Positions 1 to 64,000 of a stretch of DNA of 64,000 bases are shown here, in pieces. Made by a program: the position numbers and the translations under genes. The notes under the pieces were generated by a model. That model saw only the letters and a list, made by a program, of their open reading frames with translations. It did no database searches and was not told where the DNA came from. The stretch is from Flavobacteriaceae bacterium PS02337. Its GTDB lineage: Bacteria; Bacteroidota; Bacteroidia; Flavobacteriales; Flavobacteriaceae. How positions within the stretch are numbered: the stretch's first letter is position 1; each line of letters starts with the position of its first letter. The stretch is from positions 682,001 to 746,000 of the forward strand of contig JASCOE010000001.1 of assembly GCA_029959285.1 (NCBI GenBank), written 5' to 3'.

Positions 1-315
1 TAAATGAGAAGAAAATTCATCAATAGATATATTTAAATCTTCTTTCTTGCTTTTCTTCAAACGATCCAAACAAGTATTATATGCAATTTTATAAATCCAA
101 GTCGAAAATTTAGATTCACCTTTAAACTTTGTCAGCGAATTATAAATCTTTATAAATGTATCTTGCGCAACTTCTTCTGCTTCTTCTCGGTTTTTAACCA
201 TTTTTAGAGCCAAAGTAAAGATCATATCTTTATAACGATCAACAAGAACAGCAAAAGCATTTGTCTCGCCTTGCAGAATTTTATCGATATAATGTTGATC
301 ACTTAATGTACTCAT
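1..315 (-). CDS. ECF-type RNA polymerase sigma factor (N-terminal part, runs off the window)
   Basis: The reverse strand from the ATG at 315 stays open to the window edge (about 105 codons, no stop). It begins MSTLSDQHYIDKIL, followed by VDRYKDMIFTLALKMVKNREEAEEVAQDTFIKIY. This is the region-2 signature of sigma-70/ECF factors: the YxDxIF core-binding segment and the -10 recognition helix rich in E/D. The following WIYKIAYNTCLDRLKKSKK is the end of region 2. Region 4 would lie outside the window. Such factors redirect RNA polymerase to a stress or envelope regulon. The divergent neighbour is a small DUF6249 membrane protein, a common partner of ECF genes in flavobacteria (family memory). No anti-sigma gene is visible here. 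The family call is firm; the regulon is unknown. Confidence 0.88.
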   Translation of the reverse strand, partial: MSTLSDQHYIDKILQGETNAFAVLVDRYKDMIFTLALKMVKNREEAEEVAQDTFIKIYNSLTKFKGESKFSTWIYKIAYNTCLDRLKKSKKEDLNISIDEFSSHL

Positions 316-576
316 ATTATATAGGACGACAGTTTGTTTATTTAGGTTACAAGAATTTTAAAATAAATTCAAAATCTTTTACATATAAAGATGTGTTGTT
401 GGGATTTGTCAAAGTTTCAAACTTTGATAATTTTTTTAGAGATTAAAATTAACTGATTATCAGTGAGTTTTTAATTTTTGAGTTTGAATTTTAAAATTTT
501 TCACCAAAACTTGTAACCTCAATTTAAAAAGCCTCGTCATATGGAATATATCAATCAATTAAAAACGTAAATTATC

Positions 577-924
577 ATGGACGACAAAATTTTAATCCCA
601 ATTAGCTTTTTCTTAATGGTCTTCGGAATTGTTTATCTTATTTATTCAACAAGAAACAGAGAGCGTCTAGCTCTTATAGAAAAAGGTGTAGATGCCAGTA
701 TTTTTATTCAAGGAAAAGGAAATGGAGTTCCTGCATGGAAAATCTTTGTGGTAAATCTAGCATTCTTATTAATAGGATGTGGTGTCGGAATTTTTATTGC
801 ATTACTTATCACAACTTACACATCACTTAATGACGGAGCGGTTTATCCTTCAATTATTTTCATAATGGCAGGAATCGGACTTTTGACTGGATTTAAAACA
901 GCAAAAGATTTAGATAAAGAGTAA
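577..924 (+). CDS. DUF6249-like small inner-membrane protein
   Basis: This 115-residue protein has three hydrophobic segments (about 5-23, 58-80 and 91-106). A short soluble stretch after the first segment contains RNRERLALIEKGVDAS. The R-x-ALIEKG-x-D pattern just after the first helix is what I associate with DUF6249 proteins, which often sit next to ECF sigma genes in Bacteroidota. It is divergent from the sigma factor at the window start, so a joint role in membrane stress control is plausible but unproven. It ends 20 nt before a hairpin terminator shared with rnhA. No catalytic residues are visible. Confidence 0.7.
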   Translation: MDDKILIPISFFLMVFGIVYLIYSTRNRERLALIEKGVDASIFIQGKGNGVPAWKIFVVNLAFLLIGCGVGIFIALLITTYTSLNDGAVYPSIIFIMAGIGLLTGFKTAKDLDKE

Positions 925-944
925 TTAAAAAATTAAGTTAGTAC

Positions 945-977
945 AAAAAACGCATCAAATAGTTGATGCGTTTTTTT
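945..977. terminator. Bidirectional intrinsic terminator between DUF6249 gene and rnhA
   Basis: Perfect 8-bp stem cgcatcaa (951-958) / ttgatgcg (963-970) with a 4-nt loop, preceded by a run of A and followed by seven T. It can serve both converging genes. The rnhA stop codon lies inside the T run. Confidence 0.8.
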
Positions 978-1455
978 ATTCTTTAGATCCAATAGTTTCG
1001 TAATAAACATCGACAGAAAGTTTGGGTTGCATGGATGCCATAACGGCCAATTGGTCGCAACGCTCATTTTGCGGATGGTTGTTATGACCTTTTATCCATT
1101 TAAAATCTACTTGATGTTTTCGGTAAACAATTAAAAAACGTTTCCATAAATCTGGATTTTTTCTTCCAGCAAATTTCTTTTTCTCCCAGCCTAAAACCCA
1201 TTTTTTTTCTACAGAATCAACAACGTATTTAGAATCCGAAATAACAAGAACTTTCATGTTTGGGTTTTTTAGTTTTTCCAGACCAACAATTACAGCAAGA
1301 AGTTCCATTCTATTATTTGTTGTTAGACGAAACCCTTCGTAAAATTCTTTTTTATGAGGTGTTCCGACCAATTCCATCACCACGCCGTAACCGCCATTTC
1401 CTGGATTTCCTTTTGCCGCGCCATCTGTATATATATGTACTTCGTGTTGGGACAT
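976..1455 (-). CDS. rnhA: Ribonuclease HI
   Basis: This 159-residue enzyme cleaves the RNA strand of RNA-DNA hybrids, for example Okazaki primers and R-loops. The fold begins with HIYTDGAAKGNPGNGGYG, and the four metal-binding carboxylates of the family are present: D11, E51 (NNRMEL), D74 (VISDSKYV) and D134 (ERCDQLA). The catalytic-loop histidine is H124 (IKGHNNHPQNERCD). Length matches the usual 150-160 residues. The basic handle is recognisable (KKWVLGWEKKKFAGRKNPDLWKRF). It is transcribed toward the shared terminator and probably separately from purN, from which it is separated by a region carrying an 18-bp inverted repeat. Confidence 0.96.
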   Translation of the reverse strand: MSQHEVHIYTDGAAKGNPGNGGYGVVMELVGTPHKKEFYEGFRLTTNNRMELLAVIVGLEKLKNPNMKVLVISDSKYVVDSVEKKWVLGWEKKKFAGRKNPDLWKRFLIVYRKHQVDFKWIKGHNNHPQNERCDQLAVMASMQPKLSVDVYYETIGSKE

Positions 1456-1473
1456 TTTTTTTTTTTTTGTTAA

Positions 1474-1595
1474 CCATATAAGTTATATAAGTCCATTTAA
1501 AGTATTGTCTTATATTTCTTAGGTTATTTAAAAGTTTATTCTGATTTTAATATTTTTTACCGTCAGCCTTAAATTATCTTATATAACTTATATGG
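1474..1595. repeat. Perfect 18-bp inverted repeat flanking the purN-rnhA spacer
   Basis: The arm at 1474-1491 (ccatataagttatataag) is the exact reverse complement of 1578-1595. The distal arm lies across the purN 3' end and supplies its stop codon. Each arm is itself made of the words cttatat and aacttatat. On the minus strand the purN transcript could form a long-loop structure here. Confidence 0.75.
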
Positions 1596-2166
1596 TAGAG
1601 TTTGAATCTTCAAGAATTCTATGAATAATCTCTGGAAAATGTTTTTGTTCCAATTCATGAATCTTTTCAGCAACTGTTTCTGGCGTATCTTCATCTGTTA
1701 AAGCAACATTTGCCTGAAAAATGATGCCACCTTCATCATAATTTTCGTTTACATAATGAATTGAGATTCCCGTTTCTTTTTCCTTATTGTTAACTATAGC
1801 TCTATGTATGTGCATTCCGTACATTCCTTTACCTCCATAATTAGGTAAAAGTGCCGGATGAATGTTTATTATTTTATTTGGATATTGTTCAATTATGTTC
1901 TCAGGAAATTTTAAAAGGAAACCAGCAAGAACTATCAAATCTGGGTCGATTTTCTGTATTTTTTGTAATACATTTCGTTCTAAAAGTTCGTTTTTTGAGA
2001 AGATTTCGACAGGAATTTGATGATTTTTTGCTCTTTCGATCACTTTTGCCGAAGCATTATTTGTAAAAACAGAAACGACCTTTGCAATTTCGATGTTTGA
2101 AAAATATTTTATAATGTTCTCTGCGTTAGTTCCTGATCCTGAGGCAAAAACGATAATTTTTTTCAT
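1588..2166 (-). CDS. purN: Phosphoribosylglycinamide formyltransferase (GAR transformylase)
   Basis: The 192-residue enzyme transfers a formyl group from 10-formyltetrahydrofolate to GAR, step 3 of purine synthesis. The N-terminus KKIIVFASGSGTNAENII is the phosphate-binding loop. The active-site triad is visible as N101, H103 (IINIHPALLPNYGG) and D144 (ENYDEGGIIF). The GMYGMHIHRA segment matches the family loop. It is divergent from acpP, an arrangement I remember from many Flavobacteriia. The last two codons and the stop fall inside an inverted-repeat arm, so the C-terminal residues are likely dispensable. Confidence 0.95.
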   Translation of the reverse strand: MKKIIVFASGSGTNAENIIKYFSNIEIAKVVSVFTNNASAKVIERAKNHQIPVEIFSKNELLERNVLQKIQKIDPDLIVLAGFLLKFPENIIEQYPNKIINIHPALLPNYGGKGMYGMHIHRAIVNNKEKETGISIHYVNENYDEGGIIFQANVALTDEDTPETVAEKIHELEQKHFPEIIHRILEDSNSTI

Positions 2167-2303
2167 AAAGTTGTGTGTTTTGAGACTGCAAAAAACGGAA
2201 TAAAAATCGAAAATAAATAGCTTTAAAAGACCTTTCTTGAAATTAATTTTATAAATTAGTGTTACATTTATAAACTAAATCGTGGTTTTAAAATAAAGTT
2301 TTT

Positions 2304-2311
2304 TATTTTTG
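2304..2311 (+). promoter_or_regulatory. Flavobacterial -7 element upstream of acpP
   Basis: TATTTTTG matches TAnnTTTG and lies about 30 nt before the acpP ATG. No clear TTG -33 box is seen at 17-23 nt, so only half of the consensus is supported. Confidence 0.5.
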
Positions 2312-2341
2312 CCAACAAATTAAATTCTAAAATTAAAGATT

Positions 2342-2578
2342 ATGTCAGACATTGCATCAAGAGTAAAAGCGATTATCGTAGACAAATTAGGTGTTGACGA
2401 AAACGAAGTTGTAACAGAAGCAAGCTTCACTAATGATTTGGGAGCTGACTCATTAGACACTGTTGAGCTTATTATGGAATTCGAAAAAGAATTTGATATT
2501 CAAATTCCAGACGATCAAGCAGAAAACATTGCTACTGTTGGTCAAGCTATTTCTTATATCGAGGAAGCTAAAAAATAA
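2342..2578 (+). CDS. acpP: Acyl carrier protein
   Basis: This 78-residue acidic protein carries growing acyl chains on a phosphopantetheine arm during type II fatty-acid synthesis. The attachment serine is S37 in the [10 protein letters not shown] motif. Helix II ([17 protein letters not shown]) is the negatively charged surface that docks with partner enzymes. Length is standard. It is followed by its own terminator-like hairpin and then fabF, the condensing enzyme that uses it, giving the usual acpP-fabF-rnc order. Confidence 0.97.
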
Positions 2579-2585
2579 TAATACC

Positions 2586-2631
2586 ACACCCGATTTTTGT
2601 ATATTACGAGATCGGGTGTTATTATTTTTTT
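2586..2631 (+). terminator. Terminator after acpP
   Basis: Nine-bp stem acacccgat (2586-2594) / atcgggtgt (2611-2619) followed by a T-rich tract. It may lower fabF transcription relative to acpP, which is needed in large excess. A second imperfect hairpin (2686-2725, ends ccca/tggg) lies between here and fabF. Confidence 0.7.
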
Positions 2632-2757
2632 AAAATTTAAATTTCGATTGATTTTCAATCAAAAAGATATATTTATATTGTAATTCCCATGGCTCTTAAG
2701 TAACAATAAGTTAAGAAAGCGTGGGTTTTATTTGTTTAAAGTACAAAATACATATTT

Positions 2758-4011
2758 ATGGCATTAAGGCGAGTTGTTGTAACAGGATTAGGTGCACTTA
2801 CTCCTATCGGGAATAATATCCAAGAATATTGGGATGCACTTGTGAATGGGGTTAGCGGAGCGGCTCCTATAACATATTATGATACAGAAAAGCATAAAAC
2901 GAAATTTGCCTGCGAAGTAAAGAACTTCAATATTGAAGATTACATGGATCGCAAAGAATCTCGTCGATTAGATAAATTTGCACAATACGCTATTGCAGCC
3001 AGTGATGAAGCTATTAAAGATGCTGGAATTACAAATGATAATGTAAACAAACAAAGAGTTGGTGTTATCTGGGGTGCAGGAATTGGAGGTTTAGAAACTT
3101 TTCAAGAAGAAGTATTGTATTATGCAAAAGGCGATGGAACTCCAAAGTTCAATCCTTTCTTTATACCTAAAATGATTGCCGATATTGCTCCTGCGCATAT
3201 TTCTATGCGTAATGGTTATATGGGACCAAATTATACTACGGTTTCTGCTTGTGCATCTTCTGCAAACGCATTAATCGACGCTTTCAACTACATTCGTTTA
3301 GGAATGTGTGATGTTATTATTTCTGGTGGTTCTGAAGCTGCTGTTACCATTGCTGGTATGGGAGGTTTTAGTTCTATGCACGCTTTATCTACAAGAAATG
3401 AAAGCCCAGAAACGGCTTCAAGACCTTTTGATGCAACTAGAGATGGTTTCGTTTTAGGAGAAGGAGCAGGAGCTTTGGTTCTTGAAGATTACGAACATGC
3501 TAAAGCTAGAGGTGCAAAAATCTATTGCGAAGTTGGCGGTGGCGGAATGTCATCTGATGCTTATCACTTAACAGCACCACATCCAGAAGGAATTGGAGTT
3601 ATTGCCGTAATGGAAAATACTTTAAGAGATGCTGGAATGACTCCAGAACAAGTTGATCACATTAATACTCATGGAACTTCTACTCCATTAGGAGACGTTG
3701 CTGAGTTAAAAGCGATCAGTAAAGTTTTTGGTGAGCATGCTAAAAACATCAACATCAATTCAACAAAATCAATGACAGGACACTTACTTGGTGCTGCGGG
3801 AGCTATTGAAGCAATTGCTTCTATCTTAGCAATGAAACACAGTATTGTTCCTCCAACGATTAACCATACAGTAGTTGACGAAAATATTGATCCATCTTTA
3901 AACCTTACTTTAAACAAACCTCAAAAAAGAGAGGTAAATGTTGCTATGAGTAATACATTTGGTTTTGGTGGACACAATGCTTGCGTATTGTTTAAAAAAT
4001 TAGCTGACTAA
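2758..4011 (+). CDS. fabF: 3-oxoacyl-[acyl-carrier-protein] synthase II
   Basis: This 417-residue condensing enzyme elongates acyl-ACP with malonyl-ACP. The thiolase-fold catalytic residues are C165 (VSACASSANAL), H305 (NTHGTSTPLGD), K337 (NSTKSMTGH) and H342 (GHLLGAAGAIEA). The C-terminal gating loop SNTFGFGGHN is present. Length and spacing match FabF rather than FabH (C-H-N) or FabB (shorter). It lies downstream of acpP and 9 nt before rnc, so rnc is probably co-transcribed. Confidence 0.96.
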   Translation: MALRRVVVTGLGALTPIGNNIQEYWDALVNGVSGAAPITYYDTEKHKTKFACEVKNFNIEDYMDRKESRRLDKFAQYAIAASDEAIKDAGITNDNVNKQRVGVIWGAGIGGLETFQEEVLYYAKGDGTPKFNPFFIPKMIADIAPAHISMRNGYMGPNYTTVSACASSANALIDAFNYIRLGMCDVIISGGSEAAVTIAGMGGFSSMHALSTRNESPETASRPFDATRDGFVLGEGAGALVLEDYEHAKARGAKIYCEVGGGGMSSDAYHLTAPHPEGIGVIAVMENTLRDAGMTPEQVDHINTHGTSTPLGDVAELKAISKVFGEHAKNININSTKSMTGHLLGAAGAIEAIASILAMKHSIVPPTINHTVVDENIDPSLNLTLNKPQKREVNVAMSNTFGFGGHNACVLFKKLAD

Positions 4012-4020
4012 TTTCTGTAT

Positions 4021-4761
4021 ATGAATATTATCAAAAAAATATTTTCTAAATCCCGTTCTCTAGAAGACGGGATTTTTTTTGACACTATTCAGAAAATTCT
4101 TGGTTTTCAGCCAGCAAATATTGATTTTTATAGGAGAGCTTTTACGCATCGCTCGTCTAATAAATTAGATCAAAATGGTCAACCTATTAATTACGAACGT
4201 TTAGAATTTTTAGGAGATGCCATGTTAAGTGCTGTTATTGCTGCACATTTATTTACGAAAGCTCCAAATGGTGACGAAGGTTATTTGACCAAAATGCGTT
4301 CAAAAATTGTGAGCCGTGAACATTTAAATGAACTAGGTAAAGATTTGAATTTAGTACAATTTGTAGAAAGCAAAGTGCCAATTCAGCATTTTGGAGAAAA
4401 CATTCATGGTAATATTTTTGAATCGTTAATTGGGGCAATCTATTTAGACAAAGGATATTCTTTCTGCGAAAAATTTATCGAGAAAAGAGTAGTCACGCCT
4501 TATGTTGATATTGCTCGATTAGAAGGAAAAGTGATAAGTTATAAAAGCCTCGTTATCGAATGGTGTCAGAAGGAAAAAAGAGTTTTTCATTATGACATTT
4601 TTGAAGATAATGGTATCGACGGCCAACGTTTATTTGGCGTAAAACTTAGCATTGATGATAAAGTTGTAGCAAGAGCGCGAGCAACTTCTAAAAAGAAAGC
4701 TGAAGAAAAAGCATCACAAAGAGCCTATTTTGCGTTTCAAGAAAAAATTGACAAGAAATAG
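4021..4761 (+). CDS. rnc: Ribonuclease III
   Basis: This 246-residue double-stranded-RNA endonuclease takes part in rRNA and mRNA processing. The signature ERLEFLGDAML gives the metal ligands E62 and D66. The second acidic motif reads HGNIFESLIGAIYLD: E134 is conserved, but the usual Asp three residues earlier is Asn (N131). The dsRNA-binding domain occupies about 172-240 (SYKSLVIEWCQ to the lysine-rich SKKKAEEKASQRAY). The N-terminal extension of about 20 residues is longer than in E. coli. It starts 9 nt after fabF and precedes the IPExxxVDY-pyk pair. Confidence 0.95.
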   Translation: MNIIKKIFSKSRSLEDGIFFDTIQKILGFQPANIDFYRRAFTHRSSNKLDQNGQPINYERLEFLGDAMLSAVIAAHLFTKAPNGDEGYLTKMRSKIVSREHLNELGKDLNLVQFVESKVPIQHFGENIHGNIFESLIGAIYLDKGYSFCEKFIEKRVVTPYVDIARLEGKVISYKSLVIEWCQKEKRVFHYDIFEDNGIDGQRLFGVKLSIDDKVVARARATSKKKAEEKASQRAYFAFQEKIDKK

Positions 4762-4886
4762 CTGCAAAAATGTTGTAAGTATCACAAGGCTACATCGTTT
4801 TCGTTTATAATTTAACAAAACAAGCATGTCATAACTGTTGATGCTCCGTTTAGAAATAGTATATTTACAACTTGATTTTTCAAGAC

Positions 4887-5375
4887 ATGGCTATTCATAG
4901 ATTGGATTTAGACGAATTTGACGAAATTGATTATTATTTAATGGCAATTCATACTTCATTAGAAGATTATAGACTAGCCTATTTTATTAATAAAAACCTT
5001 CCGATTAACTTAAGTAAGAGCAAAAACGAGATTCACGCTCAAACTAAGGAAGGAGAAGCAAATTTTTCGAGATTCTATTATTATGATGAAGAAAAAGCTG
5101 TTTCCTGGAATTTAATTCAGAATAAAAATGAAATCATTTCTGTGAGTACAAATGATTTTCAGAATTTGTTTTCTAATGAAACAAGTGAGGTTTCGACAAC
5201 AATTCATTTACTTCCTGAATTTAAAAAAGTCGATTTTTTCCTGAAAATTGATAATAGCGAAGAGGCGCTTAATTTTTCAGAAATTCAACAAAAACTAAAC
5301 ACAATAGAAAGTATTGCGGCTATTTATGCTGTAGATACAGACAAAATAAAATCAAAAAACAATCTAATTTTTTAA
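4887..5375 (+). CDS. IPExxxVDY family protein
   Basis: This small acidic protein of about 162 residues has the central pattern LLPEFKKVDFFLKI, the variant form of the IPExxxVDY motif that names the family. Its function is unknown to me. I prefer the ATG at 4887 (MAIHRLDLDEFDEIDYYLM); an upstream TTG at 4872 would add five residues without support. It stops 5 nt before pyk, so the two are almost certainly co-transcribed. The gene order rnc, this protein, pyk is a Flavobacteriia trait (family memory), suggesting a link with RNA or central metabolism that remains untested. Confidence 0.85.
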   Translation: MAIHRLDLDEFDEIDYYLMAIHTSLEDYRLAYFINKNLPINLSKSKNEIHAQTKEGEANFSRFYYYDEEKAVSWNLIQNKNEIISVSTNDFQNLFSNETSEVSTTIHLLPEFKKVDFFLKIDNSEEALNFSEIQQKLNTIESIAAIYAVDTDKIKSKNNLIF

Positions 5376-5380
5376 AAAAA

Positions 5381-6814
5381 ATGTTAACAAACAAGAAAAC
5401 CAAAATTGTTGCTACACTTGGGCCCGCTTGTAGTACAAGAGAGATCATTAAAGATATGATCGACGCAGGGGTTAATGTGTTTAGAATCAATTTTTCGCAT
5501 GCAGATTACGAAGGAGTAAAAGAAAAGATTGATATTATTAGAGGTCTAAACGAAGAGTTTGGTTACACGACAGCAATCTTAGGAGATTTGCAAGGACCAA
5601 AACTTAGAGTTGGTGTAATGGAAGAAGGAACTGTTGTACACGATGGTGACGAAATAACTTTCACTACAGCAGAAGATATTATCGGAAATGCAAAAAAAGC
5701 ATTTATGAAATATCAAAATTTCCCAAATGATGTAAATGTTGGAGAGCGTATTTTGCTTGACGATGGTAAACTTATTTTTGAAATTGTTTCAACAGATAAA
5801 AAAACAGAAGTTGTTGCTAAAGTTATTCAAGGTGGAGAATTAAAATCTAAAAAAGGGGTTAATCTTCCAAACACTAAAATTTCTTTACCAGCTTTAACTG
5901 AAAAAGATATTGCAGATGCGATTTTCGCAATTGAACAAAAAGTAGACTGGATTGCACTTTCATTCGTGAAAACACCACGCGATTTACAAGATTTACAAGA
6001 ATTGATTGCTAAACATTCTGATGTTAAAATTCCAATTATTGCTAAAATTGAAATGCCAGAAGCTCTTGAGAACATGGATAAAATTGTAGCATATTGCGAT
6101 GGTTTAATGGTTGCTCGTGGAGATCTTGGTGTTGAGCTTCCTGCTCACGAAGTGCCATTGGTACAAAAAGATTTAATTCGCAGAGCTAAAACGGCTAGAA
6201 TTCCTGTTATCGTTGCTACACAAATGATGGAAACAATGATTACAAGTTTAACTCCAACAAGAGCAGAGGTAAACGACGTTGCTAACTCTGTTATGGACGG
6301 AGCTGATGCTGTAATGTTGTCTGGAGAAACTGCAACTGGAAACTACCCAGTACAAGTAATTCAAAGAATGACACAAATTTGCGAAGCTGTTGAAAATTCT
6401 CCGCTTATTCAAGTGCCACAAAATACACCACAAATTAAAACAAAACGTTTTGTTACTAAAACAGTTTGTCACCAAGCGGCTTTATTAGCAAACGAAATTG
6501 AAGCAAAAGCAATTTGTACGCTTACAAATAGTGGTTATACTGCTTTCCAAATTTCGGCTTGGAGACCATCTACAGCTCACATTTTAGTATTTACTTCAAA
6601 TAGAAGAATCTTAACACAATTGAATTTATTGTGGGGAGTTAAATCTTTCTACTATGATAATGAAGAGAGTACAGATGATACTGTAACAGATGTAAATCAA
6701 ATTGCAGTAGAAAAAGGATATGCACAAAAAGGAGATTATTTAATTAATCTTGCTGCAATGCCAATTAAAGATAAAGGAATGGTAAATACCATGAGAGTTT
6801 CTGAAATAGAATAA
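5381..6814 (+). CDS. pyk: Pyruvate kinase
   Basis: This 477-residue enzyme makes ATP and pyruvate from phosphoenolpyruvate and ADP, the last step of glycolysis. It opens with KTKIVATLGPAC and NVFRINFSH (substrate and K+ ligands R35, N37, S39). The family signature IPIIAKIEMPEALENMDKI contains the catalytic lysine K222 and the metal ligand E224, followed by GLMVARGDLGVELP. The alpha/beta allosteric domain at about 355-477 is present but truncated at its end compared with some relatives. It ends in a strong terminator. Confidence 0.97.
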   Translation: MLTNKKTKIVATLGPACSTREIIKDMIDAGVNVFRINFSHADYEGVKEKIDIIRGLNEEFGYTTAILGDLQGPKLRVGVMEEGTVVHDGDEITFTTAEDIIGNAKKAFMKYQNFPNDVNVGERILLDDGKLIFEIVSTDKKTEVVAKVIQGGELKSKKGVNLPNTKISLPALTEKDIADAIFAIEQKVDWIALSFVKTPRDLQDLQELIAKHSDVKIPIIAKIEMPEALENMDKIVAYCDGLMVARGDLGVELPAHEVPLVQKDLIRRAKTARIPVIVATQMMETMITSLTPTRAEVNDVANSVMDGADAVMLSGETATGNYPVQVIQRMTQICEAVENSPLIQVPQNTPQIKTKRFVTKTVCHQAALLANEIEAKAICTLTNSGYTAFQISAWRPSTAHILVFTSNRRILTQLNLLWGVKSFYYDNEESTDDTVTDVNQIAVEKGYAQKGDYLINLAAMPIKDKGMVNTMRVSEIE

Positions 6815-6834
6815 TCATCCTTATTCATAAAAAC

Positions 6835-6870
6835 AAAAAAGCCGCTTATTTAAGCGGCTTTTTTGTTTTT
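6835..6870. terminator. Terminator after pyk
   Basis: Stem gccgctta (6841-6848) / taagcggc (6851-6858), extended by flanking A6 and T6 runs, followed by more T. It separates the housekeeping run from the sulfatase block. Confidence 0.85.
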
Positions 6871-7337
6871 ATACTTTTTTAAAATCTTGCAAATTCTCCT
6901 GTACATTTTTGCCTTATTTGGTTTTTTTTGAAAGAAAATAAACTTGCTCGTTTCAATATTTCTCAATCTCTTCAGATTTTTTCTTTAAAATGAAAATTAT
7001 ATTTTATTCAATTTCTGAGTTTTCTGAGTTTCCATTTTAAGATATGGAACATTTTGGTGCAAATTCTCAAGTTTTGTTGTTTCATATTATAAAATGAAAC
7101 AAGCTCGTGCCTCATAAATACAATTGTTCGTTTTTTTATTAGTTAATTTTGAGGAAGTTAAACAAAAGTTAAAAACATTTTGTTTCAGATTTTTATTCAA
7201 AATAAATTTTTGAAACACATTAAAAAAGAAACTTTAACCAGAAAGTATTTTTTGAAAGCTTACCCACATTCCCATTTATTTTTTTTTGAAATACAGACTC
7301 ATACATATAAAAGAATCATTAACGAATTTTTATTATC
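6871..7337 (+). other. Non-coding leader region before the sulfatase block
   Basis: About 470 nt with no credible ORF on either strand. It is very AT-rich with many short homopolymer runs. The only signal I can support is the promoter at 7124-7151. That would leave an untranslated leader of about 180 nt before the first sulfatase, long for this group and a possible site of control. No riboswitch family is recognised. Confidence 0.5.
7124..7151 (+). promoter_or_regulatory. Candidate flavobacterial promoter of the sulfatase block
   Basis: TTG at 7124-7126, a 17-nt spacer, then TAATTTTG at 7144-7151. This fits the Bacteroidota consensus TTG-N17-23-TAnnTTTG. Confidence 0.55.
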
Positions 7338-9020
7338 ATGAAACAAATCAAATTAAAATGCGGATTTATAAATGCCATAAAGGTGTTCATACTATTATTC
7401 TTTGTATCAATTTCTGCTTTTGCTCAAGGCAAAAAACCAAACATCCTTATACTTTGGGGAGATGATATAGGAACAACAAATATTAGTGCCTATAGCGATG
7501 GTGTAATGGGATATACAACCCCAAACATTGATCGTTTAGCCAATGAAGGGTTGCGTTTTTTACATTATTATGGAGAACAAAGCTGTACGGCAGGACGTGC
7601 AGCGTTTTTAACAGGACAGCACGGTCTTAGGACAGGATTGACAAAAGTAGGTTTCCCTGGAGCACCAATGGGAATGAGTCAGTTAGATCCTTCTATTGGA
7701 GGTATTTTGAAAAGTTTAGGTTATACAACAGGGCAGTTCGGTAAAAATCACGTAGGCGATCGTAATGAAAATTTACCTACTGTAAATGGCTTTGATGAAT
7801 TCTTTGGAAATCTGTATCATTTAAATGCAGAAGAGGAACCAGAGTTGCCAGATTACCCTAAAGACCCAGCATATCTTAAAATGTTTGGTCCAAGAGGTGT
7901 TTTAAAATGTACAGCGACAAATGTTGATGATCCGACTACAGATCCGCGTTTTGGGAGAGTAGGTAAACAAAAAATTGAAGATACTGGTGCATTAACTAAA
8001 AAAAGAATGGAAACTGTAGATGACGAAACATCTGCGGCAGCTATAGATTTTATCAAAAGACAAAATGCAGCTGGGAAACCATTTTTTTGCTGGTTTAATG
8101 CTACACGTATGCACCTTCGTACACATGTTAGAGCAGAACATCGAGGAAGATATACTCACGGAGATAGTGAATATATCGATGGAATGATTGAACATGATGA
8201 AACCATTGGAAGTATTCTAAAGGCATTAGATGAATTAGGAATTGCTGATAATACAATAGTGGTTTATTCTACAGACAATGGTCCACACATGAACACATGG
8301 CCTGATGCCGCAATGACACCATATCGTTCAGAAAAAAACACCAATTGGGAAGGAGCGTTTCGTGTACCTTGTATCGTTCGCTGGCCGGGACATATTAAAG
8401 CAGGAGCTGTAACTACAGAGTTAATGAGCCATAATGATTGGATTCCTACTCTAGCTTCAATTGTGGGAGAACCAGATATCACTAACAAACTTTTAAAAGG
8501 TTACAATGCAAATGGAAAAACCTATAAAGTTCATTTAGACGGTTTTGATCAAAGTAATTTTTTACTTGGCAAAACACAAAAAAGTGCAAGAGATAAATTC
8601 TTTTATACAGATGATGACGGTCTTTTGGTAGGTTTAAGAGAAGGAGATTATAAATATGTTTTTGCTGAGCAGCGTCTAGGAGGAACAATGGGAGTTTGGG
8701 CAGAACCATTTACAAAACTTCGTTTACAGAAAATATTCAACCTTTATCAAGATCCTTTCGAAAGAGCAGATATTACTTCAAATACATTTTGGGACTGGCA
8801 AATGAATCACGTTCCAATGGTATATGGTGCGCTACATGATGTACTTGTATTTGCAGAAACATTTAAGGAATATCCTCCAAGATCAATTCCACCAAGCTTC
8901 TCAGCATACACTATTATGGAAGAAGCAATGAGAGATATAAAAGCTCAAAAATATATCGAAAAAAATGTACTTCCTAAATTAAAAGAAGAAGCAGAAGACA
9001 CTTCAAAAAAGAAAAAATAA
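7338..9020 (+). CDS. Secreted sulfatase (arylsulfatase family)
   Basis: This 560-residue protein has a signal peptide (cleavage likely after SISAFAQ, about residue 30). It hydrolyses sulfate esters in or outside the periplasm; the substrate is unknown. The FGly site is C83 in SCTAGRAAFLTGQ (C-x-A-x-R form), which needs conversion to formylglycine. Metal and sulfate-pocket residues include D42 and D43 (GDDIG) and D/N in YSTDNGPH. The block WEGAFRVPCIVRWPGHIKAG is typical of the family. It is a paralog of the broken sulfatase at 12539-14085 but differs in the loop after GFDEFFGNLYHLNAEEEP. No formylglycine-generating enzyme or anaerobic maturase is encoded in this window, so maturation must be done elsewhere. 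A weak hairpin (9038-9068) separates it from the HAD gene. Confidence 0.92.
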   Translation: MKQIKLKCGFINAIKVFILLFFVSISAFAQGKKPNILILWGDDIGTTNISAYSDGVMGYTTPNIDRLANEGLRFLHYYGEQSCTAGRAAFLTGQHGLRTGLTKVGFPGAPMGMSQLDPSIGGILKSLGYTTGQFGKNHVGDRNENLPTVNGFDEFFGNLYHLNAEEEPELPDYPKDPAYLKMFGPRGVLKCTATNVDDPTTDPRFGRVGKQKIEDTGALTKKRMETVDDETSAAAIDFIKRQNAAGKPFFCWFNATRMHLRTHVRAEHRGRYTHGDSEYIDGMIEHDETIGSILKALDELGIADNTIVVYSTDNGPHMNTWPDAAMTPYRSEKNTNWEGAFRVPCIVRWPGHIKAGAVTTELMSHNDWIPTLASIVGEPDITNKLLKGYNANGKTYKVHLDGFDQSNFLLGKTQKSARDKFFYTDDDGLLVGLREGDYKYVFAEQRLGGTMGVWAEPFTKLRLQKIFNLYQDPFERADITSNTFWDWQMNHVPMVYGALHDVLVFAETFKEYPPRSIPPSFSAYTIMEEAMRDIKAQKYIEKNVLPKLKEEAEDTSKKKK

Positions 9021-9076
9021 AGTAATAATCATAAGTAAAGCCTGAGTTATACTTATAATTTAGGCTTTGCTATTTA

Positions 9077-10105
9077 ATGACTTACATTATGTACAGAAAA
9101 TTATATTTAGCAGTTCTATTCTTATTTTTGATGGTTTCATGCAAAAATAAATCAGAAGAAAATACAACTGTCAATCCAAAAGATAGTACTGCCACAATTG
9201 CAACAAATGGTGATCCTTTGCCAAGCTGGAACGATGGAACTTTAAAAAACGACATCATTGCGTATGTAGAAAAAGTAACCAAAAAAGGAAGTCCAGATTT
9301 TATTCCGACACAAGATCGAATTGCCACTTTTGATAATGATGGAACACTTTGGGCAGAGAAACCTTTAGTTCAGGAATTATTTGCTTTTTATCGTGTGAAA
9401 AAAATGGTTGAATCAAATCCGGCTTTAGCGAAAAAACAACCTTTTAAGGCTGTATTAGAAAAAGACAAAAGCTATTTTGAAAAAGGTGGAGATAAAGCGC
9501 TGATAGAACTGGTTGCGGCAACGCATACCGGAATGTCAGAAGACGAATTTGAAGCTTCGGTTTTAGATTTTTTTAAAGACGCTAAAATTCCAGGAAAAAA
9601 TCTTTCTGCAAAACAAATCCGTTATCAGCCGCAATTAGAATTATTGAATTACCTCCGTGTCAACGGATTTAAAACATTCATTGTAACTGGCGGAACAATC
9701 GAAGTAGTTCGAGGAATTTCTGAAGATTTTTATGGAATTCCAAAAGAACAAGTTGTCGGAACTTCTTTCAAATACAAATATGATTCAGATAAGAATGTAG
9801 TGCTAAGAGAACCAGCTTTAGATTTATTTAATGATAAAGAAGGAAAGCCTGTAAGCATACAGCTTCATATTGGGCAACGTCCTGTTTTTGCTTGTGGCAA
9901 TGAAGGTGGTGCGGGCGATCTTGCCATGCTGAAATATTCTCAAGGAAGTAAATATCCGTCTTTTCAAATGCTGGTAAATCACAACGATTCGATTAGAGAA
10001 TACAATTATCAGGAAAAAGATAATCTATCACTCAGTACAGCAGCAAAAAACAAATACCATGTAATCAACATGAAAGAAGATTGGAAAAAAGTTTTTGCAG
10101 ACTAA
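9077..10105 (+). CDS. HAD-superfamily hydrolase, predicted lipoprotein
   Basis: This is a protein of about 340 residues with a short hydrophobic N-terminus ending in the lipobox LMVSC, so it is probably membrane-anchored on the periplasmic side. HAD motif I is FDNDGTLWAEKP (nucleophile D86, acid/base D88). Motif II is IVTGG. Motif IV is ACGNEGGAGDLAML. The cap between about 95 and 200 is helical. It is most likely a phosphatase; the substrate is not predictable. The start could be ATG 9077 or ATG 9089 (MYRKLYLAV); the latter gives the cleaner lipoprotein signal. It follows the sulfatase by 56 nt in the same direction. Confidence 0.85.
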   Translation: MTYIMYRKLYLAVLFLFLMVSCKNKSEENTTVNPKDSTATIATNGDPLPSWNDGTLKNDIIAYVEKVTKKGSPDFIPTQDRIATFDNDGTLWAEKPLVQELFAFYRVKKMVESNPALAKKQPFKAVLEKDKSYFEKGGDKALIELVAATHTGMSEDEFEASVLDFFKDAKIPGKNLSAKQIRYQPQLELLNYLRVNGFKTFIVTGGTIEVVRGISEDFYGIPKEQVVGTSFKYKYDSDKNVVLREPALDLFNDKEGKPVSIQLHIGQRPVFACGNEGGAGDLAMLKYSQGSKYPSFQMLVNHNDSIREYNYQEKDNLSLSTAAKNKYHVINMKEDWKKVFAD

Positions 10106-10175
10106 AAATTCGAAATAATATTTTAATGGTTGACGTAGGATTTGAGTTGCTTTTTAATCAATTAAATAAAGTTGT

Positions 10176-10979
10176 ATGAAATATTCTTTTCTAGTAATGA
10201 TGTTGCTGCTATCAGTTCACTTTACACTTTCGGCACAAGAAGAAAAACCAGGAAACAGCGCACAGGAATTGGCCGATAAATTAGCCAATCCAGTAGCAAG
10301 TTTAATAAGTGTACCGATTCAGAATAATTTAAATTATGGAATTGGACCATACAATGGAGTAAAATATACGGTGAATATACAGCCAGTAGTTCCGTTCAAA
10401 TTATCAGATAATTTGAATTTAATTACACGTTATATTCTTCCAGTTGTAGATCAAAGAAACATTACGGGACTTAATACACACGAATTTGGATTAAGCGATG
10501 CGACTGTTACTGCTTTTTTTGCTCCTAAAAGTGAAAAAATAATCTACGGAATTGGTCCCGCATTTTTAGTTCCAACTGCTACAGAAAAGTTTTTAGGAAC
10601 AGAAAAATTCGGATTAGGACCGAGTGTTTTAGTCATGCATCAAGGAAAAGGACTTTCAATAGGTTTTATAGCCAATCAAATTTGGTCTGTGGCAGGAGCC
10701 AATGATCGAGCAGATTTCAATAGTTTTTATACTCAGATTTTTATGTCTCATAGTTATAAAAGCGGTGCAAACTGGGGAGTTAATGCAGAAATTACTCAAA
10801 ATTGGGAAGCCAATACAACATTAATTTCATTAAATCCAATGATGGGAGGAATCACAAAATTTGGAGATCAGATTGTTCAATTTTCAGTACAGCCTTTAAT
10901 TCCAATTGTAGGACATCAGGCAATAAAACCTGATTGGGGTTTAAGAGCGGTTGTTGCTTTTGTATTTCCAGGATCATAA
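10176..10979 (+). CDS. Exported beta-barrel-like protein of unknown function
   Basis: This 267-residue protein has a clear signal peptide (MKYSFLVMMLLLSVHFTLSAQ). The mature part is rich in alternating hydrophobic/aromatic strands (LNYGIGPYNGVKYTVNI, FGLSDATVTAFFAP, GITKFGDQIVQFSVQPLIPI) and ends with a strand-like AVVAFVFPGS. This is what an outer-membrane porin-like protein looks like. I recognise no named family with certainty, but it resembles putative transporters found next to secreted sulfatases. It lies between the HAD lipoprotein and DUF2252. Confidence 0.7.
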   Translation: MKYSFLVMMLLLSVHFTLSAQEEKPGNSAQELADKLANPVASLISVPIQNNLNYGIGPYNGVKYTVNIQPVVPFKLSDNLNLITRYILPVVDQRNITGLNTHEFGLSDATVTAFFAPKSEKIIYGIGPAFLVPTATEKFLGTEKFGLGPSVLVMHQGKGLSIGFIANQIWSVAGANDRADFNSFYTQIFMSHSYKSGANWGVNAEITQNWEANTTLISLNPMMGGITKFGDQIVQFSVQPLIPIVGHQAIKPDWGLRAVVAFVFPGS

Positions 10980-11036
10980 TTTATTGATGAAAAGTTAAAA
11001 ATAGGCAGTATAACATAATTAAAAGAAATCATCCTC

Positions 11037-12437
11037 ATGACCGAAAAAGTCAAAGATAGTGCTGATAATTTTTTTGATCCGCTAGCGTCAAAAGCTGAAC
11101 GTTATGAGAAAGGTGTAACGATAAGGAAAACGGTTCCTCGTTCTTCTCATCAGGAATGGATACCAACAGAAGATCGCGAAGATCCGATAGCTATTTTGAT
11201 AAAAACTAGTATTGGAAGAATTGAAGAATTGTTGCCTATTCGATATCGAAGAATGATCGAATCGCCATTTGCATTTTACAGAGGAGCGACGGCAATTATG
11301 GCTGCTGATTTGGCAAATACTCCAAATACCGGATTACAATTACAGCTTTGCGGTGATTGTCATTTAATGAATTTTGGCGGATTTGCAACTCCAGAACGTA
11401 AACTGGTTTTTGATATAAATGATTTTGATGAAACTTTTCAAGGACCTTGGGAATGGGATCTTAAAAGACTTGCGGCAAGTTTTGCCATTGCAGGAAAATG
11501 GAGAAAATTTACCAATAAAGATTGTAAAGAATTTGCCTGGTATGTGGCAGATAGTTATAAAAGGCATATGCTAGAATACAGTAAATTATCGGCACTTCAA
11601 ATTTGGTATGCCGATATTGATTTGGCTGAACTTATCCAATTAGGAAAAGATGAAGATTTGAAAGAATTTCAACAAAAACGAATTAAAAAAGCAGCTGAAT
11701 CGACTGCTCATGAAAAGGAATTTGCAAAAATGACCTATTTGGATGGAGTTCGCGCAAAAATAAAAGATGAACCGCCATTGATATATCATCCGTCAGGAAA
11801 TGATCAAAATTATACATTAAGAGAAGCAAAGATTATTCATAAACGATATGTAGAATCGCTTCCAGAAGACAAACAAGTTTTGCTAAGCAGATACACCATG
11901 CATGATTTTGCAATAAAAGTGGTTGGTGTGGGAAGTGTTGGAACCTTATGCGGAATTAGTCTTTTAATGTCGGCAACGGGAGAACCTATTTTTTTACAGT
12001 TTAAAGAAGCGAGACACAGTGTTTTGGAATCTAATGTAAAAATTAAAGGAAAATATAAACATCAGGGCGAGCGAATTGTAATGGGACAAAAATTAATGCA
12101 ATCAGCCTCAGATATGTTTTTAGGATGGACAAACGATGATAAAGGCAAATTTTTTTATATCCGTCAGCTTCGAGATGCCAAGATAAAACCTGTTATCGAA
12201 ATTATGAAAACAGAAAACATGGCAGATTATGCAAAAGCCTGCGGATGGGCACTTGCAAGAGCACATGCACGATCGGGCGATCCGTCTATATTATCGGGAT
12301 ATATAGGAAACAATGATGAATTTGCCAATGCAATTTCAAAATTTTCCATTTCATATGCACATCAAAACGAAGAAGATTATAATAAACTGGTCGAAGCTAT
12401 AAAAGAAGGAAGGTTGCCAATTTCGGCTGAAATATAA
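11037..12437 (+). CDS. DUF2252 family protein
   Basis: This 466-residue protein lacks a signal peptide and is therefore cytoplasmic. Family hallmarks are FYRGATAIMAADL (80-92), QLCGDCHLMNFGG (103-115), LVFDINDFDETFQGPWEWDLKRLAAS (123-148) and ARAHARSGD near the C-terminus. The GDxHxxNFG ... FDxNDFDE arrangement (D107, H109, N112, then D126, D129 and D131) resembles the catalytic and metal motifs of kinase-like phosphotransferases such as APH. That comparison is mine; the family's biochemical role is not established as far as I know. As a cytoplasmic protein among exported ones, it stands out in this block. Confidence 0.88.
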   Translation: MTEKVKDSADNFFDPLASKAERYEKGVTIRKTVPRSSHQEWIPTEDREDPIAILIKTSIGRIEELLPIRYRRMIESPFAFYRGATAIMAADLANTPNTGLQLQLCGDCHLMNFGGFATPERKLVFDINDFDETFQGPWEWDLKRLAASFAIAGKWRKFTNKDCKEFAWYVADSYKRHMLEYSKLSALQIWYADIDLAELIQLGKDEDLKEFQQKRIKKAAESTAHEKEFAKMTYLDGVRAKIKDEPPLIYHPSGNDQNYTLREAKIIHKRYVESLPEDKQVLLSRYTMHDFAIKVVGVGSVGTLCGISLLMSATGEPIFLQFKEARHSVLESNVKIKGKYKHQGERIVMGQKLMQSASDMFLGWTNDDKGKFFYIRQLRDAKIKPVIEIMKTENMADYAKACGWALARAHARSGDPSILSGYIGNNDEFANAISKFSISYAHQNEEDYNKLVEAIKEGRLPISAEI

Positions 12438-12538
12438 CTTTGGTTTTGAATTATTTATAAAATATATAAATGCCTTGAGCACTATATAGAAAGTCAATTT
12501 ATCATATCATTTATTAGTTTATCATTAAAAAAAATATC

Positions 12539-14085
12539 ATGAAAAAGTTCAAAATTACACTCTTATTTTTAGGGTTATTCGCAATTTACACTTCAGATCT
12601 TAATGCTCAGTCTAAACCAAATGTAATTGTAATAATGACAGATGATGTTGGTTGGGGAGATTTAGGCTGTTATGGCGGAGGCGTTATGAGAGGCGCACCA
12701 ACACCAAATCTAGACCGTATGGCTGCAGAAGGTACACGATTTGCTAATTATTACGGACAATCTAGTTGTACAGCAGGAAGAGCTTCATTTATTACTGGAA
12801 GAATACCAGTTCGTTCAGCATTATCAGCAGTATTAGTTCCTGGAGATCCAAACGGACTTTCAAAAGAAACGCCAACTATTGCAGAAGCAATGAAAAAAGC
12901 AGGCTACTCAACCTTGTTTATTGGTAAATGGCATTTAGGAGATAAAGAAGAAAATTATCCAATAGCGCACGGATATGACGAAATGTATCATATGCTGCCA
13001 CATATTACGCAGGAGTATACGCTTATGATGATAAAACTCTTCACCCAAATTTCCCGTCTGATGATGCAGAATTTTTAAAAGTATGGAATTCTATAAATCT
13101 GGGAGAATTTGAAGGTAAAGCTGGACAAAAAGCAAAAGTTGTAAAACAAAAAGTAGGATTTGCAGATTTAGCAACTGTAGACGACGAAATGCGTGAAACA
13201 ACTGTAAATTATATTAAACAACATTCAAAAGACAGTAAACCATTTTTTGCGACTGTTTGTTTTGAAAAAGTTCATAATCCAAATAATCCTTCTCCGCGCT
13301 GGAAAGGAAAATCTCCAGGAGGAGGAAATTATCTTGATGCTTTGATGGAAATGGATGATAATTGTGGACAAATTATTCAGGCTGTTCGCGATGCGGGAAT
13401 TGAAAAAAACACATTAATTGTTTGGACAACAGATAACGGAGCTTGGGTAGATGCTTGGCCAGATGCGGGTTATACACCCTTTAGAGGAATGAAAGGTTCT
13501 GTTTATGAAGGAGGTTTTCGCTGTCCAGCTCTTGCTTGGTGGCCAGGTCATATAAAAGCTGGATCTGTTAATACAGACATGTTTTCGCATATGGATTGGT
13601 GGCCGACAATTGCTTCAATTATAGGGCAGCCAGTTCCGGCTCACGAGTCTAAAGACAATAGTGGAAGTCCAATTATTTTTGACGGACTTGATTTGAGCGC
13701 TTCTTTATTAGGAACGGGACCAGGAACACGTCAGGATTTTTACTTTTTTGCAGGACAAGCTTTTGGAGCGGTTCGTGTTAAAAATTTCAAATTTCTTTTT
13801 ACAGCAAAAGATTCATGGTTAGGAACGGACAAGCCATTAAAAGTAGTCGCGACTTACGATTTGCTTTGGGATCCGGCAGAACAATACGATATGACTTTTA
13901 ATGGAGCTGCGCCAGATAATGGAAATTCAAGAGGTCATTTTAGCGGATCTGATAACGGATGGGCAGGAATGTATATGGCGCCGCGTGTCATAAAATTATT
14001 TGAGGAAATGAAGAAATTTCCAAACAAAAAATATATTCCTTTTGGTGAAGGATTGAATAAAATTATTCCAGAAGATTACAAATAA
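12539..14085 (+). pseudogene. Second secreted sulfatase, split by a frameshift
   Basis: Two reading frames cover one sulfatase of about 515 residues. 12539-13078 carries the signal peptide (cleaved after LNAQ), metal residues D35/D36 (MTDDVGWGD) and the FGly site C77 (SSCTAGRASFITGR). 13189-14085 carries WTTDNGAWVDAW, YEGGFRCPALAWWPGHIKAG and the C-terminal subdomain. The frame changes at about 12998-13003: after MLP, the frame-1 reading YYAGVYAYDDKTLHPNFPSDDAEFLK continues smoothly into the second ORF, while frame 2 degenerates. Either an extra ca dinucleotide (13001-13002) or one missing T explains it. Both halves otherwise look intact and the codon use is normal, so the lesion is recent or a sequencing error. 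If real, the truncated product lacks half of the active site. Confidence 0.88.
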
Positions 14086-14127
14086 TTTTATTTAAGGTAT
14101 AATCTAGAACATTCTAAAAAACAAGAT

Positions 14128-14868
14128 ATGAATAATAAGTTTTTGTTTTTAATTGGTTTTGTGATTTTGACAATCGCAACCAATGCCCAGACGCAACGTA
14201 TTGATTCTACAGCAGTTTTCATTTTAAAACGTTCAACAGAATCTTTGCAATACATCAAATCTTGCAGTTTTGAAGCTATTATAACGTATGATATTTTTAA
14301 TGAAATCCTCGGACTTGTAAAACATTCTGTAGATGAAAAAGTTTCAATAAAATTTCCAGATAAAATGAAAATTGTTTCTTCTGGAGACAAAGGAAACAAG
14401 AGTTTATGGTATAACGGGAAAACACTTTATTACTATTCTTTCAACAATAATACTTACGCTGTTACCGATGCCCCAAAATCTGTAATTGAGACGATTGATG
14501 AAACGAGCAAAAAATTTGGAATAGAATTTCCAGCTGCAGATTTTTTCTATGAAACATTCATCGAAGATTTAAAATCGGAGCAGGGAACTTTAATGTTTTT
14601 AGGAAAAACAGTTATAGACGATAAAGAATGTTTTCATATTGCGGGAAAAGATAAAAACAAAAGTTTCCAGTTCTGGATTGGCACAGACGATAATTTTCTA
14701 CCTGTAAAAATGGTAATTGTTTATACGAATGACAAAGATAAACCGCAGTACGAAGCCGTCTACAAAGATTGGATTATTAACCCTGATTTTTCAGATTATA
14801 TATTTGAATTTTCTGCTCCGCCAAAAGCTTCTAAAGTAAAATTTCAGCCAAGAGAAGATAAAAAATAA
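14128..14868 (+). CDS. DUF2092 family exported protein
   Basis: This 246-residue protein has a signal peptide ending ATNAQ. The mature part begins DSTAVFILKRSTESLQYIKSCSFEA and includes KFPDKMKIVSSGDKGNKSLWYNGKTLYYYSFNNNTYAV, the pattern of DUF2092, a LolA/LolB-like beta-sheet fold in my recollection. Later elements are LGKTVIDDKECFHIAG and FWIGTDDNFLPVKMVI. It may bind a lipid or lipoprotein intermediate in the periplasm, an inference from the fold. It starts 42 nt after the broken sulfatase. Confidence 0.8.
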   Translation: MNNKFLFLIGFVILTIATNAQTQRIDSTAVFILKRSTESLQYIKSCSFEAIITYDIFNEILGLVKHSVDEKVSIKFPDKMKIVSSGDKGNKSLWYNGKTLYYYSFNNNTYAVTDAPKSVIETIDETSKKFGIEFPAADFFYETFIEDLKSEQGTLMFLGKTVIDDKECFHIAGKDKNKSFQFWIGTDDNFLPVKMVIVYTNDKDKPQYEAVYKDWIINPDFSDYIFEFSAPPKASKVKFQPREDKK

Positions 14869-14888
14869 TCAGTATAAAATTATTTATC

Positions 14889-15647
14889 ATGAAATTACAG
14901 ATACTTAAAAATATAAAAACATGGGTTCTTGTCGCAATACTTGTGGCTATGCTTACGCCAGAATCTCTAGTGGCACAGCGTTTTGGACATTTTACGCCTC
15001 ATGCAGTAATGCCGAGACCTATGCCAATACCGCATCCGCCAACACCAAGACCATTACCACCAACACCGAGGCCGATTCCGCCAAGACCAATTCCTCCTGG
15101 ACCGCGACCTATACCGCCACATCCGTATCCATATCCATATCCGAGACCGTTGCCTCCACCGCCACCGTTTCACCCTTATCCAGTGCCGTTTCCATACATT
15201 TACCATCCGTTTGTGCCTTATTATTGGGGACCAACATGGTATCCGGTTGGTTTCTTTTTTACCACATTGACAACGGCAGCAATTATTATTTCTGTTGAAA
15301 ATAATAGTTATAATTATGATGACGGAGTATATTCTGTAAAAGAAGCTGACGGTTACAAAGTGGTTCCTGCACCATTAGGAGCTGTAATTCCTGAATTGCC
15401 AAAAGGGTATGTTACCATAACAGTTTCGGGAGTCGACTATTATTATTACGGAGGAACTTACTACATAAATGAATCTGCAAAATACAAAGTAGTAACGCCG
15501 CCTGTAGGAGCAGTTGTTTCTCATTTGCCAGAAGGTGCAGAAGAAAAAACAATAGATGGACAGAAATATATGGTGTATAACAATGTTTATTATCAGCCCA
15601 TTTCAAAAGACGGACAAGATAGCTATGTAGTTGTACAAGGTAAATAA
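14889..15647 (+). CDS. DUF6515-like exported proline-rich protein
   Basis: The 252-residue protein has a hydrophobic N-terminal export signal (about 10-30). A proline-rich segment follows at about 38-105, built from PRPxPxP-type units (PTPRPLPPTPRPIPPRP and similar). Next come a hydrophobic stretch around GFFFTTLTTAAIIISV and two copies of a small domain, Y-x-V-x-x-P-x-GAVxPxLPxG followed by YYYxGGTYY or YMVYNNVYY. The duplicated YKVV(P/T)xPxGAV unit is the DUF6515 hallmark. It is probably an envelope-spanning or surface structural protein. It starts 20 nt after DUF2092, suggesting co-expression. Confidence 0.75.
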   Translation: MKLQILKNIKTWVLVAILVAMLTPESLVAQRFGHFTPHAVMPRPMPIPHPPTPRPLPPTPRPIPPRPIPPGPRPIPPHPYPYPYPRPLPPPPPFHPYPVPFPYIYHPFVPYYWGPTWYPVGFFFTTLTTAAIIISVENNSYNYDDGVYSVKEADGYKVVPAPLGAVIPELPKGYVTITVSGVDYYYYGGTYYINESAKYKVVTPPVGAVVSHLPEGAEEKTIDGQKYMVYNNVYYQPISKDGQDSYVVVQGK

Positions 15648-15844
15648 AATAAAATACGTAAGAAATTTATTCAATATAGTATACCAATTAAATAAAATGA
15701 TTATCTTTGATTGATTCGTAAAAGCCTGTAACATAATTCTTTGTGTTCATTTGACGCGCTAAAAGCACTTTAATATCATTCAAGATTTTCATTATTAATA
15801 TTTCAAGTTAAGCCTTAATTAATAATTAATTTAAATTTTACAAA

Positions 15845-16423
15845 ATGAATATTAAAAGAACAAATCTTCGTATAATCCCATTTCTGTTTTTGGGTTTAAT
15901 TTACAGCTGTTCTCCAACTGTAAAAGTTACAAGCGATTATGATCATGCAGCAAATTTTGGTCAATACAAAACCTTTGCGGTTTATGATTTAAAAGCACAA
16001 GAAGGTCAGGTCAACCAATTAAATGTTGATCGCGTAACAAAAGCAATTCGAAATGAAATGCTTGCAAAAGGATTCACAGAATCTAGTAATCCAGACATAA
16101 AAGTGAATGCTGTTTCCATCTTAAAAAACAAAACTTCGGTTAGTTCTAATACTAATTTTTATGGCTACGGAGGAATGTATCGCCCTTACGGATATTGGGG
16201 TGGAGGAGCTATGATGGGAGGTGCCAATACTACATTTGATACTTATGACTATGTAGACGGTTCTCTTGTAATTGACGTTGTATCTGCTAAAACCGACAAA
16301 TTACTTTGGCAAGGAATCGGAAATGCCGAAATCGACAGTAAACCAGACAATCCAGAAGAATTTATTAATGGAGCGATTAAAAAAATCTTAGCCAATTTTC
16401 CTCCTGGTTCAGAAAAAAAATAA
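15845..16423 (+). CDS. DUF4136 family lipoprotein
   Basis: The 192-residue lipoprotein has the lipobox IYSC (cysteine at about 22). The mature part starts SPTVKVTSDYDHAANFGQYKTFAVYD, the defining N-terminal motif of DUF4136. A central glycine/tyrosine-rich stretch (NFYGYGGMYRPYGYWGGGAMMGG) is followed by GSLVIDVVSAKTDKLLWQGIG and the C-terminal INGAIKKILANFPP, both typical. It is likely at the inner leaflet of the outer membrane; molecular role unknown. It is followed by a terminator at 16441. Confidence 0.88.
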   Translation: MNIKRTNLRIIPFLFLGLIYSCSPTVKVTSDYDHAANFGQYKTFAVYDLKAQEGQVNQLNVDRVTKAIRNEMLAKGFTESSNPDIKVNAVSILKNKTSVSSNTNFYGYGGMYRPYGYWGGGAMMGGANTTFDTYDYVDGSLVIDVVSAKTDKLLWQGIGNAEIDSKPDNPEEFINGAIKKILANFPPGSEKK

Positions 16424-16440
16424 TCTGATAGCATTACAAA

Positions 16441-16484
16441 CAAATGTGCTTGGTCTAATCAGCCTATAAGCACATTTGTTTTCT
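16441..16484 (+). terminator. Terminator closing the sulfatase-DUF4136 run
   Basis: Perfect 11-bp stem caaatgtgctt (16441-16451) / aagcacatttg (16468-16478) with a 16-nt loop, then a short T tract. It suggests the AraC gene that follows has its own promoter. Confidence 0.65.
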
Positions 16485-16545
16485 AGAAGAAAGTCCCCTT
16501 TCGAAACTCTTTTTAAGAAGTATAACAAACAAATCAAGCTTAAAA

Positions 16546-17721
16546 ATGATCGATATTTTACTTTCGTTATTCTTTTTCATAGCCACAATTGCAGGTCTTG
16601 CGACGGCGGTTATGGTTCTCTTCTCAAAAAAAAACTATTCAAAAAGTTTCTTTTTGGGTATGTTTTTATTGAGTCTGGCATTGGTAAGTATTTACAATTT
16701 TTACTTATCTGCCAATATATTTAAAAACTTTCCAGATCTAATTACAATAACTAAAGCCTTTATTTTTCTAACCGCACCTTGCTCTTTTCTGTACGTTAGA
16801 AACATTTTGTCTCTTAAAAAAAGTTTTAGAAAATATGATTGGCTGCATTTTGTGCCATTTATGATCTATTTTGGATTGACTATAATAGTTTATATCGGAA
16901 GTTTTACGAATATAAAAGCAATTGATTATCTAGCGAATATAATCAAGAATCCATTTTCCATTTTAACACTTTCGCTGTGGCTTTGCTATGTATTTTTTCA
17001 AACCATGTTGATTTTAAATTATGATCTGAAAAAATTCAAAGGGAATCAATTCCACAGAGGTAAAGTGATCAATTGGATAAAGGTTTACAACCTGATGATT
17101 TTATTCCTTTTTTCGGCGCTTTTTGTTCATCATTTTCTTCTTAGAAAAGTGGCTATTGTAGACATTTCCTGTTATGTTTTAATTTCTTCAGTTTTGTTTT
17201 TTACAGTCGGCTGGCTTTATTTTAAACCGTATATTTTTCATGATGAAGATGAAACATTCGATTTTGTTGTCGATAATGCCATTATTGTAAAATCAAAAGA
17301 AGTAAAAAATGTTATTCCGATAACAAACGAATTAACTTCAGAAAAAAGAGAAGATTACCTTTTAAAGCTAGATTATGTTTTAAATTCTAAAAGTCTTTTC
17401 TTGAAAAAAGATTTCGTAATCAGAGATTTATCAGATGAAACGGGAATTTCAGTGCATCATTTATCAAATTTAATCAATTCAGAATTCGGACTTCATTTTC
17501 AAGATTATATCAATTTGAAAAGAATTGAATATTTCAGAGAAAAAATAAACGATCCAGAATGGAAAGATCTTTCTTTAGAAGGAATGGCTTGGGGTTCTGG
17601 TTTTAAATCTCGCACAACTTGCTTTAGAGCGTTTATAAAACATACCGGAAAATCTCCTTCAGAATACTTCAAAACAATAAGATTAAACGCAGATCGTACA
17701 AACGCTTATTACTTTAAATAA
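16546..17721 (+). CDS. Membrane-embedded AraC-family transcriptional regulator
   Basis: This 391-residue protein has about seven hydrophobic helices within residues 1-230 (for example 3-24, 34-54, 62-82, 98-118). The C-terminal AraC DNA-binding domain spans about 285-380: a first HTH in IRDLSDETGISVHHLSNLINSEFG, and a second in LEGMAWGSGFKSRTTCFRAFIKHTGKSPSEY. Such one-component regulators could sense a signal in or across the membrane and bind DNA directly. Its position between the DUF4136 terminator and two outer-membrane protein genes suggests it controls this block. That is inference. Confidence 0.88.
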   Translation: MIDILLSLFFFIATIAGLATAVMVLFSKKNYSKSFFLGMFLLSLALVSIYNFYLSANIFKNFPDLITITKAFIFLTAPCSFLYVRNILSLKKSFRKYDWLHFVPFMIYFGLTIIVYIGSFTNIKAIDYLANIIKNPFSILTLSLWLCYVFFQTMLILNYDLKKFKGNQFHRGKVINWIKVYNLMILFLFSALFVHHFLLRKVAIVDISCYVLISSVLFFTVGWLYFKPYIFHDEDETFDFVVDNAIIVKSKEVKNVIPITNELTSEKREDYLLKLDYVLNSKSLFLKKDFVIRDLSDETGISVHHLSNLINSEFGLHFQDYINLKRIEYFREKINDPEWKDLSLEGMAWGSGFKSRTTCFRAFIKHTGKSPSEYFKTIRLNADRTNAYYFK

Positions 17722-17793
17722 AAATTACTTCTTTCAAAATCAAATTATTAGAAGCGATTGTAAAGTCTTAATTCATTTTAAAAAGATTTCAGC

Positions 17794-18759
17794 ATGAAAG
17801 CAAAAATTAATAATTCGAAAAAAGTATTACAATCCGTTTTAGTATCAATAGTATTATTGATTTCTTCTCTTGCCAATGCACAATTAAAAGGCGGACATAT
17901 TTTAGGATCTTCCGGACTGCAATCAGGAACTCAGGCACCTGAAAAAACTTTGAGTTTATATGTGCCAGGTTATATTTATAGTGCAAATTGCCTGAGAAAT
18001 GCCGATGGTGATAAAATTGGAGATCCAAATTTAAGTATGTTTTTAACTGGAGTTGGAGCCAATTTTGTAACCGATTTTAAAATTCTTGGTGCCAATTATG
18101 GAGCAACAGTTTTAGTTGCTTTTGCTTCTAATACTATTCAGGGAAGTTATATCGATTCAAAAAGTTCTTTTGCTTTTACAGATATGTTGGTGCAGCCAGT
18201 TCAATTGGGTTGGCATAACAAAAAAGCCGATTTCGTTTTCAGTTACCAAATGTACATTCCAACAGGAAAATATGAATTGGGAGGAAGCAATAACAGCGGT
18301 TTAGGAATGTTTATGAACGAGTTTTCTGCAGGAACAACTTTGTTTTTTGATGATAAAAAAACATTTCATTTTTCTGCATTGGCTGCTTACGAAATCAACG
18401 GAAAGAAAAAAGATACCGACATTAAAACCGGAGATATTTTGAGCGTTGAAGGCGGTTTAGGAAAAACATTTTATTGTATGAATGCCGAGAAAACTGCTCC
18501 AAAAGGCATACTGAATGCAGGATTAATTTACTACTTGCAATACAAAGTTTCGGATGATAAAATTCCTGTTGGGACTTTCATAATAGAACCCGACAAAGAT
18601 CACATAACTGCACTTGGTGCTGAGGTCAATTATCTTCATATTGGAAGTATGACTCAGGCAGGTTTTAGATGGGTTTCAGAATTGGGTGCCGTAAATAGAT
18701 TTCAAGGAAATACTTTTTTTATCACTTTAGCGCATGTTTTCAGTTTAAAGAAAAAGTAA
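17794..18759 (+). CDS. SphA/MetA-type outer-membrane protein (phenol-degradation meta family, PF13557-like)
   Basis: This 321-residue protein has a signal peptide ending SLANAQ. The mature protein begins with G-rich segments (LKGGHILGSSGLQSGTQAPEK). The body has the alternating-strand pattern of an outer-membrane barrel, with landmarks DMLVQPVQLGWHNKKADFVFSYQMYIPTGKY and AGFRWVSELGAVNRFQGNTFFITLAHVF. The xQPVxLGW ... xPTGxY pair is what I remember from PF13557 proteins, putative hydrophobic-substrate channels. It is followed by a BamA-like barrel gene 67 nt later. Substrate unknown. Confidence 0.78.
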   Translation: MKAKINNSKKVLQSVLVSIVLLISSLANAQLKGGHILGSSGLQSGTQAPEKTLSLYVPGYIYSANCLRNADGDKIGDPNLSMFLTGVGANFVTDFKILGANYGATVLVAFASNTIQGSYIDSKSSFAFTDMLVQPVQLGWHNKKADFVFSYQMYIPTGKYELGGSNNSGLGMFMNEFSAGTTLFFDDKKTFHFSALAAYEINGKKKDTDIKTGDILSVEGGLGKTFYCMNAEKTAPKGILNAGLIYYLQYKVSDDKIPVGTFIIEPDKDHITALGAEVNYLHIGSMTQAGFRWVSELGAVNRFQGNTFFITLAHVFSLKKK

Positions 18760-18826
18760 TCAAAGAGATTTTAAAGGTTTAGAATAAGGTTAATTTTTTA
18801 ATGTAAAACGATTCAGATTCTCTTGT

Positions 18827-19987
18827 ATGAAAAACAAAAAAACAACTCAAAAAATTACCTTCTTTTCTCTTTGGTTTCTCTTATTCTTTCATGCAATAAA
18901 TGCACAAAAGCAGCATATAAGCGTAAAAGATTCGCTAGACTGCGCTTTCGATTTAAGCGATTATATTATTTATGCACACGGTTTTATAGTGGTTCCAACT
19001 GTAATTACAGAACCTGCTTTGGGCGGAATTGGAGGAGCAATTGTACCTGTTTTTCTAAAAAAACACGCGCCAGTTGTTGATGAAAACGGAAAAAAACGTT
19101 TTATAAACCCAGATATAACAGGCGGAATCGGAATGTATACCGGAAATAAAAGCTGGATGGTGGGTGCTTTTCGTTCGGGAACGCTTATTAAGCCTAAAAT
19201 ATTATACCGAGTTATGGCGGGTTATGGCGACATGAATTTGTCATTTTATGCTAATAATCGTCCGAATTTGCCCGATCAGGAATTTAAACTCAATTTTAAA
19301 TCTACTATTTTTTATACGCAGTGGCTCAAACAATTTAATAATGCAAAATGGAGTGCAGGACCGCAATATCTTTTTTTAAATTCTAAAATAAACCTGCCCG
19401 ACGTAGATCTTCCGCCGCCATTTGTACAGCCAAAAGATATTAAAAGTACCATAAGTCAGTTGGGAGCGGCGATACAGTTTGACGGACGCGATAATATTTT
19501 TACGCCAGATAAAGGAATTAGATTGCAATCTGATTTCTTTTGGTCTGATAATATATTAGGAAGCGATTATGATGCTTGGCGCGTCAATTTATCTGCAATT
19601 GGATTTTATCCTTTAACTAAAAAATTAATTGGCGGGCTGAGGATTGAAGGGGAACAGGCGTTTGGGAACCCGCCATTTTATCTTTTGCCTGGAATTAACT
19701 TAAGAGGAATTCCAGCGGCGAGATATCAAGGAAAGACCAGTATTGTAACCGAGGCCGAATTAAGATGGGATTTTTACCGACGCTGGAGTATTATGGGTTA
19801 CGGCGGACTTGCAAGCGCTTTTAATGATTGGGATCAAGCTTTTGCAAAACCAGTTGTTTACAGTTATGGAACAGGATTTAGATACTTGCTGGCAAGAAAA
19901 TTTAAACTAAGAATGGGAGTTGACGTTGCAAAAGGACCAGAAGATTGGGCGTATTATATTGTTTTTGGAAGTAATTGGCTTAGATAA
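18827..19987 (+). CDS. BamA/TamA-like outer-membrane barrel protein without POTRA domains
   Basis: This 386-residue protein has a signal peptide ending HAINAQ. The barrel shows Omp85 C-terminal landmarks: FDGRDNIFTPDKGIRLQSDFFWSD, a GxRG-like region LLPGINLRGIPAARYQGKTSIVTEAELRWDFYRRW, and a final strand. There is no room for POTRA repeats: only about 60 residues precede the barrel, against about 400 in BamA. It therefore belongs to the short surface-antigen-type proteins of unknown function rather than BAM itself. It is last in the block, followed by a hairpin shared with the opposing CPBP gene. Confidence 0.82.
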   Translation: MKNKKTTQKITFFSLWFLLFFHAINAQKQHISVKDSLDCAFDLSDYIIYAHGFIVVPTVITEPALGGIGGAIVPVFLKKHAPVVDENGKKRFINPDITGGIGMYTGNKSWMVGAFRSGTLIKPKILYRVMAGYGDMNLSFYANNRPNLPDQEFKLNFKSTIFYTQWLKQFNNAKWSAGPQYLFLNSKINLPDVDLPPPFVQPKDIKSTISQLGAAIQFDGRDNIFTPDKGIRLQSDFFWSDNILGSDYDAWRVNLSAIGFYPLTKKLIGGLRIEGEQAFGNPPFYLLPGINLRGIPAARYQGKTSIVTEAELRWDFYRRWSIMGYGGLASAFNDWDQAFAKPVVYSYGTGFRYLLARKFKLRMGVDVAKGPEDWAYYIVFGSNWLR

Positions 19988-19993
19988 TTATAA

Positions 19994-20020
19994 AATTCCC
20001 GATAATTACTACCGGGAATT
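19994..20020. terminator. Convergent hairpin between BamA-like and CPBP genes
   Basis: Stem aattcccg (19994-20001) / cgggaatt (20013-20020) without a strong T run on either side. It may be a weak bidirectional terminator. Confidence 0.45.
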
Positions 20021-20069
20021 CAAATAAAATTGGTGCTAATTCGAGTAATTCTTGGCAAACAAAAAAAAC

Positions 20070-20930
20070 TTATTTCTTCCAAGAAGGGTTGATGATTTTA
20101 TTGTTTTTATGACACAATACCAACAATACAATCGTTGCTAAAGCACAAAAGACAATTGCTTGTATTGATCCTTCGGGACCAAATGCTCCACCTGTAATAA
20201 ATTCTGGACCTTGTATTTGAGCTTCGACTAAGTTGTTTGTTTTTTCATTTCCAGATGTGATGGCTCCATAAATTCCAGATTGAGTAAAATTCCACGCAAA
20301 ATGTATTGCAATTGGCATCCATAAACTGCGACTGTAAATAAATGCTGCTCCAAATAAAAAACCAGCCGTTGTAATGCATATTCCAGAAATCAAAGTGCCA
20401 TGAGGATTTACCAAATGTAAAACTCCAAATAGAATGGAAGTAATGGTTAGCGAAATATAACTTCCTAGTTTTTCTTCTAAAATTCTAAAGATAATGCCAC
20501 GTACCAAAATCTCTTCGATAATGGCAACGGTAAACATAATTGCAAACGGAATCAAGACGAATGAAACGGGATTGATTTTTACAATGCTGTAATTTCCATT
20601 AAGATACATTACCAAAATTGTTAAGGATTGTAAAACGAAACCAGTTGCAATACCAATAGACAGATTTTTAAAAAGTCCTTTTGAGGCAAATTCTGTTATG
20701 ATTCTTTTGTCGTATTTTTTAAAGAAAAAAATGTAACTCAATATGCATGATACTGAAACAAAAAGTCCTTTTAATAGATTTCTGAAATCTTTGTCGAGCG
20801 GAGTTAAATCGAGTAATTTTGAAGCAACCTGTTGTCCGATAATAACAACTGCCATAAAAGTAAGTAAGGCAAGAATAATTTTGGTTATTGGAGAATTGAA
20901 TGTTTTTTGTTTTAAAGTAAGCGTTTCCAT
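20070..20930 (-). CDS. CPBP-family intramembrane glutamic protease
   Basis: The protein has about 286 residues and seven to eight hydrophobic helices. Rce1/CPBP motifs are present: E139-E140-x3-R144 (IIEEILVRGIIF), H172 (FGVLHLVNPHG), and H210/N214 (AIHFAWNF). Relatives cleave prenylated proteins or bacteriocin leader peptides; the substrate here is unknown. I place the start at ATG 20930 (METLTLKQK). The ATG at 20960 would lie at or upstream of the transcript start predicted from the -7 element at 20958-20965. It follows an AraC regulator in the same direction, which probably controls it. Confidence 0.87.
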   Translation of the reverse strand: METLTLKQKTFNSPITKIILALLTFMAVVIIGQQVASKLLDLTPLDKDFRNLLKGLFVSVSCILSYIFFFKKYDKRIITEFASKGLFKNLSIGIATGFVLQSLTILVMYLNGNYSIVKINPVSFVLIPFAIMFTVAIIEEILVRGIIFRILEEKLGSYISLTITSILFGVLHLVNPHGTLISGICITTAGFLFGAAFIYSRSLWMPIAIHFAWNFTQSGIYGAITSGNEKTNNLVEAQIQGPEFITGGAFGPEGSIQAIVFCALATIVLLVLCHKNNKIINPSWKK

Positions 20931-20957
20931 TGGTTTGGTTTTAATGATTTGATAAAG

Positions 20958-20965
20958 CAAATGTA
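20958..20965 (-). promoter_or_regulatory. Flavobacterial -7 element upstream of the CPBP gene
   Basis: On the minus strand TACATTTG matches TAnnTTTG, about 28 nt before ATG 20930. A TTG occurs upstream but at a short spacing (14 nt). It supports the shorter start of the protease. Confidence 0.45.
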
Positions 20966-21006
20966 AATTGCCTTGAAACCAAAAAATAGAATGAAATTTG
21001 CCTTCC

Positions 21007-21804
21007 TTATAATTTTTGAAATTGTTTTGGTAAAAATCCAGTTTGGTTTTTAAAAGTTCTGATAAAATGACTTTGATCTGAAAATCCGCATTGAAGTGCT
21101 ATTTCGGTCAAATTTTCTGAGCTGGATTGTATCAGCGAAAGCGAACGATTAATTTTAATTCTACGCATATATTCGCCTAAAGTACAGCCAAAATATTTCG
21201 GAAAATGTTTAGAAATCGTAATCGGGTTTAAATGTAAAACTTGCGCCAAATCATTTAAATTCGGATTTTCATTCCAGCAATCATTTAATAATTCATTTAA
21301 GCTTTTTACCCAAAACGGACTTTTATCGAATCGTTCCAAGTGATTGTTAGAATTTAAAAGTTGCGAAAATAGCATTCGAATTGTATCATTAGAAAAAGAA
21401 TCGGCAGTCTGTGTTTCTTTAAAAATCTTTAAAATCAAAAATTTGGTAAGGGCAACATTTTGGACCGATTTTTCTATAACGCTTTCATTAATTTCAAGTT
21501 CTTTAAGAAGATTTTCTTCAATTTCCACATTAATATTTCTTGAAGGAAAAAGAGTGTTTTGGTTCAGATGCAACTCATCACTATGATAAAATAGTAACGA
21601 ACCTGGACCAACCGTTTCGCTAAAGTTCTTGCGCTTTTCGGTAGTACCTCCATTTAAAAAAAGAGTAATATGCGCATTATTGTGAGAATGCCATCCTTCA
21701 TAAACCTTATTTTGATATTCGGTTTCTACAATCGCAAGTCCCTCATAAGTATTGAAGATGTTTTTGGTATTGCCTAGATATTTTTCTTTTTCCAGTTCGT
21801 ACAT
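21007..21804 (-). CDS. AraC-family transcriptional regulator with cupin-like sensor domain
   Basis: The 265-residue protein has an N-terminal beta-rich domain (about 20-110; GWHSHNNAHITLFLNGG, PGSLLFYHSDELHLN), the histidine-rich cupin-type ligand-binding fold of AraC regulators. The C-terminal double HTH is at about 175-262 (LNDLAQVLHLNPITISKHFPKYFG; LTEIALQCGFSDQSHFIRTFKNQTGFLPKQF). It lies upstream of the CPBP protease in the same direction, making that gene a likely target. Effector unknown. Confidence 0.9.
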   Translation of the reverse strand: MYELEKEKYLGNTKNIFNTYEGLAIVETEYQNKVYEGWHSHNNAHITLFLNGGTTEKRKNFSETVGPGSLLFYHSDELHLNQNTLFPSRNINVEIEENLLKELEINESVIEKSVQNVALTKFLILKIFKETQTADSFSNDTIRMLFSQLLNSNNHLERFDKSPFWVKSLNELLNDCWNENPNLNDLAQVLHLNPITISKHFPKYFGCTLGEYMRRIKINRSLSLIQSSSENLTEIALQCGFSDQSHFIRTFKNQTGFLPKQFQKL

Positions 21805-22018
21805 TTCCTATTGTGGCGTGGCATTTACAGAGAACCAAAATACTACTTATTTGAGAACTAAAAAATACAATCTAAGTTTGATTATAAACCACTTTTGTTT
21901 TTGCGTATTTTGTAATCTTTTACACCTTAACGGAAAGATTGTGAAAAAATTAACCGCTAAAAAGCAATAAATTACAAAAAATTTAATTGTTTTGTAACAA
22001 ATTAGAAACATTTGCGAC

Positions 22019-22026
22019 TAATTTTG
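22019..22026 (+). promoter_or_regulatory. Flavobacterial -7 element upstream of the C1 peptidase
   Basis: TAATTTTG matches TAnnTTTG, 20 nt before the ATG. The nearest suitable TTG (21992-21994) is 24 nt upstream, slightly beyond the usual spacing. Confidence 0.45.
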
Positions 22027-22046
22027 TTAAACCTTAAACATAAATT

Positions 22047-23243
22047 ATGAATACATTTTCATTCAAATCAGTGTTTGCAGCTTCAGTTTTTTTAGCTGGA
22101 ACAGCAGGCTGTTTTGCGCAAGACGTGTTAGTAAACTCACTAAAATTAAACGCTAGCGACAAAAGCAAAGAGAACTTTAAATTTACAGAAGTAATTAATT
22201 TAGGAACAACATCAGTAAAAGCTCAAGGTTCGTCTGGAACTTGCTGGAGTTATTCAACAAACTCATTCTTAGAGTCAGAAATGATTCGTTTAGGAAAACA
22301 GCCAGTTGAATTATCTCAAATTTATTCTGCAAGAAATGTATATGTTGACAAAGGTGTAAACTACGTTCGTATGCACGGAGCGATTACTTTAGGTGATGGT
22401 GGAGCATTGCACGATGTAATTAATATGTATAAAAAATACGGAACTGTACCTAGAGAAGTTTACACAGGTTTAAACTACGGAACAGACAAAAATAAATTTG
22501 GTGAAATGGCTGCGCTTATCGAAGGCGTTTTATCAGCAGTTGTTAAAAATCCTAACGGAGAATTGACACCAAACTGGAAAAAAGCGTATACAGCTGTTAT
22601 TGATTCTTATTTAGGAAAAGCTCCAGAAAATTTTACTTACAAAGGGAAAAACTATACGCCACAATCTTTTGCAAAAGAAGTTGTTGGAATTAACCCTGAC
22701 GAATACGTAGAAATGTCATCTTTTACAGATGCGCCTTACTACCAAAAAACTACGATGATGGTGCCAGACAACTGGTCATTAGATCAAGTTTACAACGTAA
22801 AAGTTAATGATATGACTGATGTTATTGACAATGCTTTGAAAAAAGGATATACAGTAGCTTGGGCAACAGATGTTAGCGAAAAAAGTTTTAGCTGGAAAAA
22901 TGGTGTTGCTTACGTACCAAACAAAAAATTCGACGATATGACTGCAGAAGAAAAAGCAGACATGTTTAACGGACCAAAAGCAGAACCAGAAATTACTGCA
23001 GAAATGCGTCAGGCTGCGTTTGATAACTACACAACAACAGACGACCACGGAATGCACATTATTGGTTTAGCAAAAGACCAAACTGGAAAAGAATATTATA
23101 TTGTAAAAAATTCTTGGGGAGAAACAAACGACTACAAAGGTTTCTTGTTTGTAACTAAGAACTTCGTAAAATATAAAACGACGGCATTATTAGTAAACAA
23201 AGGAGGAATTCCTGCTGAGATTGCTAAGAAGTTAGGGGTTTAA
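22047..23243 (+). CDS. Exported C1-family cysteine peptidase (aminopeptidase C / bleomycin hydrolase-like)
   Basis: This 398-residue protein has a signal peptide ending GCFAQ. The papain-fold catalytic set is C66 (GSSGTCWSYSTNSFLESE), H334 (TTDDHGMHIIGLAKD) and N355 (YIVKNSWGE). The order and the KNSWG context fit the C1B (PepC/bleomycin hydrolase) branch. Unlike the classic cytoplasmic hexamer, this form is exported. It probably trims peptides in the periplasm or outside the cell. It is monocistronic, with its own -7 element and a strong terminator. Confidence 0.9.
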   Translation: MNTFSFKSVFAASVFLAGTAGCFAQDVLVNSLKLNASDKSKENFKFTEVINLGTTSVKAQGSSGTCWSYSTNSFLESEMIRLGKQPVELSQIYSARNVYVDKGVNYVRMHGAITLGDGGALHDVINMYKKYGTVPREVYTGLNYGTDKNKFGEMAALIEGVLSAVVKNPNGELTPNWKKAYTAVIDSYLGKAPENFTYKGKNYTPQSFAKEVVGINPDEYVEMSSFTDAPYYQKTTMMVPDNWSLDQVYNVKVNDMTDVIDNALKKGYTVAWATDVSEKSFSWKNGVAYVPNKKFDDMTAEEKADMFNGPKAEPEITAEMRQAAFDNYTTTDDHGMHIIGLAKDQTGKEYYIVKNSWGETNDYKGFLFVTKNFVKYKTTALLVNKGGIPAEIAKKLGV

Positions 23244-23268
23244 TTACTCTGAGTTTTTAAAGAAATAG

Positions 23269-23305
23269 AAAAGCGCTGCGATCGATCTTGGATTACAGCG
23301 CTTTT
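23269..23305. terminator. Terminator after the C1 peptidase
   Basis: Ten-bp stem aaaagcgctg (23269-23278) / cagcgctttt (23296-23305) with A and T ends. It also lies just downstream of the minus-strand RelA/SpoT-domain gene, so it may end both transcripts. Confidence 0.75.
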
Positions 23306-23325
23306 GTTATTAATATTAGAATATG

Positions 23326-24216
23326 TTATATGCTGTATGATTTTATTAATTCAGGTGTTAAAGCATAAATTTTTTCATCTTTTAATTCGAAATGATTTAT
23401 TATATATACCAAATTATTTATGTTAACAGGTAGAGATAAATCAGATTTTGCAATTTTTAAAAGCAAATCACCTCTATCTAATTTAATAATTTTTTTAGCT
23501 AAATTATTATCAGTGTTGAATACACGTATAAGTTCAGGTTTTATCGGTATTAATTGAAATTTTAGTCTGAATTTGGTACGAATTAATGCTTCCCAATTTT
23601 GATTTTTAAAATGTTGATAGGCTAGTTCATTAAACAAACTTTTTAAGGCTATATCGTTTGTTTCTAAATTTGCATATATTCCATTTAATAAACGTTCTTT
23701 CTCCTTATGAGATTCCCAATCCGATTTGCATTTATATCTTAAACTATGGTCTATTTCGTGCCATCCTTCCGATAGCATAGTTCTTAATTGTAACTCAAAA
23801 GTATTATCAACAAGTAATAAGTTTTCATTTTGAGATGAAGTCTGTGTGTCTGAAAATATTTTAGTTTGCTCAGAATTAAATGAATATACTATATTAGTTC
23901 TTTTGGGTTTAAATACTGTTAAATCAAATTCATCAATTTCTTCATTTTGAAAAATAAACTTATCAGTAAGAATTTTTTTAACTAAACTGATGTCATCTTG
24001 AAAATATGTGACAATTCTAATTCTAATTAAATCTTGAATTTTTTTTCCATCGATTTCATATGGATTGCCATCTTGAATTTTCCTAATAATCTTTTCTTTA
24101 ATTGATTTGTCGTCTTTAGTTCTACTAAATAATCTATGTAAAAGGCCGATCTTATCTAGCTCGTCAGATATTTTTTCACTTATATCTTTTTCAATCATTT
24201 GTAATCCTGCAATCAT
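23326..24216 (-). CDS. Divergent RelA/SpoT-domain protein (possible nucleotide pyrophosphokinase effector)
   Basis: This 296-residue protein has no signal peptide or membrane segment. Synthetase-domain landmarks in order: RTKDDKSIKEKI (32-43, RxK...S...K), D62 in QDLIRIRIVTYFQDD (metal-binding Asp in the family), and FELQLRTMLSEGWHEIDHSLRYK (140-162) with E141, Q143 and R145. The canonical substrate loop GYRSLH is missing; its place is taken by KPKRTNIVYSF (103-113). The C-terminal 130 residues are lysine-rich and helical, and I do not recognise them. The start lies 1 nt after the stop of the NACHT gene, so translation is probably coupled. Known relatives make (p)ppGpp or (p)ppApp, or pyrophosphorylate tRNA as toxins; with the altered loop the reaction here is uncertain. 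The codons are visibly more AT-rich than those of neighbours, which suggests horizontal transfer. Confidence 0.78.
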   Translation of the reverse strand: MIAGLQMIEKDISEKISDELDKIGLLHRLFSRTKDDKSIKEKIIRKIQDGNPYEIDGKKIQDLIRIRIVTYFQDDISLVKKILTDKFIFQNEEIDEFDLTVFKPKRTNIVYSFNSEQTKIFSDTQTSSQNENLLLVDNTFELQLRTMLSEGWHEIDHSLRYKCKSDWESHKEKERLLNGIYANLETNDIALKSLFNELAYQHFKNQNWEALIRTKFRLKFQLIPIKPELIRVFNTDNNLAKKIIKLDRGDLLLKIAKSDLSLPVNINNLVYIINHFELKDEKIYALTPELIKSYSI

Positions 24217-24217
24217 T

Positions 24218-26368
24218 TTATTTAATATGTATTAAGTGACTAATAGCTTCTCTGGTAATGAATCCAACATCATCCTTAAAATGTAAAAAATCTTTTCTTT
24301 TCAAATTATCAATGACTTTGCTGACTTCTCGATCAGTATAACCAACTAAATTCTTTTTTATATAAGAGAATTTCCTAGCTCGGGGTTTTATTCCATCTAT
24401 GTGAAAAAAATGTTTTAAAACTTCTTCTTCAGTTAATTTAGGTGTTAAAGGACTCTCTTCTTCAATCATAACTTTGTTCTCTATTTCTTCAAGAAATGAA
24501 TTGTTTGTATTACAGGCATACAATGCAAAATCTACAAAATTGATTTTATCTGAATTTAATATTGTACAATTATAAAAACCACAATTTTGAAATGATGTTT
24601 TTTGAAATATTGAAGTGTCAAAAATGCAATTTTCGAAATTTACACTAGAAAAATTTGACTCTGAAAACATGCTATTTGAATTAAAAGATATGTTTTTGAT
24701 AGTTTTATCGATAAGGAATAAATTATTATATTTTCGATTAAATTTTTTGACTAAGCTATAATCTAATTCGAAGTAAAAATTAGTATCATACTGAAAATTA
24801 TTATCATTATAAATTGTCCAAAGTAATTCCTTATTAGTTTTATTTTGAATCTTAAATGATTCGATAGATTTTAATGCAAAATCTTGTGGAATTACTTCTG
24901 TAAAATTTTTATAATGTTGTTGAAATTTTTCGTGAATTAAATTTTCACCAATAAAATTTCCAAATATATAATCGTTAACAAAACCAACATCTCCATTATT
25001 TTTTCGATCTAAAAAAACATGATTTGATAAAGTATCAACTAAATCTTCTATTGTTGGTCTTTCTTCTGCGATATATTCTTTTAAACTCTCTTGTAAGGAT
25101 TTTAGATTGTAATCTTTAATTAATTCTTTAATAGTTTCTTTACTCTCTGCTGTAATATTAAATTCAGACATAAAGCGATTAAGTTTTCTAAAAATTCTTA
25201 ATTGAGCTTCATTATTTAATTTTAAATTCTGTCTTAATTGTTCTCTTTGTAATAAATAGTCAAAATATTTATTTATTAAAGTTCCGTCAGAATTAACCAC
25301 ATATTCTAATAATTTTTCAATTGGAATATTTCTTAAATAAGATAATAGAACTGGATTAGCTATTTGCTCTAAGGGAAAGGAGGCATTTTCTATAGCTTCA
25401 ATTTTATCTTTGTTTAACCAGTTTTCAATTGTTGGTTCTTTTATTTCAAATCTAGCTAGTGAAAAATTATTTTGTGATTCATATATAGTATTTAAAAATT
25501 CATCACTATTAAAAATTGCAGTTTTTCTAGAGGTTATTATTATTTTAGCTTGACCTTTCAATAAATCAATAATAGTGGTTAGCATACTTTCCACTTCATC
25601 CTTGTTGCTTTCTTTTGATATTAATTCATCAAAACCATCAATGATTAATGGGATTCTTCCTTTGAAAATTTGTTCTAATACTATATTTTGTTTTATTCCA
25701 TTAGGGAATTGATCATCAATTTCATTGAGTAAAATATGTTTAAAAACTCGAGCTTCTCTGTTTCTTGATAATTCAGTAAAAAAAGGCAATTTTTTGCAGT
25801 CTTTAACTGAAAAAGTATTTAGTATTTCATTTGCAGTACAAGTTTTTCCAAATCCAGCTGGGGCTTCAATAATAACGAATAGAGCGCCTGAAGTTTCATT
25901 TAGATATGTGTTAATTTTATCAATTAGTGAAGTGTCAGAAGTTCCATTATATGATGCATTTTCTAATATGTTTCCATCTTCATTTTGATAAATTAATTCA
26001 TAAGAACTTTTGATATATTGATATTCACTTCCTTCTGGTAGATTATGAAGTTGTTTGTTTACGAAATGTTTATATCTATTTCTTAATTCATTTCCTAAAG
26101 GCGTTTTTATAAAAAAACCATTAAAAAGATATTCCTCAATTGATTCTTCCGAATCTAAAATTTTTATATCAGTTGCATAACCCAATTCTGAATAATCATG
26201 TTTGTATTTTGTTACATCGTAATTCTTATCAAATGAAATTATTTCCGCAGCATGATACATCCCATATCTTAAAGTGTAAACTCTTACTTTATTATTTGAA
26301 TTCTCAGCTACCTGGTAATTATATGATTTAAATAAAGCATCAATTTTATGAATTCTATCTTCTGTCAT
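24218..26368 (-). CDS. NACHT-type NTPase with pentapeptide-like and C-terminal winged-helix-like regions
   Basis: This 716-residue STAND/NACHT protein is predicted to be a signalling ATPase. Residues 1-100 form an unrecognised alpha/beta region (RVYTLRYGMYHAAEIISFD). Walker A is EAPAGFGKT (168-176, K175, T176). Walker B is IPLIIDGFDELIS (239-251, D244, D247, E248), the NACHT-style DGxDE. IIITSRK (276-282) is the sensor arginine region. Residues 330-500 are helical. Five-residue repeats with F/I at every fifth position (NFSSV NFENC IFDTS IFQKT SFQNC, about 572-596) resemble a short pentapeptide-repeat sheet. The C-terminus (about 645-716; GYTDREVSKVIDNLKRKDFL) looks like a winged helix. Its partner 1 nt downstream is the RelA/SpoT-domain protein. 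NACHT proteins with an adjacent enzyme are often anti-phage systems; that role is inferred here. Confidence 0.85.
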   Translation of the reverse strand: MTEDRIHKIDALFKSYNYQVAENSNNKVRVYTLRYGMYHAAEIISFDKNYDVTKYKHDYSELGYATDIKILDSEESIEEYLFNGFFIKTPLGNELRNRYKHFVNKQLHNLPEGSEYQYIKSSYELIYQNEDGNILENASYNGTSDTSLIDKINTYLNETSGALFVIIEAPAGFGKTCTANEILNTFSVKDCKKLPFFTELSRNREARVFKHILLNEIDDQFPNGIKQNIVLEQIFKGRIPLIIDGFDELISKESNKDEVESMLTTIIDLLKGQAKIIITSRKTAIFNSDEFLNTIYESQNNFSLARFEIKEPTIENWLNKDKIEAIENASFPLEQIANPVLLSYLRNIPIEKLLEYVVNSDGTLINKYFDYLLQREQLRQNLKLNNEAQLRIFRKLNRFMSEFNITAESKETIKELIKDYNLKSLQESLKEYIAEERPTIEDLVDTLSNHVFLDRKNNGDVGFVNDYIFGNFIGENLIHEKFQQHYKNFTEVIPQDFALKSIESFKIQNKTNKELLWTIYNDNNFQYDTNFYFELDYSLVKKFNRKYNNLFLIDKTIKNISFNSNSMFSESNFSSVNFENCIFDTSIFQKTSFQNCGFYNCTILNSDKINFVDFALYACNTNNSFLEEIENKVMIEEESPLTPKLTEEEVLKHFFHIDGIKPRARKFSYIKKNLVGYTDREVSKVIDNLKRKDFLHFKDDVGFITREAISHLIHIK

Positions 26369-26469
26369 TATTTTTTTTTTAGTTATTAAGAATCTTAATT
26401 TTGTAAATAAAGTATTTTAAAGAATATTATAAACAAGTATAAATACCTGTTTATTCTTATTGTAAAATG

Positions 26470-26477
26470 CAAAATTA
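26470..26477 (-). promoter_or_regulatory. Candidate -7 element of the NACHT / RelA-SpoT cassette
   Basis: The minus strand reads TAATTTTG, matching TAnnTTTG, about 100 nt upstream of the NACHT ATG. No clear TTG box is seen. Confidence 0.4.
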
Positions 26478-26561
26478 GAGTGGTTAAGATAATTTGTATT
26501 ATGGTTTTCCATAAAAACTGTTAAAATAATAAGTGTAATTTTCTGGAAAATGTTTAAACAA

Positions 26562-26592
26562 AAAAAGACTGTTATTTATAGATAGTCTTTTT
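26562..26592. terminator. Hairpin terminator next to the regulator remnant
   Basis: Stem aaaaagact (26562-26570) / agtcttttt (26584-26592) with a 13-nt loop. It lies just past the stop codon of the minus-strand remnant at 26621 and was probably that gene's terminator. Confidence 0.6.
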
Positions 26593-26620
26593 ATTAAGTT
26601 TATTCTTTTATTAGAATTCG

Positions 26621-26743
26621 CTATTTCCCCTTCATCAACTTCTCCAAATACTTCACTTTATCCTTTTCAGCATGAACCAAACGCTCATAAAATTCCACAA
26701 CATTATTAATAGAATTACAGTTAAATTCCTTAAAAACTCCAAA
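26621..26743 (-). pseudogene. 3' remnant of a gene, possibly an XRE-type HTH regulator tail
   Basis: The reverse strand encodes about 40 residues ending FYERLVHAEKDKVKYLEKLMKGK before a TAG at 26621, with an in-frame TAA just upstream at 26744-26746. The closing charged helix FYERL-x-x-AEKDK-x-x-YLEKL resembles the C-terminal tail of many small XRE-type regulators of flavobacteria (from memory). No start codon or HTH remains, so this is a decayed 3' end. Confidence 0.35.
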
Positions 26744-26918
26744 TTAATTTCTCAAAAGACAATTTAAGGAAGCTTTATCCGTAATCAGGAACGCATCAGA
26801 ACAAAAATGTACTTTAACGTTTTTTCAAGTTGTTTGTAGAAAATAAAAAGCAAAACGGCAACAAAGCAATATTTTTGATAAAATTTTAAGACAAACTGTT
26901 AATTTTATTTAATTGTTT

Positions 26919-27596
26919 ATGAAAAAGTACGAAACGCTTTGGAGCGCCTTTTTGTTGATTATTTCGCTGAATTGTTTTGCTCAAAACGTAGCGAATGCTT
27001 CGTCTTCTTCAGAAAAAGGAAAAACGATAATATTAACAGATAATCTTGCATCTAACAAGGATTACGTAATAAAATCTTATTATGTAGAAGAAAGAATCAA
27101 CAAACTTTTTGGAGGAAGAATTATAACTTACGAAGTTTCAAAACTCGATATGGTCGATACATATGATTTAGGTCCGAATAATGTTCGAACGGTAATTCCT
27201 AGATATGTAAAAAGAAAACAGAAAATTACTGCTGTTGCCGAAACAAAACCTCAAGCCGGAACTTTGTCGGCTTCGCTACAACCGATTAAAGTCGATATTA
27301 AAGCTCCTGCCAAAGAAACGCAATACACAAGCGTAGATATTACAGGAACATATGAAAAAGTCTTAGAGAAAGGCTATAAATCGCCAGAAATGCTTCAAAA
27401 AGTAGCCGACCGACTTTATTTTGAAGGAAACCTAAATACAGCGGCAGGCTATTATGAACAATTGTTTATTTTGGTTAAAGATCCAGACGTTATTTATTAC
27501 TACAGATATGCGCAGTCATTAAAAGCAATTAATCAAATCGATAAAGCTGAAATTTTGATGAAAAGGTTTAAGAGTGAGACTTTGGTGGTGAAATAG
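26919..27596 (+). CDS. Exported TPR-containing protein related to the N-terminal part of OmpA/PorE-type proteins
   Basis: This protein of about 225 residues has a signal peptide ending LNCFAQ. I use the ATG at 26919; an upstream in-frame TTG at 26913 adds only two residues. The middle is basic and proline-rich (VIPRYVKRKQKITAV). The C-terminal 90 residues form TPR-like helices: VLEKGYKSPEMLQKVADRLYFEGNLNTAAGYYEQLF, then YYYRYAQSLKAINQIDKAEILMKRF. This arrangement matches the N-terminal TPR part of flavobacterial OmpA-family/PorE-like envelope proteins, but the WD40-like and OmpA domains are absent. It may be a stand-alone or cut-down relative. Confidence 0.65.
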   Translation: MKKYETLWSAFLLIISLNCFAQNVANASSSSEKGKTIILTDNLASNKDYVIKSYYVEERINKLFGGRIITYEVSKLDMVDTYDLGPNNVRTVIPRYVKRKQKITAVAETKPQAGTLSASLQPIKVDIKAPAKETQYTSVDITGTYEKVLEKGYKSPEMLQKVADRLYFEGNLNTAAGYYEQLFILVKDPDVIYYYRYAQSLKAINQIDKAEILMKRFKSETLVVK

Positions 27597-27601
27597 TTTT
27601 T

Positions 27602-27677
27602 TTAACCGCAAAGACGCTAAGGGAAAAGCGCAAAGGTCGCAAAGTTTTATTTTAAGCTTTGCGACCTTTGCGGTTAA
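27602..27677. repeat. Dispersed intergenic inverted repeat (ccgcaaag family), copy 1
   Basis: Outer arms taaccgcaaag (27603-27613) / ctttgcggtta (27666-27676). Alternative inner arms gcaaaggtcgcaaag (27630-27644) / ctttgcgacctttgc (27657-27671) are a perfect 15-bp match. A second copy with the same words is at 48796-48896. Confidence 0.85.
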
Positions 27678-27699
27678 ATTCAAGTTCAGTTTAAAGCAA

Positions 27700-27736
27700 A
27701 AAAAAAAAAGACGATCAATTTGATCGTCTTTTTTTT
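27700..27736. terminator. Terminator of the tRNA-Asn pair
   Basis: Stem gacgatca (27710-27717) / tgatcgtc (27721-27728) with a 3-nt loop and flanking A and T runs. It lies at the 3' side of the minus-strand tRNA genes. Confidence 0.85.
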
Positions 27737-27739
27737 AAG

Positions 27740-27813
27740 CTCCCCCTCTTGGGCTCGAACCAAGGACCCTCTGATTAACAGTCAGATGCTCTAACCAACT
27801 GAGCTAAGGAGGA
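27740..27813 (-). tRNA. tRNA-Asn (anticodon GTT)
   Basis: A 74-nt cloverleaf on the minus strand. The acceptor stem is TCCTCCT/AGGGGGA with one T-G pair. The D-arm contains AGCTCAGTTGGTTAGAGC. Anticodon stem TCTGA/TCAGA encloses the loop CTGTTAA, giving GTT. The T-arm contains GGTTCGAGCC. CCA is not encoded. It is identical to the copy upstream at 27852. Confidence 0.95.
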
Positions 27814-27851
27814 ATCACCTTAAAGGTAAATATGTTTGCTAAAAAAAGTTG

Positions 27852-27925
27852 CTCCCCCTCTTGGGCTCGAACCAAGGACCCTCTGATTAACAGTCAGATG
27901 CTCTAACCAACTGAGCTAAGGAGGA
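27852..27925 (-). tRNA. tRNA-Asn (anticodon GTT), second tandem copy
   Basis: Same 74-nt sequence and structure as the copy at 27740, separated by a 38-nt spacer. The two are probably one transcript ending at 27700. Confidence 0.95.
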
Positions 27926-28008
27926 AGTTGTTGCTCTTTTTAGCGAGTGCAAATATAAAACTATTTTTAGTTTCTCAAAAACATTTCCACTCTTTTTTTG
28001 ACTTTTTT

Positions 28009-29352
28009 TTACTTGCCGACAATTGCCTTATAAATGTCGTTACCGTTAGCAAATACTAGTAGTGAAATAAGTAATACAAAACCAACGATTTGCGCATTCT
28101 CTAGGAATTTATCGCTCGGTTTTTTACCGCTAATAATTTCATACAATAAAAACATCACGTGCCCTCCATCAAGAGCCGGAATTGGTAATAAATTCATAAC
28201 TCCAAGCATAATTGACAATAAAGCGGTGATTGACCAGAAAACTTCCCAGCTCCAAGAAGTAGGGAAAATATTGAAAATTGCCGCAAAACCACCGACTTGT
28301 TTGTATGCTTTAGTTTCTGGATTAAAAATCATTTTCAATTGTTTTCCGTAACCTACTAATTGATCTTTTCCTTTTTCAAGACCAACCGGAATAGATTCGA
28401 AGAAACCATATTCTTTAGTGCTTATTTTATAGTAACCTAGTTTTTCTAATGATTTCATGTCTAAACCACCAGCGACAACGCCAAGCTTACCTTCATTATT
28501 AACTCTTAAGTCAATAGGAGTTTCTTTTAAATCGCGTAAAACAACAGCAGAAATTAGTTTTCCTTTATTGGCATCTAAAATAGTTTTTGCTTCATCAAAA
28601 TATTTAATTTTTTGTCCGTTAAGCGAAAGAATCAAATCTTTTGGTTTTAAATTCTGGTTTGGAGAGTCCTCAGCAACTTGTCCAATTGCAAAAGGTCGAC
28701 GTATACCAATAAGAAGCCCTTTTTCTGTTTTAGAAAGTTGGTCTACAAAATCGGTTGGCATTTTGATGGTTTGCTGTTGTCCATTTCTTTCAATTAAAAC
28801 TTCTTTTGCCATAATAACATTCATGTTCATGTCGCTGTCAAAGTTTTCTACAGTTTTTCCGTCAATAGAAATAATTTTGTCACCAGTTTTAAAACCGGCT
28901 TTAATCATAACGGGATTTTCAATTGCAACACCATCTTTTAAATCAGAGTTTGCAATATAAGTGTCTCCATAGGCAAATGCCATTCCTATATAAATAATAA
29001 AAGCTAAGATAAAGTTTACCGTCACACCGCCAAGCATAATAATTAAACGCTGCCAAGCTGGTTTAGTACGAAATTCCCAAGGTTGTGGAGGCAGAGCCAT
29101 TTGCTCTTTGTCCATACTTTCATCGATCATTCCAGAAATTTTCACATAACCTCCAAGCGGAAGCCATCCGATACCGTATTCTGTTTCTCCGATTTTCTTT
29201 TTGAAAAGTGAATATTTAACATCAAAAAACAAATAAAATTTTTCGACTCTTGTTTTAAACAATTTTGCAGGGATAAAATGCCCTAATTCATGAAGAATAA
29301 TAAGTAAAGATAAACTCAATAGAAATTGAGAGAGTTTGATAACTATATCCAT
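28009..29352 (-). CDS. rseP: Site-2 intramembrane metalloprotease (RIP protease RseP)
   Basis: This 447-residue inner-membrane protease cleaves membrane-anchored anti-sigma factors and signal-peptide remnants. The zinc motif is H21-E22-L-G-H25 in the first helix, and the third ligand is D395 in NLLPIPALDGGHV. Between them lie two PDZ-like domains (about 125-200 and 205-285). A third helix (VNFILAFIIYIGMAFAYG) follows the first PDZ-distal loop, and a C-terminal helix closes the protein. A -7 element TACTTTTG is visible at 29391-29398 on the minus strand. Its natural client could be an ECF/anti-sigma pair such as the sigma factor at the window start, but no direct link is shown. Confidence 0.95.
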   Translation of the reverse strand: MDIVIKLSQFLLSLSLLIILHELGHFIPAKLFKTRVEKFYLFFDVKYSLFKKKIGETEYGIGWLPLGGYVKISGMIDESMDKEQMALPPQPWEFRTKPAWQRLIIMLGGVTVNFILAFIIYIGMAFAYGDTYIANSDLKDGVAIENPVMIKAGFKTGDKIISIDGKTVENFDSDMNMNVIMAKEVLIERNGQQQTIKMPTDFVDQLSKTEKGLLIGIRRPFAIGQVAEDSPNQNLKPKDLILSLNGQKIKYFDEAKTILDANKGKLISAVVLRDLKETPIDLRVNNEGKLGVVAGGLDMKSLEKLGYYKISTKEYGFFESIPVGLEKGKDQLVGYGKQLKMIFNPETKAYKQVGGFAAIFNIFPTSWSWEVFWSITALLSIMLGVMNLLPIPALDGGHVMFLLYEIISGKKPSDKFLENAQIVGFVLLISLLVFANGNDIYKAIVGK

Positions 29353-29510
29353 TTTTTATTTTTAATTCGTATTTAACGCACAAAAGTAGCGTTTTCTAAT
29401 TTAATTTGTGGTGCAAGATAGTGTTTAAGCTTTTAAATGTTTGTTAATAATTCCTCTTAGTTTTAATAATTTAAATAAAGCTCATTTTATTAGTAACGTA
29501 TTGGCTAATT

Positions 29511-30464
29511 ATGTTACAAATATGGAAACAAAGATTATTTAATGAAAAATTGATTACAATTTTAAAATATTTGTTTACTGTTCGTTTTAGAAAATTAGTT
29601 TCTAAAGGAGATAATATTGCCGTACTTTTAATTGTACTGCTTTATTTGTTTACTGCATATTTAGTTTTTAAAAATTACCAGCATTTTCAAAACTATGTTT
29701 TAATTTTTTTTCTAGATGTTGTTGGCTATCATTTACAAAGGTCTGATATCGAAATCTTGAAGCTCAGAAAAAATTATAAATTGATATTGTTCTTAGAATA
29801 TTTTGTTTATTCCTTGCCTTTTTATTTGGTCTTAGTATTTAAAGGAGAGTTTTTGCTCATTGCAGGTATATTGATTTTTAATGTCTTTTTAATAAACCTT
29901 CCAAAGTCAAATTTCAAAACACTAAAATATCCATTTGATTTATTTAATGTTTATTGGCACATCAATTTTAGAAAATACAAACTAATTGACCTCTTCCTGT
30001 TGTTACCAATCTTGGTTTACATTGCCACAGAATATAAAAACCATAATCTGATTTATTTTGTATTACTGATTTTGTCATTAATAGCTTGCACGCCTTCTTT
30101 TGAAAGAGAGAGAATAGAGGAAATTAAACAAAACCCTTTTACAGCAGAAAAGTATTTGTGGTATCAATTAAAAAATACAATTCGCAATACCTTTTACATT
30201 ACAATTCCAATTGCGATTATGCTCTGTATTTTTCAAATATGGGAAGAATTTATTTGGATTGGATTTGTGTTTATTGCACCATTAGCTAATGTGATTTTGA
30301 AATATTTATGCTTTAGAAATAACTTGATACAACAGATTTTTTTCGTGTTATTTATTGCAACAAGTATTTTCCTTTTTGGACTCCCATTGATTATAATGCC
30401 TTTTATGTACAAAAAAGCAATTAAAAACTTAAACGCCATTAAATATGCTGAAGATTCAAATTGA
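29511..30464 (+). CDS. Predicted ABC transporter membrane protein
   Basis: This 317-residue protein has many hydrophobic segments (about 40-60, 63-82, 97-116, 118-135, 160-178, 182-200, 230-250, 255-270, 280-300). It has no recognisable soluble domain. Its last 20 nt overlap the start of an ABC ATPase gene, so it is very likely the partner permease. The segment INFRKYKLIDLFLLLPI after the first half could contact the ATPase, a guess. The substrate is unknown; small two-component exporters of this type often handle peptides or lipids. Confidence 0.7.
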   Translation: MLQIWKQRLFNEKLITILKYLFTVRFRKLVSKGDNIAVLLIVLLYLFTAYLVFKNYQHFQNYVLIFFLDVVGYHLQRSDIEILKLRKNYKLILFLEYFVYSLPFYLVLVFKGEFLLIAGILIFNVFLINLPKSNFKTLKYPFDLFNVYWHINFRKYKLIDLFLLLPILVYIATEYKNHNLIYFVLLILSLIACTPSFERERIEEIKQNPFTAEKYLWYQLKNTIRNTFYITIPIAIMLCIFQIWEEFIWIGFVFIAPLANVILKYLCFRNNLIQQIFFVLFIATSIFLFGLPLIIMPFMYKKAIKNLNAIKYAEDSN

Positions 30465-31077
30465 TCAAAAAAAATACGGAGATAAAATAATATTAGAAAA
30501 TATTAAAATCAATATCGATCAGCCTGGAATTTATGGCGTGATTGGTAAAAACGGACATGGAAAAACAACACTTTTTAAATGCATTTTGAGTCTTGAAAGC
30601 TATAAAGGGAGTTGTTTTCTAAATCAGGAAAAACTAATGCTACAAAATGCAGGTTGGATTCCTACTGAACCGCCTATTTATGAGGAACTAACAGCAAATG
30701 AATTTTATGATTTTTATGCCCATTTATTAAATTTGAAAACATTTGCTTTTAATGAGATTTTTGAAGTTCCAGAAAACCAGTTAATTCGTGAATTTTCAAC
30801 AGGAATGAAAAAGAAAACTTATTTGAATGCCGTTTTTCAAAAAGACTTTCTAATCTATGTTTTAGACGAACCTTTCAATGGCTTGGATTTAGAATCGAAT
30901 TATTTATTAATGAATTATATTCGAGAACTTTCCAAGACCAGCATCGTTTTAATTTCTTCACATATTTTAGAAATTCTTTATAAAGACTGCGATAAAATTT
31001 TTCTGTTGAAAGATAAAAAAGTTACAGAATTTGAAAAAAATGAATTTTCAGAAATAGAGAAAAACCTTTTTAGCTGA
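30445..31077 (+). CDS. ABC transporter ATP-binding protein
   Basis: The 210-residue nucleotide-binding subunit has Walker A GKNGHGKTT (34-42), a variant signature FSTGM (117-121) in place of LSGGQ, Walker B FLIYVLDEP (135-143) and an H-loop around SSHILEILYKDCDKI. It overlaps the preceding permease gene by 20 nt, a sign of translational coupling. The degenerate signature sequence is common in exporter ATPases of the CcmA/NatA type. Confidence 0.9.
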   Translation: MLKIQIDQKKYGDKIILENIKINIDQPGIYGVIGKNGHGKTTLFKCILSLESYKGSCFLNQEKLMLQNAGWIPTEPPIYEELTANEFYDFYAHLLNLKTFAFNEIFEVPENQLIREFSTGMKKKTYLNAVFQKDFLIYVLDEPFNGLDLESNYLLMNYIRELSKTSIVLISSHILEILYKDCDKIFLLKDKKVTEFEKNEFSEIEKNLFS

Positions 31078-31218
31078 CGTTCCAAAAACAGACTTTAATT
31101 TAAATGTTTGTTAATTAATAAACATTTCAATTTCTCGTTTTAACAAGATGCCGTAACTTTACTTTTTAAACAACTTTCATTTTCAATTGAGAGTTAAAAA
31201 CCATTAAAAGTTACAATT

Positions 31219-32289
31219 ATGTCTTCACAATTATTTTCAACTTTCAACATAAAAAAAATCACTTTAAAAAATAGAATCGTCATTTCTCCAATGTGTCAAT
31301 ATTCGTCAGTTGACGGATTTGCAAACGATTGGCATTTGGTTCATTTAGGAAGCCGTGCCAGCGGAGGCGCGGGATTAATCATTCAGGAAGCGACTGCAGT
31401 TTCTCCAGAAGCGAGAATTTCTCCTTCCGATTTAGGAATTTGGAAAGACGAACATATCGAAAAACTAAAACAAATCAACGCCTTTATTATTTCTCAGAAT
31501 TCAATTCCAGGAATTCAATTGGCGCATGCTGGTCGAAAAGCAAGCGTATCTTCTCCTTGGCAGGGAAATAAAAAATTAGATTTCGCTCAAGGCGGATGGC
31601 AAACCGTTGCGCCAAGTGCGATTCCGTATCATGATGATGAACCGTTTCTTCCAGAAGCTTTAGACAAAAACGGAATCCAAAAAGTAATTTCAGATTTTAG
31701 AACAGCAACCAAAAGAGTAGTCGAAGCAGGATATCAGGTTTTAGAAATTCATGCGGCTCATGGTTATTTATTACACCAATTTCTTTCTCCGTTAACAAAT
31801 GTAAGAACAGACGAATACGGGGGAAGTTTTGAAAATCGAATTCGTTTTACCTTAGAAATTCTAGAGGCAGTTCAAACCGAATGGCCTGCAGATTTGCCTT
31901 TATTTGTTAGAATTTCAGCAACCGATTGGGCAGAAAATGGCTGGAATCCAGAAGAATCTGTACAGATTTCGAAAATATTAAAAGAAAAAGGAGTAGATTT
32001 AATCGACGTTTCATCAGGCGGATTGGTTTCACATCAAAAAATAACATTAGGTCCAGGTTATCAGGTTCCTTTTGCAGAAAAAGTAAAACAAGAAGCCAAT
32101 ATTTCAACTGGAGCTGTCGGATTAATTACCGAAGCCAAACAAGCCGAAGATATTCTAAATAAAAATCAAGCTGATTTAATTTTATTCGCAAGAGAATCTT
32201 TAAGAAACCCGAATTTGCCTTTAGATTTTGCTAGAGAATTAAACAGCGATATTCAATGGCCAAAACAATACGAAAGAGCTAAACTTTAA
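31219..32289 (+). CDS. NADH:flavin oxidoreductase, Old Yellow Enzyme (YqjM-like)
   Basis: This 356-residue TIM-barrel FMN enzyme reduces activated C=C bonds of enones or nitro compounds using NAD(P)H. Residues match the YqjM class: C26 and Y28 (SPMCQYSS) near the flavin, the pair H178/H181 with Y183 (HAAHGYLLHQFLSP) for substrate binding, and GGSFENRIRF for the phosphate. The physiological substrate is probably an electrophile or xenobiotic. It is in the same direction as the Gfo/Idh/MocA gene but separated by an inverted repeat (32302-32403). Confidence 0.92.
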   Translation: MSSQLFSTFNIKKITLKNRIVISPMCQYSSVDGFANDWHLVHLGSRASGGAGLIIQEATAVSPEARISPSDLGIWKDEHIEKLKQINAFIISQNSIPGIQLAHAGRKASVSSPWQGNKKLDFAQGGWQTVAPSAIPYHDDEPFLPEALDKNGIQKVISDFRTATKRVVEAGYQVLEIHAAHGYLLHQFLSPLTNVRTDEYGGSFENRIRFTLEILEAVQTEWPADLPLFVRISATDWAENGWNPEESVQISKILKEKGVDLIDVSSGGLVSHQKITLGPGYQVPFAEKVKQEANISTGAVGLITEAKQAEDILNKNQADLILFARESLRNPNLPLDFARELNSDIQWPKQYERAKL

Positions 32290-32301
32290 ATATTTTTATT
32301 A

Positions 32302-32403
32302 GCCACAGATTTTAAGGATTAAAAGGATTTTTTTTTGAATATTTTTTGCCACTAATTAGTGGCGACTAAAAAAGAATCTGTGAAAATCCATTTAATCTGT
32401 GGC
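32302..32403. repeat. Intergenic inverted repeat (gccacagat family)
   Basis: Ends gccacagat (32302-32310) / atctgtggc (32395-32403) are perfect complements, with further partial matches inward (aaggatt / aatccat). A 16-bp palindrome gccactaattagtggc lies at 32348-32363 in the middle. Non-coding. Confidence 0.8.
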
Positions 32404-32420
32404 AAAAAAATCACAACAAC

Positions 32421-33461
32421 ATGCAAAAAATAAAAACAGCACTATTATCATACGGAATGTCGGGAAAAGTTTTTCACGCTCCATTTTTAGATATTCACGA
32501 AGGATTTGAACTTTTAGGTTCTTGGGAAAGAAGTAAAAAACTAATTCAAGAAGATTATCCATACGTAAAAAGTTATGCAACGATAGACGAATTATTAAGT
32601 GATGATGTTGATTTGGTAATCGTAAATACACCCGTTGGAACTCATTACGAATATGCAAAAAAAGTGCTTTTGGCAGGAAAACATGCCGTTGTAGAAAAAG
32701 CATTCACCACAACAGTTGCTGAGGCAAAAGAATTGGCTTCAATAGCAAAAGAAAAAGGTTTGAAATTGTCGGTTTTTCAAAACAGAAGATGGGACAGTGA
32801 TTTCAAAACCATTAAAAAAATTATCGATGAAGGCGTTTTAGGAGATTTAGTCGAAGCCGAATTTCATTTCGACAGATACAATCCGATTTTAAGTCCAAAA
32901 GCGCACAAAGAAACAGCCAATGACGGAGCAGGAGTTTTAAAAGATTTAGGACCTCATGTTATTGATCAAGCCGTTAGTTTATTTGGTTGTCCAAAAGCCG
33001 TTTTTGGAGACATTCGAGTAACCAGAGAAAATTCTGTTGTAGACGATTGGATCGATTTGTCTTTGTTTTATTCAAATTTCAGAGTTAGACTAAAAGCAGG
33101 ATTTTTTGTGAGAGAAGCGCATCCAGCCTATACCATTCACGGTAAAAAAGGATCTTTTTTAAAACCACGCGGCGATGTTCAGGAAGACGATTTAAAAGTG
33201 GGTAAAAAACCAAACCTAGAATCTTGGGGCACAGAAGATGAAAGTTTACAAGGACTTCTGCACACCGAAATTGACGGTAAAGTTGTGAGAGAAAAAATTC
33301 CGACACTTCAAGGAAATTATTTCAGTTTCTTCGACGGCGTTTACGATTCGATTGCTAATCATAAAGAAGAACCCGTTACGGCACAAGACGGCGTAAAAGT
33401 AATGCAGGTTATAGAGGCTGCGATCGCAAGTAATGCACAGCAAAAAGTGATAAATATATAA
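32421..33461 (+). CDS. Gfo/Idh/MocA family NAD(P)-dependent oxidoreductase
   Basis: The 346-residue protein has an N-terminal Rossmann fold with YGMSGKVFHAPF (11-22). The catalytic-lysine motif EKAFT has K93 (the usual form is EKP). The C-terminal alpha/beta domain contains DLGPHVIDQAVSLFG (175-189), with D175, H179 and D182 typical of the active site. Family members oxidise sugars or cyclitols. The position next to an OYE suggests a small redox pair, but the large intervening repeat argues against a tight operon. Confidence 0.92.
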   Translation: MQKIKTALLSYGMSGKVFHAPFLDIHEGFELLGSWERSKKLIQEDYPYVKSYATIDELLSDDVDLVIVNTPVGTHYEYAKKVLLAGKHAVVEKAFTTTVAEAKELASIAKEKGLKLSVFQNRRWDSDFKTIKKIIDEGVLGDLVEAEFHFDRYNPILSPKAHKETANDGAGVLKDLGPHVIDQAVSLFGCPKAVFGDIRVTRENSVVDDWIDLSLFYSNFRVRLKAGFFVREAHPAYTIHGKKGSFLKPRGDVQEDDLKVGKKPNLESWGTEDESLQGLLHTEIDGKVVREKIPTLQGNYFSFFDGVYDSIANHKEEPVTAQDGVKVMQVIEAAIASNAQQKVINI

Positions 33462-33899
33462 TAAAGTAGGATTATCATTCCATAGGAATGTTTCGTCGGT
33501 AGAAAAAAGATAATGTTCAGCCGCATTTACGTTCTGTAGGAACGTTAGATTTTTCGCGGCATTTTTTACAATCTAAATGTACCAAACGTTCCTACGGAGC
33601 GTAAAACATGGCAACGATATAATTTTTCTACCGACGAAATGTTCCTACGGAACAAAGAAATATAAATAAATGGAGTTTTCTCAAAAGTTGAGATTGCTCC
33701 TTTTTTTTTGCGCTTAAAAATTTTGCGACAAATTATAATCTCAATGAATTCGAAAAAATCGTAATTTTAGTAAGAAGAAATCAATTGAAAACCTCTTAAT
33801 TTATAAACAATAACGTTGTATATTGTGTATAACATTAGACTTTATAGGCTTTGAAGCACGTTTTTAGTATTTTTGAAAATATCATAAAATAAATTAAAT
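33462..33899. other. Gene-free region carrying a nested inverted repeat
   Basis: About 440 nt without a credible ORF. It holds the nested inverted repeat at 33478-33652 and, near its end, a -7 element TATTTTTG at 33868-33875 that probably belongs to the MFS transporter gene. Confidence 0.6.
33478..33652. repeat. Nested inverted repeat of about 175 bp (taggaatg / ccgacgaaat family)
   Basis: Outer arms of 28 bp near 33479-33507 and 33624-33652 match at 25 positions (core tttcgtcggtagaaaaa). Inner arms acgttctgtaggaacgtt (33529-33546) / aacgttcctacggagcgt (33585-33602) are near-perfect. No transposase is inside. Resembles a MITE or large REP-like element. Confidence 0.85.
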
Positions 33900-35120
33900 A
33901 TGCTGATAAACATTAATCCATTATCGCTTTTTCAGACCAAAGGAAAAATCAAGAAAGTATTTAGAGAAGCAAAAGCCTCTTATTTAAATCGAATTCGTTT
34001 TGCCGTTGGAATGTTTTATTTCGGAATGGGTTTAAGTTTTGCCACTTGGGCCAGCAGAATTCCAGATATTAAAACCGCTTTGCATTTAACCGAAGGCGAT
34101 TTGGGTTCTATACTTTTTGCACTTCCGGTTGGGCAATTGATTATTATGCCTTTTTCTGGAAAAATGGTTACCAAATTTGGAAGTCATCGTATTTTGATTT
34201 TTTCTTTAATCATGTACGTTTTCTGTTTAATTAATTTAGGTTTAGCCACAACAGCATTACAATTATCTCTCGGATTATTTTTGTTCGGATTATTTGGAAA
34301 CTTAGCTAATATTGCTGTAAACACACAAGGCGTTTACACTGAGCTTTTATTCAAAAAAACAATAATGTCATCGTTTCACGGAATGTGGAGTTTTGCAGGA
34401 TTTACTGGTGCTTTGGTCGGTTTAGGAATGTTGACTTTAAACTTAAGTCCGTTGCATCATTTTATAATTGTAGCCGGAATTGTTTTATTGATGGTAGCAT
34501 TTAATTTCAAATTTTTAGTTAGAGCCAAAGAAAAAAAGAAAGCCAAAGAAGAAGGAAAAAAACTATTTGTAAAACCAGATTCAGCTTTGCTTTGGCTTGG
34601 CGTTATTGGGTTTTGCAGCATGGCGAGCGAAGGCGTAATGTTCGACTGGAGCGGTGTTTATTTTAAAGATATCGTAAAAGCGCCAGGGCCTTTGGTTGTT
34701 TTAGGATATACTTCTTTTATGATTATGATGGCAAGCGGAAGATTTCTTGGCGACGGATTAATCAATAAATTTGGTCGCGAACGCGTTATGCAAATTAGTG
34801 GAGTTATGATTTCGGCTGGACTTTTTACTGCTGTTTTTCTTCCTTATATTATTCCGTGTACCATTGCATTTATGTTCGTCGGTTTGGGCGTTGCAACTAT
34901 CGTTCCTACTGTTTATAGTATTGCAGGGAAAAACCCAACTGTTCCTGCTGGAGAAGCTTTAACGATTGTTTCGAGTGTAAGTTTCCTTGGTTTCTTAATG
35001 GGACCTCCTGTAATTGGACATATTGCACAAAGTTTCGGATTGCAATTTTCTTTCGCCTTTATCGGAATTTTTGGAGTTCTAATCGCTTTTATGGTTTCAA
35101 AAATTAGAACTACAGCATAA
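33900..35120 (+). CDS. Major facilitator superfamily transporter
   Basis: This 406-residue protein has about twelve hydrophobic helices in two halves joined by a basic cytoplasmic loop near 208-222 (RAKEKKKAKEEGKKLF). The region after helix 1 (FATWASRIPDIKTALHLTEGDLGSILFALPVGQ) is characteristic of the YbjJ/FucP-like branch. The first 35 residues are a charged cytoplasmic extension. The start at ATG 33900 is supported by the -7 element at 33868. Substrate unknown; sugar or drug export are the usual options. Confidence 0.88.
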   Translation: MLININPLSLFQTKGKIKKVFREAKASYLNRIRFAVGMFYFGMGLSFATWASRIPDIKTALHLTEGDLGSILFALPVGQLIIMPFSGKMVTKFGSHRILIFSLIMYVFCLINLGLATTALQLSLGLFLFGLFGNLANIAVNTQGVYTELLFKKTIMSSFHGMWSFAGFTGALVGLGMLTLNLSPLHHFIIVAGIVLLMVAFNFKFLVRAKEKKKAKEEGKKLFVKPDSALLWLGVIGFCSMASEGVMFDWSGVYFKDIVKAPGPLVVLGYTSFMIMMASGRFLGDGLINKFGRERVMQISGVMISAGLFTAVFLPYIIPCTIAFMFVGLGVATIVPTVYSIAGKNPTVPAGEALTIVSSVSFLGFLMGPPVIGHIAQSFGLQFSFAFIGIFGVLIAFMVSKIRTTA

Positions 35121-35202
35121 TTCTTATCGAAATACATTTTCATTAAATTAATTAAAAACGCAATAAATTTGTAAGAATTTATTTAAAATTAAATATTTTT
35201 TT

Positions 35203-35210
35203 TATATTTG
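35203..35210 (+). promoter_or_regulatory. Flavobacterial -7 element upstream of the TonB receptor
   Basis: TATATTTG matches TAnnTTTG, about 115 nt before the receptor ATG. A small hairpin (atacc 35222-35226 / ggtat 35232-35236) lies at the start of the predicted leader. Confidence 0.4.
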
Positions 35211-35324
35211 AATTTGAAATGATACCGCTTTGGTATTAAAAAGCTCTTTTTCCAAAAACCAATTTTATCTTTTGAATTAAGGATTGATTTCCTAAAATAA
35301 TTTTCAAAGTAAATTGGATTTTTA

Positions 35325-38144
35325 ATGGTAAAAAAATACGCATTCTTTTTTATTTTCTGTTTTTCTAATTTTGTTTCTGCACAGCAAGAAATAACAGTTA
35401 CAGGAATTGTTATCGATGCAAGAACGCAAAATCCGCTTGAAAGTGTTGTGGTGACGATACAAAACACGGCTGTTATGCAGCTTACGTCAAAATCAGGAAA
35501 ATTTGAACTTCATATATTTCCAAAAAAAGAGCAATTGCTTTTGCTCAGAAGCCAAGGTTACAAAGACTTTCTTTTAAAATTTTCGGCTAATTCTGGACAG
35601 AATATCAATCTCGGAATATTACAATTAGAAGATACCTATTCAGATGAAGTGCCAGCGGCATTAATTACTTTATCAGACAGCGATTTCTCGGAGGATAATA
35701 GTTCATCAGAAATGACTTCTGGACTTCTACAATCTTCCAAAGATGCTTTTATGCAAGCATCAGCATTCAATTGGGGACAAGCAAGATTTCGTGTTCGTGG
35801 TTTAGACAGCGAAAACGGAACGATGATGCTCAACGGAATGACGATGAATAAAATCTACGACGGCAGACCGCAATGGAACAATTGGGGCGGATTAAATAAT
35901 GTACTTCGCAATCAGGAATTTTCAATCGGAACAGCAGCTTCCAATTATACTTTCGGAGGAATTTTAGGAACGCAGCAAATCTTTACTCGAGCTTCTTTAT
36001 ATAGAAAAGGAACTTCGCTTACTTTTTCAGGAAGTAATACAACATACACGTGGCGCGGAATCGGAACTTATGCTTCAGGAATGAACTTGGCTGGTTGGGC
36101 GTATGTCGTTTCAGCAGGAAAACGCTATGCGGATGAAGGTTATTTTGAAGGAACAAATTTCAATGCAGATTCTTTTTTTCTTAGTGTAGAAAAGAAATTA
36201 AGCAATAAACATTCGCTAAATTTTACTGGATTTTACACGCCAAATTCGCGAGGAAAAAATGCTGCCAATACAAGTGAAGTAACCAATTTAATGGGTGAAA
36301 AATACAACTCGTATTGGGGATTTCAGAGTGGTGAAAAGCGAAATGCAAGAGTAAAAAATGTAGAAGAACCTTTATTGATGTTGAATCATTATTTTAAAAT
36401 TGATGAAAAAACAAATCTGAATTCAGGCATAATGTATCAATTTGGAAAAGTTGGAAACAGTACTATCGATTACCAAAATGCCGATAGTCCAGATCCTGTT
36501 TATTATAAAAAAATACCAAGTTATTTTAGTTCGCTTTACGCGAAAGATCACGGAGAGTTTTCAGGAGAATTTACGCCAGATTATGAAAATGCAGAAAAAA
36601 ATAAAATGGCACTTTTAGCAAATCCGCAAATAGATTGGAATGCGATGTATTTGGCAAATCAGAAGCCTGGAACAAATGGTTTTGAAGCTTCGCAAAGTCA
36701 TTATGTATTGTATGAAGACAGAACTGACGATAGAATTTTTGCAGTAAATTCAAATTTAAATACGCAGATTACGCCAAACATTTCTTTTGACGGAGGATTT
36801 ACTTTTAAGAAATTGAAATCGCATAATTTTCAATATTTATTAGATCTTTTGGGCGGTTCATATTTTGAAGATATTGATACTTTCTACAAAGGAAATCTTT
36901 CGCAATCAGATTTACAGCATCCGAATCGTCAAGTTAGAAAAGGAGATGTTTATGGCTATAATTACAACTTGCTGGCGAATACTTTAGACGTTTTTACACA
37001 ATTTAAATTTGCTTACAACAAAACCGAATTTTATTTGGCACAATCTTATTCGATGTCAGATTATCAGCGAGAAGGTCTATACCAAAACGGACTTTATCCA
37101 ACGACTTCTTTAGGAAAAAGTGAAAAAGTAGATTTCGAGAATTTTGGTTTCAAAGGCGGATTCACGTATAAAATTTCAGGAAAGCAACTCTTGTTTTTTA
37201 ACGCAGCACATTTGACAAGAGCGCCTTCGCTTCGGAATACATTTTCAAATTCGAGATTAAATAATTCGATAGTTAACGGAATTGAAAGTGAAAATATAAG
37301 TTCTGCCGACGCCAATTATATGTATCGTTCTCCAAAACTGAAATTGCGTTTAACAGCTTATTATTCATTAATAAAAAATACCTCAAAAACTTATTTTTTT
37401 TATGCCGAAGGAATTTTTGACAATGGAGCAGGTTACGATGCTACAGATGCATTTGTGAGTCAGACTTTAACTCATTTAGATAAGAAAAATACAGGTGCAG
37501 AATTGAGTTTTGAATATCAAATTTCATCAACACTAAAATCCACTTTATGCGCTGCTTATGGAAAATACATTTACAGCAGTAATCCAAATGTATCTATTAC
37601 AAATGATGCAAATTTAGCAAAGGATGGAATGCAGACAACTTTTGATTTTGGCTCGGCTTATCTTAAAAATTACAAACAGCCAGGAACTCCACAACAAGCT
37701 TACTCATTCGGATTAGAATATCGCGATCCCAAGTTTTGGTGGATTGCAGCAAATATTAATTATTTGGCTGAAAGCTATATTGATGTTTCGCCTATTTCTA
37801 GAACTTCACAATTCTACATTAATCCAGCAAATAATTTTCCTTTTCCTGAAGCAACTTCTGAAAGAGGAAATCAATTATTAAAACAAGAAAAATTTGATCC
37901 AGTTTCATTATTAAACATAAGCGGAGGAAAATCTTGGCGGATTCGTAAAAAATATATCGGTCTTTTTGCCAGTGTAAATAATGTTTTCAATTCGATATAT
38001 AAAACTGGCGGATTCGAACAAGCAAGAAATGCAAATTACAGAGCGCTAAATCAAGATGTTTATAGCGGAACACCATCATTTGGTCCAAAATATTATTACG
38101 GTTACGGAAGAACTTATTTCTTAAATCTCACAATTGGTTTATAA
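35325..38144 (+). CDS. TonB-dependent outer-membrane receptor with carboxypeptidase-like N-terminal domain
   Basis: The 939-residue receptor has a signal peptide ending FVSAQ. A carboxypeptidase-regulatory-like beta-sandwich occupies about 22-105 (VTGIVIDARTQNPLESVVV). The plug (about 125-230) includes FRVRGLDSENGTMMLNGMTMN. The 22-strand barrel ends with YGRTYFLNLTIGL, a typical C-terminal strand with a terminal hydrophobic residue. It imports large substrates using TonB energy. The DUF5689 lipoprotein follows 16 nt later and probably forms a surface lid or accessory unit. There is no SusD neighbour, so a glycan role is not indicated. Confidence 0.93.
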   Translation: MVKKYAFFFIFCFSNFVSAQQEITVTGIVIDARTQNPLESVVVTIQNTAVMQLTSKSGKFELHIFPKKEQLLLLRSQGYKDFLLKFSANSGQNINLGILQLEDTYSDEVPAALITLSDSDFSEDNSSSEMTSGLLQSSKDAFMQASAFNWGQARFRVRGLDSENGTMMLNGMTMNKIYDGRPQWNNWGGLNNVLRNQEFSIGTAASNYTFGGILGTQQIFTRASLYRKGTSLTFSGSNTTYTWRGIGTYASGMNLAGWAYVVSAGKRYADEGYFEGTNFNADSFFLSVEKKLSNKHSLNFTGFYTPNSRGKNAANTSEVTNLMGEKYNSYWGFQSGEKRNARVKNVEEPLLMLNHYFKIDEKTNLNSGIMYQFGKVGNSTIDYQNADSPDPVYYKKIPSYFSSLYAKDHGEFSGEFTPDYENAEKNKMALLANPQIDWNAMYLANQKPGTNGFEASQSHYVLYEDRTDDRIFAVNSNLNTQITPNISFDGGFTFKKLKSHNFQYLLDLLGGSYFEDIDTFYKGNLSQSDLQHPNRQVRKGDVYGYNYNLLANTLDVFTQFKFAYNKTEFYLAQSYSMSDYQREGLYQNGLYPTTSLGKSEKVDFENFGFKGGFTYKISGKQLLFFNAAHLTRAPSLRNTFSNSRLNNSIVNGIESENISSADANYMYRSPKLKLRLTAYYSLIKNTSKTYFFYAEGIFDNGAGYDATDAFVSQTLTHLDKKNTGAELSFEYQISSTLKSTLCAAYGKYIYSSNPNVSITNDANLAKDGMQTTFDFGSAYLKNYKQPGTPQQAYSFGLEYRDPKFWWIAANINYLAESYIDVSPISRTSQFYINPANNFPFPEATSERGNQLLKQEKFDPVSLLNISGGKSWRIRKKYIGLFASVNNVFNSIYKTGGFEQARNANYRALNQDVYSGTPSFGPKYYYGYGRTYFLNLTIGL

Positions 38145-38160
38145 ATCAAATTTAGTTGTT

Positions 38161-39510
38161 ATGAAAAACATATTTTTAAATTCATTTTTTGGATTATCAT
38201 TATTAATCATTTGCAGTTGCAATACCGAAGTTGAAACTCCAAAATTGGCATGCACACAACCCAATTTTACGGTAAATAAAACGGTCGAAAAAGTTTATGA
38301 ACTTTCTGGAAATACAGCAAAACAATATTTGTATGATGATATTATTGAAGCTTATGTGGTTTCAAGCGATGAAGGCGGTAATTTTTTTAAAGCGATTTTA
38401 TTGCAAACAAAAAAGACTGAAAAAAATCCTGCAATTGGTTTTAGTGTTCCTATTGATGCGTCTAATACTTACATTGATTATCGCGTTGGCAATAAAGTAT
38501 TTGTTAAACTTAAAAACCAATTTACAGATGTGTATTATGGCGGATTAAGGATTGGAAGTTTATATGTGAGCAATGCGGGTGATCCGACAATTGGGAGAAT
38601 TTCTCAAAATGAATATAAAAATGTATTAAATGCTTCATGTACGATAATCGATGAAGATTTATTAGTTGAATCACTTTCTATCGAAGAAGCGCTAAATGAT
38701 AGTAAACTGAATACTTTAATTGAGTTGAATGATGTTGAGTTTACAGAATCGGCTTTGGGGCGTCATTATTTTGAAGAATCAAATAATGTTGGAGGATCTA
38801 CAAATTGGAATTTACGTGATAAAACAGGAAATCAAATTATTTTTAGAACTAGTGCTTATGCAAAATTTGCAGATCATTTTGTGCCTGAAGGAAGCGGAAA
38901 AGTGCGAGGAATTTTAACAAAATTCGGAACAGATTACCAATTGATGGTTCGTTGTGAAAATGATATTGAAATGAATGGAAAAAGAAATACTCCGTTTTTT
39001 GCAGAAGATTTTCAGTCGATTAAAAACAATGTGAATTTTGCTCTTCCGGGTTGGAGCAACATAGTGGAAAAAGCATCTAAATTATGGAAAAGTATGGTTT
39101 ACGCTGGAAATGGTTATGCAGAATTTAATACCACAAGCACAACTGCTGCCGAAAATGTTGCTTGGTTGGTCTCTCCTAAAATTAATCTAACAGGTTACAA
39201 AAATGCCGTTCTTTCTTTTAGAAGTGCACAACACGATTTAAAACTAGATTCTCCGTTAAATACTTTGGAAATTTATGTTTCAACAAATTTTGACGGCTCA
39301 AGTGTTGCCAAAGCAAAATGGACAAAGCTTGAAGCAAAAGTTCCAAATCTTTCAACTCCAGCACGCGAGTTTATAAGTTCAGGTGGAATTGATCTTTCGG
39401 CTTATTCTGGAAATATAAATATTGCATTTAAATATATAGGTTCAGGAAAAGACAAAACAATTAATGGTGCTTTTATGGTTGATGATATTAAGATATTTGG
39501 AGAAAAGTAA
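38161..39510 (+). CDS. DUF5689 surface lipoprotein with C-terminal jelly-roll domain
   Basis: This lipoprotein of about 449 residues has the lipobox IICSC. I use the ATG at 38161; the TTG at 38134 lies inside the receptor's coding region. DUF5689 spans about 30-270 (DDIIEAYVVSSDEGGNFFKAILLQT; IGFSVPID; RVGNKVFVKL), an OB-fold-like region. The C-terminal part (about 275-445; FAEDFQSIKNN; GWSNIVEKASKLWKSM; WLVSPKINLTGYKNAVLSF) resembles choice-of-anchor-J jelly rolls. Paired with the TonB receptor. Ligand unknown. Confidence 0.88.
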   Translation: MKNIFLNSFFGLSLLIICSCNTEVETPKLACTQPNFTVNKTVEKVYELSGNTAKQYLYDDIIEAYVVSSDEGGNFFKAILLQTKKTEKNPAIGFSVPIDASNTYIDYRVGNKVFVKLKNQFTDVYYGGLRIGSLYVSNAGDPTIGRISQNEYKNVLNASCTIIDEDLLVESLSIEEALNDSKLNTLIELNDVEFTESALGRHYFEESNNVGGSTNWNLRDKTGNQIIFRTSAYAKFADHFVPEGSGKVRGILTKFGTDYQLMVRCENDIEMNGKRNTPFFAEDFQSIKNNVNFALPGWSNIVEKASKLWKSMVYAGNGYAEFNTTSTTAAENVAWLVSPKINLTGYKNAVLSFRSAQHDLKLDSPLNTLEIYVSTNFDGSSVAKAKWTKLEAKVPNLSTPAREFISSGGIDLSAYSGNINIAFKYIGSGKDKTINGAFMVDDIKIFGEK

Positions 39511-39646
39511 GTTGCAATTCTTAAAACGTAAATTAATCTGCTGGTTTTTATGATATTATTGAAAAGTTTGTAGTTTTTGTATTTCAAATTCCTGAAATCT
39601 ATTTGAATTTTGTATTTTGGTCGTCCCAAATCAATACAAATATCAC

Positions 39647-40507
39647 ATGAAAACCTACTTTCTTGCCATCATAATGATGGTTTTTCCATGCGTAATACAC
39701 AGTCAGGACGCGCCAGTTAGACTTAAGCAAATCAATATTGTAAAGACAAATTACCAAAATTCTAAAGACGGCGAAATTGTCAATAAAACATTAGTTTTTA
39801 AAGAAGGGAAAATTGAAACCATAACAACTTCAGATGTAGTACAGCATTTCTTTTACAACAAAAATGGTTTATTAGACATGACGGTAAAAGATAAAGTGGG
39901 AAGTGACTGGAAAGAAGTTGTAAACTACACTTATGATGCTGATAACAACATTTCGAAGTTTGTAAAAAAATATCAAGAAGGGCCAAATTACATTACAAAA
40001 GTAGTTTCGTTTCTTTATGATGGAGCAAGGGTAAAAGTAACTACAAAAAAGAGCACCAATCATCAAAATTTAGTAGACGATATTGAATATCTGGTTGAAA
40101 ACGGAATTATTGTAAGACGTACTTCACGAGACAGAAATAAAGCCATTATTGGAAAATTAGAATATGTTTATGTAAATGATAATGTATCAAAACATAAAGG
40201 TTTAGTTGGAGATAAAATCTCTAAAACCTATACTTATGATGATAAAAAATCGGTTGATCAATTAATTGTTCAAAGCCTTTTTGGAGATAATTATAAAGTA
40301 ATTGTTCCGATGATTTCGTATCATGAAGAAGAATTTCCGTTTGAATCGATTTCTTATAATAACGAAATGAATTTCAGTCCGTCTTCTACTGCATTAGTTG
40401 CGGTGAGCAGAAAGTACAAATACAATAAATTAAATTTTCCGATTTCTTGTTCTCAGATTGAAGAAAACGGAATTGTAAAAACGGAGAAAACATTTATTTA
40501 CGAATAA
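39647..40507 (+). CDS. Exported protein with YD/RHS-like strand repeats
   Basis: This protein of about 286 residues has a signal peptide ending VIHSQ, starting at ATG 39647; an upstream TTG at 39617 is less likely. The mature part consists of short repeated beta units with Y-x-Y/D patterns (NYTYDADNNISKFVKKYQEG, SKTYTYDDKKS, RKYKYNKLNFPIS, KTFIYE). These resemble the YD repeats of RHS proteins. No toxin or secretion domain is attached. Function unknown; probably periplasmic or surface-exposed. Confidence 0.7.
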   Translation: MKTYFLAIIMMVFPCVIHSQDAPVRLKQINIVKTNYQNSKDGEIVNKTLVFKEGKIETITTSDVVQHFFYNKNGLLDMTVKDKVGSDWKEVVNYTYDADNNISKFVKKYQEGPNYITKVVSFLYDGARVKVTTKKSTNHQNLVDDIEYLVENGIIVRRTSRDRNKAIIGKLEYVYVNDNVSKHKGLVGDKISKTYTYDDKKSVDQLIVQSLFGDNYKVIVPMISYHEEEFPFESISYNNEMNFSPSSTALVAVSRKYKYNKLNFPISCSQIEENGIVKTEKTFIYE

Positions 40508-40621
40508 AAGTTTTTTATAATAAGACCATTCAGAGGTGGAATTTTGTTGAGGTAACTTGGCGGAGTTCCATTTTTGTTTTAATGAAGATTTAGATATAAA
40601 TTTAAAAAAGAAATTGTGTAA

Positions 40622-40651
40622 TTGATTGTAGCTGACAAATGATTAAATTTG
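40622..40651 (+). promoter_or_regulatory. Candidate flavobacterial promoter of hflX
   Basis: TTG at 40622-40624, a 19-nt spacer, then TAAATTTG at 40644-40651. This is a full match to TTG-N19-TAnnTTTG. The start codon follows 16 nt later. Confidence 0.65.
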
Positions 40652-40667
40652 CACCTTATTCAAGACT

Positions 40668-41897
40668 ATGTTAGAAAAAGAAGTTATAAATTTTGAGAGA
40701 ACGGTAATTGTTGGAATCGTTACTCAAAATCAAAGTGAAGAAAAGCTAAATGAATATTTAGACGAATTGGAGTTTTTGACTTTTACCGCTGGAGGTGAAG
40801 TAATAAAACGCTTTTCGCAAAAAATGGAACGCCCAAATCCGAAAACTTTTGTCGGAACGGGAAAAATTGACGAAATCAATCTCTATGTAAAAGAGAACAA
40901 AATATCTACAGTAATTTTTGATGATGAATTAACGCCTTCTCAGCAAAAAAATATTTCTAGAATTATTGATTGTAAAATTCTAGACAGAACCAATTTGATT
41001 TTGGACATTTTTGCACAAAGAGCAGAAACTTCATATGCGAGAACGCAGGTAGAATTGGCACAATGTATTTATTTATTGCCAAGACTTTCTGGTTTATGGA
41101 CGCACCTTGAACGTCAAAAAGGAGGTATCGGTATGCGTGGACCTGGAGAAACGGAAATCGAAACCGATAGACGTATCGTTCGTGATAGAATTTCATTATT
41201 GAAAGATAAAATCAAAACAATCGACAAGCAAATGAGTATTCAGCGAAGCAATCGCGGGGCAATGGTTCGTGTGGCTTTGGTTGGTTATACCAATGTTGGA
41301 AAATCGACTTTGATGAACGCTGTCGGGAAAAGTGATGTTTTTGTAGAAAATAAATTGTTCGCAACTTTAGACACAACGGTTCGAAAAGTGGTTATCAAAA
41401 ATCTTCCTTTCTTACTTTCAGATACCGTTGGATTTATTCGAAAATTACCAACACAATTGGTAGATTCTTTTAAAAGTACACTGGATGAGGTTCGCGAAGC
41501 AGATTTATTATTGCATGTTGTAGATATTTCTCATCCTGATTTTGAAGATCATATCGAGTCTGTAAATAAAACGTTGCTGGAAATTAAAAGTAATGATAAG
41601 CCAACGATTATGGTTTTTAATAAAATCGATGCTTATAAACATTTGACAATTGACGAAGATGATTTGATTACCGAAAGAACTCGTAAACATTATTCGCTTG
41701 ACGAATGGAAACAAACTTGGATGAGTGATGTTGGAGAAGGTAATGCATTATTTATCTCGGCTAGAAATAAAGAAAATTTTGAAGAATTTAGAGAAACGGT
41801 TTACGAGGCGGTTCGACAAATTCATATCACACGTTTTCCTTACAATAAATTTTTATATCCAGATTATAAAGATGCAATTGAGAAAGAAGAAGAATAA
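40668..41897 (+). CDS. hflX: GTPase HflX
   Basis: The 409-residue ribosome-associated GTPase rescues or splits stalled ribosomes under stress in relatives. The N-terminal HflX domain (about 1-195) includes FVGTGKIDEI and the glycine-rich signature GGIGMRGPGETEIETDRR (152-169). The G domain has G1 GYTNVGKST (206-214), G3 DTVG (252-255) and G4 NKID (318-321). Length is typical. It sits alone behind its own promoter. Confidence 0.96.
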   Translation: MLEKEVINFERTVIVGIVTQNQSEEKLNEYLDELEFLTFTAGGEVIKRFSQKMERPNPKTFVGTGKIDEINLYVKENKISTVIFDDELTPSQQKNISRIIDCKILDRTNLILDIFAQRAETSYARTQVELAQCIYLLPRLSGLWTHLERQKGGIGMRGPGETEIETDRRIVRDRISLLKDKIKTIDKQMSIQRSNRGAMVRVALVGYTNVGKSTLMNAVGKSDVFVENKLFATLDTTVRKVVIKNLPFLLSDTVGFIRKLPTQLVDSFKSTLDEVREADLLLHVVDISHPDFEDHIESVNKTLLEIKSNDKPTIMVFNKIDAYKHLTIDEDDLITERTRKHYSLDEWKQTWMSDVGEGNALFISARNKENFEEFRETVYEAVRQIHITRFPYNKFLYPDYKDAIEKEEE

Positions 41898-41962
41898 TCT
41901 TATTAGGGTTTTTAAATAATCATTATATTTAGCATTGATATATTTATTAATCTTTTGAAATT

Positions 41963-42997
41963 ATGAGAAAAGTATTTTTTCTTTTTGTTCTTTTTTCCAG
42001 TGCAAGCTATGCTCAAAAAATAGAATTAGTTCCTGTTGAATTTTACGTTAATTATCAAGATCTTCCTAGCATATTTGTTCCGGTTGAGCTTCGAACTTAT
42101 AATGTAAAAGTTAAAACTGGAGGTACTATTCAAGATTTTAAAGCCACAAAAACCTTGGCTGATTATGTTAAATTAGACGGTTGGAAAAGAGTATCTGATT
42201 CTGCAGTGGTAAATGTTGACATAGAATTATTAGATTTTCAGAAGAAGAATGATGATGTACAAAAGAAAAGCGTAACAAAAAAGAACAGATTTGAAACCGT
42301 AGATACAGCGTACGAAGTCTTTACTATTGTTTCTAATTATTCTGGAATCGGAAATGCTCAAATTAAATATTATTCGGCAAATTCGACAGTGCCAGCGATA
42401 AAAGAAACAATTAGTTTTTCTAAAACAATTCCGTATAGTTCTGTAGAAAATCGTGATTTGGCTTATTTGCAGAATGAAAATAGAATAAACGAAAAGGCAA
42501 ATTTTAGTAATAGATTATCAGAATATGTTCAAAATTCTCTTAATCAAGTCAAAAATAAATTGAATGAGAAGTTTGGTATTGCGGCAATTAATCTAAATGA
42601 AGAACTTTTAATATTAGTTTCAAAGGAAGAAGGAGACGCTTACAAAACAGCAATTGATCAAACGGTTAAAAAACTTTCTGAAATGAAACCTGATGTAGCG
42701 ATTACGAATTTAGAAAGTGATTTAGAGCCTTCAATAAAATATCTAGAATCTTTAAAAGGAAAATATTCAGGATCAAGCAAAACTCATAAAACAATCAGAT
42801 ATTCTGCTTATTATAATCTAGCTAAAATTTATCTGTATCTAGATCAGCCAGAAAAAACAATCGTAGAAGGAGAAGCATTAATAAAAAATGGCTTTAAAAA
42901 AGAAGATGGAGAAAAATTGGTTGAAATGGGTAAAAAACTTCAGAGCAAGTTTAATTTATTAAATATTAAATCGACTCATAATCCATCAACGAAATAA
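41963..42997 (+). CDS. Exported protein of unknown function with helical C-terminal part
   Basis: This 344-residue protein has a signal peptide ending ASYAQ. The N-terminal half is beta-rich (IELVPVEFYVNYQDLPSIFVPVELRTYNVKV; AVVNVDIELLDFQ). The C-terminal 120 residues are helical and charged, and include a TPR-like pair (RYSAYYNLAKIYLYLDQPEKTIVEGEALIKNG). I do not recognise a family. It starts 65 nt after hflX and is closed by a strong terminator. Probably periplasmic. Confidence 0.75.
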   Translation: MRKVFFLFVLFSSASYAQKIELVPVEFYVNYQDLPSIFVPVELRTYNVKVKTGGTIQDFKATKTLADYVKLDGWKRVSDSAVVNVDIELLDFQKKNDDVQKKSVTKKNRFETVDTAYEVFTIVSNYSGIGNAQIKYYSANSTVPAIKETISFSKTIPYSSVENRDLAYLQNENRINEKANFSNRLSEYVQNSLNQVKNKLNEKFGIAAINLNEELLILVSKEEGDAYKTAIDQTVKKLSEMKPDVAITNLESDLEPSIKYLESLKGKYSGSSKTHKTIRYSAYYNLAKIYLYLDQPEKTIVEGEALIKNGFKKEDGEKLVEMGKKLQSKFNLLNIKSTHNPSTK

Positions 42998-43008
42998 TCT
43001 AATATTTT

Positions 43009-43060
43009 AAGTCCCGCAATATTTCAATTTTATAGAATATTGCGGGACTTATTTATTTTT
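43009..43060. terminator. Bidirectional terminator between the exported protein and the DUF3078 gene
   Basis: Perfect 15-bp stem aagtcccgcaatatt (43009-43023) / aatattgcgggactt (43036-43050) followed by a T-rich stretch. It also ends the minus-strand SUF locus. Confidence 0.85.
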
Positions 43061-43078
43061 GTAAATCTGAATTTGTTT

Positions 43079-44029
43079 TTAGAAACCGAAGTTAACTCCT
43101 AAACCAAATACTTCTCTGGTTTGAAGACCTTTGAAAGCGTTATCGTCATAAATAGCTTGGAAAGCTAAATTTGCAGATAAGAATTTGTTGATTTTCATTA
43201 CAATATTCAGCGAGTAATTAATGTCTACATTTTGTGGATCTTCTAAATAATTTGAATAAAGATTTAATGTGTTTTCTGCCGTTACGTTGGTCATAATTGC
43301 CAGTTTATAATAAACAGATGCATAGAAACCAAGTTCGTAACGCATCGTTTTGCCTTCGTCAACTCCAAAATAATCGCCATCTACATAAGGCAAACCCGTA
43401 AATCTATCAATTCCACTTGTATAAGCGTTGTCTACAAAAGTGAATTTTGAAGTTAAAGGCGCAAAGTTTATTTTTAAATTTTCATCTTTCGACCAGTAAA
43501 TACCAGGACCTGTTGTAAGATATCCAGGTGACATAAATTTAGTTTGTTCTGTTCTGATTTCTTTGCCGTTGGGATCTTGACCATAAATATAACCTGTTGT
43601 AAATTGAGTTCTAAAATTCAGAAAGAAAGAATAATACCAATCGCCAAAAGCTCTTTTACCAAGAATGGAGTTAAACTCTAAACGGTCGTCTGTTTTTTTG
43701 CCAAAATCGGTATTTTTGGTTTGCAATAAACCGTAAGAAGCTAAAATTTTATTGTCCCAAGTTACATCGTCTTTTTTATAATTAAAATCGTAATTGATTC
43801 CGAGTGTTCCAGAGAAACTGTCCTCTCCACCAGCAATCCAGTTGTTAAAACTCGATTGATTTAATAAAAGCGATACAATTCCTTTTGCTTTCCAGCCTTC
43901 TTCTTCAATGGTGTCATTGAGTTTTTTTACGGCTTTTTCGGTATTTTGAGCTAGTTCTTTTTCAGTATTTTGGGCTTGAGTGAAAGTAAGATTTGCTAAA
44001 ACGAAGAGTAATAAGAGGATCTTTCTCAT
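43079..44029 (-). CDS. DUF3078 family outer-membrane barrel-like protein
   Basis: This protein of about 316 residues has a signal peptide ending FTQAQ when started at 44029 (MRKILLLLFVLANL); an upstream ATG at 44071 would spoil the signal. The family core is GWKAKGIVSLLLNQSSFNNWIAGGEDSFSGTLGINYDF, followed by many amphipathic strands (WYYSFFLNFRTQF, TMRYELGFYASVYYKLA) and a C-terminal strand FGLGVNFGF. Outer-membrane location is likely; function unknown. It is last in the SUF-side gene run but 77 nt from DUF2480, so co-transcription is uncertain. Confidence 0.85.
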   Translation of the reverse strand: MRKILLLLFVLANLTFTQAQNTEKELAQNTEKAVKKLNDTIEEEGWKAKGIVSLLLNQSSFNNWIAGGEDSFSGTLGINYDFNYKKDDVTWDNKILASYGLLQTKNTDFGKKTDDRLEFNSILGKRAFGDWYYSFFLNFRTQFTTGYIYGQDPNGKEIRTEQTKFMSPGYLTTGPGIYWSKDENLKINFAPLTSKFTFVDNAYTSGIDRFTGLPYVDGDYFGVDEGKTMRYELGFYASVYYKLAIMTNVTAENTLNLYSNYLEDPQNVDINYSLNIVMKINKFLSANLAFQAIYDDNAFKGLQTREVFGLGVNFGF

Positions 44030-44106
44030 GGTATTTAGTTTAAGTGTGTAATCAAATATACTAAAAACCAATGAAAAGATAAAGGTTGAAGAGTTGTTAA
44101 TGCAGG

Positions 44107-44616
44107 TTATTTCTTAGATTCTTTGTATAAAGGTACCGCAGAACAAGCTTCGCCATACATAATACTTCTGGCAAATGGTTGTAAATAAGTTGTTGCTAAA
44201 ATATAAGCGCGCATTGGAACTGGTTTTTTAGAACAGCCTTTTACAATTATAGGTTTGCCTTGATAAACAGAATAATCGATTTTGCTTAATATTTCTTCGT
44301 AAAGACTTGCATCTAAATCTTCGATGGTTCCGTTTACTACTTTTTTGGCAAAAGGAGCTAAATGAACGCTAACTAAAATTAAAGCCCAAGCTGGAACAAT
44401 AGCGTCGGTGCTACAATTAACCGCCACATATTGATCTTGATATTGCGACCAATCGTGATTTTTAAGATGCTCTCTAAAGTCTTTTTCTTTCAATAAAAAT
44501 CCTTCCAAAAGCCATTGCGAAATGTCAATCTGCACACGCATTCCTTTCGGATAATAATCCTCTAAATCAAAAACTTCTAAAGCACTATTGGCAACTTTAT
44601 TGATGATTTCTTCCAT
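44107..44616 (-). CDS. DUF2480 family protein
   Basis: This 169-residue cytoplasmic protein matches DUF2480: MEEIINKVANSALEVFDLEDYYPKG, QYQDQYVAVNCSTDAIVPAWALILVSVHLAPFA, and GCSKKPVPMRAYILATTYLQPFARSIMYGEACS. Several cysteines (in VNCSTD, VKGCSKKP, GEACS) and repeated P-x-x-A motifs stand out and could bind a metal or cluster, which is my speculation. Its conserved place next to SUF genes in Bacteroidota supports a link with Fe-S metabolism. Confidence 0.85.
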   Translation of the reverse strand: MEEIINKVANSALEVFDLEDYYPKGMRVQIDISQWLLEGFLLKEKDFREHLKNHDWSQYQDQYVAVNCSTDAIVPAWALILVSVHLAPFAKKVVNGTIEDLDASLYEEILSKIDYSVYQGKPIIVKGCSKKPVPMRAYILATTYLQPFARSIMYGEACSAVPLYKESKK

Positions 44617-44633
44617 ATGAAAAATGGTTTTAA

Positions 44634-44680
44634 GTTTAAAGTTTCAAGTTTCACGTTACCCATAACTTGAAACTTTAAAC
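44634..44680. repeat. Perfect 17-bp intergenic inverted repeat (gtttaaagtttcaagtt family)
   Basis: Arms 44634-44650 and 44664-44680 are exact reverse complements with a 13-nt loop. It lies between the DUF59 and DUF2480 genes. The arms are built from the words aagttt and gtttcaag, as in many flavobacterial spacers. Confidence 0.8.
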
Positions 44681-44693
44681 CTGAAACTAAATA

Positions 44694-45017
44694 TTAAAGC
44701 ATTCCTAATTCTAATTTTGCTTCTTCGCTCATTAAATCTTTACTCCAAGGCGGATCGAAAGTAATTTCTACTTCAACATCTTTAATGTGTTCGATTGTTT
44801 TTACTTTTTCTTCTACTTCTCTTGGAAGACTTTCTGCAACAGGGCAGTTTGGCGAAGTCAATGTCATTAAGATTTTTACTTCGTAATCTGTGTTTACCAT
44901 TACGTCGTAAATTAATCCTAATTCATAAATATCTACAGGTATCTCAGGGTCGTAAATTCCTTTTAAAATTCTTACGATTGATTCTCCTAATTCGTTTGTG
45001 TCTATTTCTTGTTCCAT
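44694..45017 (-). CDS. DUF59/MIP18-family Fe-S assembly protein (SufT-like)
   Basis: This small protein of about 107 residues contains ESIVRILKGIYDPEIPVDIYELGLIYDV and LTSPNCPVAESLPREVE, with the motif-cysteine in SPNCP. These are the DUF59 (MIP18) marks of Fe-S maturation factors such as SufT. I choose the ATG at 45017 (MEQEIDTNEL). The ATG at 45035 falls in an intergenic repeat and adds a lysine-rich hexapeptide. It lies between sufE and DUF2480. Confidence 0.88.
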   Translation of the reverse strand: MEQEIDTNELGESIVRILKGIYDPEIPVDIYELGLIYDVMVNTDYEVKILMTLTSPNCPVAESLPREVEEKVKTIEHIKDVEVEITFDPPWSKDLMSEEAKLELGML

Positions 45018-45030
45018 TTTTTTTGTTTTT

Positions 45031-45134
45031 ACCATTAAGATATTAAGAAAATTAAGTTTTGTAGCATGCTTAATTCTCTTGTAACTACTAAGAAAATTAA
45101 GCTTAGTGCTTTATGAACTTAATGCCTTAATGGT
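45031..45134. repeat. Intergenic inverted repeat (accattaag family)
   Basis: Ends accattaag (45031-45039) / cttaatggt (45126-45134) are complementary, and the word aagaaaattaag occurs twice inside. It fills the spacer between sufE and the DUF59 gene. Confidence 0.7.
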
Positions 45135-45143
45135 TTAAAATTT

Positions 45144-45569
45144 TTAATTTTTGTTTTTAGCATCAAAAGCCAAAGCGTACATTTTGATGTTTTTTATCAT
45201 TGATACCAAACCGTTTGCACGTGTTGCAGATAAATGTTCTTTTAATCCGATTTCGTCTATAAATTCAGTGTCAGCATTTATTATATCTGATGCTTTTTGA
45301 TTGGAGAAAGCACGAATTAAAATCGCAATGATTCCTTTTGTCAAAATAGCGTCGCTGTCTGCTGTGAAAACAATTTTATCATCTGTTTGTTCACCTTGAA
45401 GCCAAACTTTAGACTGACAACCTTTAATTAAATTATCATCGGTTTTGTATTCTTCTTTAATTAACGGAAGACTTTTTCCTAATTCGATAATGTATTCATA
45501 ACGCTGCATCCAGTCGTCGAACATTGAAAATTCGTCTATTATTTCGTTTTGTATTTCTTTTATTGTCAT
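45144..45569 (-). CDS. sufE: Cysteine desulfuration protein SufE
   Basis: The 141-residue sulfur-acceptor protein takes persulfide from SufS and passes it to the SufBCD scaffold. The acceptor cysteine is C51 in LIKGCQSKVWLQ, at the same number as in E. coli SufE. The later segment ADSDAILTKGIIAILIRAFS is typical. It lies 2 nt downstream of the small lipoprotein gene and in the same direction as sufS. Confidence 0.95.
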   Translation of the reverse strand: MTIKEIQNEIIDEFSMFDDWMQRYEYIIELGKSLPLIKEEYKTDDNLIKGCQSKVWLQGEQTDDKIVFTADSDAILTKGIIAILIRAFSNQKASDIINADTEFIDEIGLKEHLSATRANGLVSMIKNIKMYALAFDAKNKN

Positions 45570-45571
45570 AA

Positions 45572-45997
45572 TTATTCTGTCACAAAATCAACTAATAAAT
45601 TTACTAGTTTTTCGATTTCTTTTGGAGGAAAACCATTGTCGAAACCCTGCGTTTCATAGGTTTTACCATTTTTAGTTATTTTTAAATTTCCTATTGCTGC
45701 GCCATCATAAGTACGTTTGTCAGTTGGCGCTTTTAGAGAAGAAAGATTTTCTAAATTGACTTTTGAATAAGCAGCAACAATCTCGTTCCATTTTGCCTCA
45801 TCAATAGTAATTTTCACTGGTTCTGCATTACGCGATACAGTTACCAAAACAGCTTTGTCTTGAGCAACTATAGTTTTATAATAACCTCTTGAATGAGCAG
45901 AATATTCTATTTGAGTTGATGTCATGTCTACCTTTTTTTGACTGCAACAGCCTGATGCAATAAAAAGAGTTAAAAGCAATAATGATAGTATTCGCAT
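45572..45997 (-). CDS. Small lipoprotein of unknown function inside the suf run
   Basis: This 141-residue protein has the lipobox IASGCC (cysteine near residue 17). The mature part has one small beta-rich domain (YYKTIVAQDKAVLVTVSRNAEPVKITIDEAKWNEIV) and the pattern RTYDGAAIGNLKITKNGKTYETQGFDNG. I recognise no Pfam name. It sits between sufS (12 nt away) and sufE (2 nt away), so it is co-transcribed with them, although it is envelope-located. Confidence 0.75.
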   Translation of the reverse strand: MRILSLLLLTLFIASGCCSQKKVDMTSTQIEYSAHSRGYYKTIVAQDKAVLVTVSRNAEPVKITIDEAKWNEIVAAYSKVNLENLSSLKAPTDKRTYDGAAIGNLKITKNGKTYETQGFDNGFPPKEIEKLVNLLVDFVTE

Positions 45998-46009
45998 ATA
46001 TTTTATTTT

Positions 46010-47224
46010 TTAGCTTAACATAGTTTGTGCTTTTTTCACTGCATCAACCATTGCATCGATTTCTTCTTTTGTATTATAGAAAGAAAATGAAGCACGAATC
46101 GTTCCCGGAATACAGAAAAAATTCATGATCGGTTGTGCACAATGATGTCCGGTTCTCACCGCAATTCCTAATTTGTCAATAATTGAACCAATATCATAAG
46201 GGTGAATTCCATCAATATTAAACGAAATTACAGAAGCTTTATTTTTTCCGGTTCCGTAGATTCTTAAACCTTCAATTTCAGATAAAAGATTTGTCGCATA
46301 TTCTAAAAGTTCGTGTTCGTATTGTTGAATATTCTCGAAACCGATATTATTTAAATAATCAATTGCAGTTCCTAAAACAATTCCGCCAGCAATATTTGGC
46401 GTTCCAGCTTCAAATTTATGAGGAAGATCTGCGTAAGTTGTTTTTTCGAAAGTAACTTCTTTAATCATTTCACCACCGCCTTGATAAGGAGGAAGTTTAT
46501 TCAGCCATTCTTCTTTTCCGTACAAAATTCCCGTTCCGGTTGGACCGCACATTTTATGACCTGAAAAAGCATAAAAATCACAATCTAATTTCTGAACATT
46601 TGGTTTTAAATGCGGAACCGCCTGCGCGCCGTCAATTAAAACTGCAGCACCAACAGCATGCGCTTTATCAATAATATATTTAATTGGGTTAATGATCCCC
46701 AATGCATTTGAAATATGATTTACAGTAACAACTTTTGTTTTTTCTGAAAGAAGTTTATCAAATTCTTCCAAAATCAATTCTCCGTTTTCATTGATTGGAA
46801 TTACTTTTAAAGTTGCTCCCGTTTTTTCGCATAACATTTGCCAAGGCACAATATTACTATGATGCTCCAATGAAGAAACAATTACTTCATCACCCGGTTT
46901 TAAAATTGAAGCAAAACCGTTTGTTACCAAGTTGATTCCGTGCGTGGTTCCCGAAGTAAAAAGCACTTCATGAGCATGTTTTGCGTTGATGTGGTCTTTT
47001 ACTTTTCCACGAGAAATTTCATAAGCATCAGTAGCTAACTGGCTTAAAGTGTGAACGCCACGATGAATATTGGCATTAATTTCCTGATAATATTTTACTT
47101 CAGCATCAATTACAATTTGTGGTTTTTGCGAAGTAGCTCCGTTGTCGAAATATACTAATGGCTTTCCGTTTACAGTTTGTGAAAGTATCGGGAAATCAGC
47201 TCTTATTTTTTGAATATCTAGCAT
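46010..47224 (-). CDS. sufS: Cysteine desulfurase SufS
   Basis: This 404-residue PLP enzyme removes sulfur from cysteine for Fe-S clusters. The PLP lysine is K224 (SGHKMCGPTGTG), and the persulfide cysteine is C362 in RTGHHCAQP, with the SufS-type context rather than IscS. It begins with FPILSQTVNGKPLVYFDNGATSQKP. A -7 element TACTTTTG is visible at 47250-47257 on the minus strand, so this half of the suf locus likely has its own promoter, separate from sufABCD. Confidence 0.96.
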   Translation of the reverse strand: MLDIQKIRADFPILSQTVNGKPLVYFDNGATSQKPQIVIDAEVKYYQEINANIHRGVHTLSQLATDAYEISRGKVKDHINAKHAHEVLFTSGTTHGINLVTNGFASILKPGDEVIVSSLEHHSNIVPWQMLCEKTGATLKVIPINENGELILEEFDKLLSEKTKVVTVNHISNALGIINPIKYIIDKAHAVGAAVLIDGAQAVPHLKPNVQKLDCDFYAFSGHKMCGPTGTGILYGKEEWLNKLPPYQGGGEMIKEVTFEKTTYADLPHKFEAGTPNIAGGIVLGTAIDYLNNIGFENIQQYEHELLEYATNLLSEIEGLRIYGTGKNKASVISFNIDGIHPYDIGSIIDKLGIAVRTGHHCAQPIMNFFCIPGTIRASFSFYNTKEEIDAMVDAVKKAQTMLS

Positions 47225-47444
47225 GTCTTATTTAGAAAAAATCTATTTACAAAAGTACTAAAACTAAATTTGTTTATACACCAATTCTATAATTTCCTTT
47301 TATGATGCCATTGTTACAAGCCGTAAATGCTGATTCTGTAAAAATAGATTCTGTTTTCTGAATTATCCGAATCAGATTTGTAATTAGAGTTCTAAAATCG
47401 TGAACATAAATTATTTATATTGCATTAAAAATATCTAAATCATC

Positions 47445-48794
47445 ATGAAAAAATTTCTTAAAGTACTTTTGCTTCTAGTAGTTGTCGCTTTTTTGTATTT
47501 CGGATTTACAACCTATCCAAAGCTTGATTTAATTTCTGGTTTTTCGGCCAAAAGTGTCGCATCTGGACATTTTATTGATAATCGCTCTTTAGATTTAATT
47601 CAGAAAACTGACAATGATATCAATTTGGTAGATTTAGCTAAAAATTCAATCGATGATGCTGGAAAATTTGCCATTTCAAATGTTTATGGTTTAAAGGAAC
47701 GAAAAGCAATTTATCGTGAAGGTTTAGGCGCAACTTTGATTAATGATGGTTTTGATGTTTCAAAACCGTATTTGCTTCCAAAGAGAACAAAACTAGAAAA
47801 TAATCTTCCTTTTCCTTACGGAAATAATGAACCAAAAGATACTTCGTTTTCAAATGTGGATTATTCAAAATTAAAAAAAGCTGTCGATGATGCTTTTGAT
47901 AAAACTGGAGGAAGAATTAAAAGAACGCGCGCTGTTGTGGTTTTGTATAAAGACAAATTAATTGCCGAAAAATACGATACAGGTTTTAATAAAGACAGTA
48001 AAATTTTAGGTTGGTCAATGACAAAAAGTATCACAAGTTCTGCTTTTGGAGTTTTGGCGAAACAAGGAAAAATTGATATTTATAAACCTGCTCCAATCAA
48101 AGAATGGCAAAATGACGAACGTAAAATTATTACGATTAATGATTTGCTCCATATGAATTCTGGTTTAGAATGGGAAGAAAACTACAGTACGATTTGCGAT
48201 GCTACAAAAATGCTTTTTCAAGCCGAAGATATGGGAAAAGTACAATTGGATAAACCAGCTCAATTTAAACCAAACACGCATTGGAATTATTCATCGGGAA
48301 CAACCAATTTATTGTCTTTGATTTTAAGAAGACAATTCAAAACACAGCAAGAATACCTTGATTTTTGGTACAGCGCTGTAATCGACAAAATCGGAATGAA
48401 CTCCATGATTGTTGAACAAGATATGTCCGGAACTTTCGTAGGTTCGTCTTACGGATGGGCAACGCCAAGAGATTGGTCAAAATTTGGATTGTTATATCTT
48501 CATAAAGGAAACTGGAAAGGTGAACAAATTTTGGATGAAAGCTGGGTAAAATATACGGCAACGCCAACGAATACTTCTGAAGGAAAATATGGAGCACAAT
48601 TTTGGTTAAACGCCGGAGGAAAATTTCCAGATGTTCCTCGCGATATGTTTTATTGTAGTGGTTACCAAGGTCAAATGGTGGCGATTATTCCATCTTTGGA
48701 TATGGTAATTGTGAGAATGGGAGTAAGGGAAGAAGAACCCGGATTTGATTTTAATGGGTTTCTGAAGGAAGTTATTGCTTCTATTGGGAAGTAG
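47445..48794 (+). CDS. Serine hydrolase, beta-lactamase/penicillin-binding-protein-like
   Basis: The 449-residue protein has one N-terminal membrane anchor (about 4-22), then a class-C beta-lactamase-type domain (about 140-445). The nucleophile motif is S191-M-T-K194 (GWSMTKSITSSAFG), with the tyrosine in WNYSSGTTNLLS and a C-terminal GYQGQMVAIIPSLDMVIVRMG. It is probably an esterase or peptidase acting on D-amino peptides or esters in the periplasm. It lies on the plus strand between sufD and sufS, splitting the otherwise minus-strand SUF locus. Confidence 0.88.
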   Translation: MKKFLKVLLLLVVVAFLYFGFTTYPKLDLISGFSAKSVASGHFIDNRSLDLIQKTDNDINLVDLAKNSIDDAGKFAISNVYGLKERKAIYREGLGATLINDGFDVSKPYLLPKRTKLENNLPFPYGNNEPKDTSFSNVDYSKLKKAVDDAFDKTGGRIKRTRAVVVLYKDKLIAEKYDTGFNKDSKILGWSMTKSITSSAFGVLAKQGKIDIYKPAPIKEWQNDERKIITINDLLHMNSGLEWEENYSTICDATKMLFQAEDMGKVQLDKPAQFKPNTHWNYSSGTTNLLSLILRRQFKTQQEYLDFWYSAVIDKIGMNSMIVEQDMSGTFVGSSYGWATPRDWSKFGLLYLHKGNWKGEQILDESWVKYTATPTNTSEGKYGAQFWLNAGGKFPDVPRDMFYCSGYQGQMVAIIPSLDMVIVRMGVREEEPGFDFNGFLKEVIASIGK

Positions 48795-48795
48795 A

Positions 48796-48896
48796 CTTAA
48801 CCGCAAAGAACGCAAGGTATAAAAGCGCAAAGTTCGCAAAGCTTATATAAAAACTTTGCGAACCTTGCGTAAATCTTAGCGCTCTTTGCGGTTAAG
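48796..48896. repeat. Dispersed intergenic inverted repeat (ccgcaaag family), copy 2
   Basis: Perfect 13-bp ends cttaaccgcaaag (48796-48808) / ctttgcggttaag (48884-48896). Inner arms gcaaagttcgcaaag and ctttgcgaaccttgc pair with one mismatch. Same word set as 27602-27677. It lies at the junction of two convergent genes. Confidence 0.85.
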
Positions 48897-48901
48897 AAAA
48901 T

Positions 48902-50218
48902 CTACAAATCAAATCCTAAATTCACGCCTAATTTCATGGCAATGATTTTAGTAATTCTTTGTTTTAATTCTGGTATTTTGATGCTTTCGATAACGGCATT
49001 TGAGAATGCGTACATCAATAAAGCTTTTGCTTCTTTTTGAGGAATACCACGAGACTGCATATAGAACATTGCTGTTTCATCCAATTGTCCAACTGTACAA
49101 CCGTGAGAACATTTTACGTCATCAGCAAAAATCTCTAATTGTGGTTTTGCGTTGATCGTTGCTTTGTCGCTCAATAAAATATTATTGCTTTTTTGGAAAG
49201 CATTTGTTTTTTGAGCTTCTTTTTCTACCAAAACTTTTCCGTTGAAAACTCCTGTTGAGCGATCAGAGAAAATTCCTTTATAATCTTGGAAACTTTCGCA
49301 ATTTGGCGTTGCGTGGTTTACCAAAGTATAATGGTCAACGTGCTGTTTATCATTCAAAATAGAAATTCCGTTTAACGTACTTGTTAATCTTTCACCAAAA
49401 TGATAAAAGTTCAAGTTGTTACGAGTTAAATTTCCACCAAACGAAAAAGTGTGTACATAAGCGTGACTTTCCTGTTGTTGGGAAACGTAAGTGTTGTCAA
49501 CTAAGTTTGCTTCGCTATTGTCGTTTTGAATTTTGTAATAATCAACAATCGCACGTTTTTGAGCAAAAATCTCTGTAACAGAGTTTGTTAAAACAGGATT
49601 CTCATTCAAACTTTGGTGACGCTCGATAATTTGAACATGTGAATTTTCACCCACAATAACCAAATTTCTTGGCTGAACCATCAAAGCTGCTTCGTTTCCA
49701 GTTGAGAAATACATAATCTCAATTGGTTTATCAGCCACTTTTTTCTTCGGAATATTGATAAAAGCACCTTCCATTGCAAAAGCAGTATTCAATGAAGTCA
49801 AACTATCATCTTTACTTGCAATTTGATTGAAATAAGTATCAATAACCATTTTATATTTTGGTTTGGTCAATGCCGATGACATCAAGCAAACATCGATTCC
49901 GTCGTGCGTTGTAGAAGATAAATGCGAACTGAAAACACCATCGATAAATACTAATTTGTATGTATCAATTTCGTGTAAAAAGTATTTTTTTACCTGATTA
50001 AATTCGATTGCATTTTCTTCTTTTGGAAAAACCGTAAAGTCATTTTTTAAGATGGCATTTAGCGATGTATATTTCCAAGCTTCTTCTTTTTTGGTTGGGA
50101 AACCTTTATTTTCGAAGTTTTTTAAAGCATTTGTGCGTATGTCATGTAAATCTGAATGTACATCGACACGCTCTTCAAAAGCCATAAAAGACGATACTAA
50201 TTTTTCTTTTAAATCCAT
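48902..50218 (-). CDS. sufD: Fe-S cluster assembly protein SufD
   Basis: This 438-residue scaffold subunit forms the SufBC2D complex that builds clusters. Recognition is by GFPTKKEEAWKYTSL near the N-terminus, the right-handed beta-helix core, and the C-terminal SufB/D block IFADDVKCSHGCTVGQLDETAMFYMQSRGIPQKEAKALLMYAF. It follows sufC with a 66-nt repeat-filled spacer. Confidence 0.96.
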   Translation of the reverse strand: MDLKEKLVSSFMAFEERVDVHSDLHDIRTNALKNFENKGFPTKKEEAWKYTSLNAILKNDFTVFPKEENAIEFNQVKKYFLHEIDTYKLVFIDGVFSSHLSSTTHDGIDVCLMSSALTKPKYKMVIDTYFNQIASKDDSLTSLNTAFAMEGAFINIPKKKVADKPIEIMYFSTGNEAALMVQPRNLVIVGENSHVQIIERHQSLNENPVLTNSVTEIFAQKRAIVDYYKIQNDNSEANLVDNTYVSQQQESHAYVHTFSFGGNLTRNNLNFYHFGERLTSTLNGISILNDKQHVDHYTLVNHATPNCESFQDYKGIFSDRSTGVFNGKVLVEKEAQKTNAFQKSNNILLSDKATINAKPQLEIFADDVKCSHGCTVGQLDETAMFYMQSRGIPQKEAKALLMYAFSNAVIESIKIPELKQRITKIIAMKLGVNLGFDL

Positions 50219-50284
50219 TTCTTTAGTTGTAAGTTATGAGTTATGAGTTATGAGTTTTTGCAAACTGTAAACTGTAACTGTAAA
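50219..50284. repeat. Tandem-word spacer between sufC and sufD
   Basis: The spacer is built from three copies of the 7-nt word gttatga followed by several aaactgta/aactgta units. It looks like a slippage-prone simple repeat rather than coding or regulatory sequence. Confidence 0.65.
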
Positions 50285-51031
50285 CTAGTTTTCTGCCTTG
50301 ATCCAGTCGTATCCTTTTTCTTCTAATTCGTATGCTAGCTCTTTTCCTCCAGATTTTACAATTCTTCCGTTGTAAAGAACGTGAACGAAATCAGGAACGA
50401 TATAATCTAACAAACGTTGGTAGTGTGTGATAACGATAATAGCGTTTTTATCGCTTTTTAATTTGTTAACTCCATTAGCAACAATTCTTAAAGCGTCGAT
50501 ATCAAGACCAGAATCGGTTTCATCAAGAATAGCTAATTTTGGCTCTAACATTGCCATTTGAAAAATTTCGTTTCTTTTTTTCTCTCCTCCAGAAAAACCT
50601 TCATTTAAAGAACGAGATAAAAATTTACGGTCAATTTCTAATAATTCCGATTTCTCACGAATTACTTTCAACATTTCGTTTGCCGGCATTTCTTCTTGTC
50701 CGTTTGCTTTACGAGTTTCGTTGATTGCAGTTTTCATAAAGTTAGTAACACTAACTCCAGGGATTTCTACAGGATATTGAAACGAAAGAAAAACACCTTT
50801 GTGTGCTCTTTCTTCTGGAGCTAAATCAGCAAGATCTTCTCCGTCAAGAATAACTTCTCCGTCTGTAACTTCATAGTTTTCGTTTCCTGCAATAACAGCA
50901 GAAAGTGTACTTTTTCCAGAACCGTTTGGTCCCATGATAGCGTGAACTTCTCCAGCTTTAACTTCTATATTAATTCCTTTAAGAATTTCTTTATCACCAA
51001 TCGCGGCGTGAAGGTTTTTTATTGATAACAT
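50285..51031 (-). CDS. sufC: Fe-S cluster assembly ATPase SufC
   Basis: The 248-residue ABC-type ATPase of the SufBCD complex has Walker A GPNGSGKST (34-42), a signature region LNEGFSGGEKKRNE (the SufC form of the ABC motif), Walker B LAILDETDSGLDID and an H-loop in IVITHYQRLL. It lies 11 nt downstream of a flavodoxin-like reductase gene, in the same direction. Confidence 0.97.
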   Translation of the reverse strand: MLSIKNLHAAIGDKEILKGINIEVKAGEVHAIMGPNGSGKSTLSAVIAGNENYEVTDGEVILDGEDLADLAPEERAHKGVFLSFQYPVEIPGVSVTNFMKTAINETRKANGQEEMPANEMLKVIREKSELLEIDRKFLSRSLNEGFSGGEKKRNEIFQMAMLEPKLAILDETDSGLDIDALRIVANGVNKLKSDKNAIIVITHYQRLLDYIVPDFVHVLYNGRIVKSGGKELAYELEEKGYDWIKAEN

Positions 51032-51042
51032 TGTTTTTTATT

Positions 51043-51537
51043 TTATATAAATGTCAATTCTATTTTTGTTTGTTGGTTTAGAACATTAGCATTAAAATGC
51101 GCGTGTCCTAAATATTCCATGCCTAAATAATCGGCGGTTTTTTTAAACGGAATGTAAAAACTTTCTTCGATTTCATTATCGTGTGAATTTGATATCACGC
51201 CAATTTTCTTTCCTCTAAGTTTTCTTCCGGTTTCTTTTTCAATTCGGATTAAATCTGAAAATCGATCAAAGAAAACCTTCAAAATTCCGCTCATATTATA
51301 CCAATATACAGGCGTTGCAAAAATTAAAGTGTCGTAATTTTCGATTATTCCTTTTATTAAAGGAAAAAAATCATCTTCTCTGTTTTTGCTTTCGTAATCG
51401 TAATAAGAAATATTAAAATCACTTAGATTTATTACCTCTATTCCATGTTCTTTAGAAATTTCGTCTACAATTTTTGTTGTGTTTCCGTTTTTTCTTGATG
51501 AACCTAAAATGATTACTTTTTTACTTTCCATCTTCAA
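51043..51537 (-). CDS. Flavodoxin-fold NAD(P)H-dependent oxidoreductase in the suf operon
   Basis: The 164-residue FMN protein has the phosphate loop GSSRKNGNTTKI (12-23). TPVYWYNMSGILKVFFDRFSDL is the isoalloxazine-binding loop of NAD(P)H:FMN reductases (FMN_red/NQO family). It could deliver electrons to Fe-S assembly or reduce ferric iron, an inference from location. It starts 1 nt after the sufB stop and ends 11 nt before sufC, so it is fully embedded in the operon. Start M51537 is followed by another Met two codons later. Confidence 0.85.
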   Translation of the reverse strand: MKMESKKVIILGSSRKNGNTTKIVDEISKEHGIEVINLSDFNISYYDYESKNREDDFFPLIKGIIENYDTLIFATPVYWYNMSGILKVFFDRFSDLIRIEKETGRKLRGKKIGVISNSHDNEIEESFYIPFKKTADYLGMEYLGHAHFNANVLNQQTKIELTFI

Positions 51538-51538
51538 A

Positions 51539-52987
51539 TTATCCTACAGAACCTTCTAAAGAAATCTCTAATAATTTTTGAGCTTCAACAGCAAATTCCA
51601 TCGGAAGTTTGTTCAATACATCTTTACTGAAACCGTTTACAATTAAGGCAATCGCTTTTTCAGTTGGGATACCTCTTTGGTTGCAATAAAAAACCTGATC
51701 TTCTCCAATTTTACTTGTAGTTGCTTCGTGCTCAATTTTTGCTGATGGATTTTTACTTTCGATATAAGGGAAAGTATGTGCTCCACAATTGTTACCCATT
51801 AAAAGCGAATCACATTGTGAAAAGTTTCTTGCGTTCTCCGCTCTTGGCGAAATCTGCACTAAACCACGGTAACTGTTTTGAGATTTTCCAGCCGAAATAC
51901 CTTTAGAAATAATAGTCGATTTAGTATTTTTTCCTAAATGGATCATTTTAGTTCCCGTATCAGCTTGTTGGTAATTATTGGTAACAGCAATTGAATAAAA
52001 TTCTCCAACCGAATTATCTCCTTTAAGTACACAAGAAGGATATTTCCAAGTTACAGCAGAACCTGTTTCAACCTGTGTCCAAGAAATTTTAGCGTTTGTT
52101 TCGCATAAACCTCTTTTAGTTACGAAGTTGTAAACTCCACCTTTTCCTTCTTTGTTTCCAGGAAACCAGTTTTGAACAGTAGAATATTTAATTTCAGCAT
52201 CGTCAAGAGCGATCAATTCAACTACAGCAGCGTGCAATTGATTTTCATCACGACTTGGAGCTGTACATCCTTCAAGGTAAGAAACGTAACTTCCGGCATC
52301 AGCAATAACTAGAGTTCTTTCGAATTGTCCAGTTCCTGCTTGATTAATTCTGAAATACGTTGAAAGTTCCATTGGGCAACGAACGCCTTTTGGAATATAA
52401 CAGAAACTTCCGTCAGAGAAAACCGCTGAGTTTAACGCTGCGTAGAAGTTGTCTTTTTGAGGTACAACAGTTCCTAAATATTTTTTTACTAATTCCGGAT
52501 GTTCTTTTATCGCTTCAGAAATTGGACAGAAAATAATTCCTTTTTCAGCCAAAGTTTTCTTGAAGGTCGTTGCTACCGAAACAGAATCGACAACAATATC
52601 CATAGCGACATTGTTCATCATTTTTTGCTCATCTACAGAAATCCCCAATTTTTTGTACATCTCTAAAAGTTCTGGATCTACATCGTCCAAAGTTTTGTTA
52701 GGATCTACTTGTTTTGGAGCCGAATAGTATGAAATAGCCTGAAAATCTGGTTTTTCGTAATGTACGTTTGCCCATTCTGGCTCAATCATTTCTTTCCAAG
52801 CACGGAAAGCCTCGATGCGCCATTCGGTCATCCATTCTGGTTCTTCTTTTTTAAGAGAAATAGCTCTTACGATGTCTTCGTTTAAGCCAATAGGAAACGT
52901 CTCAGATTCTATATTAGTATAAAATCCGTATTCGTATTCTTTAGTTTCGAGTTCGATTTTTAAATCGTCTTCTGTGTATTTGCTCAT
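51539..52987 (-). CDS. sufB: Fe-S cluster assembly protein SufB
   Basis: The 482-residue scaffold is recognised by [41 protein letters not shown], the central [41 protein letters not shown], and the C-terminal [27 protein letters not shown], where C435 is a candidate cluster/persulfide ligand. Length fits SufB. It follows sufA through a hairpin-containing spacer. Confidence 0.97.
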
Positions 52988-53025
52988 TATATTTTGATGT
53001 TGTCTTAGGTTTAAAGTCTAAATCT

Positions 53026-53059
53026 GAAAGTCAAAAAGCCTTAATGTTTTTTGACTTTC
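53026..53059. repeat. 12-bp hairpin between sufA and sufB
   Basis: Perfect arms gaaagtcaaaaa (53026-53037) / tttttgactttc (53048-53059). There is no T run on the minus strand, so it is more likely an mRNA processing or stability element than a terminator. Surrounding words (aaagtctaaatctgaaag) repeat the same theme. Confidence 0.6.
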
Positions 53060-53069
53060 TGTATTTTGA

Positions 53070-53399
53070 CTATAAAGAGAATGATTCTCCGCATCCGCAA
53101 GTTCTGCTTGCGTTTGGATTATTGAAAACAAATCCTTTTCCGTTTAATCCGCCTGAAAATTCAAGAATTGTTCCGGCTAAATAAAGGAATGATTTTTTTT
53201 CAACTGCAATTTGTATGTCGTTGTCAACGAATATTTTGTCGTCTTCTCCTTTGGTTTTGTCAAATTTTAAATCATAAGACAAACCAGAGCATCCACCGCT
53301 TTTTACGCCTACTCTCACGTAGTCGCTAGCAGCATCAAAACCATCATCAGTCATCAAGTCGATGATTTTCTTTTTGGCAGTATCTGAAACTTTTATCAT
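53070..53399 (-). CDS. sufA: A-type iron-sulfur carrier (HesB/IscA family, SufA-like)
   Basis: This carrier of about 109 residues has the three ligand cysteines in place: SGGCSGLSYDLKF and the C-terminal CGCGESFSL. I start it at 53399 (MIKVSDTAKKKI); the ATG at 53429 adds a basic decapeptide without homology. It is the first gene of the sufAB-reductase-CD run. A -7 element at 53498-53505 gives a leader of about 90 nt. Confidence 0.92.
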   Translation of the reverse strand: MIKVSDTAKKKIIDLMTDDGFDAASDYVRVGVKSGGCSGLSYDLKFDKTKGEDDKIFVDNDIQIAVEKKSFLYLAGTILEFSGGLNGKGFVFNNPNASRTCGCGESFSL

Positions 53400-53732
53400 T
53401 GTTCTTAGATGTTTGTTTTTAAAGAGCATTTTTCTTCTGTAATGAATTTAGTACAGATTTAAAACGCTAATTTTCAATGTTAAATAGAAATTGTCTGCAA
53501 AGATACGACTTAAAAACCTTTTTCCATAACGGTTCACATTATTATAACAAATGTTAAAATAGATAATACTTATTTTGATAAAATTGAAGCCAATTAAGAC
53601 TTTCAAAATGTTAAAATCACTAATTATTTTTAATTTTTTTGCAATTATCGATTTTAAATGTTAAAAAACAAGTATTTATACGGGTTCTGATTTGTTAATA
53701 ATTGGTATTTTTGCAAGAAATTGTGAGTAATT
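53400..53732. other. Divergent promoter region between sufA and the coiled-coil protein
   Basis: About 330 nt of AT-rich non-coding DNA. It holds a minus-strand -7 element for sufA (53498-53505) and a plus-strand TATTTTTG (53706-53713) for the next gene. No iron-responsive or other operator is recognised. Confidence 0.55.
53498..53505 (-). promoter_or_regulatory. Flavobacterial -7 element of the suf operon
   Basis: The minus strand reads TATCTTTG, matching TAnnTTTG, about 100 nt upstream of the sufA ATG. The -33 box is unclear. Confidence 0.5.
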
Positions 53733-54659
53733 ATGAAAAAACAAAATAAAATTAAGTGGTTAAAACCTTTCTTAGCGATCGTTTTTGTTTTAGGAGTAGG
53801 AGCTGCAGTTGTAGTTTTTAGCAATGAATCTGCAACCAATGAAAATGAAGTTAAAAATGAAGTTGTTGCTAAAAAAAATCCAGTTGTAAATCGAGAATTA
53901 AGTGAGCAAGTAAACATTTTAGATTCTTTAAATACATTAAAAGAAGCGTACGATATTGCGATTCAAGAAAAAAGTACTTTGTCTCGAGAATTGGAGTTAG
54001 AAAGAAAAAATGTCGAAAATTTAATGCTTCTTATAAAAGCCTCTCAAAACCCTACGGCAGAACAGATTAAAATTTATAGAAATCAACTTTTTGATTTGAA
54101 AAATTCTTTAGATAGTAAAGTTTCAGAAATTAAAAAACTGAAATTTCAGAATAAAAATCTTCTAACTGAAATTGAAAATCAGAACGTTGTCATGTATCAG
54201 CAGAAAACAGAAAATGATACTTTGGTTTCTAAACAAAAGAAATTAGAATCGACTTTAAAAGATGCTTCAAAACTTTCTTTAAGCAATTTTAAAGTAATTG
54301 CACTTCGTGAAAAAAGTTCTGGTAAAGAATTAGAAACTACAAAAGCAAAAAATACAAACAAGCTCAAAATCAGTTTCACTATTAATGGAAATGCAGTTGC
54401 AAAAACAGGAAAAAGAATTTACTACGTTCAAGTTTTAGATCAGAAAAATACTGTTTTGGGCGATGATAAATTGATCGAATTCGGAAATGATAAAGCTTTG
54501 GTTTATAGTTTTATAGTTGCAACAGATTTTCAAGGTAAGTCTGTAAATGTCTACGGAATCTTAAATGGAGATGAAAATCAATTTAAGAAAGGAACCTATT
54601 TTGTGAATTACTTTGATAAGCAGGAAATAGTGGGCAATACATCGATCACATTAGAATAA
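53733..54659 (+). CDS. Membrane-anchored coiled-coil protein of unknown function
   Basis: The 308-residue protein has an N-terminal transmembrane segment (about 12-32) with an extracytoplasmic remainder. Residues 50-175 are a heptad-rich coiled coil (LKEAYDIAIQEKSTLSRELELERKNVENL). The C-terminal 120 residues form a beta domain (KLKISFTINGNAVAKTGKRIYYVQVLDQ; SFIVATDFQGKSVNVYG). It may act as a periplasmic spacer or scaffold. A plus-strand -7 element at 53706-53713 suggests independent expression. I recognise no family name. Confidence 0.75.
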   Translation: MKKQNKIKWLKPFLAIVFVLGVGAAVVVFSNESATNENEVKNEVVAKKNPVVNRELSEQVNILDSLNTLKEAYDIAIQEKSTLSRELELERKNVENLMLLIKASQNPTAEQIKIYRNQLFDLKNSLDSKVSEIKKLKFQNKNLLTEIENQNVVMYQQKTENDTLVSKQKKLESTLKDASKLSLSNFKVIALREKSSGKELETTKAKNTNKLKISFTINGNAVAKTGKRIYYVQVLDQKNTVLGDDKLIEFGNDKALVYSFIVATDFQGKSVNVYGILNGDENQFKKGTYFVNYFDKQEIVGNTSITLE

Positions 54660-54778
54660 TTTTTTAAAAATAAATTTTTAGTAAAAGGGAATGGGATTTC
54701 AGTAAATTTGAAGTTGCTTCTTTATCATTTTCATCTTTAGTACAAGAAAGTAAAAAAAGTAAACTATAAATATTTGTG

Positions 54779-57295
54779 TTACTTCTTAATTATTTTCTTT
54801 ACGATTGTTTTGTTATTTTCAAGTCCTTTTAGAATATAAATTCCATTGGGTAATGCGCTTATATCTGCTGAATTAGATGTATGAGGAATGTTTCTTTTCT
54901 TTCCCATCATATCGTAAACAGCAATTTCTGTAAGTTCCTGAGAAAAATTAATTTTGCTGCTTGCCGGATTTGGATAAATGACAAAACTACTTTTATAAGA
55001 TTCTGGGACATCGAGCGTTGTTGTTCCTGATAGTATTCTGGCCACGCGACCGACTGTAATGCCATTGTATAAAATAAAAACACCGGAAATTAAAATTTTA
55101 CCGTCTGGCAGAATGATAATATTGTCAACGCTGCTGCTGATTCCCTGATTATTGGCTATTCCCGTTCCTGCAACAAATGTAGTATCGTGTGTTCCGTCTG
55201 TATTGAGTCGGGCAATATTTAAAATTGGCGTACCTCCATAAGATGTAATAGTTCCTCCTATTATAATTTTCCCATCGGATTGTATTGCTATTGACGAAGG
55301 GTTCGTGTAAGGATTTGTTCCAGTATTGACAAATAAGAGTTGTTGAGCTACAAAACTAGGGTCTAATGATCCATCTGCATTAAGGCGTGCCAGTCCTGGC
55401 GGAGGACTATTTGCACCTGTGAAACCAATAAATGTTCCTGATATCAACAATTTTCCATCCGGCTGTATTTTAACTACATCAACATTCCAGTCTATTGAAA
55501 TTCCGAGATTAAATGATGAGTCAAATGTTCCGTCACTATTAAGTCGAGTAATACACTGTTTGGGTATTCCTTTATAGTTTTTAAAATTTCCTGCAATTAT
55601 GATTTTTCCATCAGTCTGTGTAACTATGGAATAAATAACGCTATCGGGTCCTGTTCCTGGATCAAAAGCGGTATCCAAAGTACCATCACTATTAAGTTGG
55701 GCAAACTTGTTTCTTGTAACGCCGTTGTAAGAGGTAAATAATCCGGAAATCAAAATTTTTCCGTCGGTTTGTACCGCTATTGAATAAATACTGTTGTTTA
55801 CTCCTGTTCCTATATTGAAAGTAGTGTCAAGCGTTCCATCGGAGTTTAAGCGGGCTATGCCATTTCTTGAAACACCATTGTAATTGCCAAATCTTCCTCC
55901 GATTAAAATTTTCCCATCGGGTTGTGTTGTAATTGCATAAACAGAACTACTGGGTCCTGTTCCCGTATTAAAAGCGGTATCAAGCGTTCCATCAGCATTT
56001 AGGCGAGCTAGTCTTTTTGTTGCAATACCATTATAAGAACTGAAAAATTCCCCTGTAATTAAAATTTTCCCATCTTGTTGTAATGCCATACGGCTAATTG
56101 ACTGATTTGATCCGCTTCCAAATCCTCCCGGGTTTAAGAAATTAGTATCAATAGTTCCGTCAGTATTCAGTTGGGTAAGTCTGCCTATTAAAGTAGTATT
56201 AAAAGAAGTAAAGTTTCCACCGGTTAAGATTTTACCATCAGTTTTTACAGTTATGGCATAAATACTTTCATTTGCACCTGTGCCAGAATCAAGAGTGGTG
56301 TCCAGTGTTCCGTCTGAATTTAGTTTTGCTAAACTGTTTTTCGCTGTACCATTATAAGATGTGAATGATCCTGCTATTACCATTTTTCCGTTAGATTGTG
56401 GTATAATTTTTCTAACCGAACCATCGAATCCAGTTCCAAGGTTAAAAGTAGAATCAAGTGTTCCATCACTATTAAGTCTGGCAAAACAGCTACTTGAAGC
56501 AAAATTATAAGTTGAAAAATACCCTCCTATTAAGATTTTTCCATCTGCCTGTACGGCGATCGTTTCGATTCCGTTAGCCCCATTTCCAGGATTAAAGGTA
56601 GTATCCAGTGTTCCGTCAGCATTCAGCCGTGCTATGTTTTTTCTGGAAATTCCATCAAAAGCCAAAAAATCACCTATAATTAAAATTTTACCATCGGGTT
56701 GTAGTACTATTTCTTTAACGGTACTGTCAAGGCCAACTGCAGTGCCAAACGATGTGTCAAGTGTTCCGTCTGAGTTTAATCTTGCGATATGCTTTCTTGC
56801 CACACCATTATAGGTTGTAAAATACCCTCCAATCAAAATTTTTCCGTCTGTCTGAACGGCAATTGAATTATAAGAATTAAAACCCGATCCTGGTTCAAAA
56901 GTGGTATCGAGAGTTCCGTCAGCATTAATCCTGGCAATACGATTTTTAGCAATACCATTATAAGAAGTAAACCCTCCGGTAACTACAATTTTACCATCCG
57001 CCTGCAATGCTGCGGTATTAATTGCGGCATTGGCTCCGGTTCCTACATTAAAAGAGTTGTCTGTAGTTCCGTCAGCATTCAGTCTTGCGATACGGTTTTT
57101 TGACTTATAATCATAGCTTTTAAATTCGCCTGCAATTATGATTTTTCCATCTGTTTGTTCTATGATACATTTTACGGTTCCATCAGCTCCTGCACCAATA
57201 ACAGGATTAAAAGTCTTGTCGATCTCTCCGGATTGGGCATATATCACTCCGGTAACTAAGAATAAAAATATTTTTATGAGTAGAGCTCCTTTCAT
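54779..57295 (-). CDS. T9SS-exported protein of delta-60 repeats
   Basis: This 838-residue protein has a signal peptide ending TGVIYAQ. Thirteen copies of the delta-60 motif are present, each of the form ARLN(A/S)DGT-x-D-x-x-F preceded by DGKI-x-I-x-G-x-F and separated by about 55 residues. They probably form a beta-propeller-like or elongated surface structure. The last 80 residues (FVIYPNPASSKINFSQ ... YDMMGKKRN ... ISALPNGIYILKGLE) are a T9SS type A sorting domain, so the protein leaves through the type IX system and is attached to or released from the cell surface. Confidence 0.92.
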   Translation of the reverse strand: MKGALLIKIFLFLVTGVIYAQSGEIDKTFNPVIGAGADGTVKCIIEQTDGKIIIAGEFKSYDYKSKNRIARLNADGTTDNSFNVGTGANAAINTAALQADGKIVVTGGFTSYNGIAKNRIARINADGTLDTTFEPGSGFNSYNSIAVQTDGKILIGGYFTTYNGVARKHIARLNSDGTLDTSFGTAVGLDSTVKEIVLQPDGKILIIGDFLAFDGISRKNIARLNADGTLDTTFNPGNGANGIETIAVQADGKILIGGYFSTYNFASSSCFARLNSDGTLDSTFNLGTGFDGSVRKIIPQSNGKMVIAGSFTSYNGTAKNSLAKLNSDGTLDTTLDSGTGANESIYAITVKTDGKILTGGNFTSFNTTLIGRLTQLNTDGTIDTNFLNPGGFGSGSNQSISRMALQQDGKILITGEFFSSYNGIATKRLARLNADGTLDTAFNTGTGPSSSVYAITTQPDGKILIGGRFGNYNGVSRNGIARLNSDGTLDTTFNIGTGVNNSIYSIAVQTDGKILISGLFTSYNGVTRNKFAQLNSDGTLDTAFDPGTGPDSVIYSIVTQTDGKIIIAGNFKNYKGIPKQCITRLNSDGTFDSSFNLGISIDWNVDVVKIQPDGKLLISGTFIGFTGANSPPPGLARLNADGSLDPSFVAQQLLFVNTGTNPYTNPSSIAIQSDGKIIIGGTITSYGGTPILNIARLNTDGTHDTTFVAGTGIANNQGISSSVDNIIILPDGKILISGVFILYNGITVGRVARILSGTTTLDVPESYKSSFVIYPNPASSKINFSQELTEIAVYDMMGKKRNIPHTSNSADISALPNGIYILKGLENNKTIVKKIIKK

Positions 57296-57522
57296 GATTA
57301 TTTTTTTTAATTGTTTTTAAATCAAACGGTTATATTAATGATGTAAAATTGAATTAAAATGAAATGTCTTACAATACGTAATTAGGAGTATGGATAGTGT
57401 TGTATTTTATCAAAAAAGGAGGGTAAAAGTTAAATAACTTAAATTTTTTAAGAGATGTGTTTGTTCGGAATAAAAAAAATACGCTCAATGGCGTACTAAT
57501 TTTTTTATTCTTTTGATGATTA

Positions 57523-59271
57523 TTAAAAATAAATTTCGATACTGATTTTTAATCCATTATCCGACTGTATTTTTACATTGCCTTTTAAGTGGGCAATTCT
57601 TTTTTTAATATTTATTAATCCGTTTCCAAATTTATTTTCTTCCTGAATTCCTTTGCCATTGTCTTTAATTGTAATGAGAACCCCTTTCTTATCAATTGAA
57701 GAAATTGTAATAATTACTTTAGTGGCATCTGCATGTTTGACAGTATTATTTAAAGCTTCTTTAATAGAAAAAAACAAATTTTTTCTTGAATTTCCGTTTA
57801 GGATTCGGTTCGAAATAGCATCAATATCATCCGAAAAAAGCAACTTAATTTCCGTTCCGTCAAAGAATTTATAGGCATACTGTTTTACATATTCGGTAAA
57901 ATTCTGAACATTATTATTATCAGCATTCAAAGACCAGATAAAAGCATTGAGACGTTGCGAGATTTCAGAACTGGTATTACTTATTTTATCGATCAGGATT
58001 TTCTGCTTTTCGTTAGGATCGTAATTTTTTAATAAATTAGCGTTGATTAAAATACTGCTTAATTCACTTCCAATATCGTCGTGAAGGTCTTTACTGATTT
58101 CATTTTTCTGGTCTAAGATTTTCTTCTGTAATCTGTTTTTTCTTCTGATTATAACAATGATGAGCATTAAAATTAATCCGAAAAAAATCGTGGCAAGGAG
58201 CTGCAGGATTTTTATGTTTTTTTCTTTGTCTAATTGATTAATTTTAGATAAGAGTAGTTTTTTTTCGCTATTAATGTATTGGTCTGTAATATTCTGAGTA
58301 TAAAAATTTCCGTTTTTATTTATATTTTTTTCAATTCTCAATAACTTCTCCTGAATGGAAAGCAATAAAATTGGATTGTTAACAGATTGAAATTTATTGA
58401 ATGACTGTTCGTAAAAAAGTTTTTGAAAAGAAGCATTTACATTGTGGCGGTTTATTATTTCCTGGCCTTTTTCGAAATAATAATGATCTGTTTTGGGGTT
58501 TCCAGAGCCAGATTCTATTAAATTTCCATAACCTAACAAAGCAGTGTCATAAATAGCTCCGTTTAATGAAGTTATGATGCTTTTTTTGAAATAAAATTCA
58601 GCAGAGTCTTGTCGGTTTTTCTTCAAAAATAATTCTCCAAAAGTCCGTTCTACATTGGCAACACATCTTATATTTTTCAGCTTTTTAGCAAAATTATAGG
58701 CTTGTTTGTTGTAAAAATGAGCAGAATCTAACTGTTGGATTTTAATTTTTAACTGGGCAATATTATTATAGATATACTCTTTATTAATCTGATATCTTTT
58801 ATAATTTATATGATAGGTGACAGGGAAATATTTTTTTGCTTTGTGAAAAGATTTTTCAGCTTTGGGTATTTTACCCATTTCGTACCAGTTAATCCCTTCC
58901 AAAAGAAAAGCGTTAGAAAGATGTAAACTGTCCCTGGTGAATGTTGCTAATTTAATTGCTTTTTGAGCCTCATGTAAACCAAATTGAAACAATCCTGAGT
59001 AATAAAAAAGTTCTGACTGTAGACTGTTTATAAAATATTGCTGTGTATCATTGGGACATTTCAGGAGCTTTTTTTTAGAATAATCCAGCCATTTTTGAGC
59101 ATCTTCAATTCTGTCAAGTTCCAAATGTTTTTCAGCAATAGCTATTGAACGGGCTACTTTACAACTACCTATTTTACATTTGCCAAATGCTTCTTCTTTG
59201 TCCGGAATTGTTTTCTGGGAAAAAACAAAAAAAGCCGAAAACAAAAAAAATAAGAAGTAATATAATTTCAT
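57523..59271 (-). CDS. Sensor histidine kinase with TPR-like periplasmic domain (HisKA_3/NarX type)
   Basis: The 582-residue sensor has a signal-anchor start (MKLYYFLFFLFSAFFVFS). TPR-like helices (about 25-300; LEGINWYEMGKIPKAEKSFHKAKKYF) form a periplasmic sensor. A transmembrane segment lies near 357-376, then a HisKA_3 DHp helix with phospho-acceptor H397 (DLHDDIGSEL). The HATPase domain has the N box EALNNTVKHA, G1 DNGKGI and G2 GNGLINI. It partners with the LuxR-type regulator 14 nt upstream. Stimulus unknown. Confidence 0.92.
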   Translation of the reverse strand: MKLYYFLFFLFSAFFVFSQKTIPDKEEAFGKCKIGSCKVARSIAIAEKHLELDRIEDAQKWLDYSKKKLLKCPNDTQQYFINSLQSELFYYSGLFQFGLHEAQKAIKLATFTRDSLHLSNAFLLEGINWYEMGKIPKAEKSFHKAKKYFPVTYHINYKRYQINKEYIYNNIAQLKIKIQQLDSAHFYNKQAYNFAKKLKNIRCVANVERTFGELFLKKNRQDSAEFYFKKSIITSLNGAIYDTALLGYGNLIESGSGNPKTDHYYFEKGQEIINRHNVNASFQKLFYEQSFNKFQSVNNPILLLSIQEKLLRIEKNINKNGNFYTQNITDQYINSEKKLLLSKINQLDKEKNIKILQLLATIFFGLILMLIIVIIRRKNRLQKKILDQKNEISKDLHDDIGSELSSILINANLLKNYDPNEKQKILIDKISNTSSEISQRLNAFIWSLNADNNNVQNFTEYVKQYAYKFFDGTEIKLLFSDDIDAISNRILNGNSRKNLFFSIKEALNNTVKHADATKVIITISSIDKKGVLITIKDNGKGIQEENKFGNGLINIKKRIAHLKGNVKIQSDNGLKISIEIYF

Positions 59272-59285
59272 TTCCCTTTTTTAAA

Positions 59286-59912
59286 TTATCGTTTCAAATA
59301 CATATTAACGGCTTCAACCCGGGTATTTACCTGCAGTTTTTCGTAAATGTGCTGAATATGTTTCCTAACTGTTCCTCCGCTGATCTGAAGATTGTCTGCG
59401 ACTTCCTTATTCATTTTCCCCATAGCTAATAATTCTAAGATTTCATTTTCGCGGGGTGTTAACAGCAATATACTTTCATTAGCAGCTTCATATTTGGAGA
59501 AACTGGTTACAACTTTTCTGGCAATACTGCTGCTCATCGGACTTCCGCCATCAAATAAATCATTCAGCGCCTCAATAATTTTTGTTGGTCCTTCGGTTTT
59601 TAAAATGTATCCACTGGCTCCTGCTTTTAAACTTTTAAAAATGATTTCATCGTCTTCATAAGAAGTACACATTATAAACAACAGATTAGGTTTCTTAGCT
59701 TTTAAAATTGAAACACATTCATACCCGCTATATCCGGGCAGGTTCACATCCATAAGTAAAGCATCTATTGCCAGAGAAGGAACCACTTCTATCGCAGTTT
59801 CAGCATTTTCAAAAGTTCCTGCAAGTTCAAATTGTTCCGTAAACTGAATCATCATCGCTAATGCTTCCCGTAAATCGCGGTTGTCTTCTACAATGCCAAT
59901 TCTTTTCTTCAT
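59286..59912 (-). CDS. NarL/LuxR-type response regulator
   Basis: This 208-residue protein has a receiver domain (1-120) with acidic D10 and phospho-acceptor D55 (LLMDVNLPG), plus the conserved lysine in YILKTEG. The C-terminal LuxR HTH is at about 143-203 (LTPRENEILELLAMGKMNKEVADNLQISGGTVRKHIQHIYEKL). It lies 14 nt before the kinase and is co-directional. Possible targets include the adjacent T9SS protein genes, an inference from position only. Confidence 0.94.
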   Translation of the reverse strand: MKKRIGIVEDNRDLREALAMMIQFTEQFELAGTFENAETAIEVVPSLAIDALLMDVNLPGYSGYECVSILKAKKPNLLFIMCTSYEDDEIIFKSLKAGASGYILKTEGPTKIIEALNDLFDGGSPMSSSIARKVVTSFSKYEAANESILLLTPRENEILELLAMGKMNKEVADNLQISGGTVRKHIQHIYEKLQVNTRVEAVNMYLKR

Positions 59913-60034
59913 TTTGCTTATTCTTATCAGACAATATTAAAAATAATTAAACTCTCCTAAAATACGCAAATAAGCGTAGTAAATAAAACCTAAACCATTA
60001 AATTGCATTAGATTTTGAAATTAATATAGTATAC

Positions 60035-60892
60035 ATGAAACTTTATCCAATAGAATCAGGAAATTTTAAATTAGACGGAGGTGCCATGTTTGGCGTTGTG
60101 CCCAAAACAATTTGGAATAAAACGAATCCCGCCGATGCTAATAATTTAATCGATATTGCCGCACGTTGTTTATTAATAGAAGATGGAAATCGTCTTATTT
60201 TAATTGACACCGGAATGGGCGACAAACAATCGGAAAAGTTTTTTGGTTATTACTCGCTTTGGGGATCTCATTCCATAGATAAATCTTTGGCAAAATATGG
60301 CTTTAATCGAGATGATATTACAGATGTTTTTATGACTCATCTTCATTTTGATCATTGCGGAGGAAGTGTGCAATGGAATTCGGATAAAACAGGTTATGAA
60401 CCGGCTTTTAAAAATGCCAAATTTTGGACAAACGAAAATCATTGGGAATGGGCGACAAAACCAAATCCTAGAGAAAAAGCTTCTTTTCTTTCTGAAAATC
60501 TTTTGCCAATGCAAGAAAGCGGACAATTGAGTTTTATTGAAAGACCAGAAATTGATTTTGGATTTTCAAAGGAATTAAATTTTGACATTTATTACGTTGA
60601 CGGTCATACCGAAAAACAAATGATTCCGTACATAAAATACCAAGATAAAACCATTGTTTTTTGTGCCGATTTATTGGCAACAGCCGGACATATTCCGCTT
60701 CCGTATGTAATGGGTTACGATACGCGTCCGCTTTTGACAATGCCTGAGAAATCAAAATTTTTGAATTTAGCTGCGGATAATAATCATTATTTATTTTTAG
60801 AACACGATGCTCACAATCAAATCATAACAGTTGAACATACTGAAAAAGGCGTTCGATTAAAGGATGTTTTTACTTGCGAAGATATTTTTTAA
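60035..60892 (+). CDS. MBL-fold metallo-hydrolase
   Basis: The 285-residue enzyme has the zinc motif H102-x-H104-x-D106-H107 in THLHFDHCGG. Further ligands are H191 (YVDGHTEKQ), D212 (FCADLLATAGH) and H257 (LEHDAHN). There is no signal peptide. The overall shape resembles quorum-quenching lactonases or uncharacterised hydrolases rather than glyoxalase II; substrate unknown. It is divergent from the response regulator and closed by a terminator. Confidence 0.92.
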   Translation: MKLYPIESGNFKLDGGAMFGVVPKTIWNKTNPADANNLIDIAARCLLIEDGNRLILIDTGMGDKQSEKFFGYYSLWGSHSIDKSLAKYGFNRDDITDVFMTHLHFDHCGGSVQWNSDKTGYEPAFKNAKFWTNENHWEWATKPNPREKASFLSENLLPMQESGQLSFIERPEIDFGFSKELNFDIYYVDGHTEKQMIPYIKYQDKTIVFCADLLATAGHIPLPYVMGYDTRPLLTMPEKSKFLNLAADNNHYLFLEHDAHNQIITVEHTEKGVRLKDVFTCEDIF

Positions 60893-60910
60893 ACAGAAAA
60901 AATTAAGCAT

Positions 60911-60948
60911 AAAAAATCCCATTTCAAATATTGAAAATGGGATTTTTT
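60911..60948. terminator. Bidirectional terminator between the MBL-fold hydrolase and LRR genes
   Basis: Fourteen-bp stem aaaaaatcccattt (60911-60924) / aaatgggatttttt (60935-60948), with A and T runs built into the arms. Confidence 0.85.
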
Positions 60949-60969
60949 AATTGAACTAAATTGTATGGT

Positions 60970-63828
60970 TTATTCTAGGATTATTTTTTTTGCAGAAGCG
61001 GCATCGCCATTTATCAAATACACATAATAAACGCCTCTTGGTAAACCAGATAAATTTATGGTGTTACTGCTTTCGCCATTGCTGATAGTGAACGATTTTA
61101 CTAATTGTCCTAACGTATTGTAAACGGTTGCTTTTTCTAAAACAATGTTGTTGATATGAACCTCGCCTTTAGTCGGATTTGGATAAACCAAGGCTTTATC
61201 GAAAACAGAATCTTCAACACCTAAAGTGGAACAATTTGTTGAATAAACTGCTGATGTATCTTTTTTATCTGTCCAATTTGTATTTGAATAATCTTCATCG
61301 TCTACTTGAATACATTTTAATTCTGGATTGTCTGAGAATAGTACATTGGTAAACAGAGTGTTTTTTCCATTTTTTATATTTAATGAAGTCAATTTATTAT
61401 TGCTAACATCTAACCAATATAATCTCGCATCTAAATAAAAGTCCAATGTTGCTATCTCGTTTTTATCAATTATTAAATATTGCAATAAAGTTTGTGCTTT
61501 TAGATCTATGTCTTTTAATTTATTTTTAGAAGCAAATAACCCGATCAATTTTTTATTTGAAGAAAGATCTAAAGTTGTTAATTCGTTTTCAGAAAGGGAC
61601 AAATGTTGTAATAAAGCATTTGCGCTAAGATTAATATTTTTTAAATTATTTCCAGATGCATGAAAACTAGTCAATTTTGTGTTCAAAGAAAGATCTAGTG
61701 TTGTTAATTCGTTCCTGGTAAGGGCTATATAATTTAACAAAGTATTTGCTGTAAGATCGATATTTTTTAACTTGCATTCTTGAGCTCCTAATGCAAGTAG
61801 CTTTGTGTTTGAAGAAAGATTTAATGACAGCAATGGATTATTGTCTACAGTTAAGTTTACTAATTCTCTAAATGCTTCAATTCCTGTTAAGTCTTTAATA
61901 GCAGATTCTTTTACATCTATACTTTTAACTGGAGCAATGTTGATCGTTAATACTTTCCCATCAGGAATTCCGGAATCTAACCCTAAACTAATTAATTTAT
62001 TTTCAAAATTTAGGTCAGGAATTGCTGTAGTGGCATCACAATCAGTAGTGTAAGTTGCTATTACATTTTTTGCATTTTCCCATTTAGTGTAAGCATAATC
62101 TACATCATCTACAAGTATGCATTTTAAAGCTGGATTGTTTGATAAATCAAGCGAAGATATCAAAGTATTTTTCCCATTCTTCAAATTTAAACTTTGGAGT
62201 TTGTTAGTAGAACATAATATATTTTTCAGTTTGGTATTTCTAGAAAGATCCAAATCAACTAATAAATTATTATAACAGTACAATAAAGTTAGTTCAGTAT
62301 TATTTTCTACTTTTAGTGTAGTCAATAAATTGTTAGAGCAAATTAGAGAGTTTAAAGAAGTATTTTTTGCAACATCTAAGCTTGTTAGAAGATTATCGTT
62401 ACAATATAATTTAGTTAAGTTTAAAAGAGATGAGACATCTAAAATCGTCAATTTATTGGAGTATACAGAAAATGAAATCAACGCTAAATTTTTAGAAATA
62501 TCAATCGAAGTCAATTGATTGTTTTGACAAGATAAATCTTTTAATGCTAAATTCTTTGATAAATTAAGAGAGGTTATTTCATTTTGACTACAATTCAAGT
62601 TTATTAAATTAACATTTTTGGAAACGTCTAGAGAGGTGATTTGGTTTCCAGAGCAATCGAGATTAGTCAAAGACAGGAAATGTTCAATTCCTGTGATATC
62701 AGAAATAGAGCTATTAGCAAGACTTAAGAAAGTAACAGATACAATATTTGAAGTCAAGACTTTGCCATTTTCGCCATCTTTGTCTATGCCAAGGGAAATC
62801 AGTTTTTTCTCAAAATTTACATCTGGAATTAAAGTATAAGCGGTACAGTCAGTACTGAAACTTGCGTTTGAATCTTTGTATGAAGTCCAGTTTTTATTAG
62901 CATAACTCATATCGTCAACCTGTATACAAGTTAAGTATGGGTTTTGCTTAAAATCTTGGTAATTAAGATTTAGGTTATTTCCATTTTTCAAATTTAGATT
63001 TACTAATTTATTATTAGCACATCTCAGATAAGTGAGCATACTATTCGATGAAATATCCAGGCTATCTAATTGATTCTTATCGCATTCTAAATTCTTCAAA
63101 TAAAGGTTTTTATGAGTGTTTAAAGTAGTGATCTTATTATCAGATAGGTTTAAGAAAATTAATTCAATGTTTTTAGAAATATCCAAACTATTAATTTCAT
63201 TAGAATAGCAAAATAAATTGGTCAAAAGTGTATTGTTTGACACATTTAAACTGGTTAAACAATTCTCTCCACAATATAATTTTGTCAAAGCAATATTGTC
63301 TTCAAGGCTTAAGTTTGCTAATGCGTTTCGAGTAACTGTTAATTCTTTTAAGAGTTTGTTTTTAGATATATCTAAAGATTTTAATTGATTTGAGCTACCG
63401 TTTAGGTATAATAATTTTGTATTGTTAGTCAGATCTAAATTAGAGATTTTATTTACTTGGAAATTTAGATCTTTTAATAGAATATTTTTGCTGATATCCA
63501 ATTCAGTTAATTGATTATCACTTATATCTAAGGTAGTTAATTTTGTATTTTGTGAAAGTTCTATTTTTGTTAATTTATTTTTTCTACAAGATAAATAAGT
63601 CAGCGATGTAAAATCTTCAATCCCCGTCAAATCATAAATAAGTCTATTCTCAAGATCTAAGGAATTTACAGAAGTTACATTTGCTGTTAGTACTCTTCCG
63701 TCTGGAGTACCTGAATCAATGCCCAAACTAATTAGCTTGTATTCAAAATTAATATCAGGAATTGCAGTATACTGCGCGTAAATAGAAAAATTTGTAAATA
63801 AGTATAATAAAAGTAGTTTTATTTTCAT
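60970..63828 (-). CDS. T9SS-exported leucine-rich-repeat protein with three tandem modules
   Basis: This 952-residue protein has a signal peptide ending FSIYAQ. Three large modules begin at about residues 22, 333 and 602. Each opens with IPD(I/V/L)NFE-x-KLISLG(I/L)D and then carries a row of short leucine-rich repeats (unit about 21 residues, L-x-x-L-D-(I/V/L)-S-x-N-x-x-L). Each closes with CIxVDD-x-x-Y-x-x-x-x-W. The C-terminal 73 residues (VYPNPTKGEVHINN ... YNTLGQLVKSF ... LPRGVYYVYLINGD) form a T9SS type A sorting domain. It probably binds surface partners. The triplication arose by internal duplication. Confidence 0.94.
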   Translation of the reverse strand: MKIKLLLLYLFTNFSIYAQYTAIPDINFEYKLISLGIDSGTPDGRVLTANVTSVNSLDLENRLIYDLTGIEDFTSLTYLSCRKNKLTKIELSQNTKLTTLDISDNQLTELDISKNILLKDLNFQVNKISNLDLTNNTKLLYLNGSSNQLKSLDISKNKLLKELTVTRNALANLSLEDNIALTKLYCGENCLTSLNVSNNTLLTNLFCYSNEINSLDISKNIELIFLNLSDNKITTLNTHKNLYLKNLECDKNQLDSLDISSNSMLTYLRCANNKLVNLNLKNGNNLNLNYQDFKQNPYLTCIQVDDMSYANKNWTSYKDSNASFSTDCTAYTLIPDVNFEKKLISLGIDKDGENGKVLTSNIVSVTFLSLANSSISDITGIEHFLSLTNLDCSGNQITSLDVSKNVNLINLNCSQNEITSLNLSKNLALKDLSCQNNQLTSIDISKNLALISFSVYSNKLTILDVSSLLNLTKLYCNDNLLTSLDVAKNTSLNSLICSNNLLTTLKVENNTELTLLYCYNNLLVDLDLSRNTKLKNILCSTNKLQSLNLKNGKNTLISSLDLSNNPALKCILVDDVDYAYTKWENAKNVIATYTTDCDATTAIPDLNFENKLISLGLDSGIPDGKVLTINIAPVKSIDVKESAIKDLTGIEAFRELVNLTVDNNPLLSLNLSSNTKLLALGAQECKLKNIDLTANTLLNYIALTRNELTTLDLSLNTKLTSFHASGNNLKNINLSANALLQHLSLSENELTTLDLSSNKKLIGLFASKNKLKDIDLKAQTLLQYLIIDKNEIATLDFYLDARLYWLDVSNNKLTSLNIKNGKNTLFTNVLFSDNPELKCIQVDDEDYSNTNWTDKKDTSAVYSTNCSTLGVEDSVFDKALVYPNPTKGEVHINNIVLEKATVYNTLGQLVKSFTISNGESSNTINLSGLPRGVYYVYLINGDAASAKKIILE

Positions 63829-64000
63829 GAAATATTTTGCTTTTTTATTATTAGACAGGTAATTTAAAGTAAGAATTATTTTGCAAAAATAAATAAAACA
63901 AAATAAAAAAGTAGGTTTTTATATGTTAAAAATTGATGTTTTTTTAATAATAAATTAATTTAAGGACAAGAAAAAGATAGTTTAGTTCTATTAATTTGGA

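What the first reader, a model, noticed from the sequence alone, without database searches (positions are those of the whole stretch)
23326..26368. NACHT ATPase plus divergent RelA/SpoT-domain protein: candidate anti-phage toxin system
Seen: a two-gene minus-strand cassette with 1-nt spacing. It pairs a 716-residue NACHT-type NTPase (EAPAGFGKT, DGFDELIS, pentapeptide-like repeats, C-terminal winged-helix-like region) with a 296-residue RelA/SpoT-like protein. It is visibly more AT-rich than its neighbours and sits beside a decayed gene fragment. Known: bacterial NACHT/STAND proteins act as phage sensors, and small alarmone-synthetase toxins (ToxSAS, CapRel) abort growth. I do not recall a described system pairing these two as separate genes. 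Inference: the NACHT protein senses infection and releases or activates the nucleotide-modifying partner.
Basis: partly seen in the sequence, partly recalled or inferred. Interest (0 to 1): 0.88.

Follow-up and report, generated by a model that had tools for sequence, protein, structure and literature searches.

The report
Immune sensor paired with alarmone-like enzyme
A two-gene cassette, found in many unrelated bacteria and also on prophages and plasmids, pairs an NLR-like immune sensor with an unusual relative of the alarmone-making enzymes; it is most likely an undescribed anti-phage system and resembles, in two separate genes, a fused sensor known from fungi.

Summary
Confirmed, and stronger than reported. 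A 716-aa NACHT protein is followed, 1 nt downstream, by a 296-aa RelA/SpoT-fold (RSH) protein. Of the 80 best genomic RSH relatives, 73 have the NACHT gene directly upstream on the same strand (2 lie at contig ends, 5 lack it). NACHT searches returned the same genomes (6 of 6), plasmids (6 of 6) and viral contigs (7 of 7) as RSH searches. The proteins co-diverge (r 0.93). On two prophages the pair directly follows the repressor gene. In the window it fills a slot that is empty in 5 of 11 same-genus genomes and holds other cargo in 4, once a dCTP-deaminase defence gene. RSH keeps its ATP-donor site, but in 86 of 86 members the canonical GYxSxH acceptor loop is replaced by FxxxRxN-type sequence, so its acceptor is probably unusual. 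The NACHT N-terminus looks like an inactive endonuclease, leaving RSH as the candidate effector. Best reading: NACHT senses phage and activates RSH, which arrests the cell. No experiment shows this. I found no report of the bacterial pair; fused RelA_SpoT-NACHT proteins are known in fungi.

The parts
24218..26368 (-). NACHT (STAND) NTPase gene, 716 aa, predicted sensor/switch
   Evidence: ORF and translation; Pfam NACHT; A171 G172 G174 K175 T176 and D244-L249 invariant in 68 of 68 rows
25997..26347 (-). N-terminal NA-iREase2 domain (aa 8-124), inactive endonuclease fold by family name
   Evidence: PF22723 3.9e-34; among D, E, K, R, H, N and Q only E78 reaches 80% conservation in residues 1-130 of 68 rows, so no PD-(D/E)xK set
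25484..25876 (-). NACHT ATPase domain (aa 165-295)
   Evidence: PF05729 6.7e-9
24563..24685 (-). pentapeptide-like repeats (aa 562-602), part of the variable C-terminal half
   Evidence: Pfam sub-threshold; profile vs PDB Qnr 2.6e-6; mean identity 0.285 in aa 541-625 against 0.508 in aa 150-330
24221..24451 (-). C-terminal region (aa 640-716), least conserved of the parts measured, candidate sensing end; winged helix not confirmed
   Evidence: mean pairwise identity 0.264 over 68 rows
23326..24216 (-). RelA/SpoT-fold (RSH) gene, 296 aa, predicted effector
23722..24126 (-). synthetase (pyrophosphotransferase) domain, aa 31-165
   Evidence: PF04607 1e-13; D62, R67, E141, Q143, R145, E150-E154, H157, K162 identical in 86 of 86 rows; R32, K34, S38, K42 in 84 of 86
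23893..23913 (-). altered acceptor (G-)loop, aa 102-108: FxxxRxN-type in place of GYxSxH
23329..23694 (-). helical C-terminal region of the RSH protein (aa 175-296) with largely conserved basic residues R175, K204, R213, K215, R217, K241, R248
   Evidence: no family assignment; PDB rows mostly reach only residue 198, so this part is barely tested
26614..26716 (-). decayed remnant of an HTH regulator gene that stands intact at this site in relatives
   Evidence: 87% DNA match to the 3' end of the L133 131-aa gene; frame broken
23269..23305 (.). inverted repeat (AAAAGCGCTG...CAGCGCTTTT) between the convergent RSH and peptidase genes, terminator-like; homology to several relatives ends inside it (23277-23279)
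   Evidence: read by eye; boundary

Best explanation
The cassette is a mobile two-gene anti-phage system. The NACHT protein is the sensor and switch: its variable C-terminal half (pentapeptide-like repeats plus a divergent end) recognises infection, its NACHT ATPase domain then assembles, and its inactive-endonuclease N-terminus serves as a docking surface rather than a weapon. The RSH protein is the weapon: an ATP-dependent pyrophosphate transferase that stays quiet until the assembled NACHT protein switches it on, and then modifies an acceptor that stops growth and phage production. Because the base-stacking G-loop is replaced family-wide, the acceptor is probably not GDP/GTP bound in the usual way; the 3' end of tRNA is my first guess because toxSAS enzymes act there and the RSH C-terminus carries conserved basic residues. 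Shown by computation: both proteins, their close pairing and co-divergence, lateral mobility, position behind a prophage repressor, intact ATP site, altered acceptor loop. Inferred: sensing, NACHT assembly, activation, toxicity, the acceptor, and the anti-phage outcome.
For: Pairing: NACHT directly upstream, same strand, in 73 of 80 RSH loci (gap -68 to +17 nt; 4-nt overlap in 21 of 73). Reverse direction: the NACHT profile hit 4 of 249 family and 3 of 345 class genomes, the same ones as the RSH hits at E 1e-15 or better (6 distinct genomes, five of which are also among the 80 loci by contig coordinates); plasmids, 6 of 6 NACHT records are RSH records; viral contigs, the same 7 found from either side, adjacent in 7 of 7, four of them near-copies of one another. 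Co-divergence r 0.93 over 68 gene pairs, 0 of 1000 permutations as high. Defence-type context: in L112 and L113 the pair follows a phage repressor gene (PHROG 4) by 26 and 50 nt on the same strand; in L111 it lies between a Zot-like gene and an integrase; tyrosine recombinase downstream on two Pantoea plasmids. Window slot: of 11 same-genus genomes opened (of 38 with the flanking gene), 5 empty, 4 with other cargo, including a dCTP deaminase (PADLOC 4.9e-162) and a Panacea-antitoxin gene. Enzyme: donor-site residues correspond, by my mapping, to those that PMC11782079 reports for FaRel2 (passages) and are invariant or nearly so. Candidate effector by exclusion: the NACHT N-terminus lacks a conserved nuclease set. 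Activation rather than restraint: NACHT broken but RSH full length in L072, L079, L020 and L109; four of the five RSH loci without NACHT keep a full-length RSH. [quoted passage not shown]
Against: No experiment. Defence-gene enrichment among neighbours is inconclusive. No match in PADLOC-DB 2023. Five of 78 RSH loci with upstream DNA lack the NACHT gene, and 2 of the 8 plasmid records covering 80% or more of RSH (Lachnospira) have no NACHT match, so RSH can exist for some other purpose. The acceptor is unknown; an invariant Phe102, three residues before the replaced Tyr position, could take over its stacking role. The window copy has Arg65 where the other 85 rows have Gly or Ala and may be weakened. 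Some NACHT breaks may be sequencing errors. No complex was modelled and the NACHT fold was never predicted.
Confidence: 0.7

Rival explanations
1. Toxin-antitoxin module: RSH is a constitutively active toxSAS-like toxin and the NACHT protein is its antitoxin, releasing it on infection.
For: Tight two-gene operon with overlapping or near-touching reading frames; toxSAS and CapRel work by release from a neutralising protein or domain (PMC11782079 and PMC9712102, passages).
Against: NACHT genes are broken or cut while RSH is full length in L072, L079, L109 and the Yersinia plasmid L020, and five RSH loci have no NACHT neighbour; a free toxin should not survive so. Some breaks may be sequencing errors. 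A 716-aa STAND ATPase would be an unusual antitoxin.
Confidence: 0.17
2. The RSH protein is an ordinary (p)ppGpp or (p)ppApp synthetase, and the system triggers a stringent response or ATP/GTP drain upon infection.
Against: GYxSxH is absent at the G-loop in 86 of 86 family rows, whereas 6 of 6 other RelA_SpoT proteins looked at here have GYxSxH or AYxSxH; the Tyr of that loop is needed for protection by CapRel (PMC9712102, passages).
Confidence: 0.2
3. The RSH protein is a dead enzyme used as a nucleotide-binding scaffold or signal receptor, and the NACHT protein or a host factor does the killing.
For: Acceptor loop rebuilt; window copy has Arg65.
Against: D62, E141, Q143, R145, H157, K162 in 86 of 86 and R32, K34, S38, K42 in 84 of 86: a dead enzyme would hardly keep these residues over such distances.
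Confidence: 0.08
4. The cassette is not defence but a domesticated stress regulator or a selfish stabilising element carried by mobile DNA.
For: RSH genes without NACHT among what look like core genes in Parabacteroides and Dysgonomonas; defence-gene neighbourhood not shown.
Against: Position behind the prophage repressor in L112 and L113 and the shared slot with a dCTP deaminase are typical of defence cargo; the five loci without NACHT nest inside paired clades, as losses (quick tree).
Confidence: 0.12

Closest known systems
Bacterial NACHT (bNACHT) NLR-related defence proteins
   Same: Central NACHT ATPase with invariant Walker-type motifs, variable C-terminal half, mobile, found on prophages
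   Different: Clade-6 members carry an active PD-(D/E)xK effector in the same chain; clade-14 members lack a readily discernible effector (PMC12169576, passages). Here the N-terminal endonuclease-like domain is of an inactive family and the effector candidate is a separate RSH gene
CapRel and toxSAS toxin-antitoxin enzymes (FaRel2)
   Different: No canonical G-loop Tyr/His in 86 of 86 rows; partner is a 716-aa NACHT ATPase instead of a small antitoxin or pseudo-zinc-finger domain
Small alarmone synthetases SAS1/SAS2 (RelQ/RelP)
   Different: Acceptor loop replaced; extra helical C-terminal region of about 100 residues; operon with NACHT
Fungal NLRs with RelA_SpoT effector domain fused to NACHT
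   Same: Same combination, RelA_SpoT with NACHT (PMC4986451 and PMC10197012, passages)
   Different: Fused in one chain, with WD40 or unannotated C-terminal parts in the examples seen; eukaryotic; role undocumented. The bacterial form is two genes with pentapeptide-like repeats. Sequence relationship not tested
RelA domains in MoxR-vWA ternary conflict systems, and RelA plus hydrolase CARF systems
   Same: RelA-type domain as part of a conflict system (PMC7159879, PMC10910872, passages)
   Different: Different partners (MoxR-vWA, CARF); no NACHT-RSH operon described in the passages seen

Membership tests
bNACHT / bacterial NLR-related protein | NACHT domain with intact Walker A and B | tested here: met
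   PF05729 6.7e-9; A171 G172 G174 K175 T176 and D244-L249 invariant in 68 of 68 rows
bNACHT / bacterial NLR-related protein | effector domain in the same chain (true of some clades, not all) | tested here: not met
   N-terminal domain is PF22723, an inactive-endonuclease family, without a conserved catalytic set
bNACHT / bacterial NLR-related protein | variable C-terminal sensor | tested here: inconclusive
   C-terminal half is least conserved (0.26-0.29 against 0.51); sensing not testable
bNACHT / bacterial NLR-related protein | protects against phage | not testable with these tools
   needs plating assays
toxSAS / CapRel | RelA/SpoT synthetase fold with ATP-donor residues | tested here: met
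toxSAS / CapRel | G-loop tyrosine for the acceptor | tested here: not met
   Position 105 is K, T, L, V and others, aromatic (F) in 1 of 86 among the types listed. The loose regex hit 2 of 86 rows, L018 and L019; by my reading these hits are YGTTH near residue 50, not the G-loop
toxSAS / CapRel | adjacent small antitoxin or fused pseudo-zinc-finger with YXXY | tested here: inconclusive
   upstream neighbour is a NACHT ATPase in 73 of 80; C-terminal part of RSH not assigned to any fold
toxSAS / CapRel | tRNA 3'-CCA pyrophosphorylation | not testable with these tools
   needs biochemistry
canonical SAS (RelP/RelQ) | GYRSxH acceptor loop | tested here: not met
   replaced by FxxxRxN-type sequence in 86 of 86
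canonical SAS (RelP/RelQ) | (p)ppGpp synthesis | not testable with these tools
   needs biochemistry
canonical SAS (RelP/RelQ) | NCBIfam GTP diphosphokinase YjbM model at its cut-off | tested here: not met
   32.1 bits against a cut-off of 320
RelA_SpoT-NACHT NLR (fungal type) | RelA_SpoT fused N-terminal to NACHT in one chain | tested here: not met
   separate genes in the window and in the 73 pairs
RelA_SpoT-NACHT NLR (fungal type) | common descent of the RelA_SpoT domains | not tested
   no fungal sequences searched

The most novel reading that the evidence does not exclude
A family of NACHT-controlled pyrophosphotransferases with a rebuilt acceptor site, using a substrate that no known alarmone synthetase uses, forms a widespread two-gene anti-phage system, and is the bacterial split counterpart, perhaps the source, of the RelA_SpoT-NACHT immune receptors of fungi.
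Probability: 0.35. Interest if true: 0.87.

Novelty: new variant of a known kind. Interest (0 to 1): 0.74.

Why it matters
It would add a RelA/SpoT-fold weapon to the NLR-type immune sensors of bacteria, as a stable two-gene pair in many Bacteroidota and Pseudomonadota (and, from metagenome bins, four more phyla) and on prophages and plasmids. Its altered acceptor loop predicts an unusual substrate and a quick biochemical test. It also gives a bacterial, genetically tractable counterpart for the RelA_SpoT-NACHT proteins of fungi, reported in 2014 and still called poorly documented in 2023.

Tried and rejected
Defence-island enrichment: I chose the two nearest complete ORFs (90-900 aa) on each side of the pair from 52 loci that had them, 202 proteins, and scanned the first 150 in list order (39 loci) against PADLOC and Pfam. 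PADLOC: 229 families matched, only 25 shown; those shown are mostly redundant methyltransferase models matching 3 or 4 of the 150 each. Pfam: N6_Mtase in 3, Methylase_S in 2, integrase core in 2. Control: 111 of 118 chosen proteins (five RelA_SpoT ORFs and two edge ORFs left out) from the window, three other family genomes and two orphan loci: 34 PADLOC families, up to 5 of 111 each. The tool counts families, not proteins, and the sets are not matched by genome, so 229 against 34 may be a real excess or only redundant methyltransferase models. I claim neither enrichment nor its absence.

E. coli: no DNA match to the Klebsiella pair in 20,395 records; DNA search only, so distant protein relatives are not excluded.

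PF22723 over 395 phylum genomes matched only the own genome: rare in that sample, and no information on other partners.

The 164 of 244 genome relatives beyond the best 80 were not returned and are in no count. Weak RelA_SpoT matches in the family scan (L002, L006-L009) had no NACHT match nearby.

Phyla: the six phyla come from record titles. The six loci outside Bacteroidota and Pseudomonadota are all metagenome bins, and the Bacillota bin L062 is nearly identical to a Bacteroidales copy, L063, so it may be mis-binned.

Absence from lists: FaRel2, CapRel and Tas1 did not appear in the profile search of PDB sequences but did in the fold comparison. The RSH C-terminal part found no match in either; it was barely tested.

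The NACHT model was asked for seven times and never accepted (because of plasmid rows; because of the queue), so its fold and any complex with RSH are untested. Foldseek against PDB was not run as such (queue).

Literature: searches showed no bacterial NACHT-RelA/SpoT pair in the listings and in the passages I opened; most listed papers were not opened. 'NACHT' with 'alarmone synthetase' gave 0 papers. The 2023 Cell paper on bacterial NACHT proteins is recalled by me and not held, so a mention there cannot be excluded.
Full report

The pair is real and widespread. A scan of one genome for each of 84,980 species with a nine-row RSH alignment found 244 relatives; the best 80 were returned. In 73 of these 80 a homologue of the NACHT protein lies directly upstream on the same strand, spacing -68 to +17 nt, 21 of them with a 4-nt overlap; L036 and L090 begin at a contig end, and L043, L047, L051, L053 and L065 have no NACHT gene. 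By record title the 73 fall in Bacteroidota (43), Pseudomonadota (24), Bacillota (2), Campylobacterota (2), Myxococcota (1) and Cyanobacteriota (1). The six outside the first two phyla are metagenome bins, and one of them (L062) is nearly identical to a Bacteroidales copy, so only two phyla are secure. The reverse test agrees: a NACHT-protein profile found 4 of 249 family genomes and 3 of 345 class genomes, the same genomes that the RSH protein found at E 1e-15 or better; six distinct genomes, five of which are also among the 80 loci. Four more family genomes and a second place in the own genome matched RSH more weakly; these are other RelA_SpoT proteins without a NACHT match nearby. In plasmids NACHT matched six records, all among the 12 RSH records; of the 8 RSH records with 80% coverage the other two are Lachnospira. 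I opened four of the six and saw the genes adjacent. In viral contigs, separate scans with RSH and with NACHT each found seven loci, on the same seven contigs, adjacent in all seven; four of the seven look like near-copies. Pairwise distances of the two proteins correlate at 0.93 over 68 gene pairs, and the highest of 1000 permutations was 0.13. The five loci without NACHT sit inside paired clades on a quick RSH tree, so they look like losses; three are in Parabacteroides and Dysgonomonas among what look like core genes, and L065 is cut beside IS21-like ORFs (my reading of the ORFs).

Mobility and setting. In the window the pair has GC 0.25 against 0.33-0.34 around it. The flanking peptidase gene was found in 38 of 61 same-genus genomes; I fetched the slot from the best 11. 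Between that gene and the gene at 26913, five have nothing, four carry other cargo beside a similar HTH-type regulator ORF, two are arranged otherwise or end at the contig, and none shows the pair. In two of the empty ones homology stops at window 23279 or 23246 and resumes at 26759 or 26745, with 44 and 86 nt between. The cargo includes a dCTP-deaminase defence gene (PADLOC dCTPase 4.9e-162, L138) and a Panacea antitoxin gene (L133). The decayed fragment beside the window pair is what is left of that HTH regulator. On two prophage contigs, L112 and L113, the pair directly follows a phage repressor gene (PHROG 4; CI-like by my reading) on the same strand, 26 and 50 nt away, with a small regulator gene diverging (PHROG 409; Cro-like by my reading) and Sak4- or Erf-type annealing genes beyond the pair. 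That is the place where temperate phages keep genes that are expressed in the lysogen and exclude other phages (for example lambda rexAB; recalled). On L111 the pair lies between a Zot-like gene and an integrase. On two Pantoea plasmids a tyrosine recombinase gene follows it.

The enzyme. In 86 aligned rows (window, 80 loci, five plasmid loci) D62, R67, E141, Q143, R145, EGWHE 150-154, H157 and K162 are identical, and R32, K34, S38 and K42 are present in 84; the other two rows are cut at the N-terminus (L065, L090). By my mapping these include the ATP-binding set that PMC11782079 gives for FaRel2: R64, K66, S70, K74, R95 (passages). The acceptor side differs. The HMM alignment to SAS structures puts GYRSxH opposite xxRxN. 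At that place all 86 rows have F-x-x-x-(R/H/K/M)-x-N and none the canonical loop (a looser pattern hit L018 and L019 elsewhere in the chain). In CapRel the G-loop Tyr is needed for protection (PMC9712102, passages), and in FaRel2 it coordinates the acceptor base. So this family most likely keeps ATP as donor and has changed its acceptor or how it holds it. An invariant Phe102 might stand in for the Tyr, so a nucleotide acceptor is not excluded. The window copy alone has Arg at 65, where 80 rows have Gly and 5 Ala.

How it most likely works. The NACHT protein has an invariant Walker set and no conserved nuclease residues in its N-terminal domain. That leaves RSH as the candidate effector. The C-terminal half of NACHT is the most variable, as expected of a sensor. 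In four cases (L072, L079, viral L109 and plasmid L020) the NACHT gene is broken or cut while RSH is full length, and five RSH loci have no NACHT; this fits an RSH that is silent unless activated better than a toxin held by a NACHT antitoxin. Some of the breaks may be sequencing errors. The chain is thus: phage signal, NACHT assembly, RSH activation, transfer of pyrophosphate to an essential acceptor (tRNA 3' end is my first guess), growth arrest. Only the anatomy, pairing and conservation are shown.

What is known. [quoted passage not shown] PMC10197012, passages). RelA-type domains are mentioned as less frequent parts of MoxR-vWA ternary systems (PMC7159879, passages) and RelA in CARF systems (PMC10910872, passages). 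Clade-6 bNACHT proteins carry a nuclease effector in the same chain (PMC12169576, passages). My searches showed no bacterial NACHT-RelA/SpoT pair in print; I opened passages of a few papers only, and the bNACHT survey that I recall is not in the library. I therefore call it a new variant of a known kind: an NLR-type system with a separate, altered RelA/SpoT-fold effector.

Against my reading. No function has been tested. Whether neighbouring genes are enriched in defence families is inconclusive. RSH genes without NACHT show that the enzyme can persist alone. The remaining 164 relatives were not seen. The NACHT fold and the complex could not be predicted.

Noticed in passing
window 23244-27925: The slot between a peptidase-like gene and a gene next to two tRNA-Asn genes and an rseP-like gene (names by my reading) is an accessory hotspot in the genus: empty, dCTP deaminase, Panacea antitoxin gene, pentapeptide-like protein or unknown genes.
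   Followed up: partly
L022:6941-8770: Lachnospira eligens carries an RSH of this family fused to about 320 extra residues of unknown kind, without NACHT, next to an adenosine deaminase gene.
   Followed up: no
L047, L051, L053: Parabacteroides and Dysgonomonas keep an RSH of this family without NACHT, in P. gordonii just before a large gene that looks like dnaE (my reading); possible domesticated use.
   Followed up: no
L016:8214-11290: A different RelA_SpoT protein (329 aa, GYISNH loop) sits tightly between two similarly long unknown ORFs (346 and 349 aa) on the same strand; possible other small operon.
   Followed up: no
L017:9166-9777: The window's own genome has a second, weak RelA_SpoT match with a GYRSLH loop whose frame is interrupted by a stop.
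   Followed up: no
window 24022-24024 (RSH codon 65): Only the window copy has Arg where the 85 other aligned rows have Gly or Ala in the D-x-x-G-x-R motif; this copy may be weakened.
   Followed up: partly
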